Source: Chitinophagaceae bacterium (GTDB taxonomy: Bacteria; Bacteroidota; Bacteroidia; Chitinophagales; Chitinophagaceae). Taken from it: 64,000 bases of DNA. Position numbers and translations under genes: made by a program. The first letter of the stretch is position 1, and each line of letters starts with the position of its first letter. Shown here piece after piece: positions 1 to 64,000 of the stretch. The stretch covers positions 496,001-560,000 of the forward strand of contig JAIEMP010000004.1 of assembly GCA_019752045.1 (NCBI GenBank), in the 5' to 3' direction. Under the pieces are notes generated by a model that saw nothing but the letters and a program-made list of their open reading frames with translations, was not told the origin of the DNA and searched no databases.

Positions 1-999
1 CGAATGATGGTGCAGAACCTGCGAACGGTTGATACTATTTCGATGGTGGTGTATGGCGGTACGGTGGCTGTTGTATTGCAACCAACATCGGGAAGAGAAA
101 AAGAAAAGATCATGGATGTAATAGATTCGCTTGCTGCAGGTGGAGATACGCCCGGCGAATCGGCTATAAGACAGGCGTATAGTCTGGCGCAAAGTCAATT
201 TATAAAAGGAGGTAATAACCGGATTATACTTGCTACCGACGGTGATTTTAATGTGGGCGAAGTAAGTGAAGAAGCATTGATGCAACTCATTACACAGAAA
301 CAGCAAACGGGCATTTATTTAACCTGTCTCGGAGTTGGAATGGGGAATTACAAAGATTCGAAACTGGAAGTGCTGGCTAAAAAAGGCAATGGCAACTTTG
401 CTTATCTGGATAATGTAATGGAAGCAGAAAAAGTGCTGGTGAAAGAACTGATGCAAACCCTGTATGCTGTTGCCGATGATGCATATCTCAATGTAAGTTT
501 TCAATCGAGATACGTAAAAAAATACCGGTTAATCGGATTCGATAACCGCACAGACGCCTTATCAGACAGTACCAGTACACTGGAAGGTGGTGAAATTGGA
601 ACCGGACATATTGTTACTGCAATGTTTGAAGTACAGTTAACAGATATTGCAATGCCGCCGGATGAAGTGATTGCTACTGCAGAATTAAGTTATCTGCCGG
701 GTGATCTTCAACAAAAACTAACAGAGCAATACAACCTGCCGAATAATTATCAAACATTAACTGAAACAGGCAGCAGTTATCGGTTTGCATCAGCCGTTGC
801 AACATTTGGATTGCTGTTAAAACGATCGGCTTATGTAAAAGATGCAGGATGGGATGATCTGATCCGTTTAGTGCAATCATCAGCCAATACAAAAGACTAC
901 TGGCAAAATGAAATGATAACGCTGGTACAAAAAGCAAAACTCATTTACAAGCCGCAACGCCAAAAACGTTCACTGCTTAATAAAAGAAAAAGGGAGTAA
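1..999 (+). CDS. VWA-domain protein, 5'-truncated by window edge
   Basis: The frame is open from the first base, so the true start and probably the MIDAS motif lie outside the window. What remains is the second half of a von Willebrand factor A fold: a strand ending in LATDGDFNVG, then a helix and strand (IYLTCLGVGMG), followed by a C-terminal region of the kind found in YfbK-like proteins (VWA plus DUF3520), with the sequence AELSYLPGD and a helical tail. Such proteins are exported or lipid-anchored in Bacteroidota and are thought to bind ligands through a metal ion; no substrate is known. The end of the gene overlaps one arm of a hairpin terminator. The family call is good; the function is open. 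Confidence 0.8.
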   Translation, partial: RMMVQNLRTVDTISMVVYGGTVAVVLQPTSGREKEKIMDVIDSLAAGGDTPGESAIRQAYSLAQSQFIKGGNNRIILATDGDFNVGEVSEEALMQLITQKQQTGIYLTCLGVGMGNYKDSKLEVLAKKGNGNFAYLDNVMEAEKVLVKELMQTLYAVADDAYLNVSFQSRYVKKYRLIGFDNRTDALSDSTSTLEGGEIGTGHIVTAMFEVQLTDIAMPPDEVIATAELSYLPGDLQQKLTEQYNLPNNYQTLTETGSSYRFASAVATFGLLLKRSAYVKDAGWDDLIRLVQSSANTKDYWQNEMITLVQKAKLIYKPQRQKRSLLNKRKRE

Positions 1000-1014
1000 T
1001 TGTTTACTCCCTTT
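989..1014. terminator. Bidirectional hairpin terminator
   Basis: An 11-bp perfect stem (989-999 with 1004-1014, core GGGAGTAA) with loop TTGT. It is followed by a T-rich run on the plus strand and, read on the minus strand, by another T-rich run. It sits between the convergent VWA gene and the minus-strand M14 peptidase unit, so it probably ends both. The VWA stop codon lies inside the stem. Confidence 0.75.
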
Positions 1015-1031
1015 CTTCTTCATGTGCCGGT

Positions 1032-1205
1032 TTACGATTCCTGCCGCTGCATATAAAACTGCCAGGCAATCAGCAGAAACCCTGCGCCTGTAACAACAGG
1101 CGGCCATAATACTTTAATAGCAGAAACAAAACCAAGGTACAGCATTACAAACGCAAGCACAGAAAGTAAGAGCGAAGCAATCAGTAAACGTTGTTTCTTT
1201 TCCAT
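1032..1205 (-). CDS. Small two-helix membrane protein (57 aa)
   Basis: Reads MEKKQRLLIASLLLSV and ends in YMQRQES. It has a short basic N-terminus, a first hydrophobic helix (about residues 7-26), a Trp-Pro-Pro turn and a second hydrophobic helix (about 36-50), then a polar tail. The start is 17 bp after the stop of the M14 peptidase in the same orientation, so the two are probably co-transcribed and end at the hairpin at 989-1014. I do not recognise the family. It is short enough to be missed by length cut-offs. Topology suggests an inner-membrane protein with both ends in the cytoplasm; the role is unknown. Confidence 0.55.
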   Translation of the reverse strand: MEKKQRLLIASLLLSVLAFVMLYLGFVSAIKVLWPPVVTGAGFLLIAWQFYMQRQES

Positions 1206-1222
1206 TACTGCAGGTTTAATTG

Positions 1223-3949
1223 TTAACGAAGCATATACAACTCATTAAATAAGAATTTAAATGTACCATGTGTTTGCGAACGGAAACTGATCTCCGGTCC
1301 AAATGCATACAATTTACCGGAACCAACTTTTGCAACAAAAGCAGCAACATTGTCCTGCAAATATTCCTGTCCCCATGCCCAGCCGCTGCGTAATGTTTTA
1401 TCGCTGCCATACCATGCAAGAGGAGTTACTTCTGCTTTTGCAATTGCATCGGGCGAAAGTTTAAACACCGGGCTTTGTGCAAAAAACACATCCGCTTCTT
1501 TGCCCATGCCCCATGCAGCAGGTTGTGTTACATCTATTTTTACACGCATCACACTTCCGGGGATATAAAATTTTTCACCGGGCAGGTTACGTTCTTTACC
1601 ATTAAAAATTTCAACCAATGCATTTTTTACAGGTAGTTTAAAATGATAAGCCAGATTGGTGCTGCTGCCAATGGTAACAATGCTGCCACCAGCTTCTGCA
1701 AATAATTTTAATTCAACAATTGATGTATCGGCTGTAATACGTCCCAATGTTTTTCTGTATTCAGCAGGAATATCTTCGGCTCTTGGTCCTCTGAAACCGC
1801 TTCTGCCTGCTGTAACGGGAGGAATACCTTCGCTTACAAACAGAATTACATCATATTTGTCACGAAGATTTCCTGCATCAATATCCTGCGCATAAATCAC
1901 TGAATAATTAAAATGATGTTGTTCAAAGATCCAGCGCATCCAGCCCGATGGCATTGAACCGCCATACACATCATACAAACCAATACGAACTGCTGATGCT
2001 TTTACTGTAGAACCTTCGGGTTTTTTTGTAACAGCTTTTGCCTGCACACCAAAATCTTTTGCTGCTTTTTCTAATACTGCCGTTGCTTTTGCATTAGCAG
2101 GAACAAAGAATGATCCTGTTGATGCACCAGCGTTGTAACGAACTACTTCAACACCTGCCTGCAACAAATCATTCACAGCAATAAACGAATTATTACTGCG
2201 TGGATCTAACACATATCCTGCAGCTGATTTGTTGATTGTTCCTTTGGGTGATTGAATTTCGCCATAAGCAACAGCATCTAACGGTCCTTCAAATCCATTG
2301 AGTATACGATCGAACTGAATACCCATTGTGTAAGCCGGTGTCCATCCTGCAGCATCGTAAGGGCGCACTGGCGGTCCGCCGGGATATAAAAAATCATTGG
2401 GATGATCCTGTGGTTCAAACATATCCAATACATGCGGACGAAAAGCCTGATTAGTTTTTACAACATACGAACCCGCAGGATATTTTTTTCCTTCAATTGT
2501 AAAATCAGATGTGGCTTTGTGAACACGCACACCAGACATGATTAATGCATTTACAAATTTTACTGCTGTTGAAAAATCGGCCTGATCTGCAGGAATGATA
2601 TAACCTCTGGGATCACGGAGTTTTAAATCAGAAAATACTGCATCATAATATTTTGCCGGAATAGTATCTGCAAAACGTTGTTCAGCTACTCCCGCTTCCG
2701 GTTGTTTCTGATCTTTTTTATATGCTTCGTTAATTGCTTCAATTTTTTTGGGTGATAAAGACCAGTTGTTTTGATTGCCTCTGTTAATGGAATTTTTTCC
2801 CATACGGTAAATGTTAAACAGCACATGCTCTTTATTACGAACAGCATAATCTAATACTGCATAGTTTAACGAAACTGAATAGTCAATTGACTGACGGAAC
2901 AACCACACCTGTGGAGTTACAGGATTAGGAGTTGCCGCATTCGGTATTAATCTGGAAGGAACCAGCGGAACCTTTGATGGTGTTGGGTTTCCAATGATCT
3001 CCGTTAACAGCCCAACAATATTATGAAAGTATGCAGTGGTGCGTAAGCCGCCGTTCCACCAGGTAGAAAAAACAGAGCCGCCTCGTTGTGTATAACCGGG
3101 CTTACCTTCTTCATTTAACCGGTTAATCATGGCGGCACCAACTCCATCAATACCGGTTACCAATAAAGGATCAAATACATAATTAAACGGATCACGGTAA
3201 GGAGGGCCTGCAACAACTGATCCTGCCGGGCCTGATTGATGATGATTGTATAAAATCTGCGGCATCCATTCAATGTATTGCTGACGGCTCATATTTTTTG
3301 TTTCACTCATGTTCATCATATAAAAATCACGGTTGTTATCATGACCAATATATTTTTGATACAGCTTCGGCAAATTATTATACGAACGTTTCAGTGTATC
3401 TGCATTCCGCATATACCAGTTCGATACAAGTTCCTGTCCATCGGGGTTGGCATGTACAAATAAAATAATCGCATCATCTAATATCCTTAATGTTTCAGGA
3501 TCTTTCCTGCTTACAAATTGCCAGATAGTTTCTATGAGTTGATGTGCACCTACTGTTTCAGTTGCATGCAAACCGCCATCAATCCATACAACTGCTTTTC
3601 CTTCTGCAGCCAGTTGATGTGCATCTGCATCGCTGAGATTTTCTGCACGGGCCAGTTTTTGTGAAATCTCTTTGTACCGGTTGATATTCTTGATATTGGC
3701 AGGCGAAGAAACAATCATCATGTATTGTGTTCGGCCTTCTTCTGTTTTACCAATATCAACCAATTGAACACGATCCGAACCGGCAGCAATTTTTTTAAAA
3801 TACGCTTCTGTTTGTGTGTAGGTGGCAAGCCGGTAATTATCGCCGATGTTAAAACCAAAATGTTCTTTGGGCGACGGGAGGTTTTGTGCGGTAGAAATGC
3901 TGAAAGCTGATAACAACAGTAAAAGACTGAACAGAATTACTCGTTTCAT
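1223..3949 (-). CDS. M14 family zinc carboxypeptidase, secreted
   Basis: A 908-residue protein with a signal peptide (about residues 1-21, ending STAQ). The peptidase M14 domain covers about residues 35-380. Zinc ligands are visible in the HATE motif (H128, E131) and probably in a later His of NHHQSGPAG; TEIIGNP holds the likely catalytic Glu. The C-terminal half has no clear catalytic motif and probably forms accessory beta domains, including a glutamine-amidotransferase-like stretch (IGLYDVYGGSM...VILFVSEGIP). Such large M14 proteins are common in Bacteroidota and are expected to trim peptides in the periplasm or outside the cell. The 57-aa membrane protein follows 17 bp downstream. No Shine-Dalgarno is visible. 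Confidence 0.88.
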   Translation of the reverse strand: MKRVILFSLLLLLSAFSISTAQNLPSPKEHFGFNIGDNYRLATYTQTEAYFKKIAAGSDRVQLVDIGKTEEGRTQYMMIVSSPANIKNINRYKEISQKLARAENLSDADAHQLAAEGKAVVWIDGGLHATETVGAHQLIETIWQFVSRKDPETLRILDDAIILFVHANPDGQELVSNWYMRNADTLKRSYNNLPKLYQKYIGHDNNRDFYMMNMSETKNMSRQQYIEWMPQILYNHHQSGPAGSVVAGPPYRDPFNYVFDPLLVTGIDGVGAAMINRLNEEGKPGYTQRGGSVFSTWWNGGLRTTAYFHNIVGLLTEIIGNPTPSKVPLVPSRLIPNAATPNPVTPQVWLFRQSIDYSVSLNYAVLDYAVRNKEHVLFNIYRMGKNSINRGNQNNWSLSPKKIEAINEAYKKDQKQPEAGVAEQRFADTIPAKYYDAVFSDLKLRDPRGYIIPADQADFSTAVKFVNALIMSGVRVHKATSDFTIEGKKYPAGSYVVKTNQAFRPHVLDMFEPQDHPNDFLYPGGPPVRPYDAAGWTPAYTMGIQFDRILNGFEGPLDAVAYGEIQSPKGTINKSAAGYVLDPRSNNSFIAVNDLLQAGVEVVRYNAGASTGSFFVPANAKATAVLEKAAKDFGVQAKAVTKKPEGSTVKASAVRIGLYDVYGGSMPSGWMRWIFEQHHFNYSVIYAQDIDAGNLRDKYDVILFVSEGIPPVTAGRSGFRGPRAEDIPAEYRKTLGRITADTSIVELKLFAEAGGSIVTIGSSTNLAYHFKLPVKNALVEIFNGKERNLPGEKFYIPGSVMRVKIDVTQPAAWGMGKEADVFFAQSPVFKLSPDAIAKAEVTPLAWYGSDKTLRSGWAWGQEYLQDNVAAFVAKVGSGKLYAFGPEISFRSQTHGTFKFLFNELYMLR

Positions 3950-4106
3950 TCCAAGCTGGATTTATGCAGTTAATGAATAGATTGAATAACTGCATGGCGC
4001 AAACGGCTTACAGATATTCTCATGCTGACCAACTAAAGGTATTAAGCTGCAGCTATATTACAGTGATGAATTTATGAGCGGCGGTAAATGCGGAGCAAAC
4101 GCCGGA

Positions 4107-4316
4107 TTATTCCAGCACTTCACAGAAATACCCATTTGAACGGACGAGTGTAAGAATTTTTTCAATACAGATTTCTGCACTTTCTATACGGAGAATTTTA
4201 TCACAGTCGTGCAGATCAAAATTGATCCGGCTGCCCGGAAAGCATTGAAGCAGCAATGCAAGCAGCGGTTCTGTTTGCTGCGGTTCCTGTACATTGGTTT
4301 TAAATACTTCGATCAT
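4107..4316 (-). CDS. Small conserved-looking protein (69 aa)
   Basis: Soluble, no signal peptide. The pattern strand MIEVFKTNV, helix TEPLLALLLQCFP, strands RINFDLHDCDKILRIE, helix IEKILTLVRSNG and strand YFCEVLE fits a beta-alpha-beta-beta-alpha-beta ferredoxin-like fold similar in outline to HMA-like domains, but it lacks a CxxC metal site. It sits about 100 bp from two VOC-family genes in the same orientation. Coding character is good; no function can be given. Confidence 0.6.
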   Translation of the reverse strand: MIEVFKTNVQEPQQTEPLLALLLQCFPGSRINFDLHDCDKILRIESAEICIEKILTLVRSNGYFCEVLE

Positions 4317-4413
4317 TTATATTCTTGTATTCAGTTTGAAACTGTTTGAAATAAGGGTGCGTCATCATGGTCGGTGAAGACACCGACCATGGCGTCTAAT
4401 TAATAATTGTTCT

Positions 4414-4782
4414 TCATTTATTTTGATGAATGACCAGTGCATTGCCATCAGGGTCAAGAATCTGTATAAAAGTTCCCAGTTTCGTATCATTCATCATTTG
4501 TATTTCAATGCCCTGTTTACTCAGCTCATGCATTTCCGTTTCCATATTTTCTGTTTCCAGAAAAATGCCATGTAGTGAGCCGGCCTTCATTTTAGTTTCG
4601 TGAAAAGGCCACCAGTTAACCAGTGTAATAGTAGTTGTCTGGTTGGGAAAGCCAAGCTGTACCCATGTTTTGCCATTATCAAACGGAGCTTCAGCAATCA
4701 TACAGAAACCAAGTTTCAGATAAAACGCTTTTGCCCTTGCCTGGTCGGTAACGGGAATGGATATTACTTCAATGGCTTTCAT
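4414..4782 (-). CDS. VOC family (glyoxalase/bleomycin-resistance-like) protein
   Basis: A 122-residue single VOC module. It starts KAIEVISIPVTDQARAKAFY, typical of the first beta-alpha-beta unit, and ends with IQILDPDGNALVIHQ, where D and N lie at the usual metal-adjacent position. VOC proteins are cytosolic and include isomerases, dioxygenases and antibiotic-binding proteins; the substrate cannot be read from the sequence. The start overlaps the stop of the next gene upstream by 4 bp (ATGA), so the two VOC genes are translationally coupled. Confidence 0.85.
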   Translation of the reverse strand: MKAIEVISIPVTDQARAKAFYLKLGFCMIAEAPFDNGKTWVQLGFPNQTTTITLVNWWPFHETKMKAGSLHGIFLETENMETEMHELSKQGIEIQMMNDTKLGTFIQILDPDGNALVIHQNK

Positions 4783-5213
4783 GTAGACTGATAGTTCTCA
4801 TCATAACTTACCATCCATTGTACATCAAACTTGTCTGTGCACATACCGAAGTAAGCACCCCAGAACATTTTATCTAATGGAATGGTAACTTTGCCTCTTG
4901 CAGAAAGTGCAGCAAATAATGTTTTTGCTTCTTCTTCACTTTCTGTGCTGATGGAGAGATGAAAGTTGTTACCTATAGTAACATGTTGCCCCATTGACTC
5001 CAGTGCATCTGTACCCATTAACACAGTTCCATTGCCAATTGGTAATGCAATGTGCATGATCTTGTCCTGTTCATGTGCAGGTACACGATCTTTTTCCGGT
5101 GTGTCTTTAAACCGTTGCAGCATAGCAAACTCGCCACCAAAAACAGATCTGTAAAACAGAAACGCATCTTCGGTTGTACCCGGAAAATTCAAATAAGGAT
5201 TCACTGCTCTCAT
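4779..5213 (-). CDS. VOC family, PhnB-like protein
   Basis: A 144-residue PhnB-type VOC protein. It begins MRAVNPYLNFPGTTEDAFLFY, has the central IMHIALPIGNGTVLMGTDA strand pair, and ends WGAYFGMCTDKFDVQWMVSYD, a pattern shared by the YjdN/PhnB 3-demethylubiquinone-methyltransferase-like group. It probably dimerises; the substrate is unknown. It overlaps the following VOC gene by 4 bp, and an SRPBCC gene lies 21 bp upstream, so the three form one likely operon. Confidence 0.85.
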   Translation of the reverse strand: MRAVNPYLNFPGTTEDAFLFYRSVFGGEFAMLQRFKDTPEKDRVPAHEQDKIMHIALPIGNGTVLMGTDALESMGQHVTIGNNFHLSISTESEEEAKTLFAALSARGKVTIPLDKMFWGAYFGMCTDKFDVQWMVSYDENYQST

Positions 5214-5234
5214 GATTGTATAATTAAACTGTGA

Positions 5235-5675
5235 TTATTTTTCTGCAATCTCTTTCAGTTTTGCTAAAGCCTTGGGCCATAACTCCTCAAACATGGCTTT
5301 AAACTCATCATTGATATCCATTTCAATCTGTACAGTTGTAATGCCGTCTGATTCGGTAAGTGTGTAATTTTCATGTGAGCCTGCCCATGCTTTTACTCTT
5401 TCACTTGTTGTGTCTTCCACGCCATCTTTTACTTCGCCCAAATGCTCAAACGACATATATTCAAACGGCCTGTTAACGGCAACCCTGCTCACCATTCCTG
5501 CACCATTGCCATCAAGGAATAAAACTTTGGTTCCTTCTTTCCAGTTATCAGTTACTGCATGGGAGCTTTCACTGAATGCGCTGGTCCATTGTCTGTAAGT
5601 GGCATCGTTCCAGAGTATTTGCCACACATGCTCTTTTGAAGCGTTGATCTCTACAGAGAAATTGATTTTTTCCAT
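5235..5675 (-). CDS. SRPBCC (AHSA1-like) domain protein
   Basis: I start at MEKINFSVEINASKEHVW because this is the normal beginning of the helix-grip fold; an in-frame ATG 26 codons earlier adds a polar, non-conserved leader. The 146-residue protein has the hallmark V-W-x-I-L-W-x-D region, a large cavity-forming sheet and a C-terminal helix (MFEELWPKALAKLKEIAE). Members bind hydrophobic ligands or act as Hsp90 activators; which applies here is unknown. It is the first gene of a probable operon with two VOC genes, a common pairing of small stress or detoxification proteins in Bacteroidota. Confidence 0.82.
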   Translation of the reverse strand: MEKINFSVEINASKEHVWQILWNDATYRQWTSAFSESSHAVTDNWKEGTKVLFLDGNGAGMVSRVAVNRPFEYMSFEHLGEVKDGVEDTTSERVKAWAGSHENYTLTESDGITTVQIEMDINDEFKAMFEELWPKALAKLKEIAEK

Positions 5676-5833
5676 ATGCTTGTTTTTAGATGAACGGTTT
5701 GAGTTATAAGGAATAAATTGTTGAATTTGTATTGTACTAAGTTCACAAGGCAACAGAGTCGTTTAACCGGTAATTCATAAAATATTAATCACATTTTTTT
5801 ATACAAACTTTTTTCACTTTTCAATGATGAGTG

Positions 5834-6229
5834 TCAGATCTTCTTTTTAATTTTTAATTTCTGCTTCGCCTTTTCTTCATTTTCTTTTACACGAAACTGC
5901 ACAATCTGTTTTACCAGAGCCAAAGGCAGGGGTTGATCAAGTGGAAACTGTACAGATCCTTTAGCCCCTTTATAAACTGCAAGTTCTTTTTGAAAAGCAG
6001 AAATACCCGATGGAGCCGGATAAAAACCAATGTGATGTTTATATGCAGCAAAATGCACCAGATTGCCATGTAATGTAAATGTTGGAATACCATAGCTGAT
6101 GGTTTCTGCTGCAGCAGGGGCTGCTTTTGAAATGGTTGTTCTCATTTGCTCCAGACCTTTTCGTATAGGTACAGGAAAATCTGCAATGTATGCATCAATG
6201 GTTGCCGGTTGTGCTGCAGTTTTTTTCAT
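5834..6229 (-). CDS. DUF1801 (YdhG-like) protein
   Basis: A 131-residue soluble protein. It starts with the family's IDAYIADFPVPIRKGLEQMRTTI helix, then ETISYGIPTFTLHGNLVHFAAYKHHIGFYP, the conserved core of DUF1801/YdhG proteins, and ends in a very basic Lys-rich tail (EENEEKAKQKLKIKKK). Relatives include frataxin-like iron-binding proteins of Bacillus; the assignment here rests on the core motif only. It is monocistronic by spacing and divergent from the GlxA-type regulator. Confidence 0.85.
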   Translation of the reverse strand: MKKTAAQPATIDAYIADFPVPIRKGLEQMRTTISKAAPAAAETISYGIPTFTLHGNLVHFAAYKHHIGFYPAPSGISAFQKELAVYKGAKGSVQFPLDQPLPLALVKQIVQFRVKENEEKAKQKLKIKKKI

Positions 6230-6415
6230 GTGCTGTTTGAGTTGAGTTATGAATGTTTGAAGTAATGCTGCGTTGCTTCATCCGCCACCTTGCAACTGAT
6301 CACTGCAAAATTAATTGCAGTTGTTAAATGATGAAGGGTGCAAATACGTACTTCTAAGGGGTTGCTTGCGACAGGTGAATACGTTATTTTTATCTTCTAA
6401 TTTAAGCCATAAAAA

Positions 6416-7399
6416 ATGAAACACATATCCATTCTTGTTCCCGCCGGACATACCAGTGTAACGAATATTGAAGGAACGCATCAGATTTTTAGTGAAGTAA
6501 ACGGATTGCTCCAGGCTATGGGCAAAGAACCGATGTTTCAGATTCAGCTCGTTGGATTATCTGCTGAGATCAGTCAGCGGAATGGGTTGTTTACCATTAA
6601 ACCCGATGTATTGCTGCAGGATGTAAAACATACGAATCTCATTATTATTCCTGCTGCAATGGGCGATCAGCAAAAAGCATTTGAACTCAACAAAGAATTT
6701 ATTCCATGGATTGTTCAGCAATACGAAGCAGGAGCGGAGCTGGTGAGTTTTTGTATTGGTGCATTTATTCTGGGAGGCACCGGTTTGTTAAGCGGGAAAC
6801 AATGCACCACACACTGGCGGTTTATCAATGAGTTCAGACAAATGTTTCCTGATGCACATGTGGTGGATGATAAAATTATGACGGAAGATGCCGGTATTTA
6901 TACCAGTGGTGGTGCTTATTCGTATGTGAACCTCGTAGTGTATCTCATTGAAAAATATGCAGGCAGAGAAATTGCAATCATGATTGCCAAAGCATTTATG
7001 ATTGATATTGACCGTGTAAGTCAATCGCCTTTTATTATGTTTCAAGGACAGAAAGCACATGAAGATGAACCGGTAAAAAAAGCACAGGCATTTATCGAAC
7101 AGAATTTCCAGGAAAAAATTACGGTTGATCAGCTGGCCTCCATGCTGGCACTGGGCCGCAGAAATATGGAACGCCGGTTTAAAAAGGCAACCGCCAATAC
7201 GGTGGTGGAATATATTCAGCGAGTAAAAATTGAAGCGACGAAAAAAGAACTGGAAACCAGCCGTAAGAATATTAACGAAGTAATGTATGATGTTGGTTAT
7301 TCCGATACAAAAGCATTCCGTACTACATTCAAAAAAATCACCGGTCTGTCGCCCATTGATTACAAGAAGAAATACAATAAGGAAGCGATGTATGCATGA
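6416..7399 (+). CDS. GlxA-family AraC-type transcriptional regulator
   Basis: A 327-residue two-domain protein. Residues about 1-195 form a DJ-1/PfpI-like amidotransferase fold with the nucleophile-elbow-like segment ELVSFCIGAFILGGTGLL, and about 210-320 form an AraC/XylS double helix-turn-helix (LASMLALGRRNMERRFKKATANTVVEYIQRVKIEATKKELE ... VMYDVGYSDTKAFRTTFKKITGLSPIDYKKKY in outline). The DJ-1 part probably senses a small molecule; the AraC part binds DNA. The target is not obvious; it is divergent from the DUF1801 gene, which could be one target (inference). Confidence 0.9.
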   Translation: MKHISILVPAGHTSVTNIEGTHQIFSEVNGLLQAMGKEPMFQIQLVGLSAEISQRNGLFTIKPDVLLQDVKHTNLIIIPAAMGDQQKAFELNKEFIPWIVQQYEAGAELVSFCIGAFILGGTGLLSGKQCTTHWRFINEFRQMFPDAHVVDDKIMTEDAGIYTSGGAYSYVNLVVYLIEKYAGREIAIMIAKAFMIDIDRVSQSPFIMFQGQKAHEDEPVKKAQAFIEQNFQEKITVDQLASMLALGRRNMERRFKKATANTVVEYIQRVKIEATKKELETSRKNINEVMYDVGYSDTKAFRTTFKKITGLSPIDYKKKYNKEAMYA

Positions 7400-7419
7400 G
7401 TGGCAGTATCATTCGCAAA

Positions 7420-7626
7420 TTATTCTTTTTGGTACTCCAGTAAATCTCCCGGCTGACAGTCGAGCACTTTGCAAATAGCTTCCAGCGTACTGAAACGGAT
7501 AGCTTTTGCTTTGCCTGTTTTGAGTATTGAAAGATTGGCCAGCGTAAGATCAACCTTTGCTGAAAGCTCATTCAAAGACATTTTTCGTTTAGCCATCATC
7601 ACATCTAAGTTTACAACTATCGGCAT
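7420..7626 (-). CDS. XRE/Cro-type small transcriptional regulator
   Basis: A 68-residue protein that is almost all helix-turn-helix: MMAKRKMSLNELSAKVDLTLANLSILKTGKAKAIRFSTLEAICKVLDCQPGDLLEY, the classical YozG-like (COG3655) pattern. It starts 2 bp after the upstream DUF2975 gene, so both are on one transcript. Pairs of a DUF2975 membrane protein and a YozG-like repressor are common in Firmicutes and Bacteroidota; the regulator probably controls its own operon. Confidence 0.88.
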   Translation of the reverse strand: MPIVVNLDVMMAKRKMSLNELSAKVDLTLANLSILKTGKAKAIRFSTLEAICKVLDCQPGDLLEYQKE

Positions 7627-7628
7627 AG

Positions 7629-8177
7629 TTAAACAGTTAATTCGTTTTCAGATTGCAGTTCAATTCCTCTTTTAAAGATCTGTGCAATAACATACAGAGC
7701 AACACCCATAAAGCCCCATACATCGTTACCTCCAATCTTCAGCTTATCCGGTGAGGGCATTTGTACCGACTGCTCGATTAGTCTTGTTGTATAATTACCG
7801 CCAATAGTTGCGAATAAGCCGATAGCAAGACACAGATACGATATAAAAAACAGGAAGCTTCCTACTTCTTTATTGAATGGTTTTGCTAAACTCAGTTTTT
7901 TATCATGCAGCAGTTTAATGAGTAGATAAAAGATGATGGCTTTTAACACTGCAACAAGTGACATGATAAAAGTAATGACGACAAAATACACCCGATCATA
8001 TGTATACAAACCGGATAAGTCAATATGACCCCAAAAGTTTTTGGCAATGTTCAGGTTGCCAGTCATGACTATTACAGAATTAACAATGATGCCGCCTGCT
8101 TCAATACTTACACCAATAAAGATGAGCCAGGAAAGAACGTACAATACTTTTAATGCCAGATTGTTACTTAAGTTCAT
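7629..8177 (-). CDS. DUF2975 integral membrane protein
   Basis: A 182-residue protein with four predicted transmembrane helices (about residues 9-36, 60-88, 105-128 and 150-172), typical of DUF2975. The loops hold IEQSVQMPSPDKLKIGGNDVWG, which is characteristic of the family. It is the first gene of a two-gene operon with a YozG-like regulator. A well-formed Bacteroidota promoter lies 25 bp upstream. The biochemical function of the family is unknown. Confidence 0.85.
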   Translation of the reverse strand: MNLSNNLALKVLYVLSWLIFIGVSIEAGGIIVNSVIVMTGNLNIAKNFWGHIDLSGLYTYDRVYFVVITFIMSLVAVLKAIIFYLLIKLLHDKKLSLAKPFNKEVGSFLFFISYLCLAIGLFATIGGNYTTRLIEQSVQMPSPDKLKIGGNDVWGFMGVALYVIAQIFKRGIELQSENELTV

Positions 8178-8201
8178 GATGAAGTGATTTTAATGATGAT
8201 G

Positions 8202-8232
8202 CAAATATAAATAAATATTTATTGAAAAACAA
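8202..8232 (-). promoter_or_regulatory. Bacteroidota-type promoter for the DUF2975-XRE operon
   Basis: On the minus strand TATATTTG (8202-8209) exactly matches the -7 consensus TAnnTTTG. A TTG (8230-8232) stands 20 bp upstream, close to the usual 19-bp spacing. The box ends 25 bp before the start codon, leaving room for a short leader. Confidence 0.55.
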
Positions 8233-8406
8233 TAAAAATGTAAAATAATTAGATAAATGGGATTTTGTCCATTTTATCAGAAGGGACGATGTTCTTTTAC
8301 ATAGTCCCTTCAACTGCTTCATATCAAAGACTGAATTTTTGTGGAAGTAATATTATTGGATGGGGCCTGTTCAACAGAAAATGTGCAATAGAATTCTTTT
8401 GCTGAT

Positions 8407-9048
8407 TTACTTTTTATTGTTGAAGGTATACTTTAATGAGAGGCATGGATTATCAGAATACCTGCCGTTTGAAGAGAGTGATACTTTAACAATAAATGTA
8501 GCAAACAGATTGGGCAGAATACGCAACTGAATTCCCGGTCTTAATGCAAATTGAAATTCTGAGATGTTTATATCTGTCAGTTGAGTGACTGTTTGCATTC
8601 CATTAGCAGTTATTTTTTCGAATTGCTGTAAGTGTGCTCTCAAATATTGGAAACCTGCACCGAGGTTAACCCTGAATCTTTTTGAAGAGTCTCTGAAAAG
8701 ATAATTGGCAGTCACAGGAATTTGAAATCCTATCAACGTGTAATAGTTTTCTGCATTGTTAACCCGTGTTTTAAAATCCTGCCCTTTAAAGGATGATATA
8801 CTTACATCCATGAACAGTTTGCTATGGATTGATTTGCTGATACCAAACTCAGCTCCTTCACCAACAAAAGTTTTTCCGGATTTAAACGTAACTCCAAAAA
8901 ACTGAAAAGAAGGTTCAACTGCCTCTTTAAATAAAATGTTAGTAGAACTGTAACCGATTCTGACGGAGAGCAGTTCTTTGGTTTTCTGTCCGAAAGAAAA
9001 ACCAGAACTGCATAATAGAACGAAAAGGAAGAAACAGTTTTTTTTCAT
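8407..9048 (-). CDS. Outer-membrane beta-barrel (porin-family) protein
   Basis: 213 residues with a signal peptide (MKKNCFFLFVLLCSSGFSFGQ). The body is made of alternating amphipathic strands (VRIGYSST, FGVTFKSG, KLFMDVSISSFKG, FQIPVTANYLF, RFRVNLGAGFQYLRA, FALRPGIQLRI, LFATFIVKVSLS) and ends CLSLKYTFNNK. This is the usual Bacteroidota small barrel (PF13568-like). It probably sits in the outer membrane; no ligand can be assigned. It is monocistronic. Confidence 0.75.
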   Translation of the reverse strand: MKKNCFFLFVLLCSSGFSFGQKTKELLSVRIGYSSTNILFKEAVEPSFQFFGVTFKSGKTFVGEGAEFGISKSIHSKLFMDVSISSFKGQDFKTRVNNAENYYTLIGFQIPVTANYLFRDSSKRFRVNLGAGFQYLRAHLQQFEKITANGMQTVTQLTDINISEFQFALRPGIQLRILPNLFATFIVKVSLSSNGRYSDNPCLSLKYTFNNKK

Positions 9049-9159
9049 TTTAGTACTATTGTTGCGAAAGCAGTTAGTTACATTTTATGCTTGTTTATTT
9101 TTCATAAGCATCTAAAAATGTTTTCTGGTTGTGTTGTATTGTAATATACATCAATCAAC

Positions 9160-12100
9160 TCACTCACCCACTTTAATCCTCACTCCTTCACTATGACTTG
9201 TAAACTCAGGTGCATACATACATTGTATGGTGGTGATACCACTGCTGTAGTTCCCGGCATGTGTAATGAACATCGGGTATTCAAACACATAGGTGCCTTT
9301 CGTTAACCAGCCAAAGAAAAAGTTGGTGCTGGCATCTTTGGTGCTTTCATAATAACCCAAACCGCCCTGCCATTTATAAGAACTGATTACATTTACCGGT
9401 TCCATACAACTTGGACGCATATCTTTCATGTGTACATATTCCATGTTACGATCAACACGTAGTTCAATACGTACTTTTATTTTATCACCTACTTTCAATT
9501 CGTCGCCTTCGTTTACAGGAGTCAGGACTGGTCCATTGCCAGTATTGCGTTCAACAAAATATTTCTTCTGCAATTTCAATGGTGTTTCCGCTGAGGAGAT
9601 TTTGTCTAAGTTTTCAAAGTATTGCCAGTAAGCACTTCCCCATGAAGGTTGATTGTTGCTCTTACTTACTGTTACTTTAATATTGCCCATCTCCGGCTTT
9701 ACAAAACTGCCTTCAATGCTCCTTTTAAAATAACCTGTACCTGCTTCTGTGGCCCCCTCCTGACCTCCCCCAAGAGAGGAGGAGAAATCCATCACACCCG
9801 CTTTGATCTCTACTACCGGTTCTGATGCAATCCATTCGCCACCTTGTAATAACAATGCATAACATGCTTCAGCCGTTGCAATGGTTGTTTTCCAGTTCTG
9901 TGTTTGTTTTTGTTTCAACAACCATGTCTTGAGATCACTCACTGCTTTTTGATCATTGCTTACATCATTGAATACTTCAATCATCAATGCCTGTGCTTCA
10001 ACAGGAGCCTGGTGCCAGTAATAACCGGCATTGAATTCTTTCCAGTACATACCCATCTCTTCACTCAGCAATGCATTTTCTTTTAAGGAACTCACTATAG
10101 CTGTTGCTGTTTTAAGATCCTTACTGCGATGCAATGCCAATGCAATCATTCCCTGCATATACTTGCTTTGCTGCAACCAATACAGCTGACTTTGTTTATA
10201 ATAATAATCATAAGCCGTTTTACTTGCTGCTGCAACAGGTACATCTTTAAAGAAGCTCCGCATATAGAAATACTGAATCTGTGTGCTGTTAAGATTGTTA
10301 TTTTTCAGTGCCACTTTATACTTCAACAGGTAATCATAATCTTCTTTTAATTTAAGATCGAGATACGGAATTGCTTTTGCAAGAATAGCATTGATCGCTT
10401 TCTCCTGATCTTTTGGTAATGCATTCAGCTTTTTTAAATGACCGATTCCTGTTACTATATATTGTGTAATGTAACGATCATCGGGCCCGCCTTTGAACCA
10501 TACAAAACCGCCATTGGATGATTGCATGCCTTGTAACTGCGCCATCGCTTTGCTTAGCTCACTGCTCATACGGATCATATCAAACAGCAATGCAATATTT
10601 TTCTTTTGCTGTTCTTCATTCTTTGCCTGCAAAACCCAGGGTGTTTCCTGTAACAACACTGATTTTAATTCTTCATTCTTTTGCAGATTACTTTGTAAGG
10701 CCTGTGGCGAGGAATTTTTCCATTGTTCAAAAACCGCTTTAATGCGTGGAAGTTTATTAGTGATATGCGATGCTAAGGCGTTTGCATAAAACCTGTTCCA
10801 TGTTTGTTCCGCACAGTCGTATGGATACTCCATTAAATAAGGCAGGGCCTGTACAGCATACCAAACAGGGTTGCTGGTAAATTCAATGGTGAATTTGTGA
10901 TGAGTTAGACTTTCTGAGGCCCCCTCCCGACCTCCCCCGGAAGGGGAGGAGTTAAGCAGTTTGCTAAACGTAAAATTCTTTGTGCCATCGCCACGCATGG
11001 GTAGTGGTAATGTTTCTGTTACCAGCATACGATTGGTGAGTACAGGAAGAGTCGCTTCTTCTCCGTCACTTTTATCTTCTGCTTTGGCAATAATTCTATA
11101 CGTTAATGCTTCATTGAAATTGTAAGGAACTTCTGTTCTGAATTTTACTACTGTGCTTTGATTTGCTCCAACAGTAAAATGCTGAACAGGAAATGTATTC
11201 TGGAACCAGCCATCAACCGGTTGCATGGTAGCTGTGTTGATGAGTTGCAGATTGCTTACACCGGTTATTTCTTTGTTTGTGAGATTAGTGATCTTGGCAG
11301 TAAATTCAAAGCGATCGCCTTCACGTAAGAAACGTGGAGCAAATGGTTGTACCATCAGATCTTTTTGTGTGATGATGGATTTTTCAGAAATACCCAGCGA
11401 CAGATCTTTTGTATGTGCCAGCAACAACCATTTCCATTTAGTGAGTGCTTCGGGCATGGTAAAACTAAAACTGATGTTACCTGCTGAATCTGTTTTTAGA
11501 TCAGGAAAGAAGAAAGCGGTTTCATTAAAGTTTTTACGAACCTGCACATCAACCGTTTGAATTTTTACTCCATTTTTTGTTGTAATTATAATTACTCCAT
11601 TTTTCGCCGCAGATCCGTACAATGCAATTGCATCATTATTTTTAAGTACTGAAAATTCAACAATTTCATCGGGATTCAATTTCTGATATTCTTCAAAGCT
11701 GATAATTTTGCCATCAACAACAATAAGCACGTTGTTAGAAGCTGTTATTGAAGTGTTTCCTCTTATCCTTACATCTTGTCCTGTGCCCAGAGCTCCAGAA
11801 TTATTTGTTATAACAACTTCGTTCATTTGTGAATCTTGTATAGGTGCGCCAGCTGCTTGCTCAATTGCTACACCAGGAGCCCTTCCTTGTAATACTTTTG
11901 TTCTATATTGTCTTCCAGTCCTATCAATAAATAATCCTAAGATCTCATCATATCGTTTATCAAATGCCTTCCATGTTTGTGTTCTCCATTCTCTTTTCCA
12001 TGAATTGATGGTTGTAAAACCGGCAGCATTCCAGCCGTTGTTGATGTAGTTGATGGAATGCAGATCCGGTTTACTCCAGGCATGTGGTTTAAACTGATCT

Positions 12101-15100
12101 AATGAAGCATCGTACATAGAGGTTAATAATTCAGCGGCCACTTTATCGCCCTTATAACCACTGATCTTTACTTTCCATTGTTCCTCACTGCCGGGTAATG
12201 TTTTATCACGGAAGGTTTCATAGCTGATGCTGAGTTCTTTGTTAGTCCATGGTACAGCAACATACCTTGTAAAGCTGAAGAAACGATTATGTTTTACAAA
12301 TGAATAACTGTAACCAAAACCACCTCTTTGTTTTTCTGTTACTGCAACTGTTTGTTGCTTTTGTTCATTGTTGAGTTGATGATACCGCAGATTGCTGATG
12401 TCTTCTTTTGGATCAAACTGAATCAGAAATACATCTGCTGCACTGCTGCCATAAGCAATGCTTGCTGATGTACCCGGTTCTACAGTAACAACAGAAGGAA
12501 GCTTCCATACATATTCAGGTGAGTTGCTGTTCTTTTGTTTTGCATCTGTTAACTGCACATAGGTTTGATTTTTTACTTCATTGCCATCTTTGTCTTTGGT
12601 TAGTGCTTCAATGAGATACCAACCTGCAGACCACTGACCACTGACCACTGACCATTCGCCGCTAAGTTTTGAACTGTCTTTTTTCTCATACACTTTCTCT
12701 AATTTCTCCCAGCTTGCTTTTTCTGTTTCATTGTTGTATTCATCATTCGGGAAATCGTTTACATACTCTTTTTCATTCAGGATAAACTGATCAGGTTGAT
12801 CCCAATAACGTTCACGAATCAATCGGGCAGAAGATTTCAGCTTGTGCATAGTTACTGTAACATTGCTCTTTACAAATTCACCCATCATATTTTGTGTACT
12901 GATGTTGATGAACTTTAAACTATCGGCCGGCATCATTTCACCTTTTGGTAAACTGATCTGTAATTGCAATGATTTGTAACCAACACTGATGGTGGTTTCA
13001 GCACTTCTTGTTTCGCCATTGAGATCGGTGATATCAGCAACAATTGTATAATCAAAAACGGGTTCTAATTCTTTTCGTACTTTTTTATCAGGAATTGCAG
13101 AGAATACAATCTCGAATGTGCCATCAGCATTCGTTTTTGTTTCACCGTTTGCAATTTCCTGTTCCTGCATTTCGGGCCAGCCCCATTTCCAGCTCAACCA
13201 TGGATAAGGTAAACGTGGTTCACGAACCACACGGTATTTTACCAAAGCGCCGTCAATATTATTTCCTGCATATGCTTTTGCATTACCTGTAACAGTGATC
13301 TTGTCATCTACACGATAGCTTTTGGTGATGGGTTGATACTCTGCATAAAATTTCGGACGCTTGTATTCTTCTACTGAAACAGATGTTGCAGCACCTGTTG
13401 TATTTTCTTCGAGACGGAAGTCGCCGTTCATTTTCCCGACAGGCAAAATAAATTTACCGGAGTAAGAACCAAATTCATTGCTTGTTACTTCTATGGAATC
13501 AACCTTTTCTCCATTGGCATCATACAAAACTATTTTTGATTTTAATCCTGCAACAATTTTTGGTTTTGCTGTGGCAGCATCTTTGGTTGTAACAATCCCT
13601 TTGAAATAAACTGTTTGACCGGGGCGGTAAATAGAACGATCCGTAAAGAAAAATACACGGCGTTCTTTTTTCTCATCAATCTGTTCTTTCTTTCCCTGAT
13701 ACACATACGCATAAGCACGGTCGTCTAAATGCAGAAAGTCATTTTCATATCGCACTTCAAGTGTTCGGTTATACGAATCTTTACCCGGTGCTTTTGTAAT
13801 ACGAAAGTTGCCATTGGCATTGCTGGTATAGGTATCTGCTTTTGTTTGAATATAGATACGTTGATCATAATTGTAAACGCCTTCCCACAAAACAATATTT
13901 GCTTTTGCCAACGGCTGACCGCTTTCACGGTTCACTACAAAAAACTCATTGCCATTATGCATCCATGCAATATTGCTCACATGAAAAAACTGTGCAGCAA
14001 GAATATTTTTACTCAACATAAAGTTTTCATCGGCACTTGCAATGAGCATATAGCTGCCAACTGCCAGCGGATTTACTTTTATTTCAGTTGTATGTTCCTG
14101 ATGGTCTTCACTTGCAGGTAAACTGTAATTAAAATTTGTGACTGCAGGTAAGGCAGTAATTTTTTTCCAGTACTCATCTTCCCAGTTACGGTTCTGCAGT
14201 TCTTCAAAAGCTTTCTTATCCATCTTCACAATACGGAAATAGGCTTTATTAATATTTCGGTAGCTAAGCATGGAGCGGAAGGGCTTGCCGGGAACATTTA
14301 CTTTCTCTGTAATGATGGAAATGTCTTTCTGTTCAATACTAAACAGTAAGTTGTTGCAATTGGCCTTTCCTTCGCTTTCTGTTTTTTGCGCCATCACTTC
14401 TTTACAGATGGCTGCTGCTTTTTGATAATAGTATCTGGGATTGAGTGCGTCATTGGTTTTGTGTTTTTTAAAATCATAAGTAGCTGCAAAATCTGTATAG
14501 TCTTTTGCCAACAGATATGATGCCTGTGCAACAGACGGTTGATTGCTGTATTGTTTGATGAGATGTGTTAATGCAGAACGATACAGCTCATTCTTATTTT
14601 CATGTGTTGATACACGGTTCACAAAAACAATCCGGTGCAGGTCTGCATCAATCAGTGCATCGGGCTTTGCATCGTTGAGATGAAAGCGTATGAGTTGTTG
14701 ATACAGCTGCAATGCTTTGTGTTGTAAAGAAAGAGAATCGGTTGTAATAAATTTTCGTGTAACAAAATCGGCAGCCGGATCAAATGCTGATGCTGTACTG
14801 ATTTCAAATGCATCAGCAGGCTTCGTAATACTGCGTTCATCATTTTCAAAATAAGCTAATGCACGAAAGCCGAGCAGATCAAATAAAGTGGGGCGGAGGT
14901 GTCGCATAGTGCCTTTGTTGATGATGGGATCAAACGCATCCAGCGTTGTTTGCTGTAAGAGTTTTTCATTTTGCAGAGAAGTGAGATAGAGTTTGCTGAT
15001 CTGTTGATGAAAATCATCAACACTCCATGTTTCAGGATCAGCTTTAGTAAATGATTTTGTATTGGTACGATCGTAGAGTTTCCAGCGGTTGTTCTGGAAA

Positions 15101-15459
15101 TATTGCCAGTACGCTTCTGCCAGTAAGTTGTTTAATATAGAAGTGACAGGTTCTGCAGCAGTGCCAATTTCTTTTTCAATCTCTTTAATGGTTTTAATAT
15201 CTGCATCTTCTTCTTTGATCTGCTGCAGGCTTACACGAAACAATAATGCTTTTATGAGCTGTCCGTTATTCTTTTCTTTTTTTGCTGCAGCATAAATGAT
15301 CTTTACTTCTTTTAATGCCGATTCGGGAAGTCCTTTTTTATTGATGAGGTCATCTGCCTTTTTCCAGGCAGCCGAATAATTAAATTTCGATTGGGCTTCT
15401 GTCATAGTAATAAAAGAAAAGGAGATCAGGGTTATTAGAAAAGTAAGTTTCAACAACAT
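9160..15459 (-). CDS. Alpha-2-macroglobulin family protein with inserted TonB-plug-like domain
   Basis: 2099 residues with a signal peptide (residues 1-23, ending TEAQ). Macroglobulin domains run through the first half, including the ITDRSIYRPGQTVYFKGIV-type MG segment near residue 610. Residues about 1215-1300 read like a TonB-dependent receptor plug (RIRGNTSI, VLIVVDGKII, IALYGSAAKNGVIIITTK), placed in front of the next macroglobulin region (FFFPDLKTDSAGNISFSF). The thioester motif CAEQ is at C1549-Q1552, so covalent trapping of proteases is plausible; the helical thioester domain follows to about residue 1850. Bacterial homologues guard the periplasm against foreign proteases. Three short DNA repeats are read through in frame at about residues 935-945, 1503-1515 and 1892-1903. 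Divergent from the DUF4476 gene. Confidence 0.9.
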   Translation of the reverse strand: MLLKLTFLITLISFSFITMTEAQSKFNYSAAWKKADDLINKKGLPESALKEVKIIYAAAKKEKNNGQLIKALLFRVSLQQIKEEDADIKTIKEIEKEIGTAAEPVTSILNNLLAEAYWQYFQNNRWKLYDRTNTKSFTKADPETWSVDDFHQQISKLYLTSLQNEKLLQQTTLDAFDPIINKGTMRHLRPTLFDLLGFRALAYFENDERSITKPADAFEISTASAFDPAADFVTRKFITTDSLSLQHKALQLYQQLIRFHLNDAKPDALIDADLHRIVFVNRVSTHENKNELYRSALTHLIKQYSNQPSVAQASYLLAKDYTDFAATYDFKKHKTNDALNPRYYYQKAAAICKEVMAQKTESEGKANCNNLLFSIEQKDISIITEKVNVPGKPFRSMLSYRNINKAYFRIVKMDKKAFEELQNRNWEDEYWKKITALPAVTNFNYSLPASEDHQEHTTEIKVNPLAVGSYMLIASADENFMLSKNILAAQFFHVSNIAWMHNGNEFFVVNRESGQPLAKANIVLWEGVYNYDQRIYIQTKADTYTSNANGNFRITKAPGKDSYNRTLEVRYENDFLHLDDRAYAYVYQGKKEQIDEKKERRVFFFTDRSIYRPGQTVYFKGIVTTKDAATAKPKIVAGLKSKIVLYDANGEKVDSIEVTSNEFGSYSGKFILPVGKMNGDFRLEENTTGAATSVSVEEYKRPKFYAEYQPITKSYRVDDKITVTGNAKAYAGNNIDGALVKYRVVREPRLPYPWLSWKWGWPEMQEQEIANGETKTNADGTFEIVFSAIPDKKVRKELEPVFDYTIVADITDLNGETRSAETTISVGYKSLQLQISLPKGEMMPADSLKFINISTQNMMGEFVKSNVTVTMHKLKSSARLIRERYWDQPDQFILNEKEYVNDFPNDEYNNETEKASWEKLEKVYEKKDSSKLSGEWSVVSGQWSAGWYLIEALTKDKDGNEVKNQTYVQLTDAKQKNSNSPEYVWKLPSVVTVEPGTSASIAYGSSAADVFLIQFDPKEDISNLRYHQLNNEQKQQTVAVTEKQRGGFGYSYSFVKHNRFFSFTRYVAVPWTNKELSISYETFRDKTLPGSEEQWKVKISGYKGDKVAAELLTSMYDASLDQFKPHAWSKPDLHSINYINNGWNAAGFTTINSWKREWRTQTWKAFDKRYDEILGLFIDRTGRQYRTKVLQGRAPGVAIEQAAGAPIQDSQMNEVVITNNSGALGTGQDVRIRGNTSITASNNVLIVVDGKIISFEEYQKLNPDEIVEFSVLKNNDAIALYGSAAKNGVIIITTKNGVKIQTVDVQVRKNFNETAFFFPDLKTDSAGNISFSFTMPEALTKWKWLLLAHTKDLSLGISEKSIITQKDLMVQPFAPRFLREGDRFEFTAKITNLTNKEITGVSNLQLINTATMQPVDGWFQNTFPVQHFTVGANQSTVVKFRTEVPYNFNEALTYRIIAKAEDKSDGEEATLPVLTNRMLVTETLPLPMRGDGTKNFTFSKLLNSSPSGGGREGASESLTHHKFTIEFTSNPVWYAVQALPYLMEYPYDCAEQTWNRFYANALASHITNKLPRIKAVFEQWKNSSPQALQSNLQKNEELKSVLLQETPWVLQAKNEEQQKKNIALLFDMIRMSSELSKAMAQLQGMQSSNGGFVWFKGGPDDRYITQYIVTGIGHLKKLNALPKDQEKAINAILAKAIPYLDLKLKEDYDYLLKYKVALKNNNLNSTQIQYFYMRSFFKDVPVAAASKTAYDYYYKQSQLYWLQQSKYMQGMIALALHRSKDLKTATAIVSSLKENALLSEEMGMYWKEFNAGYYWHQAPVEAQALMIEVFNDVSNDQKAVSDLKTWLLKQKQTQNWKTTIATAEACYALLLQGGEWIASEPVVEIKAGVMDFSSSLGGGQEGATEAGTGYFKRSIEGSFVKPEMGNIKVTVSKSNNQPSWGSAYWQYFENLDKISSAETPLKLQKKYFVERNTGNGPVLTPVNEGDELKVGDKIKVRIELRVDRNMEYVHMKDMRPSCMEPVNVISSYKWQGGLGYYESTKDASTNFFFGWLTKGTYVFEYPMFITHAGNYSSGITTIQCMYAPEFTSHSEGVRIKVGE
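9751..9784. repeat. GC-rich 34-bp repeat copy inside the macroglobulin gene
   Basis: Begins GGCCCCCTCC and ends GGAGGAG. It matches the copy at 10918-10951 over 34 bp with a few differences and is related to intergenic copies at 26018, 38128 and 51370. Read on the minus strand it encodes SSSLGGGQEGA and keeps the frame. Confidence 0.7.
10918..10951. repeat. GC-rich 34-bp repeat copy inside the macroglobulin gene
   Basis: Same family as 9751-9784: starts GGCCCCCTCC, centre CCTCCCCC, ends GGGGAGGAG. On the minus strand it encodes SSPSGGGREGA without breaking the frame. Its reverse complement is almost identical to the intergenic copy at 26018-26047. Confidence 0.7.
12629..12656. repeat. Tandem 7-bp repeat inside the macroglobulin gene
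   Basis: Three tandem copies of CCACTGA (12631-12651) plus partial units. On the minus strand this reads as GTCAGTG repeats and is translated in frame as EWSVVSGQWS. A 7-bp unit shifts frame with every copy, so the reading frame tolerates only certain copy numbers. Confidence 0.65.
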
Positions 15460-15547
15460 GCGTTCTGTTTTTTGTAAGGTATAAAATTACTGTGATGATG
15501 GGATGCAAAGAAAGGATAGTTTACATAAAGAAACTTCATCCAGCCAC

Positions 15548-15580
15548 AGGTATGGCATACCTCTAAGGTATGCCATACCT
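15548..15580. promoter_or_regulatory. Two tandem 15-bp palindromes between divergent genes
   Basis: AGGTATGGCATACCT (15548-15562) and AGGTATGCCATACCT (15566-15580), separated by CTA. Each is a palindrome around one central base, and together they are a perfect 15-bp inverted repeat. Their centre (about 15564) is midway between the start codons of the macroglobulin gene (15459, minus) and the DUF4476 gene (15672, plus). This could be a double operator for a dimeric regulator, a hairpin, or a copy of an interspersed repeat. Confidence 0.5.
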
Positions 15581-15660
15581 AATCCGCAAATCCTTTAACG
15601 AATCTTTATGCAGTTCGGCTTTAACCCTGTTGCTCGCTTTCACATCTATCAACCAAACAA

Positions 15661-15667
15661 AGGAGGT
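15661..15667 (+). promoter_or_regulatory. Unusually strong Shine-Dalgarno site
   Basis: AAAGGAGGT ends 4 bp before the ATG at 15672. It is perfectly complementary to the 16S 3' end, while nearly all other genes in this window show no such site. It fixes the start of the DUF4476 protein. Confidence 0.7.
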
Positions 15668-15671
15668 TTAT

Positions 15672-16397
15672 ATGAACAGAATTTTTACACTGTTTTCTTT
15701 TTTGGTCCTTAGTCTTTCTGTTTTTGCCTACGATAATGTAAGGCTCAGCATCAGCAGTATGACGAACAAGCCTTTACGGGTAATGATTAATGGACAGCGC
15801 ATCAACCAGATGGATGGTAACATTCGCATCAGTCATCTCAATCCCGGTTATCACCGCATTCAGATTTACCGTGCTGTTGCCAATCAGCGCAGGCGTTTTG
15901 GAAATCAACAGCAAAATCAACAAGGACAACTGATTTATAACGGCACAGTAAACATTCGAAACGGTATGCATACCGATATTATCATCAACCGATTTGGCAG
16001 GGTGTTTACCGATGAACAGCCGATAGACGATCGTTTTGATGATGACTGGAATCGGGACGACCGATGGAATAATAATGACAACCGTTATGGCAACAACCTT
16101 GGACAGACCATGAGCAATGATCGTTTCCAACAATTAAAACAAGCTGTTGAACGTGAACATTTTGATGATAATAAACTGGATTTACTCAAATCGGTTTTGC
16201 CCAATAATCTGGTGAGCACCGCACAGGTGAGGGAGCTGGCACAGTTGTTCAGTTTTGAACAGAACAAACTGGAGTTTGCAAAATTTGCTTACAAATTTAC
16301 CTACGACCGGGGCAACTATTTCCTGGTTAATGATGTCTTTCATTTTGGAACCAGTAAAACAGAGCTTACAAGATATATTGCAGGCTATAGAGATTAA
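15672..16397 (+). CDS. Secreted DUF4476 domain protein
   Basis: The start at 15672 is chosen because a perfect Shine-Dalgarno (AGGAGGT, 15661-15667) precedes it and MNRIFTLFSFLVLSLSVFAYD is a good signal peptide; upstream in-frame codons run through the palindromes. The 241-residue protein has an N-terminal region with strands (VRLSISSMTNKPLRVMINGQ), an Asn/Asp/Arg-rich low-complexity linker (about residues 115-140) and a C-terminal DUF4476 helical bundle (SNDRFQQLKQAVEREHFDD ... YRD). DUF4476 proteins are common in Bacteroidota envelopes; their role is unknown. Followed by a strong terminator. Confidence 0.85.
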   Translation: MNRIFTLFSFLVLSLSVFAYDNVRLSISSMTNKPLRVMINGQRINQMDGNIRISHLNPGYHRIQIYRAVANQRRRFGNQQQNQQGQLIYNGTVNIRNGMHTDIIINRFGRVFTDEQPIDDRFDDDWNRDDRWNNNDNRYGNNLGQTMSNDRFQQLKQAVEREHFDDNKLDLLKSVLPNNLVSTAQVRELAQLFSFEQNKLEFAKFAYKFTYDRGNYFLVNDVFHFGTSKTELTRYIAGYRD

Positions 16398-16423
16398 GTA
16401 AGAACATCTATTGATTGTGAAAT

Positions 16424-16455
16424 GGCTCTCCGATTTTTCGGGGGGCTTTTTTATT
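16424..16455 (+). terminator. Terminator after the DUF4476 gene
   Basis: Stem GGCTCTCCGA (16424-16433) pairs with TCGGGGGGCT (16438-16447), with three G-U pairs and a TTTT loop, followed by a T-rich tract (TTTTTTATTTC). Confidence 0.8.
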
Positions 16456-16489
16456 TCTTTTTTTTAGTGCACTGCACACTTATAGTGGA

Positions 16490-17320
16490 TTACAGAGTGT
16501 TATGCTGTATGTTTTTTCCTGTTCTGTAAATCCGTTGTAACATATGAAATACATCGGGGTGATTTGATTGTAACTGTCCCGGCTGCATAAAAAAGTATTC
16601 TGAAATAACAGCAAAGAACTCGGCTGTATTAGTTGAACCATACCTGTCAATATCCGATTGACCATTTTTAATCTGCTGCATGCTGGTATACATCAGCTGT
16701 TTCCACTGATCAATGTATTTCCGTTCCAGAATAATTTCGGGTACACCATCCATTGTTCCATCCATTTTATCTATCAAGTGTACAAATTCATGAATAGCGG
16801 TTTTGTGTGTATCATTGTTATTGATGAATCCCTGCCGCACCTGCCATTTGGTTAAGACCATTGCATACTGAAGAGCGCCGGTGCCAACCATACCTGCAAT
16901 ATTTCTGTCGGCTCCATGCTGATCAAATTCTTCATTGAAAGCACCGGGGTATAACAACACTTCATGCAGGTTGATGTATTGCCAGTCTTGAATGGTATAA
17001 ACAGGAATGATTGCAGCAGCTGCAATGAATATCCGGTCGAGGTCTTCTGCTTCTGCATTTACTCCGGTTATTTTTACTGCCGATAAAAATTGATCAATCC
17101 GTTGTTCAAAATGTTCTTTTCCTGATTCATTCAACTCACGGTAAAATGTAACATAATCATTCAACAGTTCTTTGTAATTATCCGGCAGTTGATGAAGTGG
17201 TTTGGGCCTTCTGATTCTGAATGCAATCAGAACAATTAAGATGATGAGGAACAGGACCAATAATATCTGTAATACTAATACCATAAGGAGATGAAGGTAA
17301 AACTTCTTTGCGCTCAGCAA
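16490..17320 (-). CDS. MtfA-like (M90) zinc-dependent peptidase, membrane-anchored
   Basis: 276 residues. A long hydrophobic N-terminal helix (LLMVLVLQILLVLFLIILIVLIAF in outline, residues about 10-34) anchors the protein. The body matches the glucose-regulated metallopeptidase MtfA family: HEFVH (H177, E178, H181) followed by DKMDG, and a later NTAEFFAVISEYFF region that holds the third ligand. E. coli MtfA is a cytosolic peptidase that binds the Mlc repressor; this version carries a membrane helix. A second ATG at 17284 (MVLVLQI) is possible. No neighbour is clearly in the same operon. Confidence 0.83.
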   Translation of the reverse strand: MLSAKKFYLHLLMVLVLQILLVLFLIILIVLIAFRIRRPKPLHQLPDNYKELLNDYVTFYRELNESGKEHFEQRIDQFLSAVKITGVNAEAEDLDRIFIAAAAIIPVYTIQDWQYINLHEVLLYPGAFNEEFDQHGADRNIAGMVGTGALQYAMVLTKWQVRQGFINNNDTHKTAIHEFVHLIDKMDGTMDGVPEIILERKYIDQWKQLMYTSMQQIKNGQSDIDRYGSTNTAEFFAVISEYFFMQPGQLQSNHPDVFHMLQRIYRTGKNIQHNTL

Positions 17321-17349
17321 TGTTTGGATTTAATCATACCCATCTCAAA

Positions 17350-17374
17350 AATCCCATAAATCACAGTTCAGACA
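17350..17374. repeat. Interspersed repeat AATCCCATAAATCAC...GTTCAGACA
   Basis: The run AATCCCATAAATCAC followed by A and GTTCAGACA recurs at 22651-22694, where a GC hairpin is inserted between the two halves. It lies between the MtfA-like gene and a serine hydrolase. Confidence 0.55.
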
Positions 17375-17376
17375 TT

Positions 17377-18648
17377 TTAATCATTCAACGCCTGATACGT
17401 AAGTGCCCTGAATTTTTCTACCACTTCACCTTTTGTAGTGCTTTGCAGTTGACGATAAAACAACAGCACGATTTTTTCTTTTGGATCAACCCAATAGCTG
17501 GTTGAAAAAGCTCCACCCCAGCTGTAAGTGCCTGCCTGTGCAGGTGTGCGTCCGCTCCCTTTTTCTGTAATTACACTAAAACCCAAACCAAAGGTGTCGC
17601 CTGAACGAAAAGGAACATCACCTATCTGATTCATCGTCATCATGCGTACGGAGTTACGACTTAAGATCCGTTTGCCGTTGTATTTACCATCGTTCAGCAA
17701 CATCTGCAGAAAAACGGCATAGTCATAAATGGTAGAAGATAAGCCTGCGCCACCTGAGTAATAAGTACTTGGTTGCAAGGCATATTCAGGTGTTACATCT
17801 TTACCATTTAGTACATCGCTGTGCGATTGATAAAGTTTACCGGTTGAATCTTCACGATACATTGTTACAAGTCTATTCGTTTTTTCTTTTGGCACCATAA
17901 AATAAGTATCCTTCATACCCAATGGTTCAAAAATGCGTTGCTTAAAAAAATCATTCAATGTCATTCCGGAGATCACTTCAACAAGGCAACCCAGTAGATC
18001 GGTATTTAAACCATAGGTCCATCTTTCTCCCGGCTGATGCATCAATGGTAATTTTGCAAGCCTGTTCATCGCATCCAAAAGGTTATCATTCTTTACACCC
18101 ACGCCTGCTGTGAGATTGTGTTTTGCATAAATGGCATTGGATTCACGGCTTCCTATTTGTGCATAACCAAGTCCTGAAGTATGCGTTAATAATTCACGGA
18201 TGGTAATTTCTTTTTTTGCAGGAACAGTTGTGTAGGTAGTATCAGCTGCATTGTATTTATCCAGCACCTGTTGTTTTCTGAAAGCAGGAATATATTTTGA
18301 TACCGGATCATCGAGCAGCAGTTTGCCTTCTTCAAACAAAATCATGATGGCCACACTGGTAATGGCTTTAGTTTGCGAAGCGATCCTGAAGATGCCGTCT
18401 TTTTGCAGGGGAGCCTTTGTATCAAGATTGTTATAGCCGGCTGCTTTGTAATAAGCGATCTTTCCATTGCGGATGATCATTGCAACGCCGCCATTCATCC
18501 ATCCTTTCTGCACCCACTCATTCATTTCCCTGTCAATACGTTTTAAACGTTCTGTTGAAAAGCCTGCAGCTTCTGCATTTGGAACAGGAATAATTTGTTG
18601 AGCAGCAACGATTGCATATTGCAATACAATCACTACAAGTAGGATCAA
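17377..18648 (-). CDS. Serine hydrolase, beta-lactamase/PBP4-like (class C fold)
   Basis: 423 residues with an N-terminal hydrophobic export signal (MILLVVIVLQYAIVAAQQ). The catalytic SxxK is S91-Q-T-K94 (IASQTKAI); WTYGLNTDLLG supplies the Tyr-x-Asn motif, and a late SWGGAFSTSYWVDP region takes the place of the KTG box. Family members are penicillin-binding-protein-like esterases, D-aminopeptidases or carboxypeptidases in the periplasm; true beta-lactamase activity cannot be assumed. The next gene upstream, only 8 bp away, is a second serine hydrolase of the same superfamily, so they are probably co-transcribed. Confidence 0.85.
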   Translation of the reverse strand: MILLVVIVLQYAIVAAQQIIPVPNAEAAGFSTERLKRIDREMNEWVQKGWMNGGVAMIIRNGKIAYYKAAGYNNLDTKAPLQKDGIFRIASQTKAITSVAIMILFEEGKLLLDDPVSKYIPAFRKQQVLDKYNAADTTYTTVPAKKEITIRELLTHTSGLGYAQIGSRESNAIYAKHNLTAGVGVKNDNLLDAMNRLAKLPLMHQPGERWTYGLNTDLLGCLVEVISGMTLNDFFKQRIFEPLGMKDTYFMVPKEKTNRLVTMYREDSTGKLYQSHSDVLNGKDVTPEYALQPSTYYSGGAGLSSTIYDYAVFLQMLLNDGKYNGKRILSRNSVRMMTMNQIGDVPFRSGDTFGLGFSVITEKGSGRTPAQAGTYSWGGAFSTSYWVDPKEKIVLLFYRQLQSTTKGEVVEKFRALTYQALND

Positions 18649-18656
18649 TTATTTTT

Positions 18657-19790
18657 TCATTTTCTTTCGTTGTTTGCTTTTAAGTATGCTGTTACATCTT
18701 TGATGATGATTGAAAAATTGGGATGTGCATTGTTATTTAAAAGTATGATGGTTTTGTTTTGATCAATAAAACGGATGATCTCGGTTTTGTATCCGGGGTT
18801 GTCGCCTGTATGCGAAACCACTCTTCCCAGAACAGGGTCAAGGCCAATGCTCCATCCAAAACCATAGTAGAAAAAGGAACCATCATTTAATTTCATAGGA
18901 GCAAAGGCATCCTGCAATGTAGATTGCTTCACCAGTTTGTTCGTGTACAATGCAATGTCCCATTTCAACAGATCGGCAGCGGTGGAACTGATACGGCCGG
19001 GACCTTTGCGGTTGCCCAGCCAGATGGTGTAATCAGATGAGGGGAATGAATCGGCACGGATGTACTGTTCTTTTTCTTTGATATAGAGATGACCAATGGC
19101 AAAGTTTTTGGTTGCTGCTTTTTCAGCCAGTGTTCTGATGGCGGTGCTCTTCATTTTCAATTTTGAAAAGATCCATTTGTTGCAGAGCTCAATAAAATCG
19201 TTACCGGTAATTTTTTCTGCAACACTTGCCAGCAGCAAATAGCCCGTGTTGCTGTAATCAAATTTTACACCCGGTTCAAAATGTTTGGCAGGCGCATATT
19301 TATTTAAGTATGCAATACAATCTGCATTGCCGGCTACTTTGCTTTTGTCCCAGTATTTGTCCATTATATCCTGGTAGTCGGGCAAGCCGCTGGTATGTGT
19401 GAGTAAATGACGTATGCTGATGCCTTTGTATGGAACATCAATGTATTGCTCCAACAGATCATCATAATTCAGTTTGCCTTTTTCTTTCAGCATCATGATG
19501 ATCATAGCGGTGAATTGTTTAGACACAGATGCCAGCTCAAAAATATCCGTCTCTTTTAAACTTTTCTTATTTGCAAACTCACTGTAGCCAACAGCTTTCT
19601 GGTAAATAATATTCCCCCGTCCGACCGGGTCATCCGGGCGGGCATTTTCAGCAATCAATAAAACCCCGCTGAAATGTTGTGCGGCATGTTTCTGCATCAA
19701 ACTGTCGAAAAAGACAGTGGGCTTTTGTTGTGCATGTGCTAAAAAGATCTGAAGCGAAAGCACACAGAAAACCAAAAATCGCTTTTGCAT
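18657..19790 (-). CDS. Serine hydrolase, beta-lactamase superfamily, with in-frame repeat insertion
   Basis: I start at MQKRFLVFCVLSLQIFLAHAQ, a clear signal peptide; an upstream in-frame ATG adds 32 residues that would bury it. The 377-residue protein has SxxK at S88-K91 (ASVSKQFT), YSN in FDYSNTGYLL, and a late HTGDNPGY box. Residues about 50-59 (ARPDDPVGRG) interrupt the usual strand that runs from the LLIAEN end directly into IIYQKAVGY; these residues are encoded by a GC-rich element with a second copy at 27674. It probably acts on peptidoglycan-type or ester substrates. It lies 8 bp upstream of a second serine hydrolase and 126 bp from a metallo-beta-lactamase. Confidence 0.85.
   Translation of the reverse strand: MQKRFLVFCVLSLQIFLAHAQQKPTVFFDSLMQKHAAQHFSGVLLIAENARPDDPVGRGNIIYQKAVGYSEFANKKSLKETDIFELASVSKQFTAMIIMMLKEKGKLNYDDLLEQYIDVPYKGISIRHLLTHTSGLPDYQDIMDKYWDKSKVAGNADCIAYLNKYAPAKHFEPGVKFDYSNTGYLLLASVAEKITGNDFIELCNKWIFSKLKMKSTAIRTLAEKAATKNFAIGHLYIKEKEQYIRADSFPSSDYTIWLGNRKGPGRISSTAADLLKWDIALYTNKLVKQSTLQDAFAPMKLNDGSFFYYGFGWSIGLDPVLGRVVSHTGDNPGYKTEIIRFIDQNKTIILLNNNAHPNFSIIIKDVTAYLKANNERK
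19614..19643. repeat. GC-rich imperfect hairpin element inside a serine hydrolase gene
   Basis: CCCCCGTCCGACCGGGTCAT then CCGGGCGGGC. The reverse complement starts GCCCGCCCGG and ends TCGGACGGGG, the same ends as the intergenic element at 27674-27704. It is translated in frame as ARPDDPVGRG. Confidence 0.65.
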
Positions 19791-19916
19791 ATGCCTGATT
19801 TGAGTTGCACTAAAGTTAGATGAAATTTCAGCAGGAATAATTGCCGGATAAAGGACCTGTGTGTAATTGATATTGCAGCATGTCACATATGGGAGACATA
19901 ACAGTAAGAGTTCAAA

Positions 19917-20654
19917 TTAACCGTTCGGTTTTTTCTTTAATTCCTTTGCTAATTGAATAGAGTGTTGCAGTGAGTTGATATTGTTCCAGTCGCTGTGAGA
20001 GATGATAATAAATTTCGGGGCAGCACATTTTTTCGCTACTCTTTTTAATGTTGTTTCATATTCGGCAGGATTGGCATCACCTAAATAACCCAGATTGGCT
20101 GCATCGGCTCCTTTAATTAAACACCCGCCATAAAGGATCTTTTCTTTTTTAAACCAAATGATGATGTTGTCGGCAGTATGTCCTTCGCCGGGGTAATAAG
20201 TTTCAAACGAATACTGGTCTGTTGTGAACAGGGTATCTTTTTTAATTAAAAACTCAGCTCTTTTTTTATTATTCTTTTTACTCAGTTCATCAGTAAGTGC
20301 AGTTGTATAGGTTTTAATTCCCTGTTGTTTGTAATAGGCAAGACCTTCGGTCCGGTCACTGTGCCAATGTGTAGCAATGCAAAGTGAAACAGTTTTGTTG
20401 TGCTTTACTCTTATACTGTCGAGCAGCGGCTGAAATTGTGCGGTATCCCAAGGGGTATCAAACAGCACCACTCCGTTTGTGGTTACAAGATACATGCCGT
20501 TGGCCGGTATTTTGCTTCCTTCGTAGTCATTATAAGTTGTATAAATATAGAAGTCGCCGGTTAAAGGAGTGATTTTTAATTTTGATGTGGTTGTTTGTGC
20601 AAAGCTGAAGAAGCAGGTAAGTATAAAGACTGATAATAAAGTGATTGTTTTCAT
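19917..20654 (-). CDS. Subclass B1 metallo-beta-lactamase
   Basis: 245 residues with a signal peptide (MKTITLLSVFILTCFFSFAQ). All B1 zinc ligands are present: HWHSD gives H96, H98 and D100; GEGHTADN gives H159; GGCLIK gives C178; SHSDW gives H220. R follows D100, in the family's variable position 121. The order and spacing match chromosomal B1 enzymes of Bacteroidota. It should sit in the periplasm and hydrolyse beta-lactams, probably carbapenems included (family knowledge, not tested). It has its own leader region of about 300 bp upstream. Confidence 0.9.
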   Translation of the reverse strand: MKTITLLSVFILTCFFSFAQTTTSKLKITPLTGDFYIYTTYNDYEGSKIPANGMYLVTTNGVVLFDTPWDTAQFQPLLDSIRVKHNKTVSLCIATHWHSDRTEGLAYYKQQGIKTYTTALTDELSKKNNKKRAEFLIKKDTLFTTDQYSFETYYPGEGHTADNIIIWFKKEKILYGGCLIKGADAANLGYLGDANPAEYETTLKRVAKKCAAPKFIIISHSDWNNINSLQHSIQLAKELKKKPNG

Positions 20655-20951
20655 TGTTGTTTATTAAAAATATTTTTTAGATGGTTAGCGACTCAGCAGA
20701 CAGCAGCGCTTCATTTGTTCTGCAATTATATAAAATCGTTTTTAATAAAGCTAAAATATAGACGCTTGTACCAGTTTGGGTAGGGGATAAAATCCGGATT
20801 ATAGGTGATACGATTTTTAGGGTTGTTTCGATGAAGTTTTTTTCCACATTTCTCCCCTTTTTTAAAAAATAAAAATTAGTTAGTTATCCTAATAGTATTC
20901 ACATTTACATTCTGTCTTACTTCCACGGTGTAAAAAAAATAATTTTTTTTC
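20655..20951. other. AT-rich intergenic region
   Basis: About 300 bp between the divergent metallo-beta-lactamase and a small ORF. It is AT-rich with A/T homopolymer runs; I see no gene, tRNA or clear -7 consensus in it. Confidence 0.5.
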
Positions 20952-21149
20952 ATGACTAGAAAAAAACGATGTAGTTTTCAAAGAGCTGTACACAGAAGCA
21001 AAAGGATTGCTTCAACAAAAATCGTAACACAGAATGTGACACTTAATTATGTCAGCATTGTTACACCAACCGTTAAAAAAGATGGGTTTAGTTTTTCAAG
21101 TCTACTTAATTTGTTGGCTACAGTTATCCGATTTTTTACATGTTTTTAG
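20952..21149 (+). CDS. Small basic hypothetical protein (65 aa)
   Basis: Strongly basic N-terminus (MTRKKRCSFQRAVHRSKR) and a hydrophobic C-terminal stretch (SLLNLLATVIRFFTCF). A strong hairpin terminator starts 12 bp after the stop, which supports transcription, although that terminator could also serve the PIN toxin unit on the other strand. I do not recognise a family. It may be a real small protein or a chance frame. Confidence 0.35.
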   Translation: MTRKKRCSFQRAVHRSKRIASTKIVTQNVTLNYVSIVTPTVKKDGFSFSSLLNLLATVIRFFTCF

Positions 21150-21160
21150 ATTTGTTAACT

Positions 21161-21188
21161 AATAAAGGGGGTTTTGACCCCCTTTATT
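21161..21188. terminator. Bidirectional hairpin terminator
   Basis: Perfect 11-bp stem AATAAAGGGGG (21161-21171) with its complement (21178-21188), loop TTTTGA, and T/A-rich flanks on both sides. It can end the 65-aa ORF (plus) and the toxin-antitoxin transcript (minus). Confidence 0.7.
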
Positions 21189-21226
21189 ATTCCTATTTCT
21201 TTGCTCATTCTGGTAACCGGTGCAGC

Positions 21227-21302
21227 CTCAGTATTGCGCAGGCTTCTCGCTTGGACTATTGTAATTTAATGTCATTTTATGAAGGTACAAGCGAGACGCT
21301 TG
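21227..21302. repeat. Inverted-repeat element, copy A, flanking the toxin-antitoxin pair
   Basis: About 75 bp. The inner core ACTATTGTAATTTAAT and TCATTTTATGAAGGTACAAG is shared almost exactly with copy B (21969-22045). The ends are imperfect inverted repeats: GC-GGC-TCTCGCTTG-AC on the left and GTACAAGCGAGACGC on the right. Same orientation as copy B. Confidence 0.75.
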
Positions 21303-21326
21303 CAGCAGGTTGGGCCATGTTTAGGT

Positions 21327-21734
21327 TTAGGTGAGATATTCCGTGATAGTAAGAATCTTTGTTTTACCGAAGTTTTTAAGAACAAGAAGGTCTTTGTCGC
21401 CTGTAATTAGATGTGAAGCATTTCCGTCTTTTGCTAAAGCAAGAAGGAAATTGTCTTTTTCGTCACGACAAACCTTAGTGGTGCTAGTTACCTCAATGAA
21501 AATAACTCTCTCACTCATTGCAAGAAGAAGGGCTTGTAAATCGGCAGCCTTAAAATAACTTCTGAATTTGGGTCGTTGGGCAACTTCGATGAATTCGTCA
21601 ATCAGTTCCTGGCTGTAAAGTAGAATCGCTGAATTGTTTGAAAGGATTTTGTCAAGTTTAGAATAGTCTTTATTGATAAGAAAACTTATCCATAGATTGG
21701 TATCTAAGATTATTCTATCTTTTGGCTTTGGCAT
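21327..21734 (-). CDS. PIN-domain toxin of a toxin-antitoxin pair
   Basis: 135 residues. It starts with the PIN strand RIILDTNLWISFL (D11 is the first acidic ligand), has Glu in ELIDEFIEVAQRP and Asp in CRDEKDNFLLALA, and ends with the ITGDKDLL strand, which makes it a COG1569-type PIN ribonuclease. PIN toxins cut RNA with a Mg-dependent acidic site. It overlaps the upstream antitoxin gene by 20 bp, so translation is coupled. The pair is bracketed by two copies of an inverted-repeat element. Confidence 0.88.
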   Translation of the reverse strand: MPKPKDRIILDTNLWISFLINKDYSKLDKILSNNSAILLYSQELIDEFIEVAQRPKFRSYFKAADLQALLLAMSERVIFIEVTSTTKVCRDEKDNFLLALAKDGNASHLITGDKDLLVLKNFGKTKILTITEYLT

Positions 21735-21948
21735 ATCTTTTTGCTCTTACCAATTCAACTTCTTTGGAGATTTCGTCAAGGCTTGGCGGATTATTTTTCG
21801 CTTTCGTTCTTATCCGTTTAATGATTTTTAAAAAGCTGTCATTGCTTTTAATTTCCCGGATAGAAATCAAGTTCAGGTCAGCCAGATCTTTGAGCAATTT
21901 GCCTGCTTTTGGATTTAATATGTCAACTTGTAATGATGCCATAATCAA
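21715..21948 (-). CDS. Antitoxin partner of the PIN toxin
   Basis: 77 residues, highly charged and helical. The N-terminal part (LQVDILNPKAGKLLKDLADLNLISIRE) and the basic C-terminus (LVRAKRYAKAKR) are typical of antitoxins paired with COG1569 PIN proteins. It lies directly upstream of the toxin and overlaps it by 20 bp. The start could be the first ATG or the ATG two codons later (MASLQV). It should bind and block the toxin and repress the operon (family inference). Confidence 0.78.
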   Translation of the reverse strand: MIMASLQVDILNPKAGKLLKDLADLNLISIREIKSNDSFLKIIKRIRTKAKNNPPSLDEISKEVELVRAKRYAKAKR

Positions 21949-21968
21949 ATATAAGAAATTTATGGAGA

Positions 21969-22045
21969 CTCAGTATAGCGCAATCGTTTCGCTTGTACTA
22001 TTGTAATTTAATATCATTTTATGAAGGTACAAGCAAGACAATTGC
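21969..22045. repeat. Inverted-repeat element, copy B, flanking the toxin-antitoxin pair
   Basis: Begins CTCAGTATAGCGCA (copy A: CTCAGTATTGCGCA) and continues through TTGTACTATTGTAATTTAAT and TCATTTTATGAAGGTACAAG. Left and right ends are imperfect inverted repeats (about 16 of 19). Same orientation as copy A, about 740 bp away, starting 20 bp upstream of the antitoxin start. Confidence 0.75.
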
Positions 22046-22094
22046 TTTAGTAAGGTGTGATTATTTATGTAATACTAATAAGGGCAAAAAGTTA

Positions 22095-22556
22095 TCACTT
22101 CAGCCTGTTTTTATAGATATCATATAACTCGGAAAGAAATATTTTTCCCTGTTTCGTCATGTCATACCTCTTTAAATATTTTTCGGTTTGTAAATAGAAG
22201 CCTTCACAGTTCCCATCCAAGACAAAATGTATATCGCCGACCTTTGCGTTACCTAATGAATCCTTGTACAAACTAATTTGACCGAAACGATTATATAAAC
22301 CACCTTGATTACAATTTGTATCAATACGGGGTTGTCCTACATATTTAAACAATGAATCGATCCCATGTCGGGTAAAAATTATTTTGGCTATAAGTGACTT
22401 TTTTTTAGTCTGGTGATGAAATAAAATCCAAGCAGCATTACTGTTTATTCGCAAACTATCTAAAATATTTGTTTCCGGATTTCCAGCAGTTTGCGCTTTG
22501 TCAGAATTGTTTACACAAGCGCAAACAACAAATGATATTATGAGTAGAAGTTTCAT
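22095..22556 (-). CDS. Hypothetical lipoprotein (153 aa)
   Basis: N-terminus MKLLLIISFVVCACVNNSDK is a lipoprotein signal, with the acylated Cys probably C12 or C14. The mature part is polar with no known motif; it has two Cys (CNQGG, GNCEGF) that could form a disulfide, and a KKSLIAKIIFTRHG strand. I do not recognise a family. It is monocistronic, close to repeat copy B, and AT-richer than the core genes nearby, so it may be part of an acquired segment. Confidence 0.65.
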   Translation of the reverse strand: MKLLLIISFVVCACVNNSDKAQTAGNPETNILDSLRINSNAAWILFHHQTKKKSLIAKIIFTRHGIDSLFKYVGQPRIDTNCNQGGLYNRFGQISLYKDSLGNAKVGDIHFVLDGNCEGFYLQTEKYLKRYDMTKQGKIFLSELYDIYKNRLK

Positions 22557-22650
22557 TGCTAAAAAAAATATTGCTAACGTATAAACATACGCAACTCTTT
22601 GTATAAAAACAGCTGACTTTCAAAATTTTACTCATCCTTAAAATCATATC

Positions 22651-22694
22651 AATCCCATAAATCACGCATGCCCCGCTTATGCGGGGGTTCAGAC
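22651..22694. repeat. Second copy of the AATCCCATAAATCAC repeat, with inserted GC hairpin
   Basis: AATCCCATAAATCAC (22651-22665) and GTTCAGACA are split by about 20 bp containing the hairpin CCCCGC-TTAT-GCGGGG. The copy at 17350-17374 lacks that hairpin, so the two copies show an occupied and an empty state. Confidence 0.55.
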
Positions 22695-22800
22695 AATTGC
22701 TGCACAGTATTCCAGGACGTACAAGAGCTTGCGTTCCCGAATAAAGCGGGACAGGCGCAACAGCCGATGCTATAAAAAACAGATGCCGGTATTAAAAACA

Positions 22801-22826
22801 AAACCCCACATCTTCATGCAGGGTTT
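22801..22826 (-). terminator. Terminator of sucD
   Basis: On the minus strand AAACCCTGCAT-GAAG-ATGTGGGGTTT: an 11-bp stem with two G-U pairs and a 4-nt loop, followed by a T-rich run (TTGTTTTTAAT). Confidence 0.7.
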
Positions 22827-22880
22827 CTATATTTTATTTGTCAGACGGCCTAAGGGCCGTGCAGACAACAAACAATCAAA

Positions 22881-23753
22881 TTATTTCTTCATCACCTCTG
22901 CCATTGTTTTACCAATATCAGCAGGACTGGCCACTACATGAATACCACATTCGGTCATGATCTGCATTTTAGCAGCAGCTGTATCTTCTGCACCACCAAT
23001 GATGGCACCTGCATGTCCCATGCGTCGGCCGGGAGGCGCTGTTTGTCCGGCAATAAATCCAACAACCGGTTTCTTCGCATTGTCTTTGTACCAACGTGCA
23101 GCTTCGGCTTCCATGCCACCACCAATTTCACCAATCATTACTACTGCATCTGTTGCATCATCGTTCATAAATAATTCCAATGCTTCTCTGGTAGTTGTGC
23201 CAATAATGGGATCGCCACCAATACCAACTGCTGTTGAAACACCCAGTCCGGCTTTTGCAACCTGGTCGGCAGCTTCGTAAGTGAGTGTTCCGCTTTTTGA
23301 TACAATACCAATGCGTCCGGGAATAAATACAAAGCCGGGCATGATGCCTACTTTACATTCCCCTGCTGTAATAACACCGGGACAGTTAGGCCCGATAAGT
23401 CTTGTATTGGTAGATGCTAAATAATTTTTTGCCTTCACCATATCCTGCACGGGAATACCTTCTGTAATACAAATCACCAGTTCAATTCCTGCATTGGCTG
23501 CTTCCATAATTGCATCGGCTGCAAAAGCAGGTGGCACAAAAATGATACTTACATTGGCGCCTGCTTTTTGTACAGCTTCTTCCACCGTATTAAACACCGG
23601 TTTATCTAAATGCGTGGTGCCGCCTTTGCCCGGTGTAACACCGCCAACGAGGTTGGTACCATATTCAATCATTTGTGTTGCATGAAATGTGCCTTCTGTT
23701 CCGGTAAAACCCTGCACAATTACTTTGGAATTTTTATTAACGAGAATGCTCAT
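22881..23753 (-). CDS. sucD: Succinyl-CoA synthetase (ADP-forming) subunit alpha
   Basis: I start at [18 protein letters not shown], the standard N-terminus; the ORF extends 8 codons further upstream into promoter sequence. The 290-residue protein has the CoA-binding Rossmann domain ([11 protein letters not shown]), the GPNCPGVIT motif and the active-site His in MGHAGAI (H247), which carries the phosphate between succinyl phosphate and the nucleotide. It works with SucC (beta) in the TCA cycle. sucC is not adjacent. A perfect -7 box TATCTTTG lies 22 bp upstream and a terminator follows. Confidence 0.96.
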
Positions 23754-23774
23754 ATGGAATACTTTGTTAGGCCG

Positions 23775-23782
23775 CAAAGATA
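23775..23782 (-). promoter_or_regulatory. Likely -7 promoter box of sucD
   Basis: TATCTTTG on the minus strand matches TAnnTTTG exactly and ends 22 bp before the start codon. No TTG is found at 19-23 bp upstream, so the -33 element is weak or absent. Confidence 0.45.
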
Positions 23783-23983
23783 AGGGATGATGCTTTAGGG
23801 TTTTGGAATTAAACCGTAAGATTTGGGTCTTTCACCTGCAGTACAAAAAAGAATAATTATTCCGGCTTTTCGCTTGAATTTTCCAACCGGCAACAGGTCT
23901 TTCAGCCTCTATTGCGGATTGGCAAAATAATGCTTCAGTCGGGCAGCCCGTCAACTATTGTAACTACAGTCAATACAGTTCAA

Positions 23984-24394
23984 TTACTTAACGCTTTTAT
24001 ATTTCAGGAAAAGAATAGTAAATCCATATGTAGTTGTTGGACCAAGAGTTATCTGGTTGGTTGATAAACGACTGTTCAATATAGAATCAGTTCTTGTAAT
24101 ACTTGTGATTGTTCTGGGCGGGTGGAGGACTGCAAAATCAAGAAACAAAACAGCGTCGGCCCCAACTTCTTTGGCTTTTTTTAGTGATTTACGTTGCATC
24201 ACTTCTTCATATCGGCGATTGAACCGGCCTTGCTTAACAAAGCCCCGGCCAATTACTTCGTATGGCTTGTGAATACTTTGTTCACTTACATATACATCGG
24301 TTGTTGTTACCGGTGTTCCTTTGCTTCCGATATAACTGATCTTTGTTGCACAGGAACTGAGAAGTAAAAGGAGTGCTGAGTATAGTTTTAGCAT
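23984..24394 (-). CDS. Hypothetical lipoprotein (136 aa)
   Basis: I start at MLKLYSALLLLLSSCATK, a classical lipoprotein signal with Cys at position 15; the ORF allows 10 more residues upstream. The mature part contains IHKPYEVIGRGFVKQGRFNRRYEEV and a helix KSLKKAKEVGADAVLFLDF, a pattern (a sequence starting with a 'bump' strand, then AKxxGADAVLF) also seen in other Bacteroidota envelope lipoproteins. No function is known. It is monocistronic. Confidence 0.68.
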   Translation of the reverse strand: MLKLYSALLLLLSSCATKISYIGSKGTPVTTTDVYVSEQSIHKPYEVIGRGFVKQGRFNRRYEEVMQRKSLKKAKEVGADAVLFLDFAVLHPPRTITSITRTDSILNSRLSTNQITLGPTTTYGFTILFLKYKSVK

Positions 24395-24424
24395 AAGCAA
24401 AATATTTCCTTTTTCATTCCACAC

Positions 24425-25155
24425 ATTATGCCATTGGTCTATTCGGGTGTGTAAATGCTTGTTAAAGTATCCGTTTCCAAAAATTTTTTCATTGGTAGGT
24501 TGACTGTTTTAATCCTCGTGGTCTGAAAAGTAAATATAATAAAGCAATGCAGCCTGCATAACAGATTCAGTAGCCAATGCTTTAGCCTACTGCATGAGTT
24601 AGTGCCTCTTCTATTGAAATAAAGAATTTTTTTTTGACTCCAAAATTTGAGTCGGCGCTGTTTTGATTCTTGATGTTATTCCAATACAAGTAAGAAAAAA
24701 TTATTAAGCTGCAAGAGTGTGCAACGAAAAGAAATCTGACAGGATATTAAAACGCTCGTTGAAAATCTGTAATGGAAAATCTAAAATCAGGAATTATCTT
24801 GCCAACGATGCAAAATCCGGTCGGCGGGATATAATTAAACCTGTTGCTTTGATTAAACGATAAAAATAAATGCAAAGCCTCAGAGAGGCGTTATGTCAGT
24901 AGAAATAGATCAATGGAGAAAAAACAGCCCCATTGGGGCGACATATAAAAAAAGGGATAGGAAAACATGCCGCTCCTACGGAGCTCAACCTCTGTTTATT
25001 CATTGTTGCTACTGACATTTCCACCCCGATGGGGTTCTTATTTCAATGCAATAACATAATTGAAAAATGAAAAATAAAATAGCAGTTAACAAATAATAAT
25101 TGAACAGGATCTGCCAACTTGATTCTTGGAATTTGTTTTTAGGTTTTTTCAATTA
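24425..25155. other. Long intergenic region with a composite hairpin array
   Basis: About 730 bp without a supported gene. The left half is AT-rich and featureless. The right part (24877-25035) holds four short hairpins with 3-nt loops inside a larger inverted repeat, annotated separately. Confidence 0.6.
24877..25035. repeat. Array of 3-nt-loop hairpins in an inverted repeat
   Basis: GCCTC-AGA-GAGGC (24877-24889), GCCCC-ATT-GGGGC (24927-24939), GCTCC-TAC-GGAGC (24972-24984) and ACCCC-GAT-GGGGT (25023-25035). Arms ATGTCAGTAG (24893-24902) and CTACTGACAT (25009-25018) form a perfect 10-bp inverted repeat around the middle two. The same hairpin type recurs at 45943-46035. Confidence 0.7.
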
Positions 25156-25272
25156 CTACCTTGCATAAGACGTAGGTTTATTCTTCCCCGTATACCCCCA
25201 TGTAACACTTCCCCAATAGCTTTGCCACTCAGCTTTTGGATCATCGGTTAAGCGAATCATGTGCACAGTACT
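25156..25272 (-). pseudogene. Displaced C-terminal segment of the DUF4198 gene
   Basis: Read from 25272 this frame gives STVHMIRLTDDPKAEWQSYW followed by GSVTWGYTGKNKPTSYAR and a TAG stop (25156-25158), 38 codons. It joins the upstream frame smoothly at GEWMV, the usual position in this family. A single-base deletion in the genome or a sequencing error would both explain it; the segment still looks coding. Confidence 0.7.
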
Positions 25273-25991
25273 ACCATCCACTCACCGGTTGTTTCAACAG
25301 GAAAGCTGATTTCGCCATTGGCATCGCTTGTAAAAGAAGAGTCGGTTACTTTGCCCGGCAGCTTGTGCCAGATGCGGATTTTTCTGTTGACAAAGGGTTC
25401 GCCTTTAAACAGAATTTTTATTTTCATGATTGCTCCATTGCTGATGGTATAGGGGTGGGAGAGAGGAATAATATCTAATGGAAGGGTTGTTTGTTTTTTG
25501 TACACATCGGTTTTATTATTCCCGATCTGCAGAATGGTTTTTACGGAACGTTGATAATATTCCCTGCCCATGGAATCTCTTTCATTGTGACCGGCTCTGT
25601 AGTTGATGGCATCGGTTAACCCGTCTTCTGTAAGATACTCAAGGAATTTGGGTGCTTCCAGTTCTATATAAGAATTGATGTTGTTGAATGTAACCATTGC
25701 TGTTTGTTCTTCAAACAAAGAGAACTGCAATGAATCGCCGGGTTCATCTGACAAGGCATCTTTTAAATCATCAGTAATATCAGCGTAGTATAATTTGAGT
25801 TCTTTTATTTTTTGCTGATTGCCGCTCCAGTTATCGCCTGTAAAACTTTCGCCCACATTGAAACGGATGTTCACTTCTTCGCCACGGGAAAAAATATATT
25901 GTTGGGGTTGCAGCCAAAACTCATGTGCCAGCACAGGAATAACGAAGAGTAAAATAGTACTTAGCGCAAGCGTTTTACTTTTCATGAACAA
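25257..25991 (-). CDS. DUF4198 domain protein, C-terminus lost by frameshift
   Basis: 244 residues as translated. Signal peptide ending AHEFWLQPQ, with the mature N-terminal His expected of this family (COG5266, periplasmic metal-uptake-like proteins). The domain runs through EVNIRFNVGESFTGDNW, INYRAGHNERDSMGREYYQRSVKTI, VNRKIRIWHKL and DANGEISFPVETTGEWMV, then ends abruptly with VLCT. The expected continuation (STVHMIRLTDDPKAEWQSYW) is present in the next frame, so one base seems to be missing near 25270-25275. It lies 44 bp behind the MlaF-like gene and may be co-transcribed with it. Confidence 0.8.
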   Translation of the reverse strand: MFMKSKTLALSTILLFVIPVLAHEFWLQPQQYIFSRGEEVNIRFNVGESFTGDNWSGNQQKIKELKLYYADITDDLKDALSDEPGDSLQFSLFEEQTAMVTFNNINSYIELEAPKFLEYLTEDGLTDAINYRAGHNERDSMGREYYQRSVKTILQIGNNKTDVYKKQTTLPLDIIPLSHPYTISNGAIMKIKILFKGEPFVNRKIRIWHKLPGKVTDSSFTSDANGEISFPVETTGEWMVVLCT

Positions 25992-26017
25992 AGTATTTAA
26001 TTGGAGGGTTAAATTTT

Positions 26018-26047
26018 TCCTCCCTTCCGGGGAGGTCAGGAGGGGCT
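26018..26047. repeat. GC-rich repeat copy overlapping the MlaF-like gene end
   Basis: TCCTCCCTTCCGGGG followed by AGGTCAGGAGGGGCTT. Nearly identical to the reverse complement of the in-gene copy at 10918. It supplies the stop codon and the last residues of the MlaF-like protein. Confidence 0.65.
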
Positions 26048-26836
26048 TCTTCTGTCTTCGCTGATCTTCCCTTTTGCTTCCATCATCCGCATTTCTTTGG
26101 CATCCTGTAAAAATTCGGAGGCAAAAATAAATTTATTGAGCTCCTGGTTTTTACTGAAGATAATGTCTTTATTACTGCCTTCCCATTCTTTATGACCTTC
26201 GTGCATGAAAATAATTTTATCGCCAATTTCCATTACACTGTTCATGTCGTGTGTATTTACAACAGTGGTCATACCAAACTCAATGGTAATTTCTTTAATC
26301 AGCTTATCAATCACCAGTGATGTTTTTGGATCGAGGCCTGAGTTGGGCTCATCACAAAATAAAAATTTCGGATTCAGTACAATGGCTCTGGCAATACCCA
26401 CTCTTTTTTTCATACCACCGCTTATTTCGGATGGAAATTTTTGATTGGCTGCGGTGAGATTTACCCGTGCCAGTACCTGGTTTACTTTTTCCAGTTTTTG
26501 TTTTTGATTGAGGTTGGTAAACATATCCAGCGGAAACATTACATTCTGTTCCACCGTCATGGAGTCAAACAACGCAGAGCCCTGAAACAACATACCGATC
26601 TGCTGACGTAACTGCTTGCGCCCGTCTTCGTTCATACTGGTAATGCTTTCACCATCATACAGCACTTCGCCTTCATCAGGTTCAAACAAACCCACCAGGC
26701 ATTTCATCAACACCGTTTTACCACTTCCGCTTGCACCAATGATGAGGTTGCACTTGCCGGTTTCGAGTACTGCAGATACATTATCAATGACTGTTTTGCC
26801 GTTAAAACCTTTGTGTATATTGTTTATTTCAATCAT
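26036..26836 (-). CDS. MlaF-like ABC transporter ATPase
   Basis: 266 residues. Walker A GASGSGKT (34-41), Q-loop FQGSALFDSMTVEQN, the MlaF-type signature ISGGMKKR, Walker B FLFCDEPNSGLDP and switch HD in NTHDMNSV. The signature with MKKR and the paired MlaE-like permease identify the phospholipid/toluene-tolerance type importer-exporter (Mla, Mce systems), which keeps outer-membrane lipid asymmetry. The C-terminus (DRRSPS) comes from an intergenic repeat. The MlaE-like gene lies 77 bp upstream. No MCE-domain (MlaD) gene is in the window. Confidence 0.92.
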   Translation of the reverse strand: MIEINNIHKGFNGKTVIDNVSAVLETGKCNLIIGASGSGKTVLMKCLVGLFEPDEGEVLYDGESITSMNEDGRKQLRQQIGMLFQGSALFDSMTVEQNVMFPLDMFTNLNQKQKLEKVNQVLARVNLTAANQKFPSEISGGMKKRVGIARAIVLNPKFLFCDEPNSGLDPKTSLVIDKLIKEITIEFGMTTVVNTHDMNSVMEIGDKIIFMHEGHKEWEGSNKDIIFSKNQELNKFIFASEFLQDAKEMRMMEAKGKISEDRRSPS

Positions 26837-26913
26837 TAGTTATACCGAATGTTGTTGATCTGTGCTTCAGTTCATTTGCTTTTTGTACCGTTTTTTTTAT
26901 TAACCGGCTTCTG

Positions 26914-27651
26914 TTACAGCAGTAATGCAGCCAGTGCATAATCTGCCAGTAAAATTAAAATACAACTTACAATCACCGATTTTGTACCGGCACGACCAAT
27001 TTCCAATGAACCGCCCTGCACATGATAACCATAGTAAGCAGGTATACTGGAGATGATGAATGAGTAGGTGTATGTTTTACTCAATGCAAAAAATACATTG
27101 TATGGAATAAAATCTTCCAGTAACCCATCGTTGTAAATTTCTGCAGGAAGAATACCTGATAGTCCGCCGGCTACTTTACCTCCCCAGATACCCAGCACGG
27201 CTGCCAATACAACCAGACATGGCACAACCAGCAACGCCGCTACAATCTTAGGCATAATGAGATAGGCTTTGGTGTTGATACCCATGATCTCCAATGCATC
27301 AATCTGCTCACTGATGCGCATGTTGCCCAGCTCCGATGCAATACGGCTGCCCACTACACCTGCCAGCACCACACAAATTAAGGTGGGCGCCAGTTCAAGA
27401 ATAATATTATCCCTTACAATAACAGCAATCACCGTTTTGGGAATTAAAGGAGTGATAAGCTGATAAGCTGTTTGCACAGTTGTTACCGCTCCTAAGAACA
27501 CAGAGATGATGACAACAATACCAATTGAGCGCACACCGATCTCATTGCACTGATGCATGAGTTCTTTCCAGTACAAACGCATATTTTCCGGTTTGGTAAA
27601 CATGCCTTTGATCATTAAGAGGTAGCGGCCGAAATGAGTAAAGAAATCCAT
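26914..27651 (-). CDS. MlaE-like ABC transporter permease
   Basis: 245 residues with five or six hydrophobic helices. Family motifs are visible: RSIGIVVIISVFLGAVTTVQTAYQL, ELAPTLICVVLAGVVGSRIASELGNMRISEQIDALEIMGIN (the EQIDAL coupling segment), and the C-terminal GYHVQGGSLEIGRAGTKSVI loop. It forms the membrane part of an Mla-type lipid transporter with the ATPase encoded downstream. Confidence 0.93.
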   Translation of the reverse strand: MDFFTHFGRYLLMIKGMFTKPENMRLYWKELMHQCNEIGVRSIGIVVIISVFLGAVTTVQTAYQLITPLIPKTVIAVIVRDNIILELAPTLICVVLAGVVGSRIASELGNMRISEQIDALEIMGINTKAYLIMPKIVAALLVVPCLVVLAAVLGIWGGKVAGGLSGILPAEIYNDGLLEDFIPYNVFFALSKTYTYSFIISSIPAYYGYHVQGGSLEIGRAGTKSVIVSCILILLADYALAALLL

Positions 27652-27663
27652 AGTATTAATTCA

Positions 27664-27717
27664 AATAGTCAATGCCCGCCCGGCTGAACACCGTTCGGAC
27701 GGGGTTAATAGTCAATG
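27664..27717. repeat. GC-rich hairpin element with 11-bp flanking direct repeats
   Basis: AATAGTCAATG at 27664-27674 and again at 27707-27717. Between them lies a GC-rich imperfect hairpin starting CCCGCCCGG and ending CGGACGGGG. The insert is related to the one inside the serine hydrolase at 19614-19643. The flanking repeat looks like a target-site duplication. Confidence 0.7.
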
Positions 27718-27816
27718 AAATTATATCATCATTGAAGATACAATCATCCTGCATAAAAATTTGCCCTCTTTCTTACCCTTTGCCTGTTGCTCATTTCTCC
27801 TCACAACTAACTACTG

Positions 27817-30171
27817 CTAAATATCATGACTCACTTTTCTGAAACGTTTCCACCAGGAAGATTTTTTTACAGCTTCCTGTGTATTGATCTTATTACTTTT
27901 TATCTGTGCATCCACCACAGCAATCAGTACCATATTAAAAATGGAACGGACCGAACTGCCTAACTGCAAAATATGTACAGGCTTTTTTAATCCCAGTAAA
28001 ATTGGACCAATCGCATCGGCCTCTCCAACTTCCTGCAACAGATTGTATGCAATGTTGCCGCTGGCAAGGTTGGGGAAGATGAGTACATTGGGTTCGCCAT
28101 TTACCAATTCGCTGAACGGATAATTCTCTTTCAGAATTTCTTTATTAAAAGCAACAATCGGTTGCACCTCACCATCACAAACCAAGTTTGGTTCACGTTC
28201 TTTTACAATCTCTCTGGCACGTGCTACAATTTTTGCTTCGTTTGAATCGCTGCTGCCAAAATTGGAATAGCTGAGCATGGCCACTCTTGGTGTTACACCA
28301 AATGCACGTACTTCTTTTGCCACCAGCTGTGTAATATCGGCCAGCTCATCTGCCCGTGGATTAAAGTTCACCGTTGCATCAGCCAAAAACAACGGACCAC
28401 GTTTGGTAAGCATGATATACATGCCTGCGATCTTGCGTACGTTTTCATCTTTACCAATAATCTGTAAGGCAGGACGAATGGTATCTGCATATTTTCTGCT
28501 CAACCCACTGATCATAGCATCGGCTTCTCCGGTCTCCACCATCATACATCCAAAATGTGTTCGTTCTTTCATGGCCTTGTTGGCTTCGTAACGGTTCATT
28601 CCTTTCCGCTGACGTTTTAAAAAGAACTGTCTGCCAAATTCTGTCCGCTGATCTGCCTGTTCCGGACTCTTTGGATCAAGCACAGGAATTCCTTCCAGAT
28701 CAATGGAATTGTTTTCTGCAAGCGACTGTATATTTTTTACATCACCTAACAGGATGGGATAAGCGATGCCTTCTTCGTATGCAAGTTGTGCCGCCTTGAG
28801 CACTTTTACATTTTCTGCATCAACAAATACAACTCGTCTCGGATCTTTTCTTGCTTTACTTCCAATAGCACGCATCAACTGGTTATCGGTACCCAAACGT
28901 TTATGCAATTGCAGTTCATACTCTTCCCAGTTGGTAATGGGATGTTGTGCCACGCCGCTTTCCATGGCTGCTTTTGCAACAGCAGGTGCTACATAACTCA
29001 GCAAACGTGGATCAAGTGGTTTAGGAATAATATAAGTTGGGCCGAATGAAATGGCTTTTTCATTGTAGGCCATGTTTACAATATCGGGCACCGGCGTTTT
29101 GGCCAATTGTGCTAACGCCTTCACTGCCGCCAGTTTCATAGCTTCGTTAATATTGGTTGCACGTACATCCAATGCACCACGGAAAATATACGGGAAGCCC
29201 AGCACATTATTTACCTGATTGGGATAATCGCTGCGGCCCGTTGCCATAATCACATCATTTCTTGCAGCAGTTGCATCTTCATAACTGATTTCAGGATCAG
29301 GATTGGCCATGGCAAATACAATGGGTTTTTTGGCCATGCTCTTGACCATGTCTCCGGTAATTACATTGCCAACACTCAATCCAATAAATACATCCGCATT
29401 TTTAATCGCATCTGCCAATGTCATATCCGGATGCTTTACATGCGCTGCAAATTTTTTCTTGTTTTCATCCAGATCATCACGGCCATCATGAATCACACCT
29501 TTGCGATCGAACATTAAAAAGTTTTCGTGCTTTGCACCAAGGCTTTCATATAATAATACACAGGCCATAGCGGCTGCACCTGCACCGTTTACTACAAATT
29601 TTGCTTTCTCAATTTTTTTGCCTTGCAATTCCAATGCATTTAATAAAGCAGCAGCGCTGATGATGGCTGTACCATGTTGATCGTCGTGCATCAACGGAAT
29701 TTTCATTTCTTCTTTCAGCCGCTGTTCAATGTAAAAGCATTCAGGTGATTTAATATCTTCTAAATTGATTCCGCCGAATGTGGGTTCCAGTGCTTTTACA
29801 ATCTGGATAAATTTATCCGGATCTTTTTCGTTGATCTCAATATCAAACACATCAATATCAGCAAAGATTTTGAAGAGTACACCCTTGCCTTCCATCACGG
29901 GTTTACTGGCTTCGGGTCCAATATCACCCAGCCCAAGTACGGCTGTACCATTACTGATCACAGCTACTAAATTTCCTTTGGCGGTGTATTTATAAACGTC
30001 TTCGGGATTGTTAAAAATTTCCATGCAGGGAACGGCCACACCGGGTGAATAAGCCAATGAAAGATCCCTTTGTGTTTTGGCTTCTTTGGTAGGGATCACT
30101 TCAATTTTTCCGGGCCTTCCTTTTGCATGATATTCAAGTGCCTGTTGCTTGCGTAGTTGTTCTTTACTCAT
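27817..30171 (-). CDS. maeB: NADP-dependent malic enzyme with phosphate-acetyltransferase-like domain
   Basis: 784 residues, the usual length of MaeB. The malic enzyme domain (about 1-430) has [12 protein letters not shown], the NAD(P) site [12 protein letters not shown] and the DDQHGTA motif. The C-terminal part (about 445-770) is a phosphotransacetylase-like domain ([48 protein letters not shown]) that usually regulates the enzyme allosterically through acetyl-CoA rather than acting as a catalyst. It decarboxylates malate to pyruvate with NADPH formation, in the cytosol. Divergent from the HExxH lipoprotein operon. Confidence 0.95.
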
Positions 30172-30295
30172 ACTTCATCAATTTGTAGGGCATTCTTTTT
30201 TTAATCATCAAGTGCGGCAAGGTACGAAAAGAGAAATAACAGTACTGCTACTGCCTAAATACCAGTTAAACTGCGCAATTATAAGGAGACCCCCT

Positions 30296-30309
30296 AAGTG
30301 TAAACACTT
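30296..30309. promoter_or_regulatory. 14-bp perfect palindrome in a divergent intergenic region
   Basis: AAGTGTAAACACTT is a perfect palindrome 82 bp upstream of the HExxH lipoprotein and about 125 bp upstream of maeB. It may be an operator for one or both; no regulator is identified. Confidence 0.3.
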
Positions 30310-30390
30310 GGTTTATAAAAATCACTCGCTTTGTAGTATAAGATCGAAGGGGGGGCTATATTTACTACACAAAACTAAAATGTAAAACAC

Positions 30391-32190
30391 ATGCTTAAAA
30401 GAAAATTGTCTGTTACCCTTGCAGTTATAACAATGATTGTAATAGTACAGGCCTGTAGAAAATTTGATTTCACCACAAAAGAATCTAAAACACCGGAGTT
30501 TACAATTGCAGAAGCGAAAGAGTGGTATTATGGAGTGTTTAAGAAGAGTGAGGGGTTTAAGAAGATTGATAACTCAAGTCCGTTCGTATGGGGAAAACTG
30601 GGTCGTAGACTGGTTGAAACTGACACGGAATTAATTAGAAAATTTCCATACTGGAATCTTGCAAAATCTTATGTTCGAGGCACAGTGAATGTAGTTGAGA
30701 TGCCAGTTTTTTATGAAACTAAATATATTCCTGCAGTTGGACTTCAGCATTTATCGGAAAACCAACAACAAAAAATCACTGAAGCTGCTTTTAATAAGGT
30801 TTTACTTATAAAAAGTAGAACAGGTAATATTTCTCTGCGAATTGTCACTTTTATACCAGATTCAGCATATGCACTAAAAAACAACTACGACTTAAGTCAA
30901 AATGCTATTGAAAGTATTGATAATAGCTTTAGCGGTTATATAATTGTTAGGAATTGGGATGAAAAAATAATTAATGCTATTAAAATAAATAATGGCGATT
31001 ATATACGAAAAGTAATTATAAAAAAAGAAGTCTTAATAAATAACGACTCTTATGCTGCTCAAAACACAGGTAATCCAGGTGACCTATGCGGGATTTTAGA
31101 AACGCCCGTTTATGTTACACATTGCCCACTTACAGGTCTAACCTCCGAGGATGCACCTGTACATGAACTTGGGTGTCCACCTGAAGAACTTATAGATATA
31201 CCAACTGGAGAAGTTGTAACAGAAGAATATCCCCCATGTGAAGATAATGAACCTGAAGAACCTATAGACCCCGACATAATAAACGGACTCGATATGGAAG
31301 CTTGGAATGATTGTTTAAATAATGGAAACTCTTCTGAAACTTGTTTGTGTAACTTGTTAATGATTTGCGATATCCCTCCCAGTGAAAACGGAGATAATCC
31401 ACCTTCGGACAATCAACAAAATATCGGCGCAATGTTGGATAACTTATGGATTCAGCACGGCTTGAAAGACAGTTCAAATAACCCTTGTATAGCCTCAGCT
31501 TTAAATACATTAACTTCAATTAACAATAAACTGCCAAAATTGGTAAGAGATTTTTTTGATTTGAATGCCGCCAATTTTACGATGATTATTAAATCTGAAA
31601 CAAAATCAATCTGGCCAGGTTATAATCAAGCGCCAGAAGGTGCACGTACAGTATGGAATATTACAAACGACACTTTTAATGTGCATGTTAATAATTATTA
31701 TGAGAATATCACCGATCTGGGCCTCGCTGCTACCTTAATTCATGAAGCTTTACATTGTCAATTATTAAGTTGGTACCGGAAAGCAAATATTGAAAATAAT
31801 GTGGTTATGCAAGAATATTTGGCTACAACTTATGGATATTTATTTCCAGATCCATTTAAAGGTGATAGTTCTTTATCTGCTATTGTTACAGGGTTAATTC
31901 CAACACAGCATCAAGATATGATTAATAGATATAAAAGCTTAGTGGAAGCAGCTCTTACGCAATTTGCAATTGCAAAAGGTTTGAATGTGTCGGCTGCATA
32001 TATAAAAGACATAGCTTGGGTTGGTACTGATAAAAGCAGAGCTTTTCTCGCTCTACAGTCATTTGAAAAAGAAAGGATTAGAGAGAATATTGGTTCTGAA
32101 AAAGATCCCTATTCCCAATTAAGCAATCCTGCTGGAACTATTACAGTTAATGGTATTCAGCAAGCGCCGAAAGGTAATCCGTGTAATTAA
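30391..32190 (+). CDS. Large lipoprotein with HExxH motif, putative metallopeptidase
   Basis: 599 residues. Lipoprotein signal MLKRKLSVTLAVITMIVIVQAC (Cys22). The N-terminal part (FTIAEAKEWYYGVFKKSEGF, FPYWNLAKSYV, EMPVFYETKYI) looks like a conserved surface-lipoprotein module. A middle Pro/Glu/Cys-rich linker (about residues 245-345, many Cys pairs such as CLCNLLMIC) is followed by a helical domain with LIHEALHC: HEALH at 451-455 is an HExxH zinc-peptidase motif, and MQEYLATTYG offers a possible third ligand. I do not know the family. It starts a compact plus-strand set of three genes. It is AT-richer than the core genes around it. Confidence 0.75.
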   Translation: MLKRKLSVTLAVITMIVIVQACRKFDFTTKESKTPEFTIAEAKEWYYGVFKKSEGFKKIDNSSPFVWGKLGRRLVETDTELIRKFPYWNLAKSYVRGTVNVVEMPVFYETKYIPAVGLQHLSENQQQKITEAAFNKVLLIKSRTGNISLRIVTFIPDSAYALKNNYDLSQNAIESIDNSFSGYIIVRNWDEKIINAIKINNGDYIRKVIIKKEVLINNDSYAAQNTGNPGDLCGILETPVYVTHCPLTGLTSEDAPVHELGCPPEELIDIPTGEVVTEEYPPCEDNEPEEPIDPDIINGLDMEAWNDCLNNGNSSETCLCNLLMICDIPPSENGDNPPSDNQQNIGAMLDNLWIQHGLKDSSNNPCIASALNTLTSINNKLPKLVRDFFDLNAANFTMIIKSETKSIWPGYNQAPEGARTVWNITNDTFNVHVNNYYENITDLGLAATLIHEALHCQLLSWYRKANIENNVVMQEYLATTYGYLFPDPFKGDSSLSAIVTGLIPTQHQDMINRYKSLVEAALTQFAIAKGLNVSAAYIKDIAWVGTDKSRAFLALQSFEKERIRENIGSEKDPYSQLSNPAGTITVNGIQQAPKGNPCN

Positions 32191-32201
32191 AAATTCTTAC
32201 T

Positions 32202-33023
32202 ATGCGAATAACACTATTTATATTACTATTTTGTTATCCTATTATTACTAATGCTCAAAGCATAAAAAAATCAGCCCCACCCAATGGCCTTTATAGCAGT
32301 GGCGAATGCTTTGGAGAAAAAAGTAGTTGCTATTATTTTCTAAATTCAGATTCATCATTTATTTATTTGAGCAACGACTATGGAATTGTTGATAAAATTG
32401 GAATTGGTATTTGGTTTTGGAATAAAAATCGTAAAGAAGATGGGGATAGTGTAATATCATTTCTATTTAGGGATATAGAATCAAATATTTTGGTTAATAG
32501 TAAGATTGAGTACATATCAGAAACAAAATATTCTTATGATTCTATATATATATCAGGGAAAATACTATCACCGGACGGTACACCTAAAAGTTTTTTACCC
32601 GTAAACTTTAAAAATACAAAACTAGCTACAGGTACAAATAAAGAGGGCGAGTTTAAGACTGTTTTACATCATTCTGTTAAAATAACAGCAATAGAGCCAT
32701 GGGGGTATATACCACCAGCTGTTTATCCGGTTACTTTAAACTTAAATCCAAATAATAACGTACACAACTTTGAAATTATAATGGCTCCGTTCGACAGCTT
32801 GTCTGTTTTGACTGTCGAAAGCGGAGAAACCATTTCACTGAAATGGACATTGAAAAGACCAATGCTTCCGGGTTTTGGGATAAACTTTATAAGTGAGGAA
32901 AGTACAATAATGAAAAAAATCATTCAGGAGGCAATATTAAACCAGCCTGATGCTGCAAATGCTTTAAGGTATCTTTTAAATAAAATTAAAGTTGCTGAAA
33001 ACAAAGCTCTATCTCACAAATAA
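32202..33023 (+). CDS. Secreted protein with carboxypeptidase-regulatory-like domain
   Basis: 273 residues with a signal peptide (MRITLFILLFCYPIITNAQ). Residues about 115-165 (ISGKILSPDGTPKSFLPVNF ... TNKEGEFKT) resemble the CarboxypepD_reg/CnaB-like fold common in Bacteroidota envelope proteins. The N-terminal part has a Cys pair (GECFGEKSSCYYF) and a Trp-rich strand. The C-terminal 60 residues are helical. It starts 11 bp after the lipoprotein gene and its stop overlaps the next start by 1 bp (TAATG), so all three genes are translationally coupled or nearly so. Function unknown. Confidence 0.75.
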   Translation: MRITLFILLFCYPIITNAQSIKKSAPPNGLYSSGECFGEKSSCYYFLNSDSSFIYLSNDYGIVDKIGIGIWFWNKNRKEDGDSVISFLFRDIESNILVNSKIEYISETKYSYDSIYISGKILSPDGTPKSFLPVNFKNTKLATGTNKEGEFKTVLHHSVKITAIEPWGYIPPAVYPVTLNLNPNNNVHNFEIIMAPFDSLSVLTVESGETISLKWTLKRPMLPGFGINFISEESTIMKKIIQEAILNQPDAANALRYLLNKIKVAENKALSHK

Positions 33024-34420
33024 TGATCTTTGAAGGACAAAAAAAAATCTTGTCATTGGGATTAGTAATAGCAGTATGTATAACCACATGCTGCTATTAT
33101 TCTTATTGGCTTGGAGGTACAAGCTCACCGTTTATTAGCTTTAACAGCAGTTTGTTTGGTGTTTTGATAGTAGCCTTTGGATTATTAATAATGCCTGCTT
33201 TTAAAAGAAAAGCTTTGTTCTTTAGTTTTAGTATAGTTGTTTTCGTAATGATCGCTTTTACTGGAAGCAGGTTAGGATTACTTGCCTGGATTATGGGTGT
33301 TTTTTTTACAGGATGGTTTAATGGTTTATTTAAAAGTGTAAAACCAAAAATCCTTTTAAGTATTGCCGGCTTTGGGTTTTCTGCATTGTTCATTGGTCTT
33401 GTATTTCTTTTTAAAACCGATTCTACACAGGGCCGCTGGTTCATTTGGCAAAATTGTTTTGCAATTATTAAAGAGTACTGGTTAACAGGAGTGGGTTTGG
33501 GGCAGTTTCGTGTTGCCTATAACACTGAGCAGGCCAATTGGTTTATGAAACATGGGTTTCAAAACAAGGAAACGATGCTTGCCGATACAGTATATTATTC
33601 ATTTAATGAGTGGTTGCAACTGGCTGTTGAATCAGGTTTACCAATTTCCCTTTCATTGCTTTCGGTTTTGTTGTTTGTTACAATCAGGGCTTTCAAAAAT
33701 GTTTTTAATTCGGATCGTTCTTACACTGAAATAAAAGTGCTGGCAGCTTTTTCGACTCTCCTGTTCAGTACATTCTTTTCATACCCGTTTTTCTACCTGC
33801 CAACTTTGCTTTTGTTTATCATTCTTTTTTTGTGGGTGATTAAAATTGCAAGATTTTCGTTTATTGAAAGACTTCCATTAATTGTTAAACGGGTCGCCCT
33901 TTTTTTAGTCGTCGGCTTGGTTGCTCTGTTTCTCTCTAAGCAGTTTTATGCCCGGCTTCAATGGAAGCAGGCAAATGAATTGCACAGGGTGGGTTACAAA
34001 AAGCAGGCATTAGTAAAAATGAAAAAGACTTATCATACGCTTTCTTCGAACGGAGATTACCTGTTTACATTGGCAACCATTTATTCTTCCTTAAATAAAA
34101 CTGATTCCGCTTTATTCTTTATGGAAAAATCAGCCATAACAAAAAATGATTATGAGCTGCATCGCAAACTTGGTCAACTTTTTATGGAGACTGGCAATCA
34201 GCGTTTAGCTGAAGAACATTTTTTAAAAGCAGTTTATATGGTGCCAAACCGTTTCAGGAGCAGAGAAATGCTGGTTGATTTTTATCATCATTTAGGAAAA
34301 AGTAATGAAGCAAGGTATTGGGCCGGGCTAACGATTCAATTAAAAGTGAAGGTTCCTTCACATACTTCAGGACGGGTAAAGGCAAGAATGGAAAAATATC
34401 TTGAAAAAGGTATTTGGTAA
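33023..34420 (+). CDS. O-antigen-ligase-like membrane protein with C-terminal TPR
   Basis: 465 residues. About eight transmembrane helices fill residues 10-315. The O-antigen ligase/polymerase (Wzy_C) signature is visible: FTGSRLGLLAW near residue 80 and QGRWFIWQNCFAIIKEYWLTGVGLGQFR near 132-160. After a last helix (VALFLVVGLVALFLS) the periplasmic tail (about 320-450) has helix pairs typical of TPR repeats (YLFTLATIYSSLNKTDSALFF, YELHRKLGQLFMETGNQRLAEEHFLKAV). Relatives join glycans to lipid A-core or proteins. The coupling with the preceding secreted protein suggests a shared job, perhaps glycosylation of that protein or the lipoprotein (inference). Confidence 0.82.
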   Translation: MIFEGQKKILSLGLVIAVCITTCCYYSYWLGGTSSPFISFNSSLFGVLIVAFGLLIMPAFKRKALFFSFSIVVFVMIAFTGSRLGLLAWIMGVFFTGWFNGLFKSVKPKILLSIAGFGFSALFIGLVFLFKTDSTQGRWFIWQNCFAIIKEYWLTGVGLGQFRVAYNTEQANWFMKHGFQNKETMLADTVYYSFNEWLQLAVESGLPISLSLLSVLLFVTIRAFKNVFNSDRSYTEIKVLAAFSTLLFSTFFSYPFFYLPTLLLFIILFLWVIKIARFSFIERLPLIVKRVALFLVVGLVALFLSKQFYARLQWKQANELHRVGYKKQALVKMKKTYHTLSSNGDYLFTLATIYSSLNKTDSALFFMEKSAITKNDYELHRKLGQLFMETGNQRLAEEHFLKAVYMVPNRFRSREMLVDFYHHLGKSNEARYWAGLTIQLKVKVPSHTSGRVKARMEKYLEKGIW

Positions 34421-34505
34421 ACGAAACCCCATTTTTTAACGTTATCAATATAAACAGGAAAAACTTTCTAATTTAGTTGCTCGTACATTTATTAATTAAA
34501 CGATT

Positions 34506-35840
34506 ATGATGAAAATTACTTTATATACCCTGCTGGTTTTATGTGTTGCTGCAACAGCATGCAAAAAAAACAAAAACAATAAATCGACCGATCAGCTGGT
34601 AAAGGATACCACGCTTTCCTATGCCCGTGATATTTATATATGGTATAAAAATATTCCGGCCAGTCTTGATGCACAGAGCTTTGCCGATCCGGATAAGATC
34701 ATGAAGGGCATTCGTCCGTACAGCACAGAGCCCGGCTTTACAGCTCCTGTTGACCGCTGGAGTTTTGCCATGCTGCAAAGCGAATGGAACAAAGTGAGCA
34801 GTGGCATTGAAGCCGATTTCGGCATGCGTGTTTTCTTTCGCACATCAACTGATCTGCGTGTGGCATCGGTTGATAAAAACGGAACTGCCGGACAAGCAGC
34901 TATTAAAAGAGGTTGGCGCATCAATGCCATTAATGGTGTGGCCATTAACGATACCAGTCAATCAACGTTTATTGTAAATACTGTTTATTACAGTCCTACC
35001 ACCCGTTTTAATTTTACATTGCCCGATAACAGTACAAGAGAGATCACACTTAACTCACAGGTGTTTACCAACAATCCGTTTTTGCTGGACAGTGTGTATA
35101 CTTATGGCACAAACAAGATCGGCTACTTTGTTTTGAATTCTTTTTTGGGCGATACCAACCAGGTGCGTACAGATTTTAACCGTGTGTTTAACCGGTTTAC
35201 CGCAGCAGGGGTAACAGATCTGGTGATTGATTTGCGCTATAATGGCGGCGGCTTTGTTTCGCTGGCCGAATACATGCTCAATCATATAGTGCCTGCCTCC
35301 GGAAACGGACAAACCATGCTCACCTATTCGTTTAATGATAAGTACACCCGTTTCAACAGCACATTAACTTATAACAAAAGAGGAAACATCAACATCAACC
35401 GTGTATTTTTTATTGTAAGCAAACAATCTGCTTCGGCAAGTGAAATGGCCATCAACAGCATCAAACCGTTTTTAGATGTGAAACTGGTTGGTCCTTCCAA
35501 TACCACCGGTAAGCCGGTTGGTTTTTATCCTATTCCGGTAGGTAGCTGGTATATGTTTCCAGTTTCGTTCCGTACCATTAATAAAAATAATGAGGCCAAT
35601 TATTTTAATGGCTTTGCACCCGATCACATTGCAGCAGATGGATTAGATAAAAACTGGGGTGATGTGGATGAAAACTGTTTATCGAAAGCCATTCGATATA
35701 TTACTACCGGCGGTTGGGCACGTGTGGCCCCAACAGATTTAACGGAAGTAAATGAACAACTGCGGTTGATTCCTTCCAATACAAAACTGGATCTTCCAGC
35801 ATTTAAAGGAATGGTGACAAGGCCGGTGAAGATGCAGTAA
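34506..35840 (+). CDS. S41 family (C-terminal processing) protease, lipoprotein
   Basis: 444 residues with a lipoprotein signal (MMKITLYTLLVLCVAATAC). It has an N-terminal helical region, a degenerate PDZ (about 90-165: VASVDKNGTAGQAAIKRGWRI, INGV) and the S41 domain with LVIDLRYNGGGFVSLAEYML and the catalytic Ser in SKQSASASEMA (about residue 308-312). Tail-specific proteases of this kind degrade or process exported proteins. A C-terminal extension DGLDKNWGDVDENCL follows. It is on its own transcript after the O-antigen-ligase-like gene, 85 bp apart. Confidence 0.88.
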   Translation: MMKITLYTLLVLCVAATACKKNKNNKSTDQLVKDTTLSYARDIYIWYKNIPASLDAQSFADPDKIMKGIRPYSTEPGFTAPVDRWSFAMLQSEWNKVSSGIEADFGMRVFFRTSTDLRVASVDKNGTAGQAAIKRGWRINAINGVAINDTSQSTFIVNTVYYSPTTRFNFTLPDNSTREITLNSQVFTNNPFLLDSVYTYGTNKIGYFVLNSFLGDTNQVRTDFNRVFNRFTAAGVTDLVIDLRYNGGGFVSLAEYMLNHIVPASGNGQTMLTYSFNDKYTRFNSTLTYNKRGNININRVFFIVSKQSASASEMAINSIKPFLDVKLVGPSNTTGKPVGFYPIPVGSWYMFPVSFRTINKNNEANYFNGFAPDHIAADGLDKNWGDVDENCLSKAIRYITTGGWARVAPTDLTEVNEQLRLIPSNTKLDLPAFKGMVTRPVKMQ

Positions 35841-35845
35841 ATTTT

Positions 35846-35908
35846 GTGTTCTTTGTGAACATCTTTGTGCACTTCGTGCAACGTGTTTATTTGTTACACA
35901 AAGAACAC
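35846..35908. repeat. Inverted repeat GTGTTCTTTGTG / CACAAAGAACAC
   Basis: Perfect 12-bp arms at 35846-35857 and 35897-35908 just behind the S41 gene. The inner part repeats the same theme (CTTTGTGCACTTCGTGCA). It may act as a terminator or belong to a CTTTGTG-type interspersed repeat. Confidence 0.5.
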
Positions 35909-35961
35909 TAAGAATGCACAAAGGATGCATGAGTGTATGTAATTGGTAACAACGTTTTAAA

Positions 35962-37176
35962 TTACAGAACCTTCATTTGTGTTTTCAACAGATCATCAAA
36001 CTCTTCTCTTTTGCGGATAAGATGTGGAGTGCCGTCTTTCACCAATACTTCAGCTGGTTTATACCTTGAGTTGTAGTTGCTGCTCATTTCAAAACCATAA
36101 GCACCGGCATTATGGAATACAAGATAATCGCCTTCTTTTATTTCGTTGAGTAAACGATCTGTTGCAAACGTATCTGTTTCGCAGATATAACCGGTAATCA
36201 TGTATTCTTTTTCTGTTCCGCCGGGGTTTGAAAGATTGCTGATATGATGATAAGCATCGTACATCATGGGACGAATGAGATGATTCAATCCTGTGTTGAC
36301 CCCTGCAATATCAATCTTGCCGTTTTCTTTCAACACATTTACCTGTGTAATCAAATAACCACATTCACTCACTAAAAATTTTCCGGGTTCAAACCAAACC
36401 TGAAGTTTTTTATGATCAGCCAAAGGATGTGCATCAAATGCTTGTTTTAATTTTTGACCAAGCAATGCGATGTCGGTTTCTTTTTCTTCGGGGCGATAAG
36501 GCACTTTAAAACCACCACCCAGATCAATCACTTCCAGCTCAGGAAAATGCGGAATGAGATCAAACAACACTTCAATGCCTTTTACAAATACATCTGCATC
36601 TTTTATTTCGCTTCCTGTATGGATATGCAATGCACGGATAAAGATGTTGTGTTGTTGTACAATTGTTTCCAGTTCAGCTATCTGTTCAACAGGAATACCG
36701 AATTTGCTTTTATCATGACCGGTAGAAATCTTGATGTTGCCTCCTGCTAAAATATTCGGACGAAGACGAACACCAACCGGATAATCATGTCCATACTTTT
36801 TTCCGAATTTTTCAAGATTGGATAAGCTGTCGATATTAATGTGTACTCCAGCTGCAACGGCTTCTTCAATTTCAGAAAAAGCAATGCCGTTGCTGGTGTA
36901 TAAAATATTGTTGGGTTCAAAACCTGCATGCAAAGCCATCTTTACTTCGTTGATGCTGCTGCAATCTACATTGCAACCAATACTTTTGATGTAACGGAGG
37001 ATGTTGATATTGGTGAGTGCTTTACAGGCGTAAAAAATCCTTGTATCTAAAACAGCAAATCCGTTTTTCAGTTTTTCATATTGTGTGTTGATCTTTTCTG
37101 CATGATACACATACACAGGTGTGCCAAACTGTTCTGCAATTTGTATGAGCTGTTCGTTTGCTAAAGAAGGGGTCAT
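35962..37176 (-). CDS. lysA: Diaminopimelate decarboxylase
   Basis: 404 residues, normal length. PLP-binding Lys in FYACKALTN (K52), ALHIHTGSEI, the Gly-rich phosphate site VIDLGGGFKVPY, substrate motif FEPGKFLVSECG, and the dimer-interface catalytic Cys in GYICETDTF. It converts meso-diaminopimelate to L-lysine in the last step of lysine synthesis; meso-DAP is also a peptidoglycan building block. It is followed by no close gene on its strand. Confidence 0.96.
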   Translation of the reverse strand: MTPSLANEQLIQIAEQFGTPVYVYHAEKINTQYEKLKNGFAVLDTRIFYACKALTNINILRYIKSIGCNVDCSSINEVKMALHAGFEPNNILYTSNGIAFSEIEEAVAAGVHINIDSLSNLEKFGKKYGHDYPVGVRLRPNILAGGNIKISTGHDKSKFGIPVEQIAELETIVQQHNIFIRALHIHTGSEIKDADVFVKGIEVLFDLIPHFPELEVIDLGGGFKVPYRPEEKETDIALLGQKLKQAFDAHPLADHKKLQVWFEPGKFLVSECGYLITQVNVLKENGKIDIAGVNTGLNHLIRPMMYDAYHHISNLSNPGGTEKEYMITGYICETDTFATDRLLNEIKEGDYLVFHNAGAYGFEMSSNYNSRYKPAEVLVKDGTPHLIRKREEFDDLLKTQMKVL

Positions 37177-37219
37177 GGTTCGATTGAGTAAGTTGCGAAA
37201 TTACCTGATTTGTTGATAC

Positions 37220-37247
37220 GGTCGGGGCGCTTCAAGCGACCTGACCT
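37220..37247. repeat. Imperfect GC-rich inverted repeat
   Basis: GGTCGGGGCGCTT and AAGCGACCTGACC form an imperfect stem around TC between lysA and the scpB terminator. It looks like one of the short hairpin repeats of this genome. Confidence 0.4.
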
Positions 37248-37253
37248 ATAAAA

Positions 37254-37273
37254 AAAGCCGCAGATGCGGCTTT
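37254..37273 (-). terminator. Terminator of scpB
   Basis: Stem AAAGCCGC (37254-37261) with GCGGCTTT (37266-37273), loop AGAT. On the minus strand it is followed by TTTTTTT. Confidence 0.75.
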
Positions 37274-37291
37274 GTATTTTATTGAGTTGAA

Positions 37292-38059
37292 TTATTGATT
37301 GTTCTCATCTTCTTTTTCCTGGTCCTCTTCCTGCGTTTCTGTTGCAGATTGTTCTTCTGTTGCTGCCTCTTCTTCTTCAGCAATTACCTGTTGTTCAATT
37401 AAGCTGCCATCTTCTGTTACAAGTAATACTTCATCGCTTGTTAATTCCTGTTCTTCATCACCGGCCATTTGAAGTGAGTTGCTCATTACACCTGTTGGAT
37501 CTATAATTTCTGAGGAAACAATTTCTTTGATCTTAGGTAAATCTTCGGGTGTATTGATGCCGAAATAATCCATAAACGAACGGGACGTGCCATAGATCAA
37601 CGGATGGCCGGGAAGTTTTTCATTCCGTCCCAGTATTACAATCAATTCTTTTTCTAATAATTTTTGCACCGCATAATCGCAGCTCACACCACGAATGGCT
37701 TCCATTTCGCCTTTGGTGATGGGTTGTTTGTAAGCAATGATGGACAATGTTTCCAGAGAAGCGGTACTTAAACGCTTCAGGAATTTATCGCCATTGATCT
37801 GTGCAACAGTTTTATGATATTCCTTCTTGGTTAAAAACTGCCAGCCGCCACCGCTTTCTCTTACTTCGAACGGATAAAATTCGGCAGCATATTTTTCACG
37901 AATAGCTTCCACTGCTGCTTCTGCCTGATCAAGTGTGGTGCGGTCTTCAATAAAACCCAATGCATTATTTACCATATCACACAACTCTAAGGTTGTTAAT
38001 GGCCGTTCAGCTGTAAAGATGAGCGCTTCAATATGCGGTATGATTACACTTAGTTCCAT
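37292..38059 (-). CDS. scpB: SMC-ScpAB complex subunit ScpB
   Basis: 255 residues. The two winged-helix domains are recognisable: PHIEALIFTAERPLTTLELCDM, then FLKRLSTASLETLSIIAYKQPITKGEMEAIRGVSCDYAVQKLLEKELI and GRNEKLPGHPLIYGTS, the signature of ScpB. The C-terminal 60 residues are a very acidic Glu/Gln tail, longer than in Firmicutes. ScpB dimerises, binds ScpA and bridges SMC heads for chromosome condensation and segregation. The scpA gene is not in the window. Confidence 0.95.
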   Translation of the reverse strand: MELSVIIPHIEALIFTAERPLTTLELCDMVNNALGFIEDRTTLDQAEAAVEAIREKYAAEFYPFEVRESGGGWQFLTKKEYHKTVAQINGDKFLKRLSTASLETLSIIAYKQPITKGEMEAIRGVSCDYAVQKLLEKELIVILGRNEKLPGHPLIYGTSRSFMDYFGINTPEDLPKIKEIVSSEIIDPTGVMSNSLQMAGDEEQELTSDEVLLVTEDGSLIEQQVIAEEEEAATEEQSATETQEEDQEKEDENNQ

Positions 38060-38064
38060 CAGAT

Positions 38065-38100
38065 AATTTGAGAATTTGAAAATTTGAGAATTTGAAAATT
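38065..38100. repeat. Tandem 16-bp AT-rich repeat
   Basis: Two copies of AATTTGAGAATTTGAA plus a partial third, between scpB and atpG. Confidence 0.6.
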
Positions 38101-38127
38101 AAGCAAAAACTCAAATTTATAAATGCC

Positions 38128-38154
38128 TTTTCCCCCTTTAGGGGATGGGGCTTA
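38128..38154. repeat. GC-rich repeat copy at the 3' end of atpG
   Basis: TTTTCCCCCTTTAGGGGATG then GGGCTTA. Related to the copies at 26018 and 51370. On the minus strand it starts at the atpG stop codon and can fold CCCCTAAAGGGG followed by GAAAA. Confidence 0.55.
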
Positions 38155-39036
38155 ACTATTTAGAGCCGCTGCACCACTTACAATCTCTGTTAACTCGGTT
38201 GTAATAGCTGCCTGGCGTGCACGGTTGTAACTGATGCGGAGTGAACGCAACAATTCGTTTGCATTATCGCTTGCTTTATCCATCGCTGTCATACGTGCTC
38301 CATGCTCCGAAGCATTGGCATCTAACACTGCTTTAAATAATTGTGTATTGAGAATTTTAGGCATCAACTCTGCAACGAGTTCTTCCTTACCGGGTTCAAA
38401 AATAAAATCAGCATTTGTTTTACCCGGAGTTGTATTTACCACTTTAGGGATTGGTAAAAAACGTTCAACTTTAAAAATCTGAGTAGCAGCATTTTTAAAC
38501 TGGCTGTACACCAGCTCCACCACATCATATTCTCCTTTTACAAAAGCATCCATTGCTGCAGCCGATGCCTGCTGTACAGTTTCAAACGATAATTTCAAAA
38601 AGGTATCTCTGTACGTATCGTTTGTTTTAAAACCTGCACGTAACATGGCTTCGCTTCCTTTTTTTCCAATGCCCCAGATTTCTACATTGCCTTTGTTGTA
38701 TTGCTCGGCATATTGTTCAGTAATGGAAAGTTTGGCCAGTTTCACCAGGTTGGCATTGTATCCGCCGCACAAACCACGGTCGCTTGTTACAAGAATAAAC
38801 AACACTTTGTTTACCGGACGTTCAGCAGCCAGTTTCATACTCACACTTCCATCGCTGTTGCTTACAATATTACTCAGCATATCCTGCAACTTCTGTGCAT
38901 AAGGGCGCATTTGAATGATGGCATCCTGTGCTTTACGCAGTTTGGCCGCACTCACCATTTTCATGGCCTTGGTAATTTGCTGGGTACTTTGTACACTCTT
39001 AATCCTGTTACGTACTTCTTTTAATTGTCCGGGCAT
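38152..39036 (-). CDS. atpG: F1Fo ATP synthase subunit gamma
   Basis: 294 residues. The N-terminal helix motif GQLKEVRNRIKSVQSTQQITKAMKMVSAAKLRKAQ and the C-terminal helix SEHGARMTAMDKASDNANELLRSLRISYNRARQAAITTELTEIVSGA are diagnostic; SDRGLCGGYN is the conserved central strand. It forms the rotating shaft that couples proton flow to ATP synthesis at the inner membrane. It stands alone here: no other atp genes flank it, and a perfect -7 box lies about 105 bp upstream. Confidence 0.97.
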   Translation of the reverse strand: MPGQLKEVRNRIKSVQSTQQITKAMKMVSAAKLRKAQDAIIQMRPYAQKLQDMLSNIVSNSDGSVSMKLAAERPVNKVLFILVTSDRGLCGGYNANLVKLAKLSITEQYAEQYNKGNVEIWGIGKKGSEAMLRAGFKTNDTYRDTFLKLSFETVQQASAAAMDAFVKGEYDVVELVYSQFKNAATQIFKVERFLPIPKVVNTTPGKTNADFIFEPGKEELVAELMPKILNTQLFKAVLDANASEHGARMTAMDKASDNANELLRSLRISYNRARQAAITTELTEIVSGAAALNS

Positions 39037-39141
39037 TTTCGTTGCTGTTTAACGTTGAAAGGTTGTAACGTTTAAAGTAGTCCCAGCTTTCATAAACCGG
39101 TTCACCTTAAACCTGAAATTGTAAATCCTGTTTTCAGGCCG

Positions 39142-39149
39142 CAAAGGTA
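39142..39149 (-). promoter_or_regulatory. Likely -7 promoter box of atpG
   Basis: TACCTTTG on the minus strand, an exact TAnnTTTG match, 105 bp upstream of the atpG start. No TTG at the expected distance; CTG is found instead. Confidence 0.4.
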
Positions 39150-39245
39150 AAGGAAACAGCCTTAAAACAGCCATGCCTTTCTCAAATTGTGGAAAAGGAA
39201 AAGCCTGTGCTTTCTGAAGGGCCCTCCTGTGTTCTTCCAAACAGC

Positions 39246-39275
39246 AATCAACCTGCCGCAGGCGGCAGGTTGATT
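39246..39275. terminator. Strong hairpin behind the outer-membrane barrel gene
   Basis: Perfect 12-bp arms AATCAACCTGCC (39246-39257) and GGCAGGTTGATT (39264-39275) around GCAGGC. It lies 18 bp after the stop of the barrel gene on the minus strand. There is no long T run, so it may be a repeat hairpin as much as a terminator. Confidence 0.5.
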
Positions 39276-39292
39276 CAAAAACGGGCAGACAT

Positions 39293-42145
39293 TTATTGGT
39301 TATTATTCATCCTGTATTCACCACCCATTCTGCGCATATTATTATTTTGCTGAGGAGCATTTCCTTTAAACTTATTCAGCCGGTAGGTAAAGCTGAGCAT
39401 GAAATATTGTGTAAGCCTGCTTATTCTGGTATCTGTAATAGAGTTCGAATTCACATTACGGCTGATGTTGGTATTTTGTTTCAGAATATCAAAACCTGCC
39501 AACCGGATAATGCCGTTCTTTTTCTTAAACAGCTCTTTTTCCAGTGAAGCATTTAACAAGGCAATGTTCTGTTGCACCCCTGCTGCTAATCCCTGATTCA
39601 ACGTGTAGTCAAAATCCCAGCGGAAAATAAAGCCGGCACCAAAATCAATCCGGGCGTCACTGCTGATGGTCCATGAACTTTGATTGGTGGTGGGTGAAGC
39701 AGGCAAACTGAAACTGGCATAGTTTAAATTGTAACGTACACCTGTGCTCAGCTCCAGCCACTTGATGTTGTATTCAAAATTTACTCCTTCGTTCACCAGC
39801 CAGTTACGCCCTGTATTTCTGATGCCATCTACCAGGTTAATGTTGTTATTGTAATTGATAAGACCTAATGTGCTGATGACATATTTGCGGTTTTTAAATG
39901 GCCGTGAATATGTAAAAAACATATTGGCATTGTAGTAGCCCTGTACGTTTTCGGGTCTTGTAAGCTGAGCACCTGTTGGCAGTCCATTTGGCGCTTTTAT
40001 CGAGATGACATTATTTACAATCTGGTCTTTAATAAAGTTGAACGAAAGATTGGTGAGGAAAATCCGTCCATTGCTGAAATTGAAATTATTATACCCTGCA
40101 TTCAATGTATGACTTAGCGAAGGGCGTAAGCTTGGATTACCTTCTGTTTGATATTGCAGGTTGCTTGCATCTCTTACGGGCTGCAACTGTTCAAAATTCG
40201 GCTGCCTTGCATTCCCGAAATAATTAAAGTTGAGTGATTTGGTTCTTGAAAAACTATAAGTAAAACGGGCTACAGGAAACCAGTTGAAATTCCGGATGGG
40301 TTTATAGGCACTGTCTTTTGTTACACTGAAACCTTCCAGTACAATGGGTTGAAACAATACGCCAATGGTGTAATTGTATTTTTTCTTTACCGTACGGATG
40401 CTGGCTCCAAAACGGTTAAAGTCGAATGTATTTTCAAATGCATTGCTGAGAGAATCAATAAAATCAAAAGTGCCTCCTGCCGGATTTTTTACAAACGTAC
40501 GGCGGTCATTGCCGGTAAAGTTCCGGTTAAAATTGTAGCTCAGGTCAATGAAACGCTCTGCAGATAAAGGTTCCGTATAAGTTGTTCGGATATTTACAGA
40601 ACGGGTGTTGTTATCCTGTAAGATGCTCTGAATACGGATGGAATCAAAAACAAAGTTTCCGTTGGGATCAAAATAACGGGTAAAGTTATCGCTCAACTGA
40701 TCGCTTTCGTTTCCTGAAAAATTAAGATCGGAGTTCAGTGAAAAATTCCGTCCACGTTTTTTAAACCGGTGATTATACAACAGGTTGCCTCTTACATTGG
40801 GTCGTGTACCATCTGTGCTGTTTTTATTCAATCCGTTTTGCGATTGAATAGTTTTGTCACGGAAAAACTCAAATTGGTTTTGAGAATTGTTATTGGTTGT
40901 AGTAAATGAAACGTTGGGACTGAACTTGATGTAATTAAATGAATCAATCCACCATTCAAGGTTTGCAAATGCACGATGAGTGCCGTTTTTGTTGAGCGAA
41001 GTTTGATCGGTGTTGTTTACAAATGCATTGTTGTTAAACAGGTTTTGCTGCGATGTATACTGATCGGCAGTAGTAGATCTGTTTGTGTAAGTATAACTGC
41101 CGTAAAACGAATTCCGTTTTCCAAAATCGCTGCGGTAGTTTAAGCCAACCGAATGCAGTTGGGTAATACCGTTCTGGTTATCGCCTCCACCAAATGCACC
41201 TGCGGCCATACTTCCCAAACCACCCATACCTGTACCACGGCCGCCACCACCTCCCATATTCATTTGAAAACCACCACCACCTTGTGTGCCACCATCCTGT
41301 AAACTGAAAGTAGAGGTATTGGTATTGTTGCTGTTAATGATGAGCGATAGCTGCCTGTTATTGTTAAACCGGTTAACTGTTACAGCGCCCATGTAGCGGT
41401 CATTTGTTCCGTAGCCGGCCTGCACTCTACCAAAAACACCTTTGTTTTTATCTTTTTTCAGTTGCAGATTAATCACTTTTTCAGGCTCCCCATCACGAAT
41501 ACCCGAAGCTGTTGACTGATCGCCATAATCATCTACCACCTGCACTTTATCAATCATATCTGCAGGAATTTCTTTAGTAGCTGTTTTAGGATCTCCGGTA
41601 AAAAAATCTTTACCATTTACTTTTACTCTTGTTACCTGTTTCCCCTGTGCAGTTACATTCCCTTGCCTGTCTACCTGTACACCCGGAAGTTTTTTCAACA
41701 GGTCTTCAGTGGTAGCGTTGGGCTTGGTTTTAAACTGATTGGCATTGTATTCAACTGTATCTTCTTTAATGGTAACAGCAGGCGCTTCAATAATAATTTC
41801 TTTCAGGTCTTTATAATCATTGATCAGCACCAGATCACCCAAATCAATGGAAGCCACTCCTTCAGAAGGTTTAAAAAACTCTTTCTGCATGGGCTTATAA
41901 CCGCTATAGGTAATAATAATGTAGTAGCCGGAAGCAGGGATTTTATCAAATGAAAACTCGCCTTTTGCATTGGTAGTGGTGCGTAAAGTGTCTTTTGGGG
42001 TAGCTTTTTCTGTGAGCTTCACGGTTGCTTTGTCAAGTCCTTTATCGCCGGTTGAGTCAGTCACTCTTCCCGTAATACGCTGGGCCTGGGCGGATAGTGA
42101 AAGTGAAACAGCAAGGGTAAAGAGAATGAGCAGTAATTTCTTCAT
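39293..42145 (-). CDS. TonB-dependent-receptor-like outer-membrane beta-barrel protein
   Basis: 950 residues with a signal peptide (MKKLLLILFTLAVSLSLSAQ). Residues about 22-105 are a CarboxypepD_reg-like beta sandwich (ITGRVTDSTGDKGLDKATVKL, TNAKGEFSFDKIPASGYYIIITYSGY). About 120-230 form a plug-like domain (TTEDLLKKLPGVQVDRQGNVTAQGKQVTRVKVNG). The rest is an OMP_b-brl_3-type barrel. A Gly-rich low-complexity insert (about residues 285-325, GGGGFQMNMGGGGGRG) sits near the start of the barrel. Such proteins lack a clear TonB box and take up unknown substrates. Monocistronic. Confidence 0.88.
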   Translation of the reverse strand: MKKLLLILFTLAVSLSLSAQAQRITGRVTDSTGDKGLDKATVKLTEKATPKDTLRTTTNAKGEFSFDKIPASGYYIIITYSGYKPMQKEFFKPSEGVASIDLGDLVLINDYKDLKEIIIEAPAVTIKEDTVEYNANQFKTKPNATTEDLLKKLPGVQVDRQGNVTAQGKQVTRVKVNGKDFFTGDPKTATKEIPADMIDKVQVVDDYGDQSTASGIRDGEPEKVINLQLKKDKNKGVFGRVQAGYGTNDRYMGAVTVNRFNNNRQLSLIINSNNTNTSTFSLQDGGTQGGGGFQMNMGGGGGRGTGMGGLGSMAAGAFGGGDNQNGITQLHSVGLNYRSDFGKRNSFYGSYTYTNRSTTADQYTSQQNLFNNNAFVNNTDQTSLNKNGTHRAFANLEWWIDSFNYIKFSPNVSFTTTNNNSQNQFEFFRDKTIQSQNGLNKNSTDGTRPNVRGNLLYNHRFKKRGRNFSLNSDLNFSGNESDQLSDNFTRYFDPNGNFVFDSIRIQSILQDNNTRSVNIRTTYTEPLSAERFIDLSYNFNRNFTGNDRRTFVKNPAGGTFDFIDSLSNAFENTFDFNRFGASIRTVKKKYNYTIGVLFQPIVLEGFSVTKDSAYKPIRNFNWFPVARFTYSFSRTKSLNFNYFGNARQPNFEQLQPVRDASNLQYQTEGNPSLRPSLSHTLNAGYNNFNFSNGRIFLTNLSFNFIKDQIVNNVISIKAPNGLPTGAQLTRPENVQGYYNANMFFTYSRPFKNRKYVISTLGLINYNNNINLVDGIRNTGRNWLVNEGVNFEYNIKWLELSTGVRYNLNYASFSLPASPTTNQSSWTISSDARIDFGAGFIFRWDFDYTLNQGLAAGVQQNIALLNASLEKELFKKKNGIIRLAGFDILKQNTNISRNVNSNSITDTRISRLTQYFMLSFTYRLNKFKGNAPQQNNNMRRMGGEYRMNNNQ

Positions 42146-42431
42146 AAGAGTGTTTGATGCACGAAATACGAATATATTCGTTACATGATGATAATTAAAA
42201 TTGTTAACTGTAGACGATAAAGCAAAACAAAGCTTGCACTTGATAATGCTTTCTTTATAAAAGGCAAAACTATTGGTTCAATGGCTATATGATATCCGTG
42301 CAGCGGGGTAGATTTTTACGGCAGACTTTATTTGTGATGAAGTTAACAGGCTGAATATGCATTCACTCTGTAGATATTTCAAGTCAGGCATAGCGATACG
42401 AGGCCTTACCTGAACTGTGTAACTGATTCAT

Positions 42432-42439
42432 TACCTTTG
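42432..42439 (+). promoter_or_regulatory. Possible -7 promoter box of secA
   Basis: TACCTTTG matches TAnnTTTG; CTG instead of TTG stands 19 bp upstream. This would give an untranslated leader of about 105 nt containing a hairpin and an inverted repeat. Confidence 0.35.
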
Positions 42440-42463
42440 TGCCCCTCTGAAAAGAGGAAGTAT

Positions 42464-42512
42464 TTCTGTCAAATTGGCTTTAATTAAAATATCGCATTGT
42501 ATTTGACAAGAA
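42464..42512 (+). promoter_or_regulatory. Inverted repeat in the secA leader
   Basis: TTCTGTCAAAT (42464-42474) pairs with ATTTGACAAGAA (42501-42512) with one bulged base; loop about 26 nt. It ends 40 bp before the ATG and could fold in the leader or bind a regulator. Confidence 0.35.
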
Positions 42513-42552
42513 TTACGATCAACACAAAAAATTGACTCATTAATAGAATATT

Positions 42553-45500
42553 ATGTTAGGATTCTTATCGAAATTATTTGGTGGAAGTAAAAGTGAAAAA
42601 GACGTTCAGAAACTTGCACCGATTGTTGAAAAAATCAACCAGCACTTTCAGCAATACCAAAACTTAACCAATGATCAGCTCCGTGGCAAAACACAGGAGT
42701 TTCGTGAACGTATCAAACAACATCTTTCTGTAATTGATGCTGAAATTGCAGAGCTTAACGCAAAAGCAGAAGCATATACACCCGATGAAATTCAGGCAAA
42801 AGATGCTACCTACCAGGAAATAGATAAACTGAAAAAAGAGCGGGATAAAAAAATTGAAGAGATTCTGGAAGAAATTCATCCCGAAGCTTTTGCTGTGGTA
42901 AAAGAAGCAGCACGCAGATTTACAAACAATGCCGAATTGCAGGCAACAGCTACACAGTTAGACAAAGATCTGGTGATCAAACGTCCGCATATGCGTATTG
43001 AAGGCGATCAGGTGTTTTATAAAAAAGCATGGTTGGCAGGCGGATCAGAAGTAATATGGAACATGGTACATTATGATGTGCAGTTGATTGGTGGTAGTGT
43101 GTTGCATCAGGGAAAAATTGCCGAGATGGCTACCGGTGAAGGTAAAACGCTGGTATCAACCTTGCCTGCTTACTTAAATGCATTGGCAGGCGAAGGAGTG
43201 CATCTTGTAACTGTGAATGATTATCTGGCACGCAGAGATAGTGAATGGAACGGAACCTTGTTTGAGTTTTTAGGACTAACTGTTGATTGTATTGATAAAC
43301 ATCAACCCAACAGTGAAGAGAGAAGAAAAGCTTATTTCGCAGATATTGTTTACGGCACCAACAATGAGTTTGGTTTTGATTACCTCCGTGATAATATGGT
43401 GGTAAACAGCAGCGAAAAAGTGCAACGCAAATTACATTTTGCGATGGTGGATGAGGTGGACAGTATCTTAATTGATGAAGCCCGTACACCATTGATCATT
43501 GCAGGTCCTGTTGGTACAGGAAGCAACGAGCAGCAGTTTCATAACATGAAACCGAGAATTGAGAAATTGATTGATGCACAAAAAAGATTGGCGCAACAAT
43601 ATTTGAATGAAGCAAAAAAATCAATTGCTGAAGGTGATGATGATCCTAAAACGGGCGGCCTTGCATTGATGCGTGCATGGAGAGCATTGCCTAAGTATGG
43701 TCCGTTGATTAAATACTTAAGTGAGCCGGGTGTAAAAGTAAAACTGCAGAAAGCAGAAAACTATTATCTCGCCGATCAGCAAAAAGAAATGCCCAAGGTG
43801 GATGAAGGTTTGCTTTTTCATATTGATGAAAAAAGCAACTCGGTTGATTTAACAGACAAAGGTCTGGCTATGATCACCAGAGATAATGAAGACCCGAACT
43901 TCTTTGTGTTACCCGACATCAGCACTTCACTGGCAACTTTAGATAAAAGTGATTTGCCTGCTGAAGAAAAATTACAAAAGAAAGAAGCCTTCCTGAATGA
44001 ATATTCTGCTAAAGCAGATCGTATACACACTGTATTGCAAATGCTGAAAGCATACACGTTGTTTGATAAAGACATTGAGTATGTGGTGTTAGATGGACAG
44101 GTGAAAATTGTAGATGAGCAAACAGGTCGTATTTTGGATGGCCGCCGTTACAGTGATGGCTTACATCAGGCCATTGAAGCAAAAGAGAATGTTCATATTG
44201 AAGCAGCTACACAAACCTACGCAACCATTACGCTTCAAAACTATTTCCGGATGTATCACAAACTTTGTGGTATGACGGGTACTGCGGAAACAGAAGCAGG
44301 TGAATTCTGGGATATTTACAAATTAGATGTTGTAAAAATTCCAACCAACCTCAATATGATCCGTGACGACAGACAGGATCTGGTATTTAAAACCAAGCGT
44401 GAAAAATACAAATCGGTGATTGATGAAATTGAAGTGTTGCGTGAAGCAGGAAGACCGGTGCTGGTTGGTACAACATCTGTTGAAGTAAGTGAATTGTTGA
44501 GTAAGATGCTGCAGGTGAAAAAAATTCCACACAATGTATTGAACGCAAAACAACATGCCCGTGAAGCACAGGTTGTTGCAGAAGCCGGTTTACCAAGTGC
44601 AGTTACTATTGCTACAAATATGGCCGGTCGTGGTACCGATATTAAATTGGGTGCAGGCGTAAAAGAAGCCGGTGGTTTGGCTATCCTTGGTACAGAACGT
44701 CACGATAGTCGTCGTGTCGATCGTCAGTTGCGTGGTCGTGCCGGTCGTCAGGGCGATCCCGGTTCATCACAATTCTATGTGTCATTAGAAGATGATTTGA
44801 TGCGGATGTTTGGCAGTGATCGTATTGCAGGCATGATGGATAAGCTGGGTTACAAAGAAGGTGAAGTAATTCAGCACAGCATGATCACCAAATCCATTGA
44901 ACGTGCACAAAAGAAAGTAGAAGAAAACAACTTTGGTATACGTAAGCGTTTGCTGGAGTATGATGATGTAATGAACAAACAACGTTCGGCTGTTTATACA
45001 CGCCGTAACCATGCATTGAGTGGTGAACGTTTGGCATTGGATATTGACAATGCATTTTATACCGTTGCAGATGGATTGATTGCTTCGTTTAAAGAGCAGA
45101 ATGATCATGATGGATTTAAAATGGCCTGTATCATCAGTTTTGGAATTGATACTGCCATTACTGCCGAGCAACTTGATAAAACAGATATGAACACATTGGC
45201 TCAGGCACTTTATACCGAAGCAAAAACTGCCTATCTCCGCAAAAGTGATGTGTTAAAAAAAGATGCTTTGCCGGTATTCCAGAATATTAAAAACACACAG
45301 GGTTCGCATATTGAAAATGTATTTGTGCCATTCAGTGACGGCAAACGTGGACTGCAGGTGCTGACGCCCATGCAAAAAACCATTGACAGTAAAGGACAGG
45401 AAATGGTGAATGCGCTGGAACGCACAGCAACACTGGCTTTTATTGATGAAGCATGGAAAGAACATTTACGTGCAATGGACGATCTGCGTACATCGGTACA

Positions 45501-45882
45501 AAACGCAACCTACGAACAGAAAGATCCGCTGGTGATTTATAAAGTGGAAGCGTATACCTTGTTTGAGCAGTTGAATAATGAGATTAATAAAAACATTGTT
45601 ACCTTCTTATCACATGCAGGGTTACCTGTTGAGGAAGCCAATAACGGACAGATCCGTGAAGGTCGTCAGCAAAAAACAGATATGAGTAAAATGCGCCAAC
45701 GCAAAGAAGATATGGTTGCGGCAGGCGGCGGTTCTGAACTGATGGAAACTCCTGACTATTACGATCCGTCTGAAAATGTAAAACAGGAGCCCATTGTTGC
45801 AGGGCCAAAGATTGGAAGAAATGATCCTTGTCCTTGCGGAAGCGGAAAGAAGTATAAACAGTGTCACGGAAAAGATGCTTAA
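42553..45882 (+). CDS. secA: Preprotein translocase ATPase SecA
   Basis: 1109 residues, about 200-270 more than the E. coli or Bacillus proteins but normal for Bacteroidota. Walker A MATGEGKTL (about residue 195), DEVDSILIDEARTPLI (about 298), a lineage-specific insert at about 320-440 (NEQQFHNMKPRIEKLIDAQK ... QQKEMPKVDEGLLFHIDEK), the preprotein cross-linking region, NMAGRGTDIKLG, GRAGRQGDPGSS, and a C-terminal zinc-binding SEC-C motif GRNDPCPCGSGKKYKQCHG. It drives export through SecYEG. Followed by a strong terminator. Confidence 0.98.
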   Translation: MLGFLSKLFGGSKSEKDVQKLAPIVEKINQHFQQYQNLTNDQLRGKTQEFRERIKQHLSVIDAEIAELNAKAEAYTPDEIQAKDATYQEIDKLKKERDKKIEEILEEIHPEAFAVVKEAARRFTNNAELQATATQLDKDLVIKRPHMRIEGDQVFYKKAWLAGGSEVIWNMVHYDVQLIGGSVLHQGKIAEMATGEGKTLVSTLPAYLNALAGEGVHLVTVNDYLARRDSEWNGTLFEFLGLTVDCIDKHQPNSEERRKAYFADIVYGTNNEFGFDYLRDNMVVNSSEKVQRKLHFAMVDEVDSILIDEARTPLIIAGPVGTGSNEQQFHNMKPRIEKLIDAQKRLAQQYLNEAKKSIAEGDDDPKTGGLALMRAWRALPKYGPLIKYLSEPGVKVKLQKAENYYLADQQKEMPKVDEGLLFHIDEKSNSVDLTDKGLAMITRDNEDPNFFVLPDISTSLATLDKSDLPAEEKLQKKEAFLNEYSAKADRIHTVLQMLKAYTLFDKDIEYVVLDGQVKIVDEQTGRILDGRRYSDGLHQAIEAKENVHIEAATQTYATITLQNYFRMYHKLCGMTGTAETEAGEFWDIYKLDVVKIPTNLNMIRDDRQDLVFKTKREKYKSVIDEIEVLREAGRPVLVGTTSVEVSELLSKMLQVKKIPHNVLNAKQHAREAQVVAEAGLPSAVTIATNMAGRGTDIKLGAGVKEAGGLAILGTERHDSRRVDRQLRGRAGRQGDPGSSQFYVSLEDDLMRMFGSDRIAGMMDKLGYKEGEVIQHSMITKSIERAQKKVEENNFGIRKRLLEYDDVMNKQRSAVYTRRNHALSGERLALDIDNAFYTVADGLIASFKEQNDHDGFKMACIISFGIDTAITAEQLDKTDMNTLAQALYTEAKTAYLRKSDVLKKDALPVFQNIKNTQGSHIENVFVPFSDGKRGLQVLTPMQKTIDSKGQEMVNALERTATLAFIDEAWKEHLRAMDDLRTSVQNATYEQKDPLVIYKVEAYTLFEQLNNEINKNIVTFLSHAGLPVEEANNGQIREGRQQKTDMSKMRQRKEDMVAAGGGSELMETPDYYDPSENVKQEPIVAGPKIGRNDPCPCGSGKKYKQCHGKDA

Positions 45883-45887
45883 AATAC

Positions 45888-45912
45888 AAACCTCCTTCGG
45901 GAGGTTTTTTAT
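45888..45912 (+). terminator. Terminator of secA
   Basis: AAACCTCC-TTCG-GGAGGTTT (45888-45907), an 8-bp stem with a stable UUCG-type loop, followed by TTT. Confidence 0.88.
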
Positions 45913-45942
45913 TGTTGAAATAAATAATAAATAGTTTGATAT

Positions 45943-46035
45943 GCTCCGAAGGAGCAACCTGTTTATAATAAACAAGCCATTTTTTTAAGCTCCATCGGAG
46001 CTTCCTGAAATGTAATTGAAGACTCCCGGGGAGTC
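45943..46035. repeat. Second array of 3-nt-loop hairpins
   Basis: GCTCC-GAA-GGAGC (45943-45955), AAGCTCC-ATC-GGAGCTT (45987-46003) and GACTCC-CGG-GGAGTC (46021-46035). Same architecture as the array at 24877-25035: short GC arms, always a 3-nt loop, 30-50 bp apart. Confidence 0.7.
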
Positions 46036-46139
46036 TATATAATTTTAGATATTCTCCATAGTCAGGAAATTTCTTCGGAATTGAATGCCACGACTTGGTG
46101 AATGTTTCTTGATTAAATAAAATAATAAAAACAACAGGA

Positions 46140-46169
46140 TTGTTTCTACTGCTTAAAAAAATACATTTG
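46140..46169 (+). promoter_or_regulatory. Near-perfect Bacteroidota promoter of deoC
   Basis: TTG (46140-46142), a 19-bp spacer, then TACATTTG (46162-46169): an exact match to TTG-N19-TAnnTTTG. The box ends only 4 bp before the deoC ATG, so transcription should start at or next to the start codon. Confidence 0.65.
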
Positions 46170-46173
46170 TCCC

Positions 46174-46833
46174 ATGAACATAGCGTCTTACATTGATCAT
46201 ACGATTTTAAAACCCACTACACTAATCAGCGATATTGAACAGCTTTGCACCGAAGCAACCATGTATGAGTTTGCTGCCGTTTGTGTACCTCCTCCATTTA
46301 CAAGATTCGCAAAAGGATTAGTTGGAGGAAGTAATGTAAAGACAGCAACAGTGATCGGTTTCCCCTTTGGTTATTCGGCCATTGAAGCAAAAGTTACTGA
46401 GACTTTACTGGCTATTGTTGATGGGGTTGATGAAATTGACGTAGTTGCAAATATCTCAGCCATTAAAAACGGCGACTGGAATTTTGTGAAGCATGAAGGA
46501 GAAACGCTCATCCCCATTGCGCATAAAAAAGAGAAGCAGATCAAGGTGATTATTGAAAGCGGGGTGTTAACAGATGAAGAAATTATCAAATGCTGCGAAA
46601 TCTATGCAGAGCTTGGCGCAGATTTTGTAAAAACTTCAACCGGTTATGCAGAGAAAGGTGCAACTTTAGAGGCCGTGCAACTAATGAGGAAGCATTTGCC
46701 GTCTGGTATAAAAATTAAAGCATCGGGTGGTATCCGTAACTATGCATTTGCCAAACAGTTAATTGATGCAGGAGCCGATCGTTTGGGATGCAGTGCAAGT
46801 GTTACCATTGTAAAAGAAAGTTTAAACGCATGA
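46174..46833 (+). CDS. deoC: Deoxyribose-phosphate aldolase
   Basis: 219 residues, a TIM barrel of normal length. It begins IASYIDHTILKP, has VIGFPFGYSAIEAKV, the Schiff-base Lys in DFVKTSTGY (K153), and IKASGGIRNYAFAKQLIDAGADRLGCSAS near the end. It splits 2-deoxyribose-5-phosphate into glyceraldehyde-3-phosphate and acetaldehyde in deoxynucleoside breakdown. Its stop overlaps the start of a SPOR-domain gene (ATGA). A very good promoter ends 4 bp before the ATG. Confidence 0.96.
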   Translation: MNIASYIDHTILKPTTLISDIEQLCTEATMYEFAAVCVPPPFTRFAKGLVGGSNVKTATVIGFPFGYSAIEAKVTETLLAIVDGVDEIDVVANISAIKNGDWNFVKHEGETLIPIAHKKEKQIKVIIESGVLTDEEIIKCCEIYAELGADFVKTSTGYAEKGATLEAVQLMRKHLPSGIKIKASGGIRNYAFAKQLIDAGADRLGCSASVTIVKESLNA

Positions 46834-47273
46834 AAAAGACAGGTTTTATATGTTTGATATCACTGATGTGTGCTTTTGCGCAGGCACAAATGGTAAAAGA
46901 CAGCATCCGCAATGATGTAACTGTTATTAAAGACAGCCGTATAGAACTGCTGGTGAAAAAGAAGGCAGAGATTAATAAAAAAGCAGTTGATTCTAAAAAA
47001 CCAACAAAAGGGTACCGTATTCAGGTACTCAATACCACCGATCGTAACCAGGCATTATCTGCAAAATCACAATTGTTATCGCTTTATCCGGAACATAAAA
47101 CCTATCTCATGTATCAGGCACCTTATTTTAAAATCCGCATTGGAAACTTTGCCGATAAAAATAAAGCCAACGATTTAAAGAAAGAATTGAACAGGTTATT
47201 CCCTGCAGGAGTATTTGTAATACCGAGTGAAATTGAACATAAGCCGGAGAAAGACAAAGAAGATTCGAAATAA
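46830..47273 (+). CDS. Secreted SPOR-domain protein
   Basis: I start at MKKTGFICLISLMCAFAQAQ, which is a signal peptide and overlaps the deoC stop by 4 bp; the longer ORF start adds 14 residues from the deoC frame. 147 residues. The C-terminal SPOR domain (KGYRIQVLNTTDRNQALSAK ... APYFKIRIGNFADKNKANDLKKELNRLFPAGVFVI) binds denuded peptidoglycan glycan strands and often marks division-site proteins. The pairing with deoC is by transcription, not by function as far as can be seen. A terminator follows 68 bp later. Confidence 0.88.
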   Translation: MKKTGFICLISLMCAFAQAQMVKDSIRNDVTVIKDSRIELLVKKKAEINKKAVDSKKPTKGYRIQVLNTTDRNQALSAKSQLLSLYPEHKTYLMYQAPYFKIRIGNFADKNKANDLKKELNRLFPAGVFVIPSEIEHKPEKDKEDSK

Positions 47274-47341
47274 TATAGTGTAGTCTGTTTACCTGAAAGC
47301 TGACTGTACAACACATAAAATAACGATGATCCGTTATCAAT

Positions 47342-47365
47342 AAAACCTGCAGCGTTGCAGGTTTT
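47342..47365 (+). terminator. Terminator of the deoC-SPOR unit
   Basis: AAAACCTGCA-GCGT-TGCAGGTTTT (47342-47365), followed by TGTATTTTTG. Its T tract overlaps the possible -7 box of the next gene. Confidence 0.85.
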
Positions 47366-47367
47366 TG

Positions 47368-47375
47368 TATTTTTG
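47368..47375 (+). promoter_or_regulatory. Possible -7 box of the M20 amidohydrolase gene
   Basis: TATTTTTG matches TAnnTTTG and ends 6 bp before the ATG. The expected -33 position falls into the preceding terminator and has no TTG, so support is moderate. Confidence 0.35.
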
Positions 47376-47381
47376 CGCACC

Positions 47382-48578
47382 ATGATAAAAGATCAGATAC
47401 TATCTCTCGCAAAAAAATATAAAGAAGAATTTATAGAAATACGCAGACATCTGCATGCAAATCCTGAACTCAGTTACCAGGAATTTGAAACTTCCCGTTT
47501 TGTACAAAGTAAATTGCAGGAATATGGTATTCCATTTAAAGTAATGGCCGAAACCGGTGTGGTGGGTATAATTGAAGGCGGCCTTCGCCAAAGCTCCGGT
47601 GATCAAAATCGTTGCATTGCTTTACGTGCCGATATGGATGCGTTGCCGATTATTGAAGAGAATGATGTTGCATATAAATCAAAGAACAATGGTATCATGC
47701 ACGCCTGCGGACATGATGCACATACGACCTGTTTGTTAGGCGCTGCAAAAATTCTGAATGAATTAAAAGAGCATTGGCATGGGACAGTGAAATTGATTTT
47801 TCAACCGGGTGAAGAAAAAAATCCCGGTGGTGCAAGTATCATGATCAAAGAAGGCGTGCTGGAAAATCCAAAACCACAAACCATCTTTGGATTGCATGTG
47901 CATCCGGGTTTGCAGATTGGTCAGCTAAGTTTTCGTGGCGGTAAAGTAATGGCTAGTGCCGATGAATTATACATGACGGTGAAAGGAAAAGGCGGGCATG
48001 CTGCTGCGCCACACCATACAGTTGATCCCATTTTAATTGCATCGCATCTTGTTGTGAGTTTGCAACAGATCATCAGCCGTAACAGAAATCCACACAATCC
48101 TTCAGTTTTATCCATCACTGCATTTAATGCAGGAACAACCACCAATGTTATTCCGAGTGAAGTAAAGTTGATGGGTACTTTCCGTGCAATGGACGAAGCA
48201 TGGCGTTTTGAAGCACATGAACTGATAAAACGCACCGCCACATTATTGGTTGAAAGTATGGGTGGTACATTAGATCTGCATATTGATGTAGGTTATCCAA
48301 CGGTATATAACAATGAAGTGCTGAATGAAAAAGCAAAACAAAAAGCAGCTGAATTAATTGGAGCTGGACATGTAGAAGAAACTGAACTGCGGATGGGTGC
48401 CGAAGATTTTGGTTATTATACCCAACAGATTCCTGGATGCTTTTTTCGATTGGGAGTTATGAATAAAGAAAAAGGAATCAGCAGCGGTGTTCATACACCA
48501 ACTTTTAATATAGATGAGCATGCACTCGAAACAGGGATGGCTATGATGGCCTGGTTGGGAAGTACTGTTGAGTCTTGA
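47382..48578 (+). CDS. M20 family metal-dependent amidohydrolase
   Basis: I start at MIKDQILSLAKKYKEEF; the ORF could extend 9 codons into the terminator. 398 residues. M20D signatures: RRHLHANPELSYQEFET, LRADMDALPI, HACGHDAHT (about 105-114), the metal-binding Glu pair in QPGEEKNPGGAS, and a C-terminal MGAEDFGYY. Members cleave N-acyl amino acids, hippurate or indole-acetyl conjugates in the cytosol; the substrate here is unknown. Convergent with the NTF2-like gene. Confidence 0.93.
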   Translation: MIKDQILSLAKKYKEEFIEIRRHLHANPELSYQEFETSRFVQSKLQEYGIPFKVMAETGVVGIIEGGLRQSSGDQNRCIALRADMDALPIIEENDVAYKSKNNGIMHACGHDAHTTCLLGAAKILNELKEHWHGTVKLIFQPGEEKNPGGASIMIKEGVLENPKPQTIFGLHVHPGLQIGQLSFRGGKVMASADELYMTVKGKGGHAAAPHHTVDPILIASHLVVSLQQIISRNRNPHNPSVLSITAFNAGTTTNVIPSEVKLMGTFRAMDEAWRFEAHELIKRTATLLVESMGGTLDLHIDVGYPTVYNNEVLNEKAKQKAAELIGAGHVEETELRMGAEDFGYYTQQIPGCFFRLGVMNKEKGISSGVHTPTFNIDEHALETGMAMMAWLGSTVES

Positions 48579-48580
48579 TA

Positions 48581-49117
48581 TTACTGATTCAAATACTCCT
48601 TTGGTATCAATAAGTCTTTATTCTCCGTTTGCCAGAATACAGAAAGTATCCACCAACGTTTTCCATCATGGTATAATTGTATGCTGTTGATGCCTCGCAT
48701 AAATGGTTCCGCATCGGTTGCTGTTCTTCTTGCTTCATAGGTACTGAAACAATGAGCAATATGTCCGTATACTTCCTGTTTGCGATGGATCTCTTTTTCA
48801 AAAAAACCATTTTTCTCTAACACGGGTCCGCTGCTTGTAATATAATCTTCAACAGTTAATACACGTTTTACAACTTCACCTGTTGGGCGAACAGAAGTTG
48901 CTACTAATTTCCCTTCAGGTAAAAACAAGCTCCGCATCCGGTTCCAGTTTCTTGCTTCACCGGCAGGTCCGCTGATCACATTATACAATGCAGCGATGAT
49001 TGCATCTACAGTTTCCACATCTTTTGTATTTGCAATAACAGAGTCTGTTTTTGTTTGTGCAGTAACACTCATGCTGTGCACATATGCTATAAATAAAACA
49101 AGTATGAATTTGTTCAT
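48581..49117 (-). CDS. Secreted NTF2-like (SnoaL-type) protein
   Basis: I start at MNKFILVLFIAYVHSMSVTAQ, a signal peptide; an upstream ATG adds 15 residues. The 178-residue protein has the cone-shaped NTF2 pattern: helix VDAIIAALYNVISGPAGEARNWNRMRSLF, strands GKLVATSVRP, and C-terminal IAHCFSTYEARR ... RGINSIQLYHDGKRWWILSVFWQTE. It lacks clear catalytic residues and may bind a small ligand. Its stop is 2 bp from the stop of the convergent M20 gene. Confidence 0.82.
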   Translation of the reverse strand: MNKFILVLFIAYVHSMSVTAQTKTDSVIANTKDVETVDAIIAALYNVISGPAGEARNWNRMRSLFLPEGKLVATSVRPTGEVVKRVLTVEDYITSSGPVLEKNGFFEKEIHRKQEVYGHIAHCFSTYEARRTATDAEPFMRGINSIQLYHDGKRWWILSVFWQTENKDLLIPKEYLNQ

Positions 49118-49202
49118 TTCTTTTTTATTGAAGATACAGTGCGTCAAATTTATTCGCAGCAAAAATTAGTTTACATTTATTCAACCTTAAAAATAATCAG
49201 CA

Positions 49203-50828
49203 ATGCCCATTCGTATGACAGACGATCCGCAGGATCAACAGGAACAACACAGCAATGATGGAGGTGGAGGCGGTAACTATCCCGTTGGTCCCGGTGGAGG
49301 AGGAGGTGGAGGCGGACTCTTAAGTCTGTTGCCTTTATTGTTCAGTTTATTCCGTGGTGGTGGAGGTGGCGGAAAAAAAATTATTCTCTTACTCGTAGTT
49401 GCTGCCATTGGTTATTTTGTAATGACAAGGAGCGGATGTAATCTATCAAGTATTGCCAACATTGCCGGTCTTTCAACAGGTGGTGTATTAGATCCAAAAC
49501 AATTTGAAAAAGCAGAGATCTATGAATCATTAGCAGATGATGATACAAAAAATCCACTGCCTGAATCTGCCAATCTGCAAAAGTTTTGTCCTACTCCGCA
49601 AAACCAGGGATCGCAAGGGAGTTGTGTGGCATGGAGCAGTGCATTTGCTGCACAAACAATTTTAGAAGCTGCAAAAACAAATAAAGAACCCAACAGCGCA
49701 GCGTTCTCTCCTTCTTTTATGTACAATCAAATAGGATTGGATGGTTGTCAGGGTTCGTACATTATACGTGCAATGGAATTTATGACCAAGCGTGGTGGTG
49801 TTCCTTATGCTGAATTTCCATACAATGATCAGGATTGTCAAAGTCAACCCGATAATCAATTGCAACAGGAGGCTGCACAATTTCGTATGCGTGGGTTTAA
49901 TCGTTTAAGTTTGGGAGATCGGAACGATGCAGTTGATATGCGTGCCATTAAAGAAAATTTATCACAGGGCGCACCTGTTGTAATTGGAATGATGGTGGGA
50001 CAAAGTTTTATGCAGTCAATGATTGGTCAGGATTTATGGGTGCCTGCGCAAGGCGACAGAAGTATGATGGGTTTTGGTGGCCACGCCATGTGTGTTGTTG
50101 GTTATGATGAAAAAAAATACGGCGGTTCTTTTTTATTGATGAACAGTTGGGGGACAGAGTGGGGAACAAATGGTTTTGCATGGGTTCGTTATGCTGATTT
50201 CAATACGTATGTACGGGAAGCATATGGTGTAAGTCCCATGCATGCTGGCAATACAAATGTGCAGCAGTTCAGTTGTGAAGTAGGATTGGTTCAGGTAGAG
50301 TATGATGGAAAGAAAACAGTTGCAGGAAATTATATTCCGTTGAGAAGTACCGGTAACAACCGTTTCGAAACAGCTGCAGCAGTCCCCCCCGGTACAAAAT
50401 TTAAAATGGAAATTAAAAACTCAACCGAGTGCTATGTGTATGTATTTGGGAAAGAAGTAGACGGAACAAGTTATACACTCTTTCCTTATCCGAGAGAAGA
50501 TGATGCAACTAAAACAAAGTATTCTCCATTTTGTGGTATAACAGGTGTACGGTTATTTCCGAAAGATAAAAGTATGATGCCCGATAGTATTGGCACAAGA
50601 GATGTAATTGCAGTAGTGATCAGTAAAAAAGAACTCAACTGGCATCAATTGAATCAGCAGATCAGCGCCAATCCTTCAGCCGATTATGCAGCAAGATTAA
50701 ATAATGCATTGGGTTCATCACTCATTCGCAATGTGCGGTATTCAACAACTGGTAAAGGTAGTTTGCGTTTTGATGTAACCGGCGACAGTAATGATGTAGT
50801 TGCCTGTATAGTTGAAGTAACAAAATAG
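49203..50828 (+). CDS. C1 (papain-like) cysteine peptidase with membrane anchor
   Basis: 541 residues. The N-terminus has Gly-rich tracts (residues 19-57) and a transmembrane helix (IILLLVVAAIGYFVM, 60-74). The papain domain follows: NQGSQGSCVAWSSAF with oxyanion Q135 and nucleophile C141, MGFGGHAMCVVGYD (catalytic His), LMNSWGTEWG (catalytic Asn). The C-terminal 170 residues form a beta-rich DUF4384-like module (YIPLRSTGNNRFETA, YVYVFGKEVDGTSYTLFPY). No pro-peptide is seen. It probably faces the periplasm. A DUF4442 gene follows 14 bp later. Confidence 0.9.
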   Translation: MPIRMTDDPQDQQEQHSNDGGGGGNYPVGPGGGGGGGGLLSLLPLLFSLFRGGGGGGKKIILLLVVAAIGYFVMTRSGCNLSSIANIAGLSTGGVLDPKQFEKAEIYESLADDDTKNPLPESANLQKFCPTPQNQGSQGSCVAWSSAFAAQTILEAAKTNKEPNSAAFSPSFMYNQIGLDGCQGSYIIRAMEFMTKRGGVPYAEFPYNDQDCQSQPDNQLQQEAAQFRMRGFNRLSLGDRNDAVDMRAIKENLSQGAPVVIGMMVGQSFMQSMIGQDLWVPAQGDRSMMGFGGHAMCVVGYDEKKYGGSFLLMNSWGTEWGTNGFAWVRYADFNTYVREAYGVSPMHAGNTNVQQFSCEVGLVQVEYDGKKTVAGNYIPLRSTGNNRFETAAAVPPGTKFKMEIKNSTECYVYVFGKEVDGTSYTLFPYPREDDATKTKYSPFCGITGVRLFPKDKSMMPDSIGTRDVIAVVISKKELNWHQLNQQISANPSADYAARLNNALGSSLIRNVRYSTTGKGSLRFDVTGDSNDVVACIVEVTK

Positions 50829-50842
50829 AAACCATTGACCTT

Positions 50843-51331
50843 ATGAATCCATACGCTCCGGCATTTATACAACAAATGACACATCCGCTTAAGAGCAGAG
50901 TGTTTTTGTTATGGAAATTACCAGCTGCATTTTTTAGCGGCGTTCGCATAAAATCCATTTCAGCAGAAAAATGCGAAGTAACGGTTCCCTACAAATGGTT
51001 CTCACAAAATCCATTTCGTTCAACCTACTTTGCCTGTTTGGCAATGGCTGCAGAAATGAGCACAGGTATATTGAGTTTAATGCAGATCATGAAGCGGCAG
51101 CCCGCTGTTTCAATGCTGGTAGTAAGTCTGGAAGCAAATTATTTTAAAAAAGCAGTTGATCTTACAACCTTTATTTGTGAAGATGGAAAAGCATTGGAAG
51201 CATTGGTTGATGAAGTGATTGCATCGGGAGAAGCAAAATCGTTTAAAGCAAAATCAATTGGCAGGAATAAAGCTGGTGACATTGTTGCAGAGTTTTATAT
51301 CACCTGGTCGTTTAAAGCAAAAAATAATTAA
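50843..51331 (+). CDS. DUF4442 hot-dog fold (thioesterase-like) protein
   Basis: 162 residues. The hot-dog pattern is visible: ISAEKCEVTVPYKWFSQNPFRSTYFACLAMAAEMSTGILSLMQI, where the long helix carries the usual active-site region, then VVSLEANYFKKAVDLTTFICEDG and SIGRNKAGDIVAEFYITWSFK. Members are PaaI-like acyl-CoA thioesterases or ligand binders. It follows the C1 peptidase by 14 bp, so probably the same transcript. Confidence 0.85.
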   Translation: MNPYAPAFIQQMTHPLKSRVFLLWKLPAAFFSGVRIKSISAEKCEVTVPYKWFSQNPFRSTYFACLAMAAEMSTGILSLMQIMKRQPAVSMLVVSLEANYFKKAVDLTTFICEDGKALEALVDEVIASGEAKSFKAKSIGRNKAGDIVAEFYITWSFKAKNN

Positions 51332-51369
51332 TAAATAAAAAATGCGTTTTCTGTTTGGGGGGTTAAAGT

Positions 51370-51395
51370 TCCCCCTTCAGGGGGCGGAGGGGACT
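51370..51395. repeat. GC-rich repeat copy upstream of the beta-CASP hydrolase
   Basis: TCCCCCTTCAGGGGGCGGAG then GGGACT. Related to copies at 26018 and 38128. It ends 5 bp before the next start codon, and its GGAGGGG could act as a ribosome binding site. Confidence 0.55.
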
Positions 51396-51400
51396 CATTT

Positions 51401-52801
51401 ATGAAACTATCATTCCACGGTGCTGCACGTTGCGTTACAGGAAGCAAACACATCATCACTTTAGTAAACGGAAAAAAAATATTGCTTGATTGTGGTCTGT
51501 TTCAGGGCATGGGCAGAGATACGGATGCGCTTAACCGCAACTGGGGATTTGATCCTGCTGAAATAGATTATATGGTGTTGAGTCATGCACATATTGATCA
51601 CAGCGGTTTAATTCCAAAACTATGTAAAGACGGATACGCCGGTAAAATTTTCTGCACACCTGCCACACAGAGTTTAACCACTGTGCTGTTGGAAGACAGT
51701 GCAGAAATACAGGAAGATGAAGTGAAATATGAAAATAAACGGCGTGCAGCGCAGGGCATGCCTTACTTACTGCCACTCTACACAATTGAAGATGCAAAAA
51801 ATGCATTCGACCGTTTTGTAAAAGTAGAGTATGGCCATTGGTTCAACATTGAAGAAGATATTGAAGTGTTGTTTACTGATGCAGGGCATATTATTGGCAG
51901 CGCATGCGTACACTTGAAAGTGAAAGAGAATAATAAAACAAAACGCATTACGTTCTCCGGAGATATTGGACGTTACAGAGATGTGATATTAAAATCGCCG
52001 CAGGAATTTCCACAAGCCGATGTAATTATTATGGAATCAACCTACGGCAACAGTTTGCATGATAATACACAATCCACACCCGATCAGTTATTAAAATGGA
52101 TTGAAAAAGCCTGTCTGCAGAAAAAAGGAAAACTCATCATTCCTGCGTTTAGCGTTGGTCGTACACAGGAAATTTTATACGATCTCAATCAACTGGAACT
52201 GGAGAATCGTTTACCGCCGGTTGAATATTTTGTCGACAGTCCGCTCAGTGTTGAAGCAACACAAATTGTAAAAAGCTATCCGCAGTATTTTAACAACCGC
52301 ATTCAAAAGATTTTACAAAGTGATCATGATCCATTTGGTTTTGAAGGACTGCGATATGTAAAAACGGTAGAAGAGTCGAAGCTGCTTAACTTCCGCACCG
52401 GTCCTTATGTTGTAATCAGTGCAAGTGGTATGGCAGATGCCGGCAGGGTAAAACATCATATTAATAATACCATTGAAAACAGCCGCAATACCATTTTGCT
52501 TACAGGTTATTGTGAGCCACGTTCACTGGGAGGTCAGTTGCTGGCGGGTAAAAAAGAAGTAAAAATTTATGGAGTAGAAAAAGAAGTTCATGCAGAAATA
52601 GGACAGATACGCAGCATGAGTGCTCATGGTGATTATGAAGACATGAGTCAGTGGCTTGCCTGCCAGGATCCAAAGCAGGTGCAGAAATTGTTTCTTGTAC
52701 ATGGTGAGTATGATGTACAACATGCATTTCAGCAAAGGCTGATGAAGAAAGGGTTTGCTGAAGTACATATCCCTGAGATGCATTTTGAAACAGGAATATA
52801 A
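51401..52801 (+). CDS. Metallo-beta-lactamase/beta-CASP RNA-processing hydrolase
   Basis: 466 residues. The MBL core starts MKLSFHGAARCVTGSKHIITL and has HAHIDHSG (first His at 62), DAGHIIGSACVHL and FSGDIGR. The beta-CASP domain (about 190-370) has IIMESTYGN, IPAFSVGRTQEIL, and VISASGMADAGRVKHH; the C-terminal RNA-specificity part has MSAHGDYEDMSQWL and LVHGE. Such enzymes are CPSF73-like ribonucleases acting in RNA decay or maturation. Monocistronic except for possible read-through from the C1 operon. Confidence 0.94.
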   Translation: MKLSFHGAARCVTGSKHIITLVNGKKILLDCGLFQGMGRDTDALNRNWGFDPAEIDYMVLSHAHIDHSGLIPKLCKDGYAGKIFCTPATQSLTTVLLEDSAEIQEDEVKYENKRRAAQGMPYLLPLYTIEDAKNAFDRFVKVEYGHWFNIEEDIEVLFTDAGHIIGSACVHLKVKENNKTKRITFSGDIGRYRDVILKSPQEFPQADVIIMESTYGNSLHDNTQSTPDQLLKWIEKACLQKKGKLIIPAFSVGRTQEILYDLNQLELENRLPPVEYFVDSPLSVEATQIVKSYPQYFNNRIQKILQSDHDPFGFEGLRYVKTVEESKLLNFRTGPYVVISASGMADAGRVKHHINNTIENSRNTILLTGYCEPRSLGGQLLAGKKEVKIYGVEKEVHAEIGQIRSMSAHGDYEDMSQWLACQDPKQVQKLFLVHGEYDVQHAFQQRLMKKGFAEVHIPEMHFETGI

Positions 52802-52809
52802 AAATGAAA

Positions 52810-52829
52810 GCCTCCGAAGAATCGGAGGC
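52810..52829. terminator. Hairpin between convergent genes
   Basis: GCCTCCGA-AGAA-TCGGAGGC, an 8-bp stem with a 4-nt loop. No long T run on the plus strand; on the minus strand it is followed by TTTCATTTT. It lies between the beta-CASP gene and the T9SS-sorted protein gene. Confidence 0.6.
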
Positions 52830-52903
52830 GCCCATCAGAAAAATCCAATGTGGATTTGGGTAAAAAATAAAGGTTAGCTGTCGGGTGCTTTGTATGTTTA
52901 TGA

Positions 52904-54151
52904 TCAGTTAAGCTTCACAAATTTTGAAGTGCTTACAGTGCTGCCGTTACTTACACGTACAACGTAATTACCGCTGTTGAGTGATTGAACATTCAGTTGT
53001 TGTACTTGTGCTGCTCTGGCGTTTTGTACACGGCTCATCATAACACCGTTGCTGTTATAAATTTCATACGTTACTGTTTTCTCCTGCCAATCTGCAGGAA
53101 CCATTACACGTAACTCGTTTACAACCGGGTTAGGGAAAGTGCTGATCTGTATTTTGTTTTCTGATACAAGGCGCACCATTCTTACTTCTGAATAAGTAAA
53201 TTTTTGATCAATATCTACCATCCTTAAACGGTAGTAAACTGTTTTTGATGTACTGTTCTTCAGATCGTCTTTGTAGGTATAACTGCTTTGAGCTGTGGTG
53301 CTTTCAGCCCCCATAACCATCACCGCTTCAGAAAAGTTTCTGGCATCTGTACTTTTTTCAACAACGAAATGACTGAAATTAAAATGATTGGTTGTGGTCC
53401 ATGTAAGTGAAGTGCTTTTATCTTTTAGTGTTGCCTGAAATTGAAGAAGGCTTACAGGTAAGGTTACCGCATTGGTGATCTGAAAATCTTTCATATACAC
53501 ACTGTACTGCCTGGCAGCCTGGCTGTTATTGCTGACTTTGGCACCAAGACGTACGTTAAATTGAGAGAGAACATTTTTGTGTACTTTAAACATAACCGCA
53601 TCTGCTGAAGTGTCAATTCCTGAATATTCGATTCCACCTACATTTTCAGCATAATACTTACCTGCAGCACCGGTAACATTTATCTCAGGAGTGTTGCTCA
53701 TGAAGCTGGCAATACCTCCACTCATATCAAATTCGCAAAACTCTTTTAAGTTCATATTGCCATCAAGATCCAGATTAGTAGCAGTGAGAGACGCCAGCAT
53801 GGCTGTAAGAGAAGTATTAGTCCAAACAAAGCTGATTGTAAATACAGCGTAAGACTTTCCGTTTCCCCCCGACATAATTTTTGGTTGAAAGGCATCGTCG
53901 TAACCAAAACCGCTGCTTTGGTCAATCTCAACTACACTTGCACCATTGATCAAGCTGTCAATTCTTACCAGCGCATCAATATTTGCAGTCACTTTTGGGA
54001 AACGATAAACCGCCCCTGCCTCCAGATTATTACCGGCGATACGTTCAGGATTCTTAAAAACCAACTGTGCAAAAAGACTCTCTACGGAGAGTAAAATAAT
54101 AGTGGAGAGAAAAAATGCCTTGTGAAGGCCTTTTACTGTTGATGGGTACAT
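52904..54151 (-). CDS. Secreted protein with T9SS type A sorting domain
   Basis: 415 residues with a signal peptide (about 1-28, ending SLFAQ). The middle part is beta-rich with no known catalytic motif and includes a fibronectin-like stretch (VSLLQFQATLKDKSTSLTWTTTNHFNFSHFVVEKS), the common 'LL-F-A' module before a sorting domain. The last 75 residues are a type IX secretion CTD: STFPNPVVNELRV, EIYNSNGVMMSRV, LNVQSLNSGNYVVRVSNG, TSKFVKLN. So it should be exported across the outer membrane and anchored or released by T9SS. Confidence 0.9.
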   Translation of the reverse strand: MYPSTVKGLHKAFFLSTIILLSVESLFAQLVFKNPERIAGNNLEAGAVYRFPKVTANIDALVRIDSLINGASVVEIDQSSGFGYDDAFQPKIMSGGNGKSYAVFTISFVWTNTSLTAMLASLTATNLDLDGNMNLKEFCEFDMSGGIASFMSNTPEINVTGAAGKYYAENVGGIEYSGIDTSADAVMFKVHKNVLSQFNVRLGAKVSNNSQAARQYSVYMKDFQITNAVTLPVSLLQFQATLKDKSTSLTWTTTNHFNFSHFVVEKSTDARNFSEAVMVMGAESTTAQSSYTYKDDLKNSTSKTVYYRLRMVDIDQKFTYSEVRMVRLVSENKIQISTFPNPVVNELRVMVPADWQEKTVTYEIYNSNGVMMSRVQNARAAQVQQLNVQSLNSGNYVVRVSNGSTVSTSKFVKLN

Positions 54152-54305
54152 ATGTTCGTTTTAATAGGGACTAACTACGGGTACTTTGGTACGGTTCTGC
54201 TGAATCTTAAACTTGTTCTCAAATAACCTTCAATTCTTCTAAGGGTAATCTCTTATCTGATGTAAAATTGCACCGAGTATTTCACATGAACAATAGTAAT
54301 TCTAC

Positions 54306-54437
54306 GTATTGGGTCTGTTTTTCTACGATTGCGTAATTTCCGCAAGCGATTACATTGAAAATCAATCATAAAAAAAATTGAGTGAAGAAAAAAAAGTTTG
54401 ATTTTTTTTTGGAGGAACCTCAAAAAAGACCCAATAC
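54306..54437. repeat. Spaced inverted repeat GTATTGGGTCT
   Basis: GTATTGGGTCTGTTTTT (54306-54322) and its near-perfect complement ending GACCCAATAC (54421-54437): 16 of 17 bases over about 100 bp spacing. The purpose is unknown. Confidence 0.5.
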
Positions 54438-54736
54438 CGACTTTTTTTTGTTTTTACAACCTGATAAATGCGTTTTTTTTAAAAGACGAGAGTCTTCATT
54501 TTTATAAAAAAACCTTTTAAGTGTGGATATTACTGAAAGTGTGGGTTGAGTATTTTTTCGAGTTTTTTTTCGAGGTCTTAAATGGGGTTGTTTCATATAA
54601 GTCAGGGGCTGTTCGCCAAGCTTCTTCCCTCATCGGCTTAAACGATAAAGGCAAAATGTGGTTGCTTTATCATTATTCAGTTAATAAAGCAATGTTCAAA
54701 ACGCTAGTACAAACTTGAGCTATGGTCATAAAAAAA

Positions 54737-54754
54737 CCCCCGATTTATCGGAGG
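54737..54754 (-). terminator. Terminator of the tRNA-Glu transcript
   Basis: On the minus strand CCTCCGA-TAAA-TCGGGGG with one G-U pair, followed by TTTTTTT. It starts 5 bp after the tRNA 3' end. Confidence 0.75.
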
Positions 54755-54759
54755 CTTTG

Positions 54760-54831
54760 TACCACGTACGGGATTCGAACCCGTGATTCCTCCGTGAAAG
54801 GGAGGCGTCTTAACCCCTTGACCAACGCGGC
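54760..54831 (-). tRNA. tRNA-Glu (anticodon TTC)
   Basis: 72 nt without encoded CCA. Acceptor stem GCCGCGT/ACGTGGT (two G-U pairs, 1:72 and 4:69), a short D stem GTC/GAC, anticodon stem CCTCC/GGAGG with loop CTTTCAC (anticodon TTC), and T arm ACGGG-TTCGAAT-CCCGT. The discriminator base is A. It has its own promoter and terminator. Confidence 0.93.
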
Positions 54832-54849
54832 GTTTTTATTTTGGGAGGG

Positions 54850-54880
54850 CAAAGATAAGTTTACACCTGTTTCCTGCCAA
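54850..54880 (-). promoter_or_regulatory. Promoter of tRNA-Glu
   Basis: On the minus strand TTG (54878-54880), a 20-bp spacer, then TATCTTTG (54850-54857). The box ends 18 bp before the mature tRNA 5' end. Confidence 0.65.
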
Positions 54881-55017
54881 ACAATTTTAAAAAAAATGTA
54901 CATGTTACATTGCAATTCGCATTTGCTTAAACATTCACACATTTAAAAACTAACGGAGTGTAATGCTGAAACTCTTTACCTTCGCAGCGCATTTTTCACT
55001 TCAAAATATTTTTCTCC

Positions 55018-56028
55018 ATGAGCACAGTAAAAGTTGCAATTAATGGTTTTGGACGTATCGGACGACTGGTTTACCGCCAGATTTATAAAATGGAAGGTAT
55101 TGACGTTGTAGCTGTCAACGATTTAACATCACCGCAGGTATTAGGTCATTTATTAAAGTATGATTCAGCTCAGGGGCGTTTTGATGCAGAGGTAAAGAGT
55201 ACAGAAAATTCTATCATCGTTAATGGCGATGAAGTAAAAATATATGCACAAAAAGATCCGGCACAAATTCCTTGGGCATCACACAATGTTGATGTGGTGC
55301 TGGAGTGTACCGGTTTCTTTACAGACAAAGCCAAAGCAGAAGCTCATATTACAGCCGGTGCTAAAAAAGTAGTGATCAGTGCACCTGCAACAGGTGATCT
55401 CAAAACCATTGTGTTTAATGTAAACCATAGTATTCTTGATGGCAGCGAGTCAGTGATCAGCTGTGCAAGCTGTACTACCAACTGCCTTGCACCTGTTGCA
55501 CAGGTACTGGAAGAAAAATATGTTATCCTCAATGGATTAATGACAACGGTGCATGCCTACACCAATGATCAGAACACACAGGATGCGCCACATCCAAAAG
55601 GTGATCTGCGTCGTGCAAGAGCTGCTGCACAAAATATTGTACCCAACAGTACCGGTGCTGCAAAAGCAATTGGTCTGGTATTGCCAAGCTTAAAAGGAAA
55701 ATTAGATGGCAGTGCTCAACGAGTGCCTGTATTAACCGGTTCATTAACTGAAGTAACAGCTGTGCTTGGTAAAAAAGTTACAGTTGAAGAAGTGAATGCT
55801 GCCATGAAAGCCGCTTCAAACGAAAGTTTTGGTTATACTGAAGATGAAATTGTTAGCAGCGACATCGTTGGTATCAGTTATGGTTCGTTGTTTGACGCTA
55901 CACAAACCAGAGTACAAACAGTTGGCGATACGCAATTGGTTCGTGTGGTGAGCTGGTACGATAATGAAATGAGCTATGTGAGCCAGCTGGTTCGCACATT
56001 GCATTATTTTGCAAAACTGATCAAATAA
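55018..56028 (+). CDS. gap: Type I glyceraldehyde-3-phosphate dehydrogenase
   Basis: 336 residues. NAD-binding [16 protein letters not shown]33-type Asp in AVNDLT, the catalytic ASCTTNC (C152), [31 protein letters not shown], and C-terminal [13 protein letters not shown]. It oxidises glyceraldehyde-3-phosphate to 1,3-bisphosphoglycerate. A TACCTTCG box lies about 33 bp upstream. The same transcript probably includes a small lipoprotein; pgk, the next glycolytic step, is 900 bp downstream. Confidence 0.97.
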
Positions 56029-56049
56029 ACAATGCACATAGTTTTAAAC

Positions 56050-56850
56050 ATGCTGAAGGGATATTTCTTATGGAGTATCCCTTTTTTATTCTTTGCCTGT
56101 AACAGCAAACCGGCAGCGCTTAAAAGTGCGGCTGACCCAAAAAACTGCGAATGGTATGTTATACAGGGCGAAAAAGCAGGAACATCTATCAGCAACAAAT
56201 TAGATGTGTATGCATTACGGATGTATCCAAACGGAACGTATACGCTTTGTGCCGATCTGCTTTTTGAACAGGGTGTATGGCGTTTTGATGATCAGAAAAA
56301 AGTAATGGTTCTTGTGCCGGATACAAAAAATGAAGAAGCAAAAGAGCGTTATCTGGTTGATCAAGTGCTGCCCGGCAATCAAGCACAGTTCAGCTTTTAT
56401 CATCAATATCCGCCCGATAAAGAAAATCCGGACGAAATGATTGATGTAAGATCCATCAGCAATCAATCAACCTATGATCCCTATCATCCGGATATGAATG
56501 AATGGCGGAAGAAACCGTTAAGCGCCGAATCACCGGAACAAATCCGCAAAAGGGTAGTAAGCTATTTACAGTTTTTAAAAGCACTCTATTATCATGAACG
56601 GGATAATGAACTGCTGAATGCAGGTGGCACCTGGTATCCGCAGCCCATCCGCTTTTACAGTAATAAAGTGAGCATGGCTTATGCTGATAAATTAAACGAT
56701 TGGTATAATTGTTTTTACAACGATGAACAGGGAATTGAAGGGTATAAACTTATCAGCGCTGCATTAATGCGAACAACTATTAAAGGAGAAGATGATAACA
56801 GCCGGAATATAAATTGTGTTGAGCAGTTGCTGAAGTTGGCAGGCAAATAA
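56050..56850 (+). CDS. Hypothetical lipoprotein between gap and pgk
   Basis: I choose MLKGYFLWSIPFLFFACNSKP, a lipoprotein signal with LFFAC; an in-frame ATG at 56032, 3 bp after the gap stop, would add 6 residues. The 266-residue protein has an N-terminal beta region (CEWYVIQGEKAGTSISNKLDVYALRMYPNGTYTLCADLLFEQGVWRF), which looks like the lipocalin-like 'strand, gap, W-F' layout of Bacteroidota lipoproteins, and a helical C-terminus ending CVEQLLKLAGK. No family was recognised. Probably co-transcribed with gap. Confidence 0.75.
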   Translation: MLKGYFLWSIPFLFFACNSKPAALKSAADPKNCEWYVIQGEKAGTSISNKLDVYALRMYPNGTYTLCADLLFEQGVWRFDDQKKVMVLVPDTKNEEAKERYLVDQVLPGNQAQFSFYHQYPPDKENPDEMIDVRSISNQSTYDPYHPDMNEWRKKPLSAESPEQIRKRVVSYLQFLKALYYHERDNELLNAGGTWYPQPIRFYSNKVSMAYADKLNDWYNCFYNDEQGIEGYKLISAALMRTTIKGEDDNSRNINCVEQLLKLAGK

Positions 56851-56930
56851 ACATTTGTTGTTTCTGCTTTCTGGTACAAATGATACCTTCGCTTTCTACA
56901 CACTATTGAACGAATCAAAACCATCAGGAT

Positions 56931-58133
56931 ATGAGTAAATTTTCAACTTATAATTTCGCAGGAACAAAAGCATTGATCCGTGTTGACTTCAATGTACCGC
57001 TTGATAAACAAACACAGGCAATTACCGATGATACAAGAATGACAGCTGCCATTCCTACCATTAAAAAAATATTGAACGATGGTGGCAGTGTGATTTTAAT
57101 GAGTCATTTAGGACGGCCAAAAGATGGTCCCGAAGAAAAATCATCGCTAAAGCATCTCATTCCACATTTAGCCAAATTACTGGGCGATGGCACGCCGGTT
57201 TTGTTTGCCAATGATTGTATTGGTGAACAGGCAGTACTCACAGCCGGTATGATGCGTGCAGGTGAAGTGTTGTTACTTGAAAATCTCCGCTTTTATAAAG
57301 AAGAAGAAAAGGGTGATGAAGACTTTGCAAAAAAACTTGCACAACTGGCTGATGTATATATTAATGATGCATTTGGAACCGCACACCGGGAGCATGCTTC
57401 CACTGCAGTGATTGCAAAATTCTTTCCAGCCGATAAAAAAATGTTTGGTTTGTTAATGGAAAGCGAAGTAGCTGCAGCCGAAAAAGTTTTATTAAAAGCC
57501 GACAAACCTTTTACTGCCATTATTGGCGGAGCAAAAGTAAGCGACAAGATATTGATCCTAGAAAACTTACTGGAACGAGCAACCGATATTATCATTGGCG
57601 GTGGAATGGCCTATACATTTATGAAAGCAATGGGTGGTAACATTGGAAATTCCTTGTGCGAAGATGACCGGCTTGAAACTGCAAAGATGATTCTTGAAAA
57701 AGCAGAAGCCAAAGGGGTGAATATTCATTTGCCCAGCGACTCAATCATTGCAGACAGGTTTGCAGCCGATGCAAATACTTCTGTTGCGCCCAGCAATCAT
57801 ATTCCTGATGGCTGGATGGGCTTAGATATTGGCATTAACGCCTGCAACCAGTTCAGCAATGTACTGCATCATTCAAAAACCATTTTATGGAACGGCCCCA
57901 TGGGTGTGTTTGAAATGGAAAAATTTCAGCATGGCACAAAAACCATTGCACAAGCGGTAGCAACAGCAACCAATGCGGGTGCTTTTAGTTTAGTGGGTGG
58001 CGGCGACAGTGTTGCAGCAGTAAACGATTTTGGTTTTGCAGATAAAGTAAGCTATATCTCTACTGGCGGTGGCGCCATGCTTGAGTTTTTTGAAGGAAAA
58101 GAATTGCCTGGAATTGCAGCAATGAATAAATAA
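56931..58133 (+). CDS. pgk: Phosphoglycerate kinase
   Basis: 400 residues, normal length. [73 protein letters not shown], and the nucleotide site [15 protein letters not shown]. It makes ATP from 1,3-bisphosphoglycerate. A TACCTTCG box with TTG 23 bp upstream suggests its own promoter. A terminator follows. Confidence 0.98.
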
Positions 58134-58159
58134 ACTGTTTTTATAATTTCATACCGACA

Positions 58160-58190
58160 GGGTGTCAGCTTTTTAAGCTCGGCACCCTTT
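58160..58190 (+). terminator. Terminator of pgk
   Basis: GGGTGTCAGCTT-TTT-AAGCTCGGCACCC, a long stem with one bulge, followed by TTTATGTT. Confidence 0.7.
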
Positions 58191-58389
58191 ATGTTAATTA
58201 AAAATGATCTTGACAAATAAAATGTTTCGATTAAATTTAGTACAAATTGCATCGTTAGCTTTTAACACAAAGTTTTATCTGCAGCATGTAACAAAAACAT
58301 CAAACAGCACACGCATTACTTTATAATTTCAAAACAAACAGGATCAGAGCATCTTGTATAACAATTCATAAACATTAAAACATACACAC

Positions 58390-59010
58390 ATGACACCCAC
58401 ACGTATTATTACAATTGTTGTAGTTGTACTTTTAGTCTTTCTCGTTTTTGGAGGTTGCAATAGTTATAACGGATTAATTACTCAACGAAATGAAGTTGAC
58501 GAAAAGTGGAGTCAAGTCCAAAACCAATATCAGCGAAGAGCAGATTTAATTGATAATCTTGTTAATACTGTGAAAGGACAGGTGAAAGCCGAGAATCAAA
58601 CATTAGTTCAGGTTATTGAAGCCAGAAATGCTGCAAGAGGCGCTTTTAACAGTGCAGCAAAAGTGCCAGCCGGAGATTTGTCAGAGGAAAAGCTTGCCGA
58701 ATTTCAAAAACGGTTTGCTGAATATCAACGTCAAACACAGTTGTTTATTAATGTTGTTTCAGAACAGTATCCAGACTTAAAATCAGCTCAGGCATTTTCA
58801 GAATTAAGAACAGAAATGTCAGGAACAGAAAATAGAGTTGCTGTATCTAGAATGGATTTTAATAATGCCGTAAAAGCATATAATAATAAAGTTCAAAAAC
58901 TTCCGACAAGTTTATTTGCAGGTATACTGGGGTTTAAGTCAAAATCTTATTTCAGTGCTCAACCCGGTTCTGAAAATGCTCCTAAAGTTACTGACGACTT
59001 CATGAAATAG
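58390..59010 (+). CDS. LemA family protein
   Basis: 206 residues. One N-terminal transmembrane helix (IITIVVVVLLVFLVFGGC), then the LemA helical bundle with the hallmark NGLITQRNEVDEKWSQVQNQYQRRADLIDNLVNTVKG, EARNAARG, and ENRVAVSRMDFNNAVKAYNNKVQKLPTSLFAGILGFK. It starts an operon with two TPM-domain proteins, the usual neighbours of lemA. Role unknown; membrane anchoring of a helical scaffold is suggested. Confidence 0.93.
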   Translation: MTPTRIITIVVVVLLVFLVFGGCNSYNGLITQRNEVDEKWSQVQNQYQRRADLIDNLVNTVKGQVKAENQTLVQVIEARNAARGAFNSAAKVPAGDLSEEKLAEFQKRFAEYQRQTQLFINVVSEQYPDLKSAQAFSELRTEMSGTENRVAVSRMDFNNAVKAYNNKVQKLPTSLFAGILGFKSKSYFSAQPGSENAPKVTDDFMK

Positions 59011-59030
59011 TATAAAGTAGAAATTATTTA

Positions 59031-59492
59031 ATGGGTATTTTTTCTTTCTTATTCAAACCAAAAGATTGGTTCACGCCAACAGAGCATGAAGCTATTGTGA
59101 ATGCTATACGCAAAGCTGAAAAAAGAACATCCGGCGAAATACGTGTGTTCATCGAAAGCCGCTGCAGTTATGTTGATCCGGTAGATCGTGCAGTGGAAGT
59201 TTTCTTTGGATTAAAAATGGATCAAACAGAAGACCGCAATGGCGTTGTGCTTTACATTGCCATGAAGGATCATCAGCTGGCGGTGTTTGGCGATAAAGGC
59301 ATTCATGAAAAAGTGGGCACTGCATTCTGGAATGCAGAAGTGCAGAAGATGCTGTCCTCTTTCAGGAAAGAAAATTATGCTGCCGGTATTGTGCAGATCA
59401 TAACAGATATTGGCGAAGCATTGGTTTCGCATTTCCCCTACGAAAATGAAGACAGAAACGAATTGCCCGATGATATTGTTTTTGGCCGTTAA
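59031..59492 (+). CDS. TPM-domain protein, soluble type
   Basis: 153 residues without signal peptide. The TPM (TLP18.3/Psb32/MOLO-1) fold is recognised from HEAIVNAIRKAEKRTSGEIRVFIESRC, RNGVVLYIAMKDHQLAVFGDKGIHEKVGTAFWNAEVQKMLSSF and YAAGIVQIITDIGEALVSHFP. TPM domains bind metal and are linked to photosystem repair in plants; bacterial roles are unclear. It lies between lemA and a secreted TPM protein, 20 bp and 5 bp apart. Confidence 0.88.
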   Translation: MGIFSFLFKPKDWFTPTEHEAIVNAIRKAEKRTSGEIRVFIESRCSYVDPVDRAVEVFFGLKMDQTEDRNGVVLYIAMKDHQLAVFGDKGIHEKVGTAFWNAEVQKMLSSFRKENYAAGIVQIITDIGEALVSHFPYENEDRNELPDDIVFGR

Positions 59493-59497
59493 GTAAT

Positions 59498-60301
59498 ATG
59501 ACATTCTATAAATCCACCATACTCAGTCTTGCATTTCTTTTTCTAACTGCTGTTGCATTAGCACAGGGGATAGAAAAATATATTCCTGCTGTTCCCAATC
59601 CACCGAAACTGGTCAATGATTATATTGATGTGTTGAGTGCAGATCAGGAAGCAGCATTGGAAAGAAAACTGGTGGCTTATGACGACAGCACATCTAATCA
59701 GTTTGTTGTTATTACTATTGCAGATATTGGCGATTATGATATTGGTGATTTTGCGATTGCACTTGGCCGTAAGTGGGGTGTGGGTGGTAAAGAGTTCAAC
59801 AACGGATTAATCCTTGTTATACTTATTGACAAAGAAAGAGGTAAGCGCAAAGTATGGATTGCAACCGGCTACGGACTGGAAGGCGCCATTCCTGATATTA
59901 CAACAAAGCAGATCATTGAAGCGGATATTGTTCCTAATTTTAAAGCCAATGATATTTATCGTGGGCTCGATGAAGGCACCAGCGATTTGATGCGTGCTGC
60001 CGCAGGTGAGTACAAAGCACCTGCAGGTTACAGTAATCGCAGAAAGGGAAAAGGTGGCGGTAGTTTATTAGGAGCATTTATTTTGTTCATTATTATCATG
60101 ATCATTATTTCAAAGATCAATCGTGGCGGTGGTGGTATGATGAGCAGGAGAGGTTACAGAAGCTGGGGTAATACGGTACCACCTATTTGGTTTGGGGGCG
60201 GAGGCGGTGGTTTTGGTGGTGGTGGCAGCAGCGGAGGCGGTGGTTTTGGTGGTTTTGGAGGAGGAAGCTTTGGTGGAGGCGGTGCAGGCGGTGATTGGTA
60301 A
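59498..60301 (+). CDS. TPM-domain protein, secreted with Gly-rich tail (YgcG-like)
   Basis: 267 residues. Signal peptide (residues 1-23, ending ALAQG), TPM domain with YIDVLSADQEAALERKLVAYDDSTSNQFVVITIADIGDYDIGDFAIALGRKWGVGGKEFNNGLILVI and WIATGYGLEGAIPDITTKQI, a transmembrane helix (LLGAFILFIIIMIIIS, about 190-206) and a C-terminal tail made mostly of Gly and Ser (215-267). This layout is the YgcG/DUF2207-neighbour type. The TPM domain faces the periplasm, the tail the cytosol. Confidence 0.9.
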   Translation: MTFYKSTILSLAFLFLTAVALAQGIEKYIPAVPNPPKLVNDYIDVLSADQEAALERKLVAYDDSTSNQFVVITIADIGDYDIGDFAIALGRKWGVGGKEFNNGLILVILIDKERGKRKVWIATGYGLEGAIPDITTKQIIEADIVPNFKANDIYRGLDEGTSDLMRAAAGEYKAPAGYSNRRKGKGGGSLLGAFILFIIIMIIISKINRGGGGMMSRRGYRSWGNTVPPIWFGGGGGGFGGGGSSGGGGFGGFGGGSFGGGGAGGDW

Positions 60302-60342
60302 AGAGTCAGAATATTTCTATTTTGTAAAAAAACACACTATAA

Positions 60343-61170
60343 ATGCCCGGAAAAATACTTTTGCTACTTCTTTTGTATTTCTCAGCTTTCTCATCGTGTA
60401 AAAAAACAAGTTTAGAAATACCCGAAATTGAAAAAATTGACAGTGTTTCGGAAGCTTTTTTTATTCAAGCTAAATATGGTGTTTCACTCACAAACACATC
60501 GTTTATTGCAAAATCAAAAATTGAATATCAGGGCAACAGAGTATTTAAAAGAAGTGGGTCTTATTTGCCCATTGCATGGGGTGGTTATTTTGGTGATTAT
60601 ACAGATAAGATTTATGATACAGTTTCATACGATGGCAATAAAATTTTTATTCGCTCTGTGAATCTTTTGAATTCTCGGGTAGTCCCTGGTGTTGATGCTT
60701 ATTTTCTTTATGTTATTTCTGGTGGTAAAGTAAAACAAAGGATTAGAATACATAACATAAATGGAATCATTAAAAGGCTTGATACAATAGACTATATCTA
60801 TAATCACAGGAATCAGCTATATAAGGTTCTAAGCTATAACTCAGGGCCGAATTTCAGAAATTACAGAGAGTACTATTTTTTTTATAATATCAACAATAAC
60901 TTAACAAGAATTGAAGGTAAACGAATCAGCTATAGAAATAATGCAATAGCATTTCAAAGCAGAACAGTTGAGGAGTTTGAAGGATACGATAATGCGGCTA
61001 ACCCTTTAAAGAGTTTGTGGATGTGGGATGATCTTTTTTATAGATCGTTGTCAAGTAATAATTTTTCAACATACACTTACTGTTTGTACGATAGCAATAA
61101 TATACCTCAGGAGTATCATAAAACTGTATTGACACTCCATTATGATGCAAACGGGAAAATACTCCTATAG
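60343..61170 (+). CDS. Hypothetical lipoprotein (275 aa)
   Basis: Lipoprotein signal MPGKILLLLLLYFSAFSSCKK with AFSSC. The mature part consists of repeated strand pairs with aromatic residues (YGVSLTNTSFIAKSKIEYQGNRVFKRSGSY, DTIDYIYNHRNQLYKVLSYN, YREYYFFYNINNNLTRIEGKR), which resembles the YD/RHS-like 'x-Y-x-Y-N-x-N-G-x-L' strand pairs found in many Bacteroidota lipoproteins of unknown function. AT-rich. It ends at a bidirectional terminator. Confidence 0.72.
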   Translation: MPGKILLLLLLYFSAFSSCKKTSLEIPEIEKIDSVSEAFFIQAKYGVSLTNTSFIAKSKIEYQGNRVFKRSGSYLPIAWGGYFGDYTDKIYDTVSYDGNKIFIRSVNLLNSRVVPGVDAYFLYVISGGKVKQRIRIHNINGIIKRLDTIDYIYNHRNQLYKVLSYNSGPNFRNYREYYFFYNINNNLTRIEGKRISYRNNAIAFQSRTVEEFEGYDNAANPLKSLWMWDDLFYRSLSSNNFSTYTYCLYDSNNIPQEYHKTVLTLHYDANGKILL

Positions 61171-61181
61171 TGATTTCAAAA

Positions 61182-61210
61182 AAAAAGCCGCTTATCTAAG
61201 GCGGCTTTTT
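61182..61210. terminator. Bidirectional terminator
   Basis: AAAAAGCCGCTT and AAGGCGGCTTTTT pair with one bulge, loop ATCT, with an A run on one side and a T run on the other. It ends the lipoprotein gene (plus) and the M1 aminopeptidase gene (minus). Confidence 0.85.
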
Positions 61211-61228
61211 AATAAAAAATATTTTTTA

Positions 61229-63721
61229 TCAATTCTTCAGTTTACTCTTTATGTAATCAATCTGAGCCTGCAGCGCATCTACATCTTCTCCCGTTTTTTT
61301 CGCTGTCTCTTTTTTGCCAATGATTGACTTCAGAAAATTATCAAACAAGGGCCAAACACCAAACTGCTCGGGAATGGCATCTCTGAATTTTACAATTTCA
61401 TCAACACCTCTTTTTACATACTCTGTATTTTTTATATTACCAATGAAGTTGGCAAATACCGGAGTTAAATTAAACTTGGCCTGTGTAAGTCCCATTTTCC
61501 CGTAAGCTGTTGCAATTTCGTTAAACGAAGATTCATCATTGCTTTTAATCAAAACAGTAGCAACAGCTTCAACCAAACTTCCTTTCATCGTTTGCTTCGA
61601 TAAACGTTTTGCTTCTGTTAAAGCAGCAGCCGCATCAATTTTTTCTAATGCAGTTAAAGCTGCGCCGCTTAAGGTATAAGAAGAATCGTTCAGCAATGAA
61701 GTAAAGAGCGATTGATATGAAGCATTTTTTAAATTCCCCAACATTTCAACAGCCTTGCTGCGTACGATCCTGCTTGCATCTGCAGTAGCAATCGTTTTTA
61801 ACTTTGGTTCAACAGCACTAACGATAGCAGGCTTTTTCAAATCTAATTTACCAATTGCAAAATTGCGCAGACCACTGTATTGATCAGTAATAGCCAGTTG
61901 CATAAACTCAACAGCTTTAGGGTCGTCTTGTTTTTTAGAAATAAAATCAATGGCCTCTCTTCTGTCGAGATAAAGTCCGGCATGTTTATACTGATGAATA
62001 TAATTCTCAAGCGTTTTATTTTCTTTTTTAGTGCAGAGCAACACTTTGTCGCCATCAAAATTGATGAGATCAGGTTTTGCAGATGAAGCAAACGTAAACG
62101 TATCAACTGCATTTTCTACCCACACCTGCTCACGGGTTTTGTTGCTGCCATTGTAAATGTCAATGGCAACAGGAAGTTTAAACAGCTTTCCCTTTTGTGT
62201 TTGCTTTACAAGTACGTTCACTTGTTTGGTGGTTTCATCATAGCTGTAATTAATATCGAGAGTTGGATGACCGTTTCCAAAATACCATTGGTTAAAGTAC
62301 CAGTTAAGATCTTTTCCGGTTACTTCTTCAAACGCCAAACGTAACTGATGTGCTTCCGCCGATTTAAATTTATTGGTTGTTAAATACAGGTTTAACGATT
62401 TAAAGAAAGCGCTGTCTCCAACATAATTACGCAGCATATGCAAAATGCGCCCGCCTTTGTTATAACTAACCGCATCAAACATGTCTTCTTTATTGCTGTA
62501 ATAAAAACGAACGAGATCCTTTTGTTCGCTTTCACTGCCAAGGTAACCTTGCATTGCACTGTAGTGTGTTGCAGCTGCTTTGTCTTTGCCATACTTATAT
62601 TCATCCCACAATAATTCGCTGTAATTGGCAAATGATTCATTGAGTGTAAGGTTGCTCCAGCTTTCAGTTGTTACATAATCACCAAACCATTGATGAAATA
62701 ATTCATGTGCAATGGTTCCTTCCCAGCTGTTTCCGTCGGTTAATTCTCTTGCATCCTGCTGAGCACTTTCCTGATGTATAGTAGCTGTTGTATTTTCCAT
62801 AGCACCACTTACATAGTCACGGCCAACAATCTGTCCGTATTTGTTCCATGGAAATTCAACACCCGTGAGTTTTGAAAAAAACGTCATCATTTCAGGTGTG
62901 TTGCCAAATATTTTTTTTGCTACCGTTTCATATTCTTTGTCTACATAATAGTTTACTTCTTTTCCTTTCCAGCTGTCTTTTACAACTGAAAATTCGCCTG
63001 CTCCAATAAAGAATAAATAAGGAGCATGAGGCAAATCCATTTTCCAATAATCCGTTCTGGTTCCTGCTGTTCCCGGCTTTTGACTAACCAGTTTGCCATT
63101 GCTCAGTGTTACCCATTTTGATGGTACAGTTAAATAAAATTCCTGAGTTGTTTTTTGATTGGGACGATCTATGGTAGGGCACCAAACACTGGTACCTTCG
63201 GTTTCACCCTGTGTCCATATCTGTGTTGGTTTATCTTTTTCTTCTCCTTTTGGATTGATAAAATATAAACCCTTTGCATCTGTAATAGCAGCGCTTCCTT
63301 CAGCTTTAAATTCATCCGGTTTAGAAGTGTAATCAATGTAAATAGTATATGTCTCACCCCCTTTGTACGTTTTATCAAGAGTTACCTTCAGCAATAAACC
63401 ATCATAATCATACTTGAGTTTTGTTTTTGTGGCACCCTTTTGAATTGATACTTCTCTAATCTCCATTCCCTTTGCATCCAGCACAAGTGTATTACTGGCG
63501 TAGAAATGAGGTTTTAATGTAAGCCATACTTTACCAAACATATATGCTTTTGGAATATCGAATCTGGCTTCAAGTTTGGTATGAACCAGATCATGTACTT
63601 TTTCTGCGGAAGAGCGGTAAATTTTTTTCCAGGAAGTATCAGCCGGTTGTTCAGCTGGTTGCGCAATGGATGTAAAACTGATAAAGGTTAAGAGTAAACC
63701 CGCCAAAAGCTGTTTCTTCAT
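61229..63721 (-). CDS. M1 family aminopeptidase, secreted
   Basis: 830 residues with a signal peptide (MKKQLLAGLLLTFISFTSIAQ). The N-terminal saddle domain is followed by the exopeptidase motif GAMEN and the zinc site HELFHQWFG (H339, E340, H343) with the third ligand Glu in LTLNESFANYSELL. The C-terminal part (about 560-830) is helical, with repeat units of the HEAT/armadillo type (AIGKLDLKKPAIVSAVEPKLKTIA, SKAVEMLGNLKNASYQSLFTSLL). It removes N-terminal amino acids from peptides in the periplasm. A typical Bacteroidota envelope peptidase. Divergent from the last gene. Confidence 0.95.
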   Translation of the reverse strand: MKKQLLAGLLLTFISFTSIAQPAEQPADTSWKKIYRSSAEKVHDLVHTKLEARFDIPKAYMFGKVWLTLKPHFYASNTLVLDAKGMEIREVSIQKGATKTKLKYDYDGLLLKVTLDKTYKGGETYTIYIDYTSKPDEFKAEGSAAITDAKGLYFINPKGEEKDKPTQIWTQGETEGTSVWCPTIDRPNQKTTQEFYLTVPSKWVTLSNGKLVSQKPGTAGTRTDYWKMDLPHAPYLFFIGAGEFSVVKDSWKGKEVNYYVDKEYETVAKKIFGNTPEMMTFFSKLTGVEFPWNKYGQIVGRDYVSGAMENTTATIHQESAQQDARELTDGNSWEGTIAHELFHQWFGDYVTTESWSNLTLNESFANYSELLWDEYKYGKDKAAATHYSAMQGYLGSESEQKDLVRFYYSNKEDMFDAVSYNKGGRILHMLRNYVGDSAFFKSLNLYLTTNKFKSAEAHQLRLAFEEVTGKDLNWYFNQWYFGNGHPTLDINYSYDETTKQVNVLVKQTQKGKLFKLPVAIDIYNGSNKTREQVWVENAVDTFTFASSAKPDLINFDGDKVLLCTKKENKTLENYIHQYKHAGLYLDRREAIDFISKKQDDPKAVEFMQLAITDQYSGLRNFAIGKLDLKKPAIVSAVEPKLKTIATADASRIVRSKAVEMLGNLKNASYQSLFTSLLNDSSYTLSGAALTALEKIDAAAALTEAKRLSKQTMKGSLVEAVATVLIKSNDESSFNEIATAYGKMGLTQAKFNLTPVFANFIGNIKNTEYVKRGVDEIVKFRDAIPEQFGVWPLFDNFLKSIIGKKETAKKTGEDVDALQAQIDYIKSKLKN

Positions 63722-63788
63722 TTTTTTTGATTTTGAGTTGTAAAGATAAAGTGGGGGATAGTTAAATAAGCAGAAATTGACAAATGGT

Positions 63789-63822
63789 TTGTCATATGGA
63801 TGAACAAAAAAAATTAGCTTTG
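63789..63822 (+). promoter_or_regulatory. Promoter for the gene at the right edge
   Basis: TAGCTTTG (63815-63822), an exact TAnnTTTG, ends 4 bp before the ATG at 63827. The nearest TTG (63789-63791) is 23 bp upstream of the box, longer than the usual 19-20. Confidence 0.5.
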
Positions 63823-63826
63823 TTCG

Positions 63827-64000
63827 ATGCGGAATTATTTTCTTAAGCTGTTTTGTATAATCTTGATCGGTACAATAATGCCGGGGTCAAAGCTGCTGGC
63901 ACAGGTAAATCATTTCATTTATCTGCAAACAGATAACCGGCAGCCATTTTACATTAAATACAATAACCGCATTTACAGTTCCTCCGCATCTGGCTATCTG
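63827..64000 (+). CDS. Start of a secreted protein, cut by the window edge
   Basis: 58 codons: MRNYFLKLFCIILIGTIMPG is a signal peptide ending at LLAQ, then VNHFIYLQTDNRQPFYIKYN with an aromatic strand pattern and YSSSASGYL. The ending is open at the window edge. The mature start (HFIYLQT-NRQPFY and SSSASGYL) resembles Chitinophagaceae secreted proteins that often carry a later DUF4476-type domain, but that is memory-based inference. Good coding character and promoter. Confidence 0.7.
   Translation, partial: MRNYFLKLFCIILIGTIMPGSKLLAQVNHFIYLQTDNRQPFYIKYNNRIYSSSASGYL

Follow-up and report, generated by a model that had tools for sequence, protein, structure and literature searches.

In-frame palindromic linkers in a Chitinophagaceae macroglobulin gene and their link to DUF559 nuclease cassettes of Bacteroidota: a probable unspliced, homing-like element

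The 64,000-nt stretch of Chitinophagaceae DNA analysed here (the window; contig JAIEMP010000004.1, positions 496,001 to 560,000) contains a long minus-strand gene whose product we identify as a bacterial alpha-2-macroglobulin because Pfam finds the MG2, A2M and bMG10 domains in it. Two copies of a 34-nt palindromic element lie inside this gene (Table 1). Examination of the reading frame confirmed the initial annotation in that both copies are translated in frame as Ser/Gly-rich linkers and leave the frame unbroken; the copy encoding linker 1 is the top match to the 34-nt model in the entire genome. Both linkers are missing at exactly their sites in all 16 aligned orthologues, including that of a 93%-identical congener; these 16, out of 33 relatives with a match, comprise 12 congeners and four members of the family. 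Comparison with congener DNA showed net length gains in multiples of three, and at the site of linker 2 about 36 nt stand in place of 21 nt, with a few target codons replaced. The DUF559 nuclease described below is not found beside either macroglobulin copy.

Table 1. Position of the macroglobulin gene, its two linkers and element-like sequences in the window
Feature	Position	Strand	Remarks
Host gene, bacterial alpha-2-macroglobulin, 2099 aa	9160..15459	-	Pfam MG2, A2M, bMG10
Linker 1, in-frame palindromic element, SSPSGGGREGA, ~residues 1503-1514	10918..10951	-	58.9 bits
Linker 2, in-frame palindromic element, SSSLGGGQEGA, ~residues 1892-1903	9751..9784	-	52.8 bits
Weak element relative	26017..26047	-	30.1 bits; 3' end of ORF 26036-26836; contains TGA at ORF end
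Short C/G hairpin with G-rich outer arm, inter-ORF	38131..38145		Layout alike; no match to 34-nt model
Short C/G hairpin with G-rich outer arm, inter-ORF	51370..51384		Layout alike; no match to 34-nt model

Other parts of the macroglobulin were inspected as well. The segment GEWSVVSGQWSAGW was considered as a second insertion and dropped, since most aligned relatives have equal length there. A different palindromic insert, VPLKGDLGG, occupies one shared macroglobulin codon position in two congeners (L156 of genome G157 and L164 of genome G155) and is absent from the source genome and from eight other congeners compared. Residues ~1211-1302 (window ~11550-11830) gave many matches to frames of ~1000 aa in relatives, likely TonB-dependent receptor plug regions; this part of the macroglobulin looks as if it were a built-in plug-like domain.

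A strict core pattern of the element occurs 15 times in the 4.16-Mb genome, and the 19-nt core found no match in 100 shuffles of the window. The pattern read backwards matched six times in the genome; this control is not independent, the pattern being nearly palindromic and its reverse also fitting the six copies, out of 15, in which a G follows the core. The 34-nt model built from the 15 strict-core copies gave at least 23 matches at E<=1e-5 and at least 102 at E<=1; these counts are lower bounds, with 150 of ~635 first-look candidates scored here and 150 in each other genome. Sixteen strong copies (>=45 bits) are spread over 12 genes, mostly housekeeping. The consensus is GGCCCCCTCCCGACCTCCCCCnGAAGGGGAGGAG, with no GTAG/CGTC tag beside its hairpin, and the conserved palindrome, hairpin and outer arm included, recurs in unrelated genes. 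The initial annotation had placed further copies at gene ends, at 26018, 38128 and 51370. The first of these holds as a weak match, while the other two fall outside the 102 matches and share with the element the layout of hairpin and G-rich arm alone. The broader statement that the element otherwise lies at gene ends does not hold for the strong subtype, found in long open frames in 16 of 16 cases. Intergenic relatives of the palindrome do exist elsewhere in the genome (e.g. C2:162952, C5:206027, C8:127614); several begin just past stop codons, and they share a tail, GCACA.GCC..GCTT, followed ~70 nt further on by a TGAARTGGAAGAA-like motif. They may constitute a non-autonomous form of their own or an RNA element of 3' ends.

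The strong subtype is thus an element found within genes, not between them. As about nine tenths of a bacterial genome is coding, this location is unsurprising in itself, and the surprising part is the bias in reading frame. Thirteen of the 16 strong copies are read in frame -1, which encodes Ser/Gly, two in frame -2 and one in frame +0 (P = 2.6e-8 for the Ser/Gly frame at 1/6 per copy); counted per gene, frame -1 alone is used in nine of the 12 genes (P = 1.3e-5 at 1/6). All six frames of the consensus are free of stop codons, which therefore do not impose the bias. Among the 74 of the 102 matches that were read (>=22.5 bits), 52 fall entirely within stop-free frames of >=400 nt, the shorter of which surely include some that are not genes, and 22 lie outside such frames. 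Genes are not avoided, which is unusual for a REP-like element. All 20 scanned host proteins had a best NCBIfam model at E<=1e-10, several of them below NCBI's cut-off: RlmD, PurH, IcmF (two inserts), a FadB-like protein (two inserts, one frame scanned), IspG (more than one element), ArgH, TadA, PDH E1, PhzF, ValS, MurC, a nucleotide-sugar dehydrogenase, ArgC, gamma-glutamyltransferase, MetG, CobA/CysG, TrpE, ThrB and TrpF.

Ten further linker sites of the source genome were compared with three congeners. The linker is absent from all ten in G158 and likewise in G149, the RlmD site of both holding an unrelated spacer of similar length. The sister genome G157 has the same linker at five sites, none at three and a different in-frame insert at two. 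The number of elements at E<=1e-5 is at least 23 in the source genome, 19 in G157, 10 in G155 and 5 in G150, and on the same lower-bound counting 1 in each of three congeners and 0 in seven; we read these uneven counts as a probably young, species-level expansion. DNA comparison with congeners further revealed that an insert usually substitutes for a variable number of target codons and is not a plain addition. No consistent target-site duplication was seen at the insert sites so compared, and simple insertion with target-site duplication was dropped in view of this variable replacement. The initial annotation had proposed a proliferating element whose sequence passes as a linker in one orientation and frame, and had suggested a genome-wide count, a search for depletion in the wrong frames and an alignment of homologues. 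Its recurrence, the skew towards one frame though six are open, and the empty sites in macroglobulins and at the other loci all support that proposal.

Absent from the initial annotation were the replacement of target codons, the intragenic nature of the strong subtype and the link to in-frame nuclease cassettes. The LeuRS (L064) and Acs (L060) genes of the source genome each contain, in the host frame, a DUF559 domain between inverted palindromes. At least one hairpin occurs at each of the five DUF559 loci of this genome: on both sides in LeuRS, Acs and the stand-alone gene L092, on one side, ~70 nt off, at L095, and ~440 nt off at L096. This amounts to 10 hairpins in 16.6 kb versus three in the 64-kb window. 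The same hairpins were found 0 times in 23.1 kb around the eight Y1-transposase (Y1_Tnp) genes of the genome, scanned with up to 1.5 kb of flank and less at contig ends; the Y1 zero alone is weak, as ~1 hairpin per set is expected at window density. LeuRS L064 has two further short repeat-like inserts, NPSTGSGQAPL (~residues 27-37) and PSFGGDLGEVRGAALE (~680-705), and the latter site is also occupied by full cassettes in other genera.

DUF559 domains are also found in relatives of the source organism. In a family sample of 147 genomes, the source genome included, it was present in 76, and 62 of the 128 listed matches of >=86 bits lay in frames of >=300 aa, from 45 genomes. Across a sample of the phylum, a match at E<=1e-15 was obtained in 126 of 296 genomes, and 44 of 150 among the matches listed lay in frames of >=300 aa. 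Cassette hosts identified by NCBIfam or Pfam, one or two copies each, are Acs, AroC, MetG, MetH, HsdR, a DEXH helicase and LeuRS. Inspection by eye added CinA and one further site each in MetH and LeuRS. LeuRS site A also holds a cassette in a second family of the same class (L306, L309), and HsdR cassettes recur, by eye, in the phylum sample (L311, L313, L317, L326). The cassette has the order outer arm, hairpin, nuclease, hairpin, outer arm. The best inverted-repeat score between the 170-nt flanks had a median of 15 in 49 in-frame cassettes versus 7 in 56 control pairs drawn from more distant parts of these loci. Scores above the highest control value, 11, were reached by 34 of the 49 in-frame cassettes, the other 15 staying at or below it, and by seven of 11 stand-alone genes.

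The cassette domain belongs to DUF559 and is related in fold and sequence to I-Bth0305I, a homing endonuclease of the EDxHD family. Residues T13, E16, W20, RRQ33-35, E55, D57, G58, H61 and D70 are invariant in all 49 in-frame copies, and D44 is retained in 48; with such an invariant core, the in-frame domains do not look as though they are decaying. A PDB sequence profile search returned 3r3p (I-Bth0305I) at E=4.2e-6. The nuclease modeled alone (pLDDT 90.6) matched the folds of 3hrl (Z 14.9), the I-Bth0305I catalytic domain 3r3p (Z 11.3) and Vsr 1cw0 (Z 10.5); RAP domains of mitoribosomal proteins and FASTKD4 also stood high in the fold listing (Z 8.6-10.2, the highest of them level with Vsr), and its lower rows were mostly general nuclease folds. 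The features of the EDxHD group, a Vsr-like catalytic domain with conserved acidic and histidine residues, are present, and a DUF559 gene is assigned to the EDxHD homing endonucleases, a family that has been reviewed, in an earlier report (PMC9403480). The cassette domain, in which these catalytic-type residues are conserved, is presumably an active nuclease. In a model of the LeuRS protein, built from a 36-row alignment with a moderate mean pLDDT of 67 and used for domain borders alone, the nuclease domain spans residues 325-439 (block pLDDT ~71-90), and the palindrome-coded linkers form the low-confidence stretches 304-321 and 444-454, the insert lying between two editing-region strands. In the one insert scanned, that of the LeuRS L172, DUF559 and MTES_1575 were the sole Pfam hits, with no splicing domain of the intein kind, and the intein reading was dropped on this basis. 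A group I or II intron was likewise dropped, ten cassette-bearing loci having given no Rfam match at gathering score, to a catalogued intron RNA or otherwise. The cassettes are presumably translated without splicing.

Filled and empty alleles are scattered among close relatives. Among eighty named LeuRS loci and that of the source genome, 28 have a filled site A, 49 have an empty one and four are unclassified; filled loci are over-represented because the query contained the cassette. Of the unclassified loci, L195 and L203 hold a DUF559 domain and L202 looks empty; L228 was counted as empty despite a lone palindrome at site A. A FastTree LeuRS tree requires at least 14 changes between filled and empty, of which 11-12 are forced by starred (well-supported) branches alone. 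The source genome groups in this tree with Lacibacter cauensis and L. luteus, both of which are empty at site A. AroC carries a cassette in three of 14 congeners and is empty at identical codons in the other 11; the flanks of the empty G158 allele are 99% and 93% identical, on the two sides, to those of the filled G157 allele. Within the genus, the source genome and G157 both have a filled Acs, and a further enzyme is filled in G157 as well as in G155.

A tree of 60 cassettes groups the in-frame copies by site, with 13 site changes where the minimum possible is 10 and the shuffle mean is 28.5. On one starred branch, copies of LeuRS site A, AroC and LeuRS site B are mixed, and L183, which adjoins L181 and L197 in the LeuRS tree, has a cassette of a different clade. 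Clustering by site together with the mixed branch indicates both persistence of cassettes at their sites and arrival at new sites. The LeuRS and Acs cassettes of the source genome belong to different cassette clades, and a recent transposition from one gene to the other was dropped for that reason. Between the LeuRS genes of the source genome and L172, agreement at four-fold sites is 0.88 in the cassette, 0.74 upstream and 0.64 downstream; as a footprint of homing by co-conversion, this single pair is suggestive only. L172 has the same junctions as G157 and apparently comes from the same organism or one very near.

Several observations connect the lone palindromes with the cassettes. At the LeuRS site, L181, from a near relative, has a full cassette and L228, from another with an 85% identical LeuRS, has one palindrome with both outer arms; such a remnant would be expected from recombination of the two hairpins, and it may also possibly represent an earlier stage. 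Subtypes of lone copies resemble cassette ends, GGDLEGA being similar to the LeuRS cassette and GGGLVGA to the Acs cassette. A 12-nt inner motif of the cassette, chosen post hoc after the RlmD copy and the AroC cassette had been seen, is present (>=9/12 match) in nine of 59 palindrome copies versus none of 118 control windows. Across 14 congeners, the element count correlates with the count of in-frame DUF559 domains (rho 0.72, p 0.002 with internal-stop matches left out; rho 0.79, p 0.0008 with these included), a correlation that ignores kinship and includes three frames (L339, L357, L342) that are run-on and not inserts. These three congener DUF559 frames continue stop-free into the start of downstream genes that resemble, by eye, those for ArgB and a HisA-type enzyme.

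Our best explanation, to which we give a probability of roughly two in three, is an unspliced, in-frame, homing-like element, the small linkers being its ends, deletion scars or non-autonomous derivatives. The 34-nt repeat would be one end, outer arm plus hairpin, of a family of in-frame mobile cassettes of Bacteroidota, and a complete cassette would have the DUF559/EDxHD nuclease in the host frame with a hairpin and an outer arm on each side. Placed in loops of conserved proteins, it would be translated as an extra domain joined by Ser/Gly/Pro linkers that the palindromes encode. The likely role of the nuclease is to cut the empty allele, whereupon repair would copy the cassette in; what was observed on this point is the scatter of filled and empty alleles. 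Lone copies of 34-50 nt, including the two in the macroglobulin, probably descend from cassettes as remnants or non-autonomous derivatives, and may persist where the reading frame yields a harmless linker. Several observations count against this explanation: the macroglobulin copies have no neighbouring nuclease, inserts show variable replacement of target codons and no consistent target-site duplication, the half-element is the commonest lone form, the clustering of cassettes by site is also in part what vertical inheritance with losses would produce, and many palindrome relatives (22 of 74) lie outside long frames. The bias in the LeuRS filled/empty ratio, the kinship ignored in the 14-species correlation and the post hoc choice of the inner motif weigh on the same side.

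The palindromes could instead be primary, a REP- or RPE-like element that is moved by another enzyme, spreads in frame and is invaded by DUF559 later. The source genome has 16 strong lone or half copies versus two in-frame cassettes, there are intergenic relatives with a tail of their own, and the half-element is the commonest lone form, all of which would suit this order of events. We nevertheless regard it as rather unlikely, given the 10 hairpins at five DUF559 loci versus none at eight Y1 loci (even with the Y1 zero weak alone), the cassette-type inner sequence in some lone copies (albeit by a post hoc motif) and the way palindrome number tracks in-frame DUF559 number. The site clustering of cassettes, at 13 changes versus a mean of 28.5 in shuffles, speaks for ancient insertions that were passed on vertically and lost at random, with no present mobility. 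That history is harder still to credit, as AroC is filled in one and empty in the other of two congeners with nearly identical flanks, sister species differ at several loci, the LeuRS tree demands its 14 or more changes, and L183 carries a cassette foreign to the clade of its neighbours.

Two further alternatives deserve almost no weight. Ser/Gly linkers are common in proteins, and GC-rich or Ser/Gly-coding stretches might arise by chance gene by gene; a conserved DNA palindrome in unrelated genes, complete with hairpin and outer arm, already refutes this at the DNA level, and the core failed to appear in 100 window shuffles. Many of the genomes examined are metagenome-assembled, which would favour an artefact of sequencing, assembly or binning, or pseudogenes. 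However, cassettes are present in the named isolates Agriterribacter humi (L175) and Taibaiella soli (L190), frames in tens of genomes remain open through cassettes of ~150 aa and the core of the nuclease is retained, so that this too is extremely improbable.

The homing-like element has partial counterparts among known systems. We know of no established driver of the coding palindromes of Rickettsia (RPEs), some families of which reportedly prefer one reading frame, as do 13 of the 16 strong copies here. Knowledge of such in-frame palindromes in Rickettsia goes back to 2000, and the accessible text of two reports places them in many unrelated protein genes (PMC10969869, PMC3733652). The present palindrome is like them in lying in frame within functional ORFs (16 of 16 strong copies) and is set apart by description: RPEs are ~150 bp long, are found in Rickettsia and are accompanied by no mention of a nuclease cassette in that text, whereas the elements here are 34-50 nt long, occur in Bacteroidota and have an EDxHD-type cassette. 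REP sequences, according to the accessible part of one of these reports, are short hairpin repeats that are mostly intergenic, with some intragenic and many of those in replication or repair genes (PMC3733652). Unlike the REP/RAYT system with its GTAG/CGTC tag, the present consensus has no such tag, no palindrome lies at the eight Y1 loci and the strong copies are all intragenic; a REP/RAYT origin was dropped on account of the Y1 loci, a weak ground in that ~1 hairpin is expected there by window density.

The ShiLan domain of phage methylases, as far as its accessible description goes, is a stop-free insertion in the host frame with no detectable splicing domain, a scattered distribution and a homing-type nuclease inside, on computational evidence (PMC11855218). 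The ShiLan nuclease is, in that description, an HNH enzyme hidden in another frame, whereas the nuclease here is DUF559/EDxHD-like, is read in the frame of the host gene and has at its borders palindromes that also occur alone. The cassettes resemble inteins and intron-borne EDxHD homing endonucleases such as I-Bth0305I in the fold and sequence of the nuclease, in their residence in conserved genes and in having filled and empty alleles; they differ in having no splicing domain (one LeuRS insert) and no catalogued intron RNA (ten loci). Their terminal inverted repeats, above the control maximum in 34 of 49 in-frame cassettes, are shared with MITEs and transposons. A search of the open-access literature, with most subscription journals outside it, returned no description of DUF559 as an in-frame insertion, and none of the open-access papers naming DUF559 concerned in-frame insertion by title.

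The larger and newer point is the tie of the palindromes to an in-frame, homing-type nuclease cassette, and there is a fair chance that this is a distinct class. For the full form of that proposal we see even odds: a class of selfish element found across Bacteroidota, in which a palindrome-bounded homing nuclease would dispense with splicing by living permanently in frame as a loop domain of essential enzymes, like an 'unspliced intein', and would, through what its decay leaves or what derives from it, seed many Ser/Gly linkers into the proteome. A candidate driver here sits between the same kind of palindromes as those of Rickettsia, and filled and empty alleles in sister species make its mobility directly testable. 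If the proposal is true, homing nucleases have a further way to live in conserved genes without splicing, and bacterial proteins acquire new linkers and domains from this source. Annotators and users of structure prediction should be warned that many Bacteroidota enzymes may bear parasite-derived inserts.

The window also contains repeats of other kinds. An 83-nt direct repeat at 21221-21303 and 21963-22045 has copies that are 86% identical and 742 nt apart, and a glycine-rich tandem coding repeat, GCGGAGGCGGTGGTTTTGGTGG, lies at 60198-60282.
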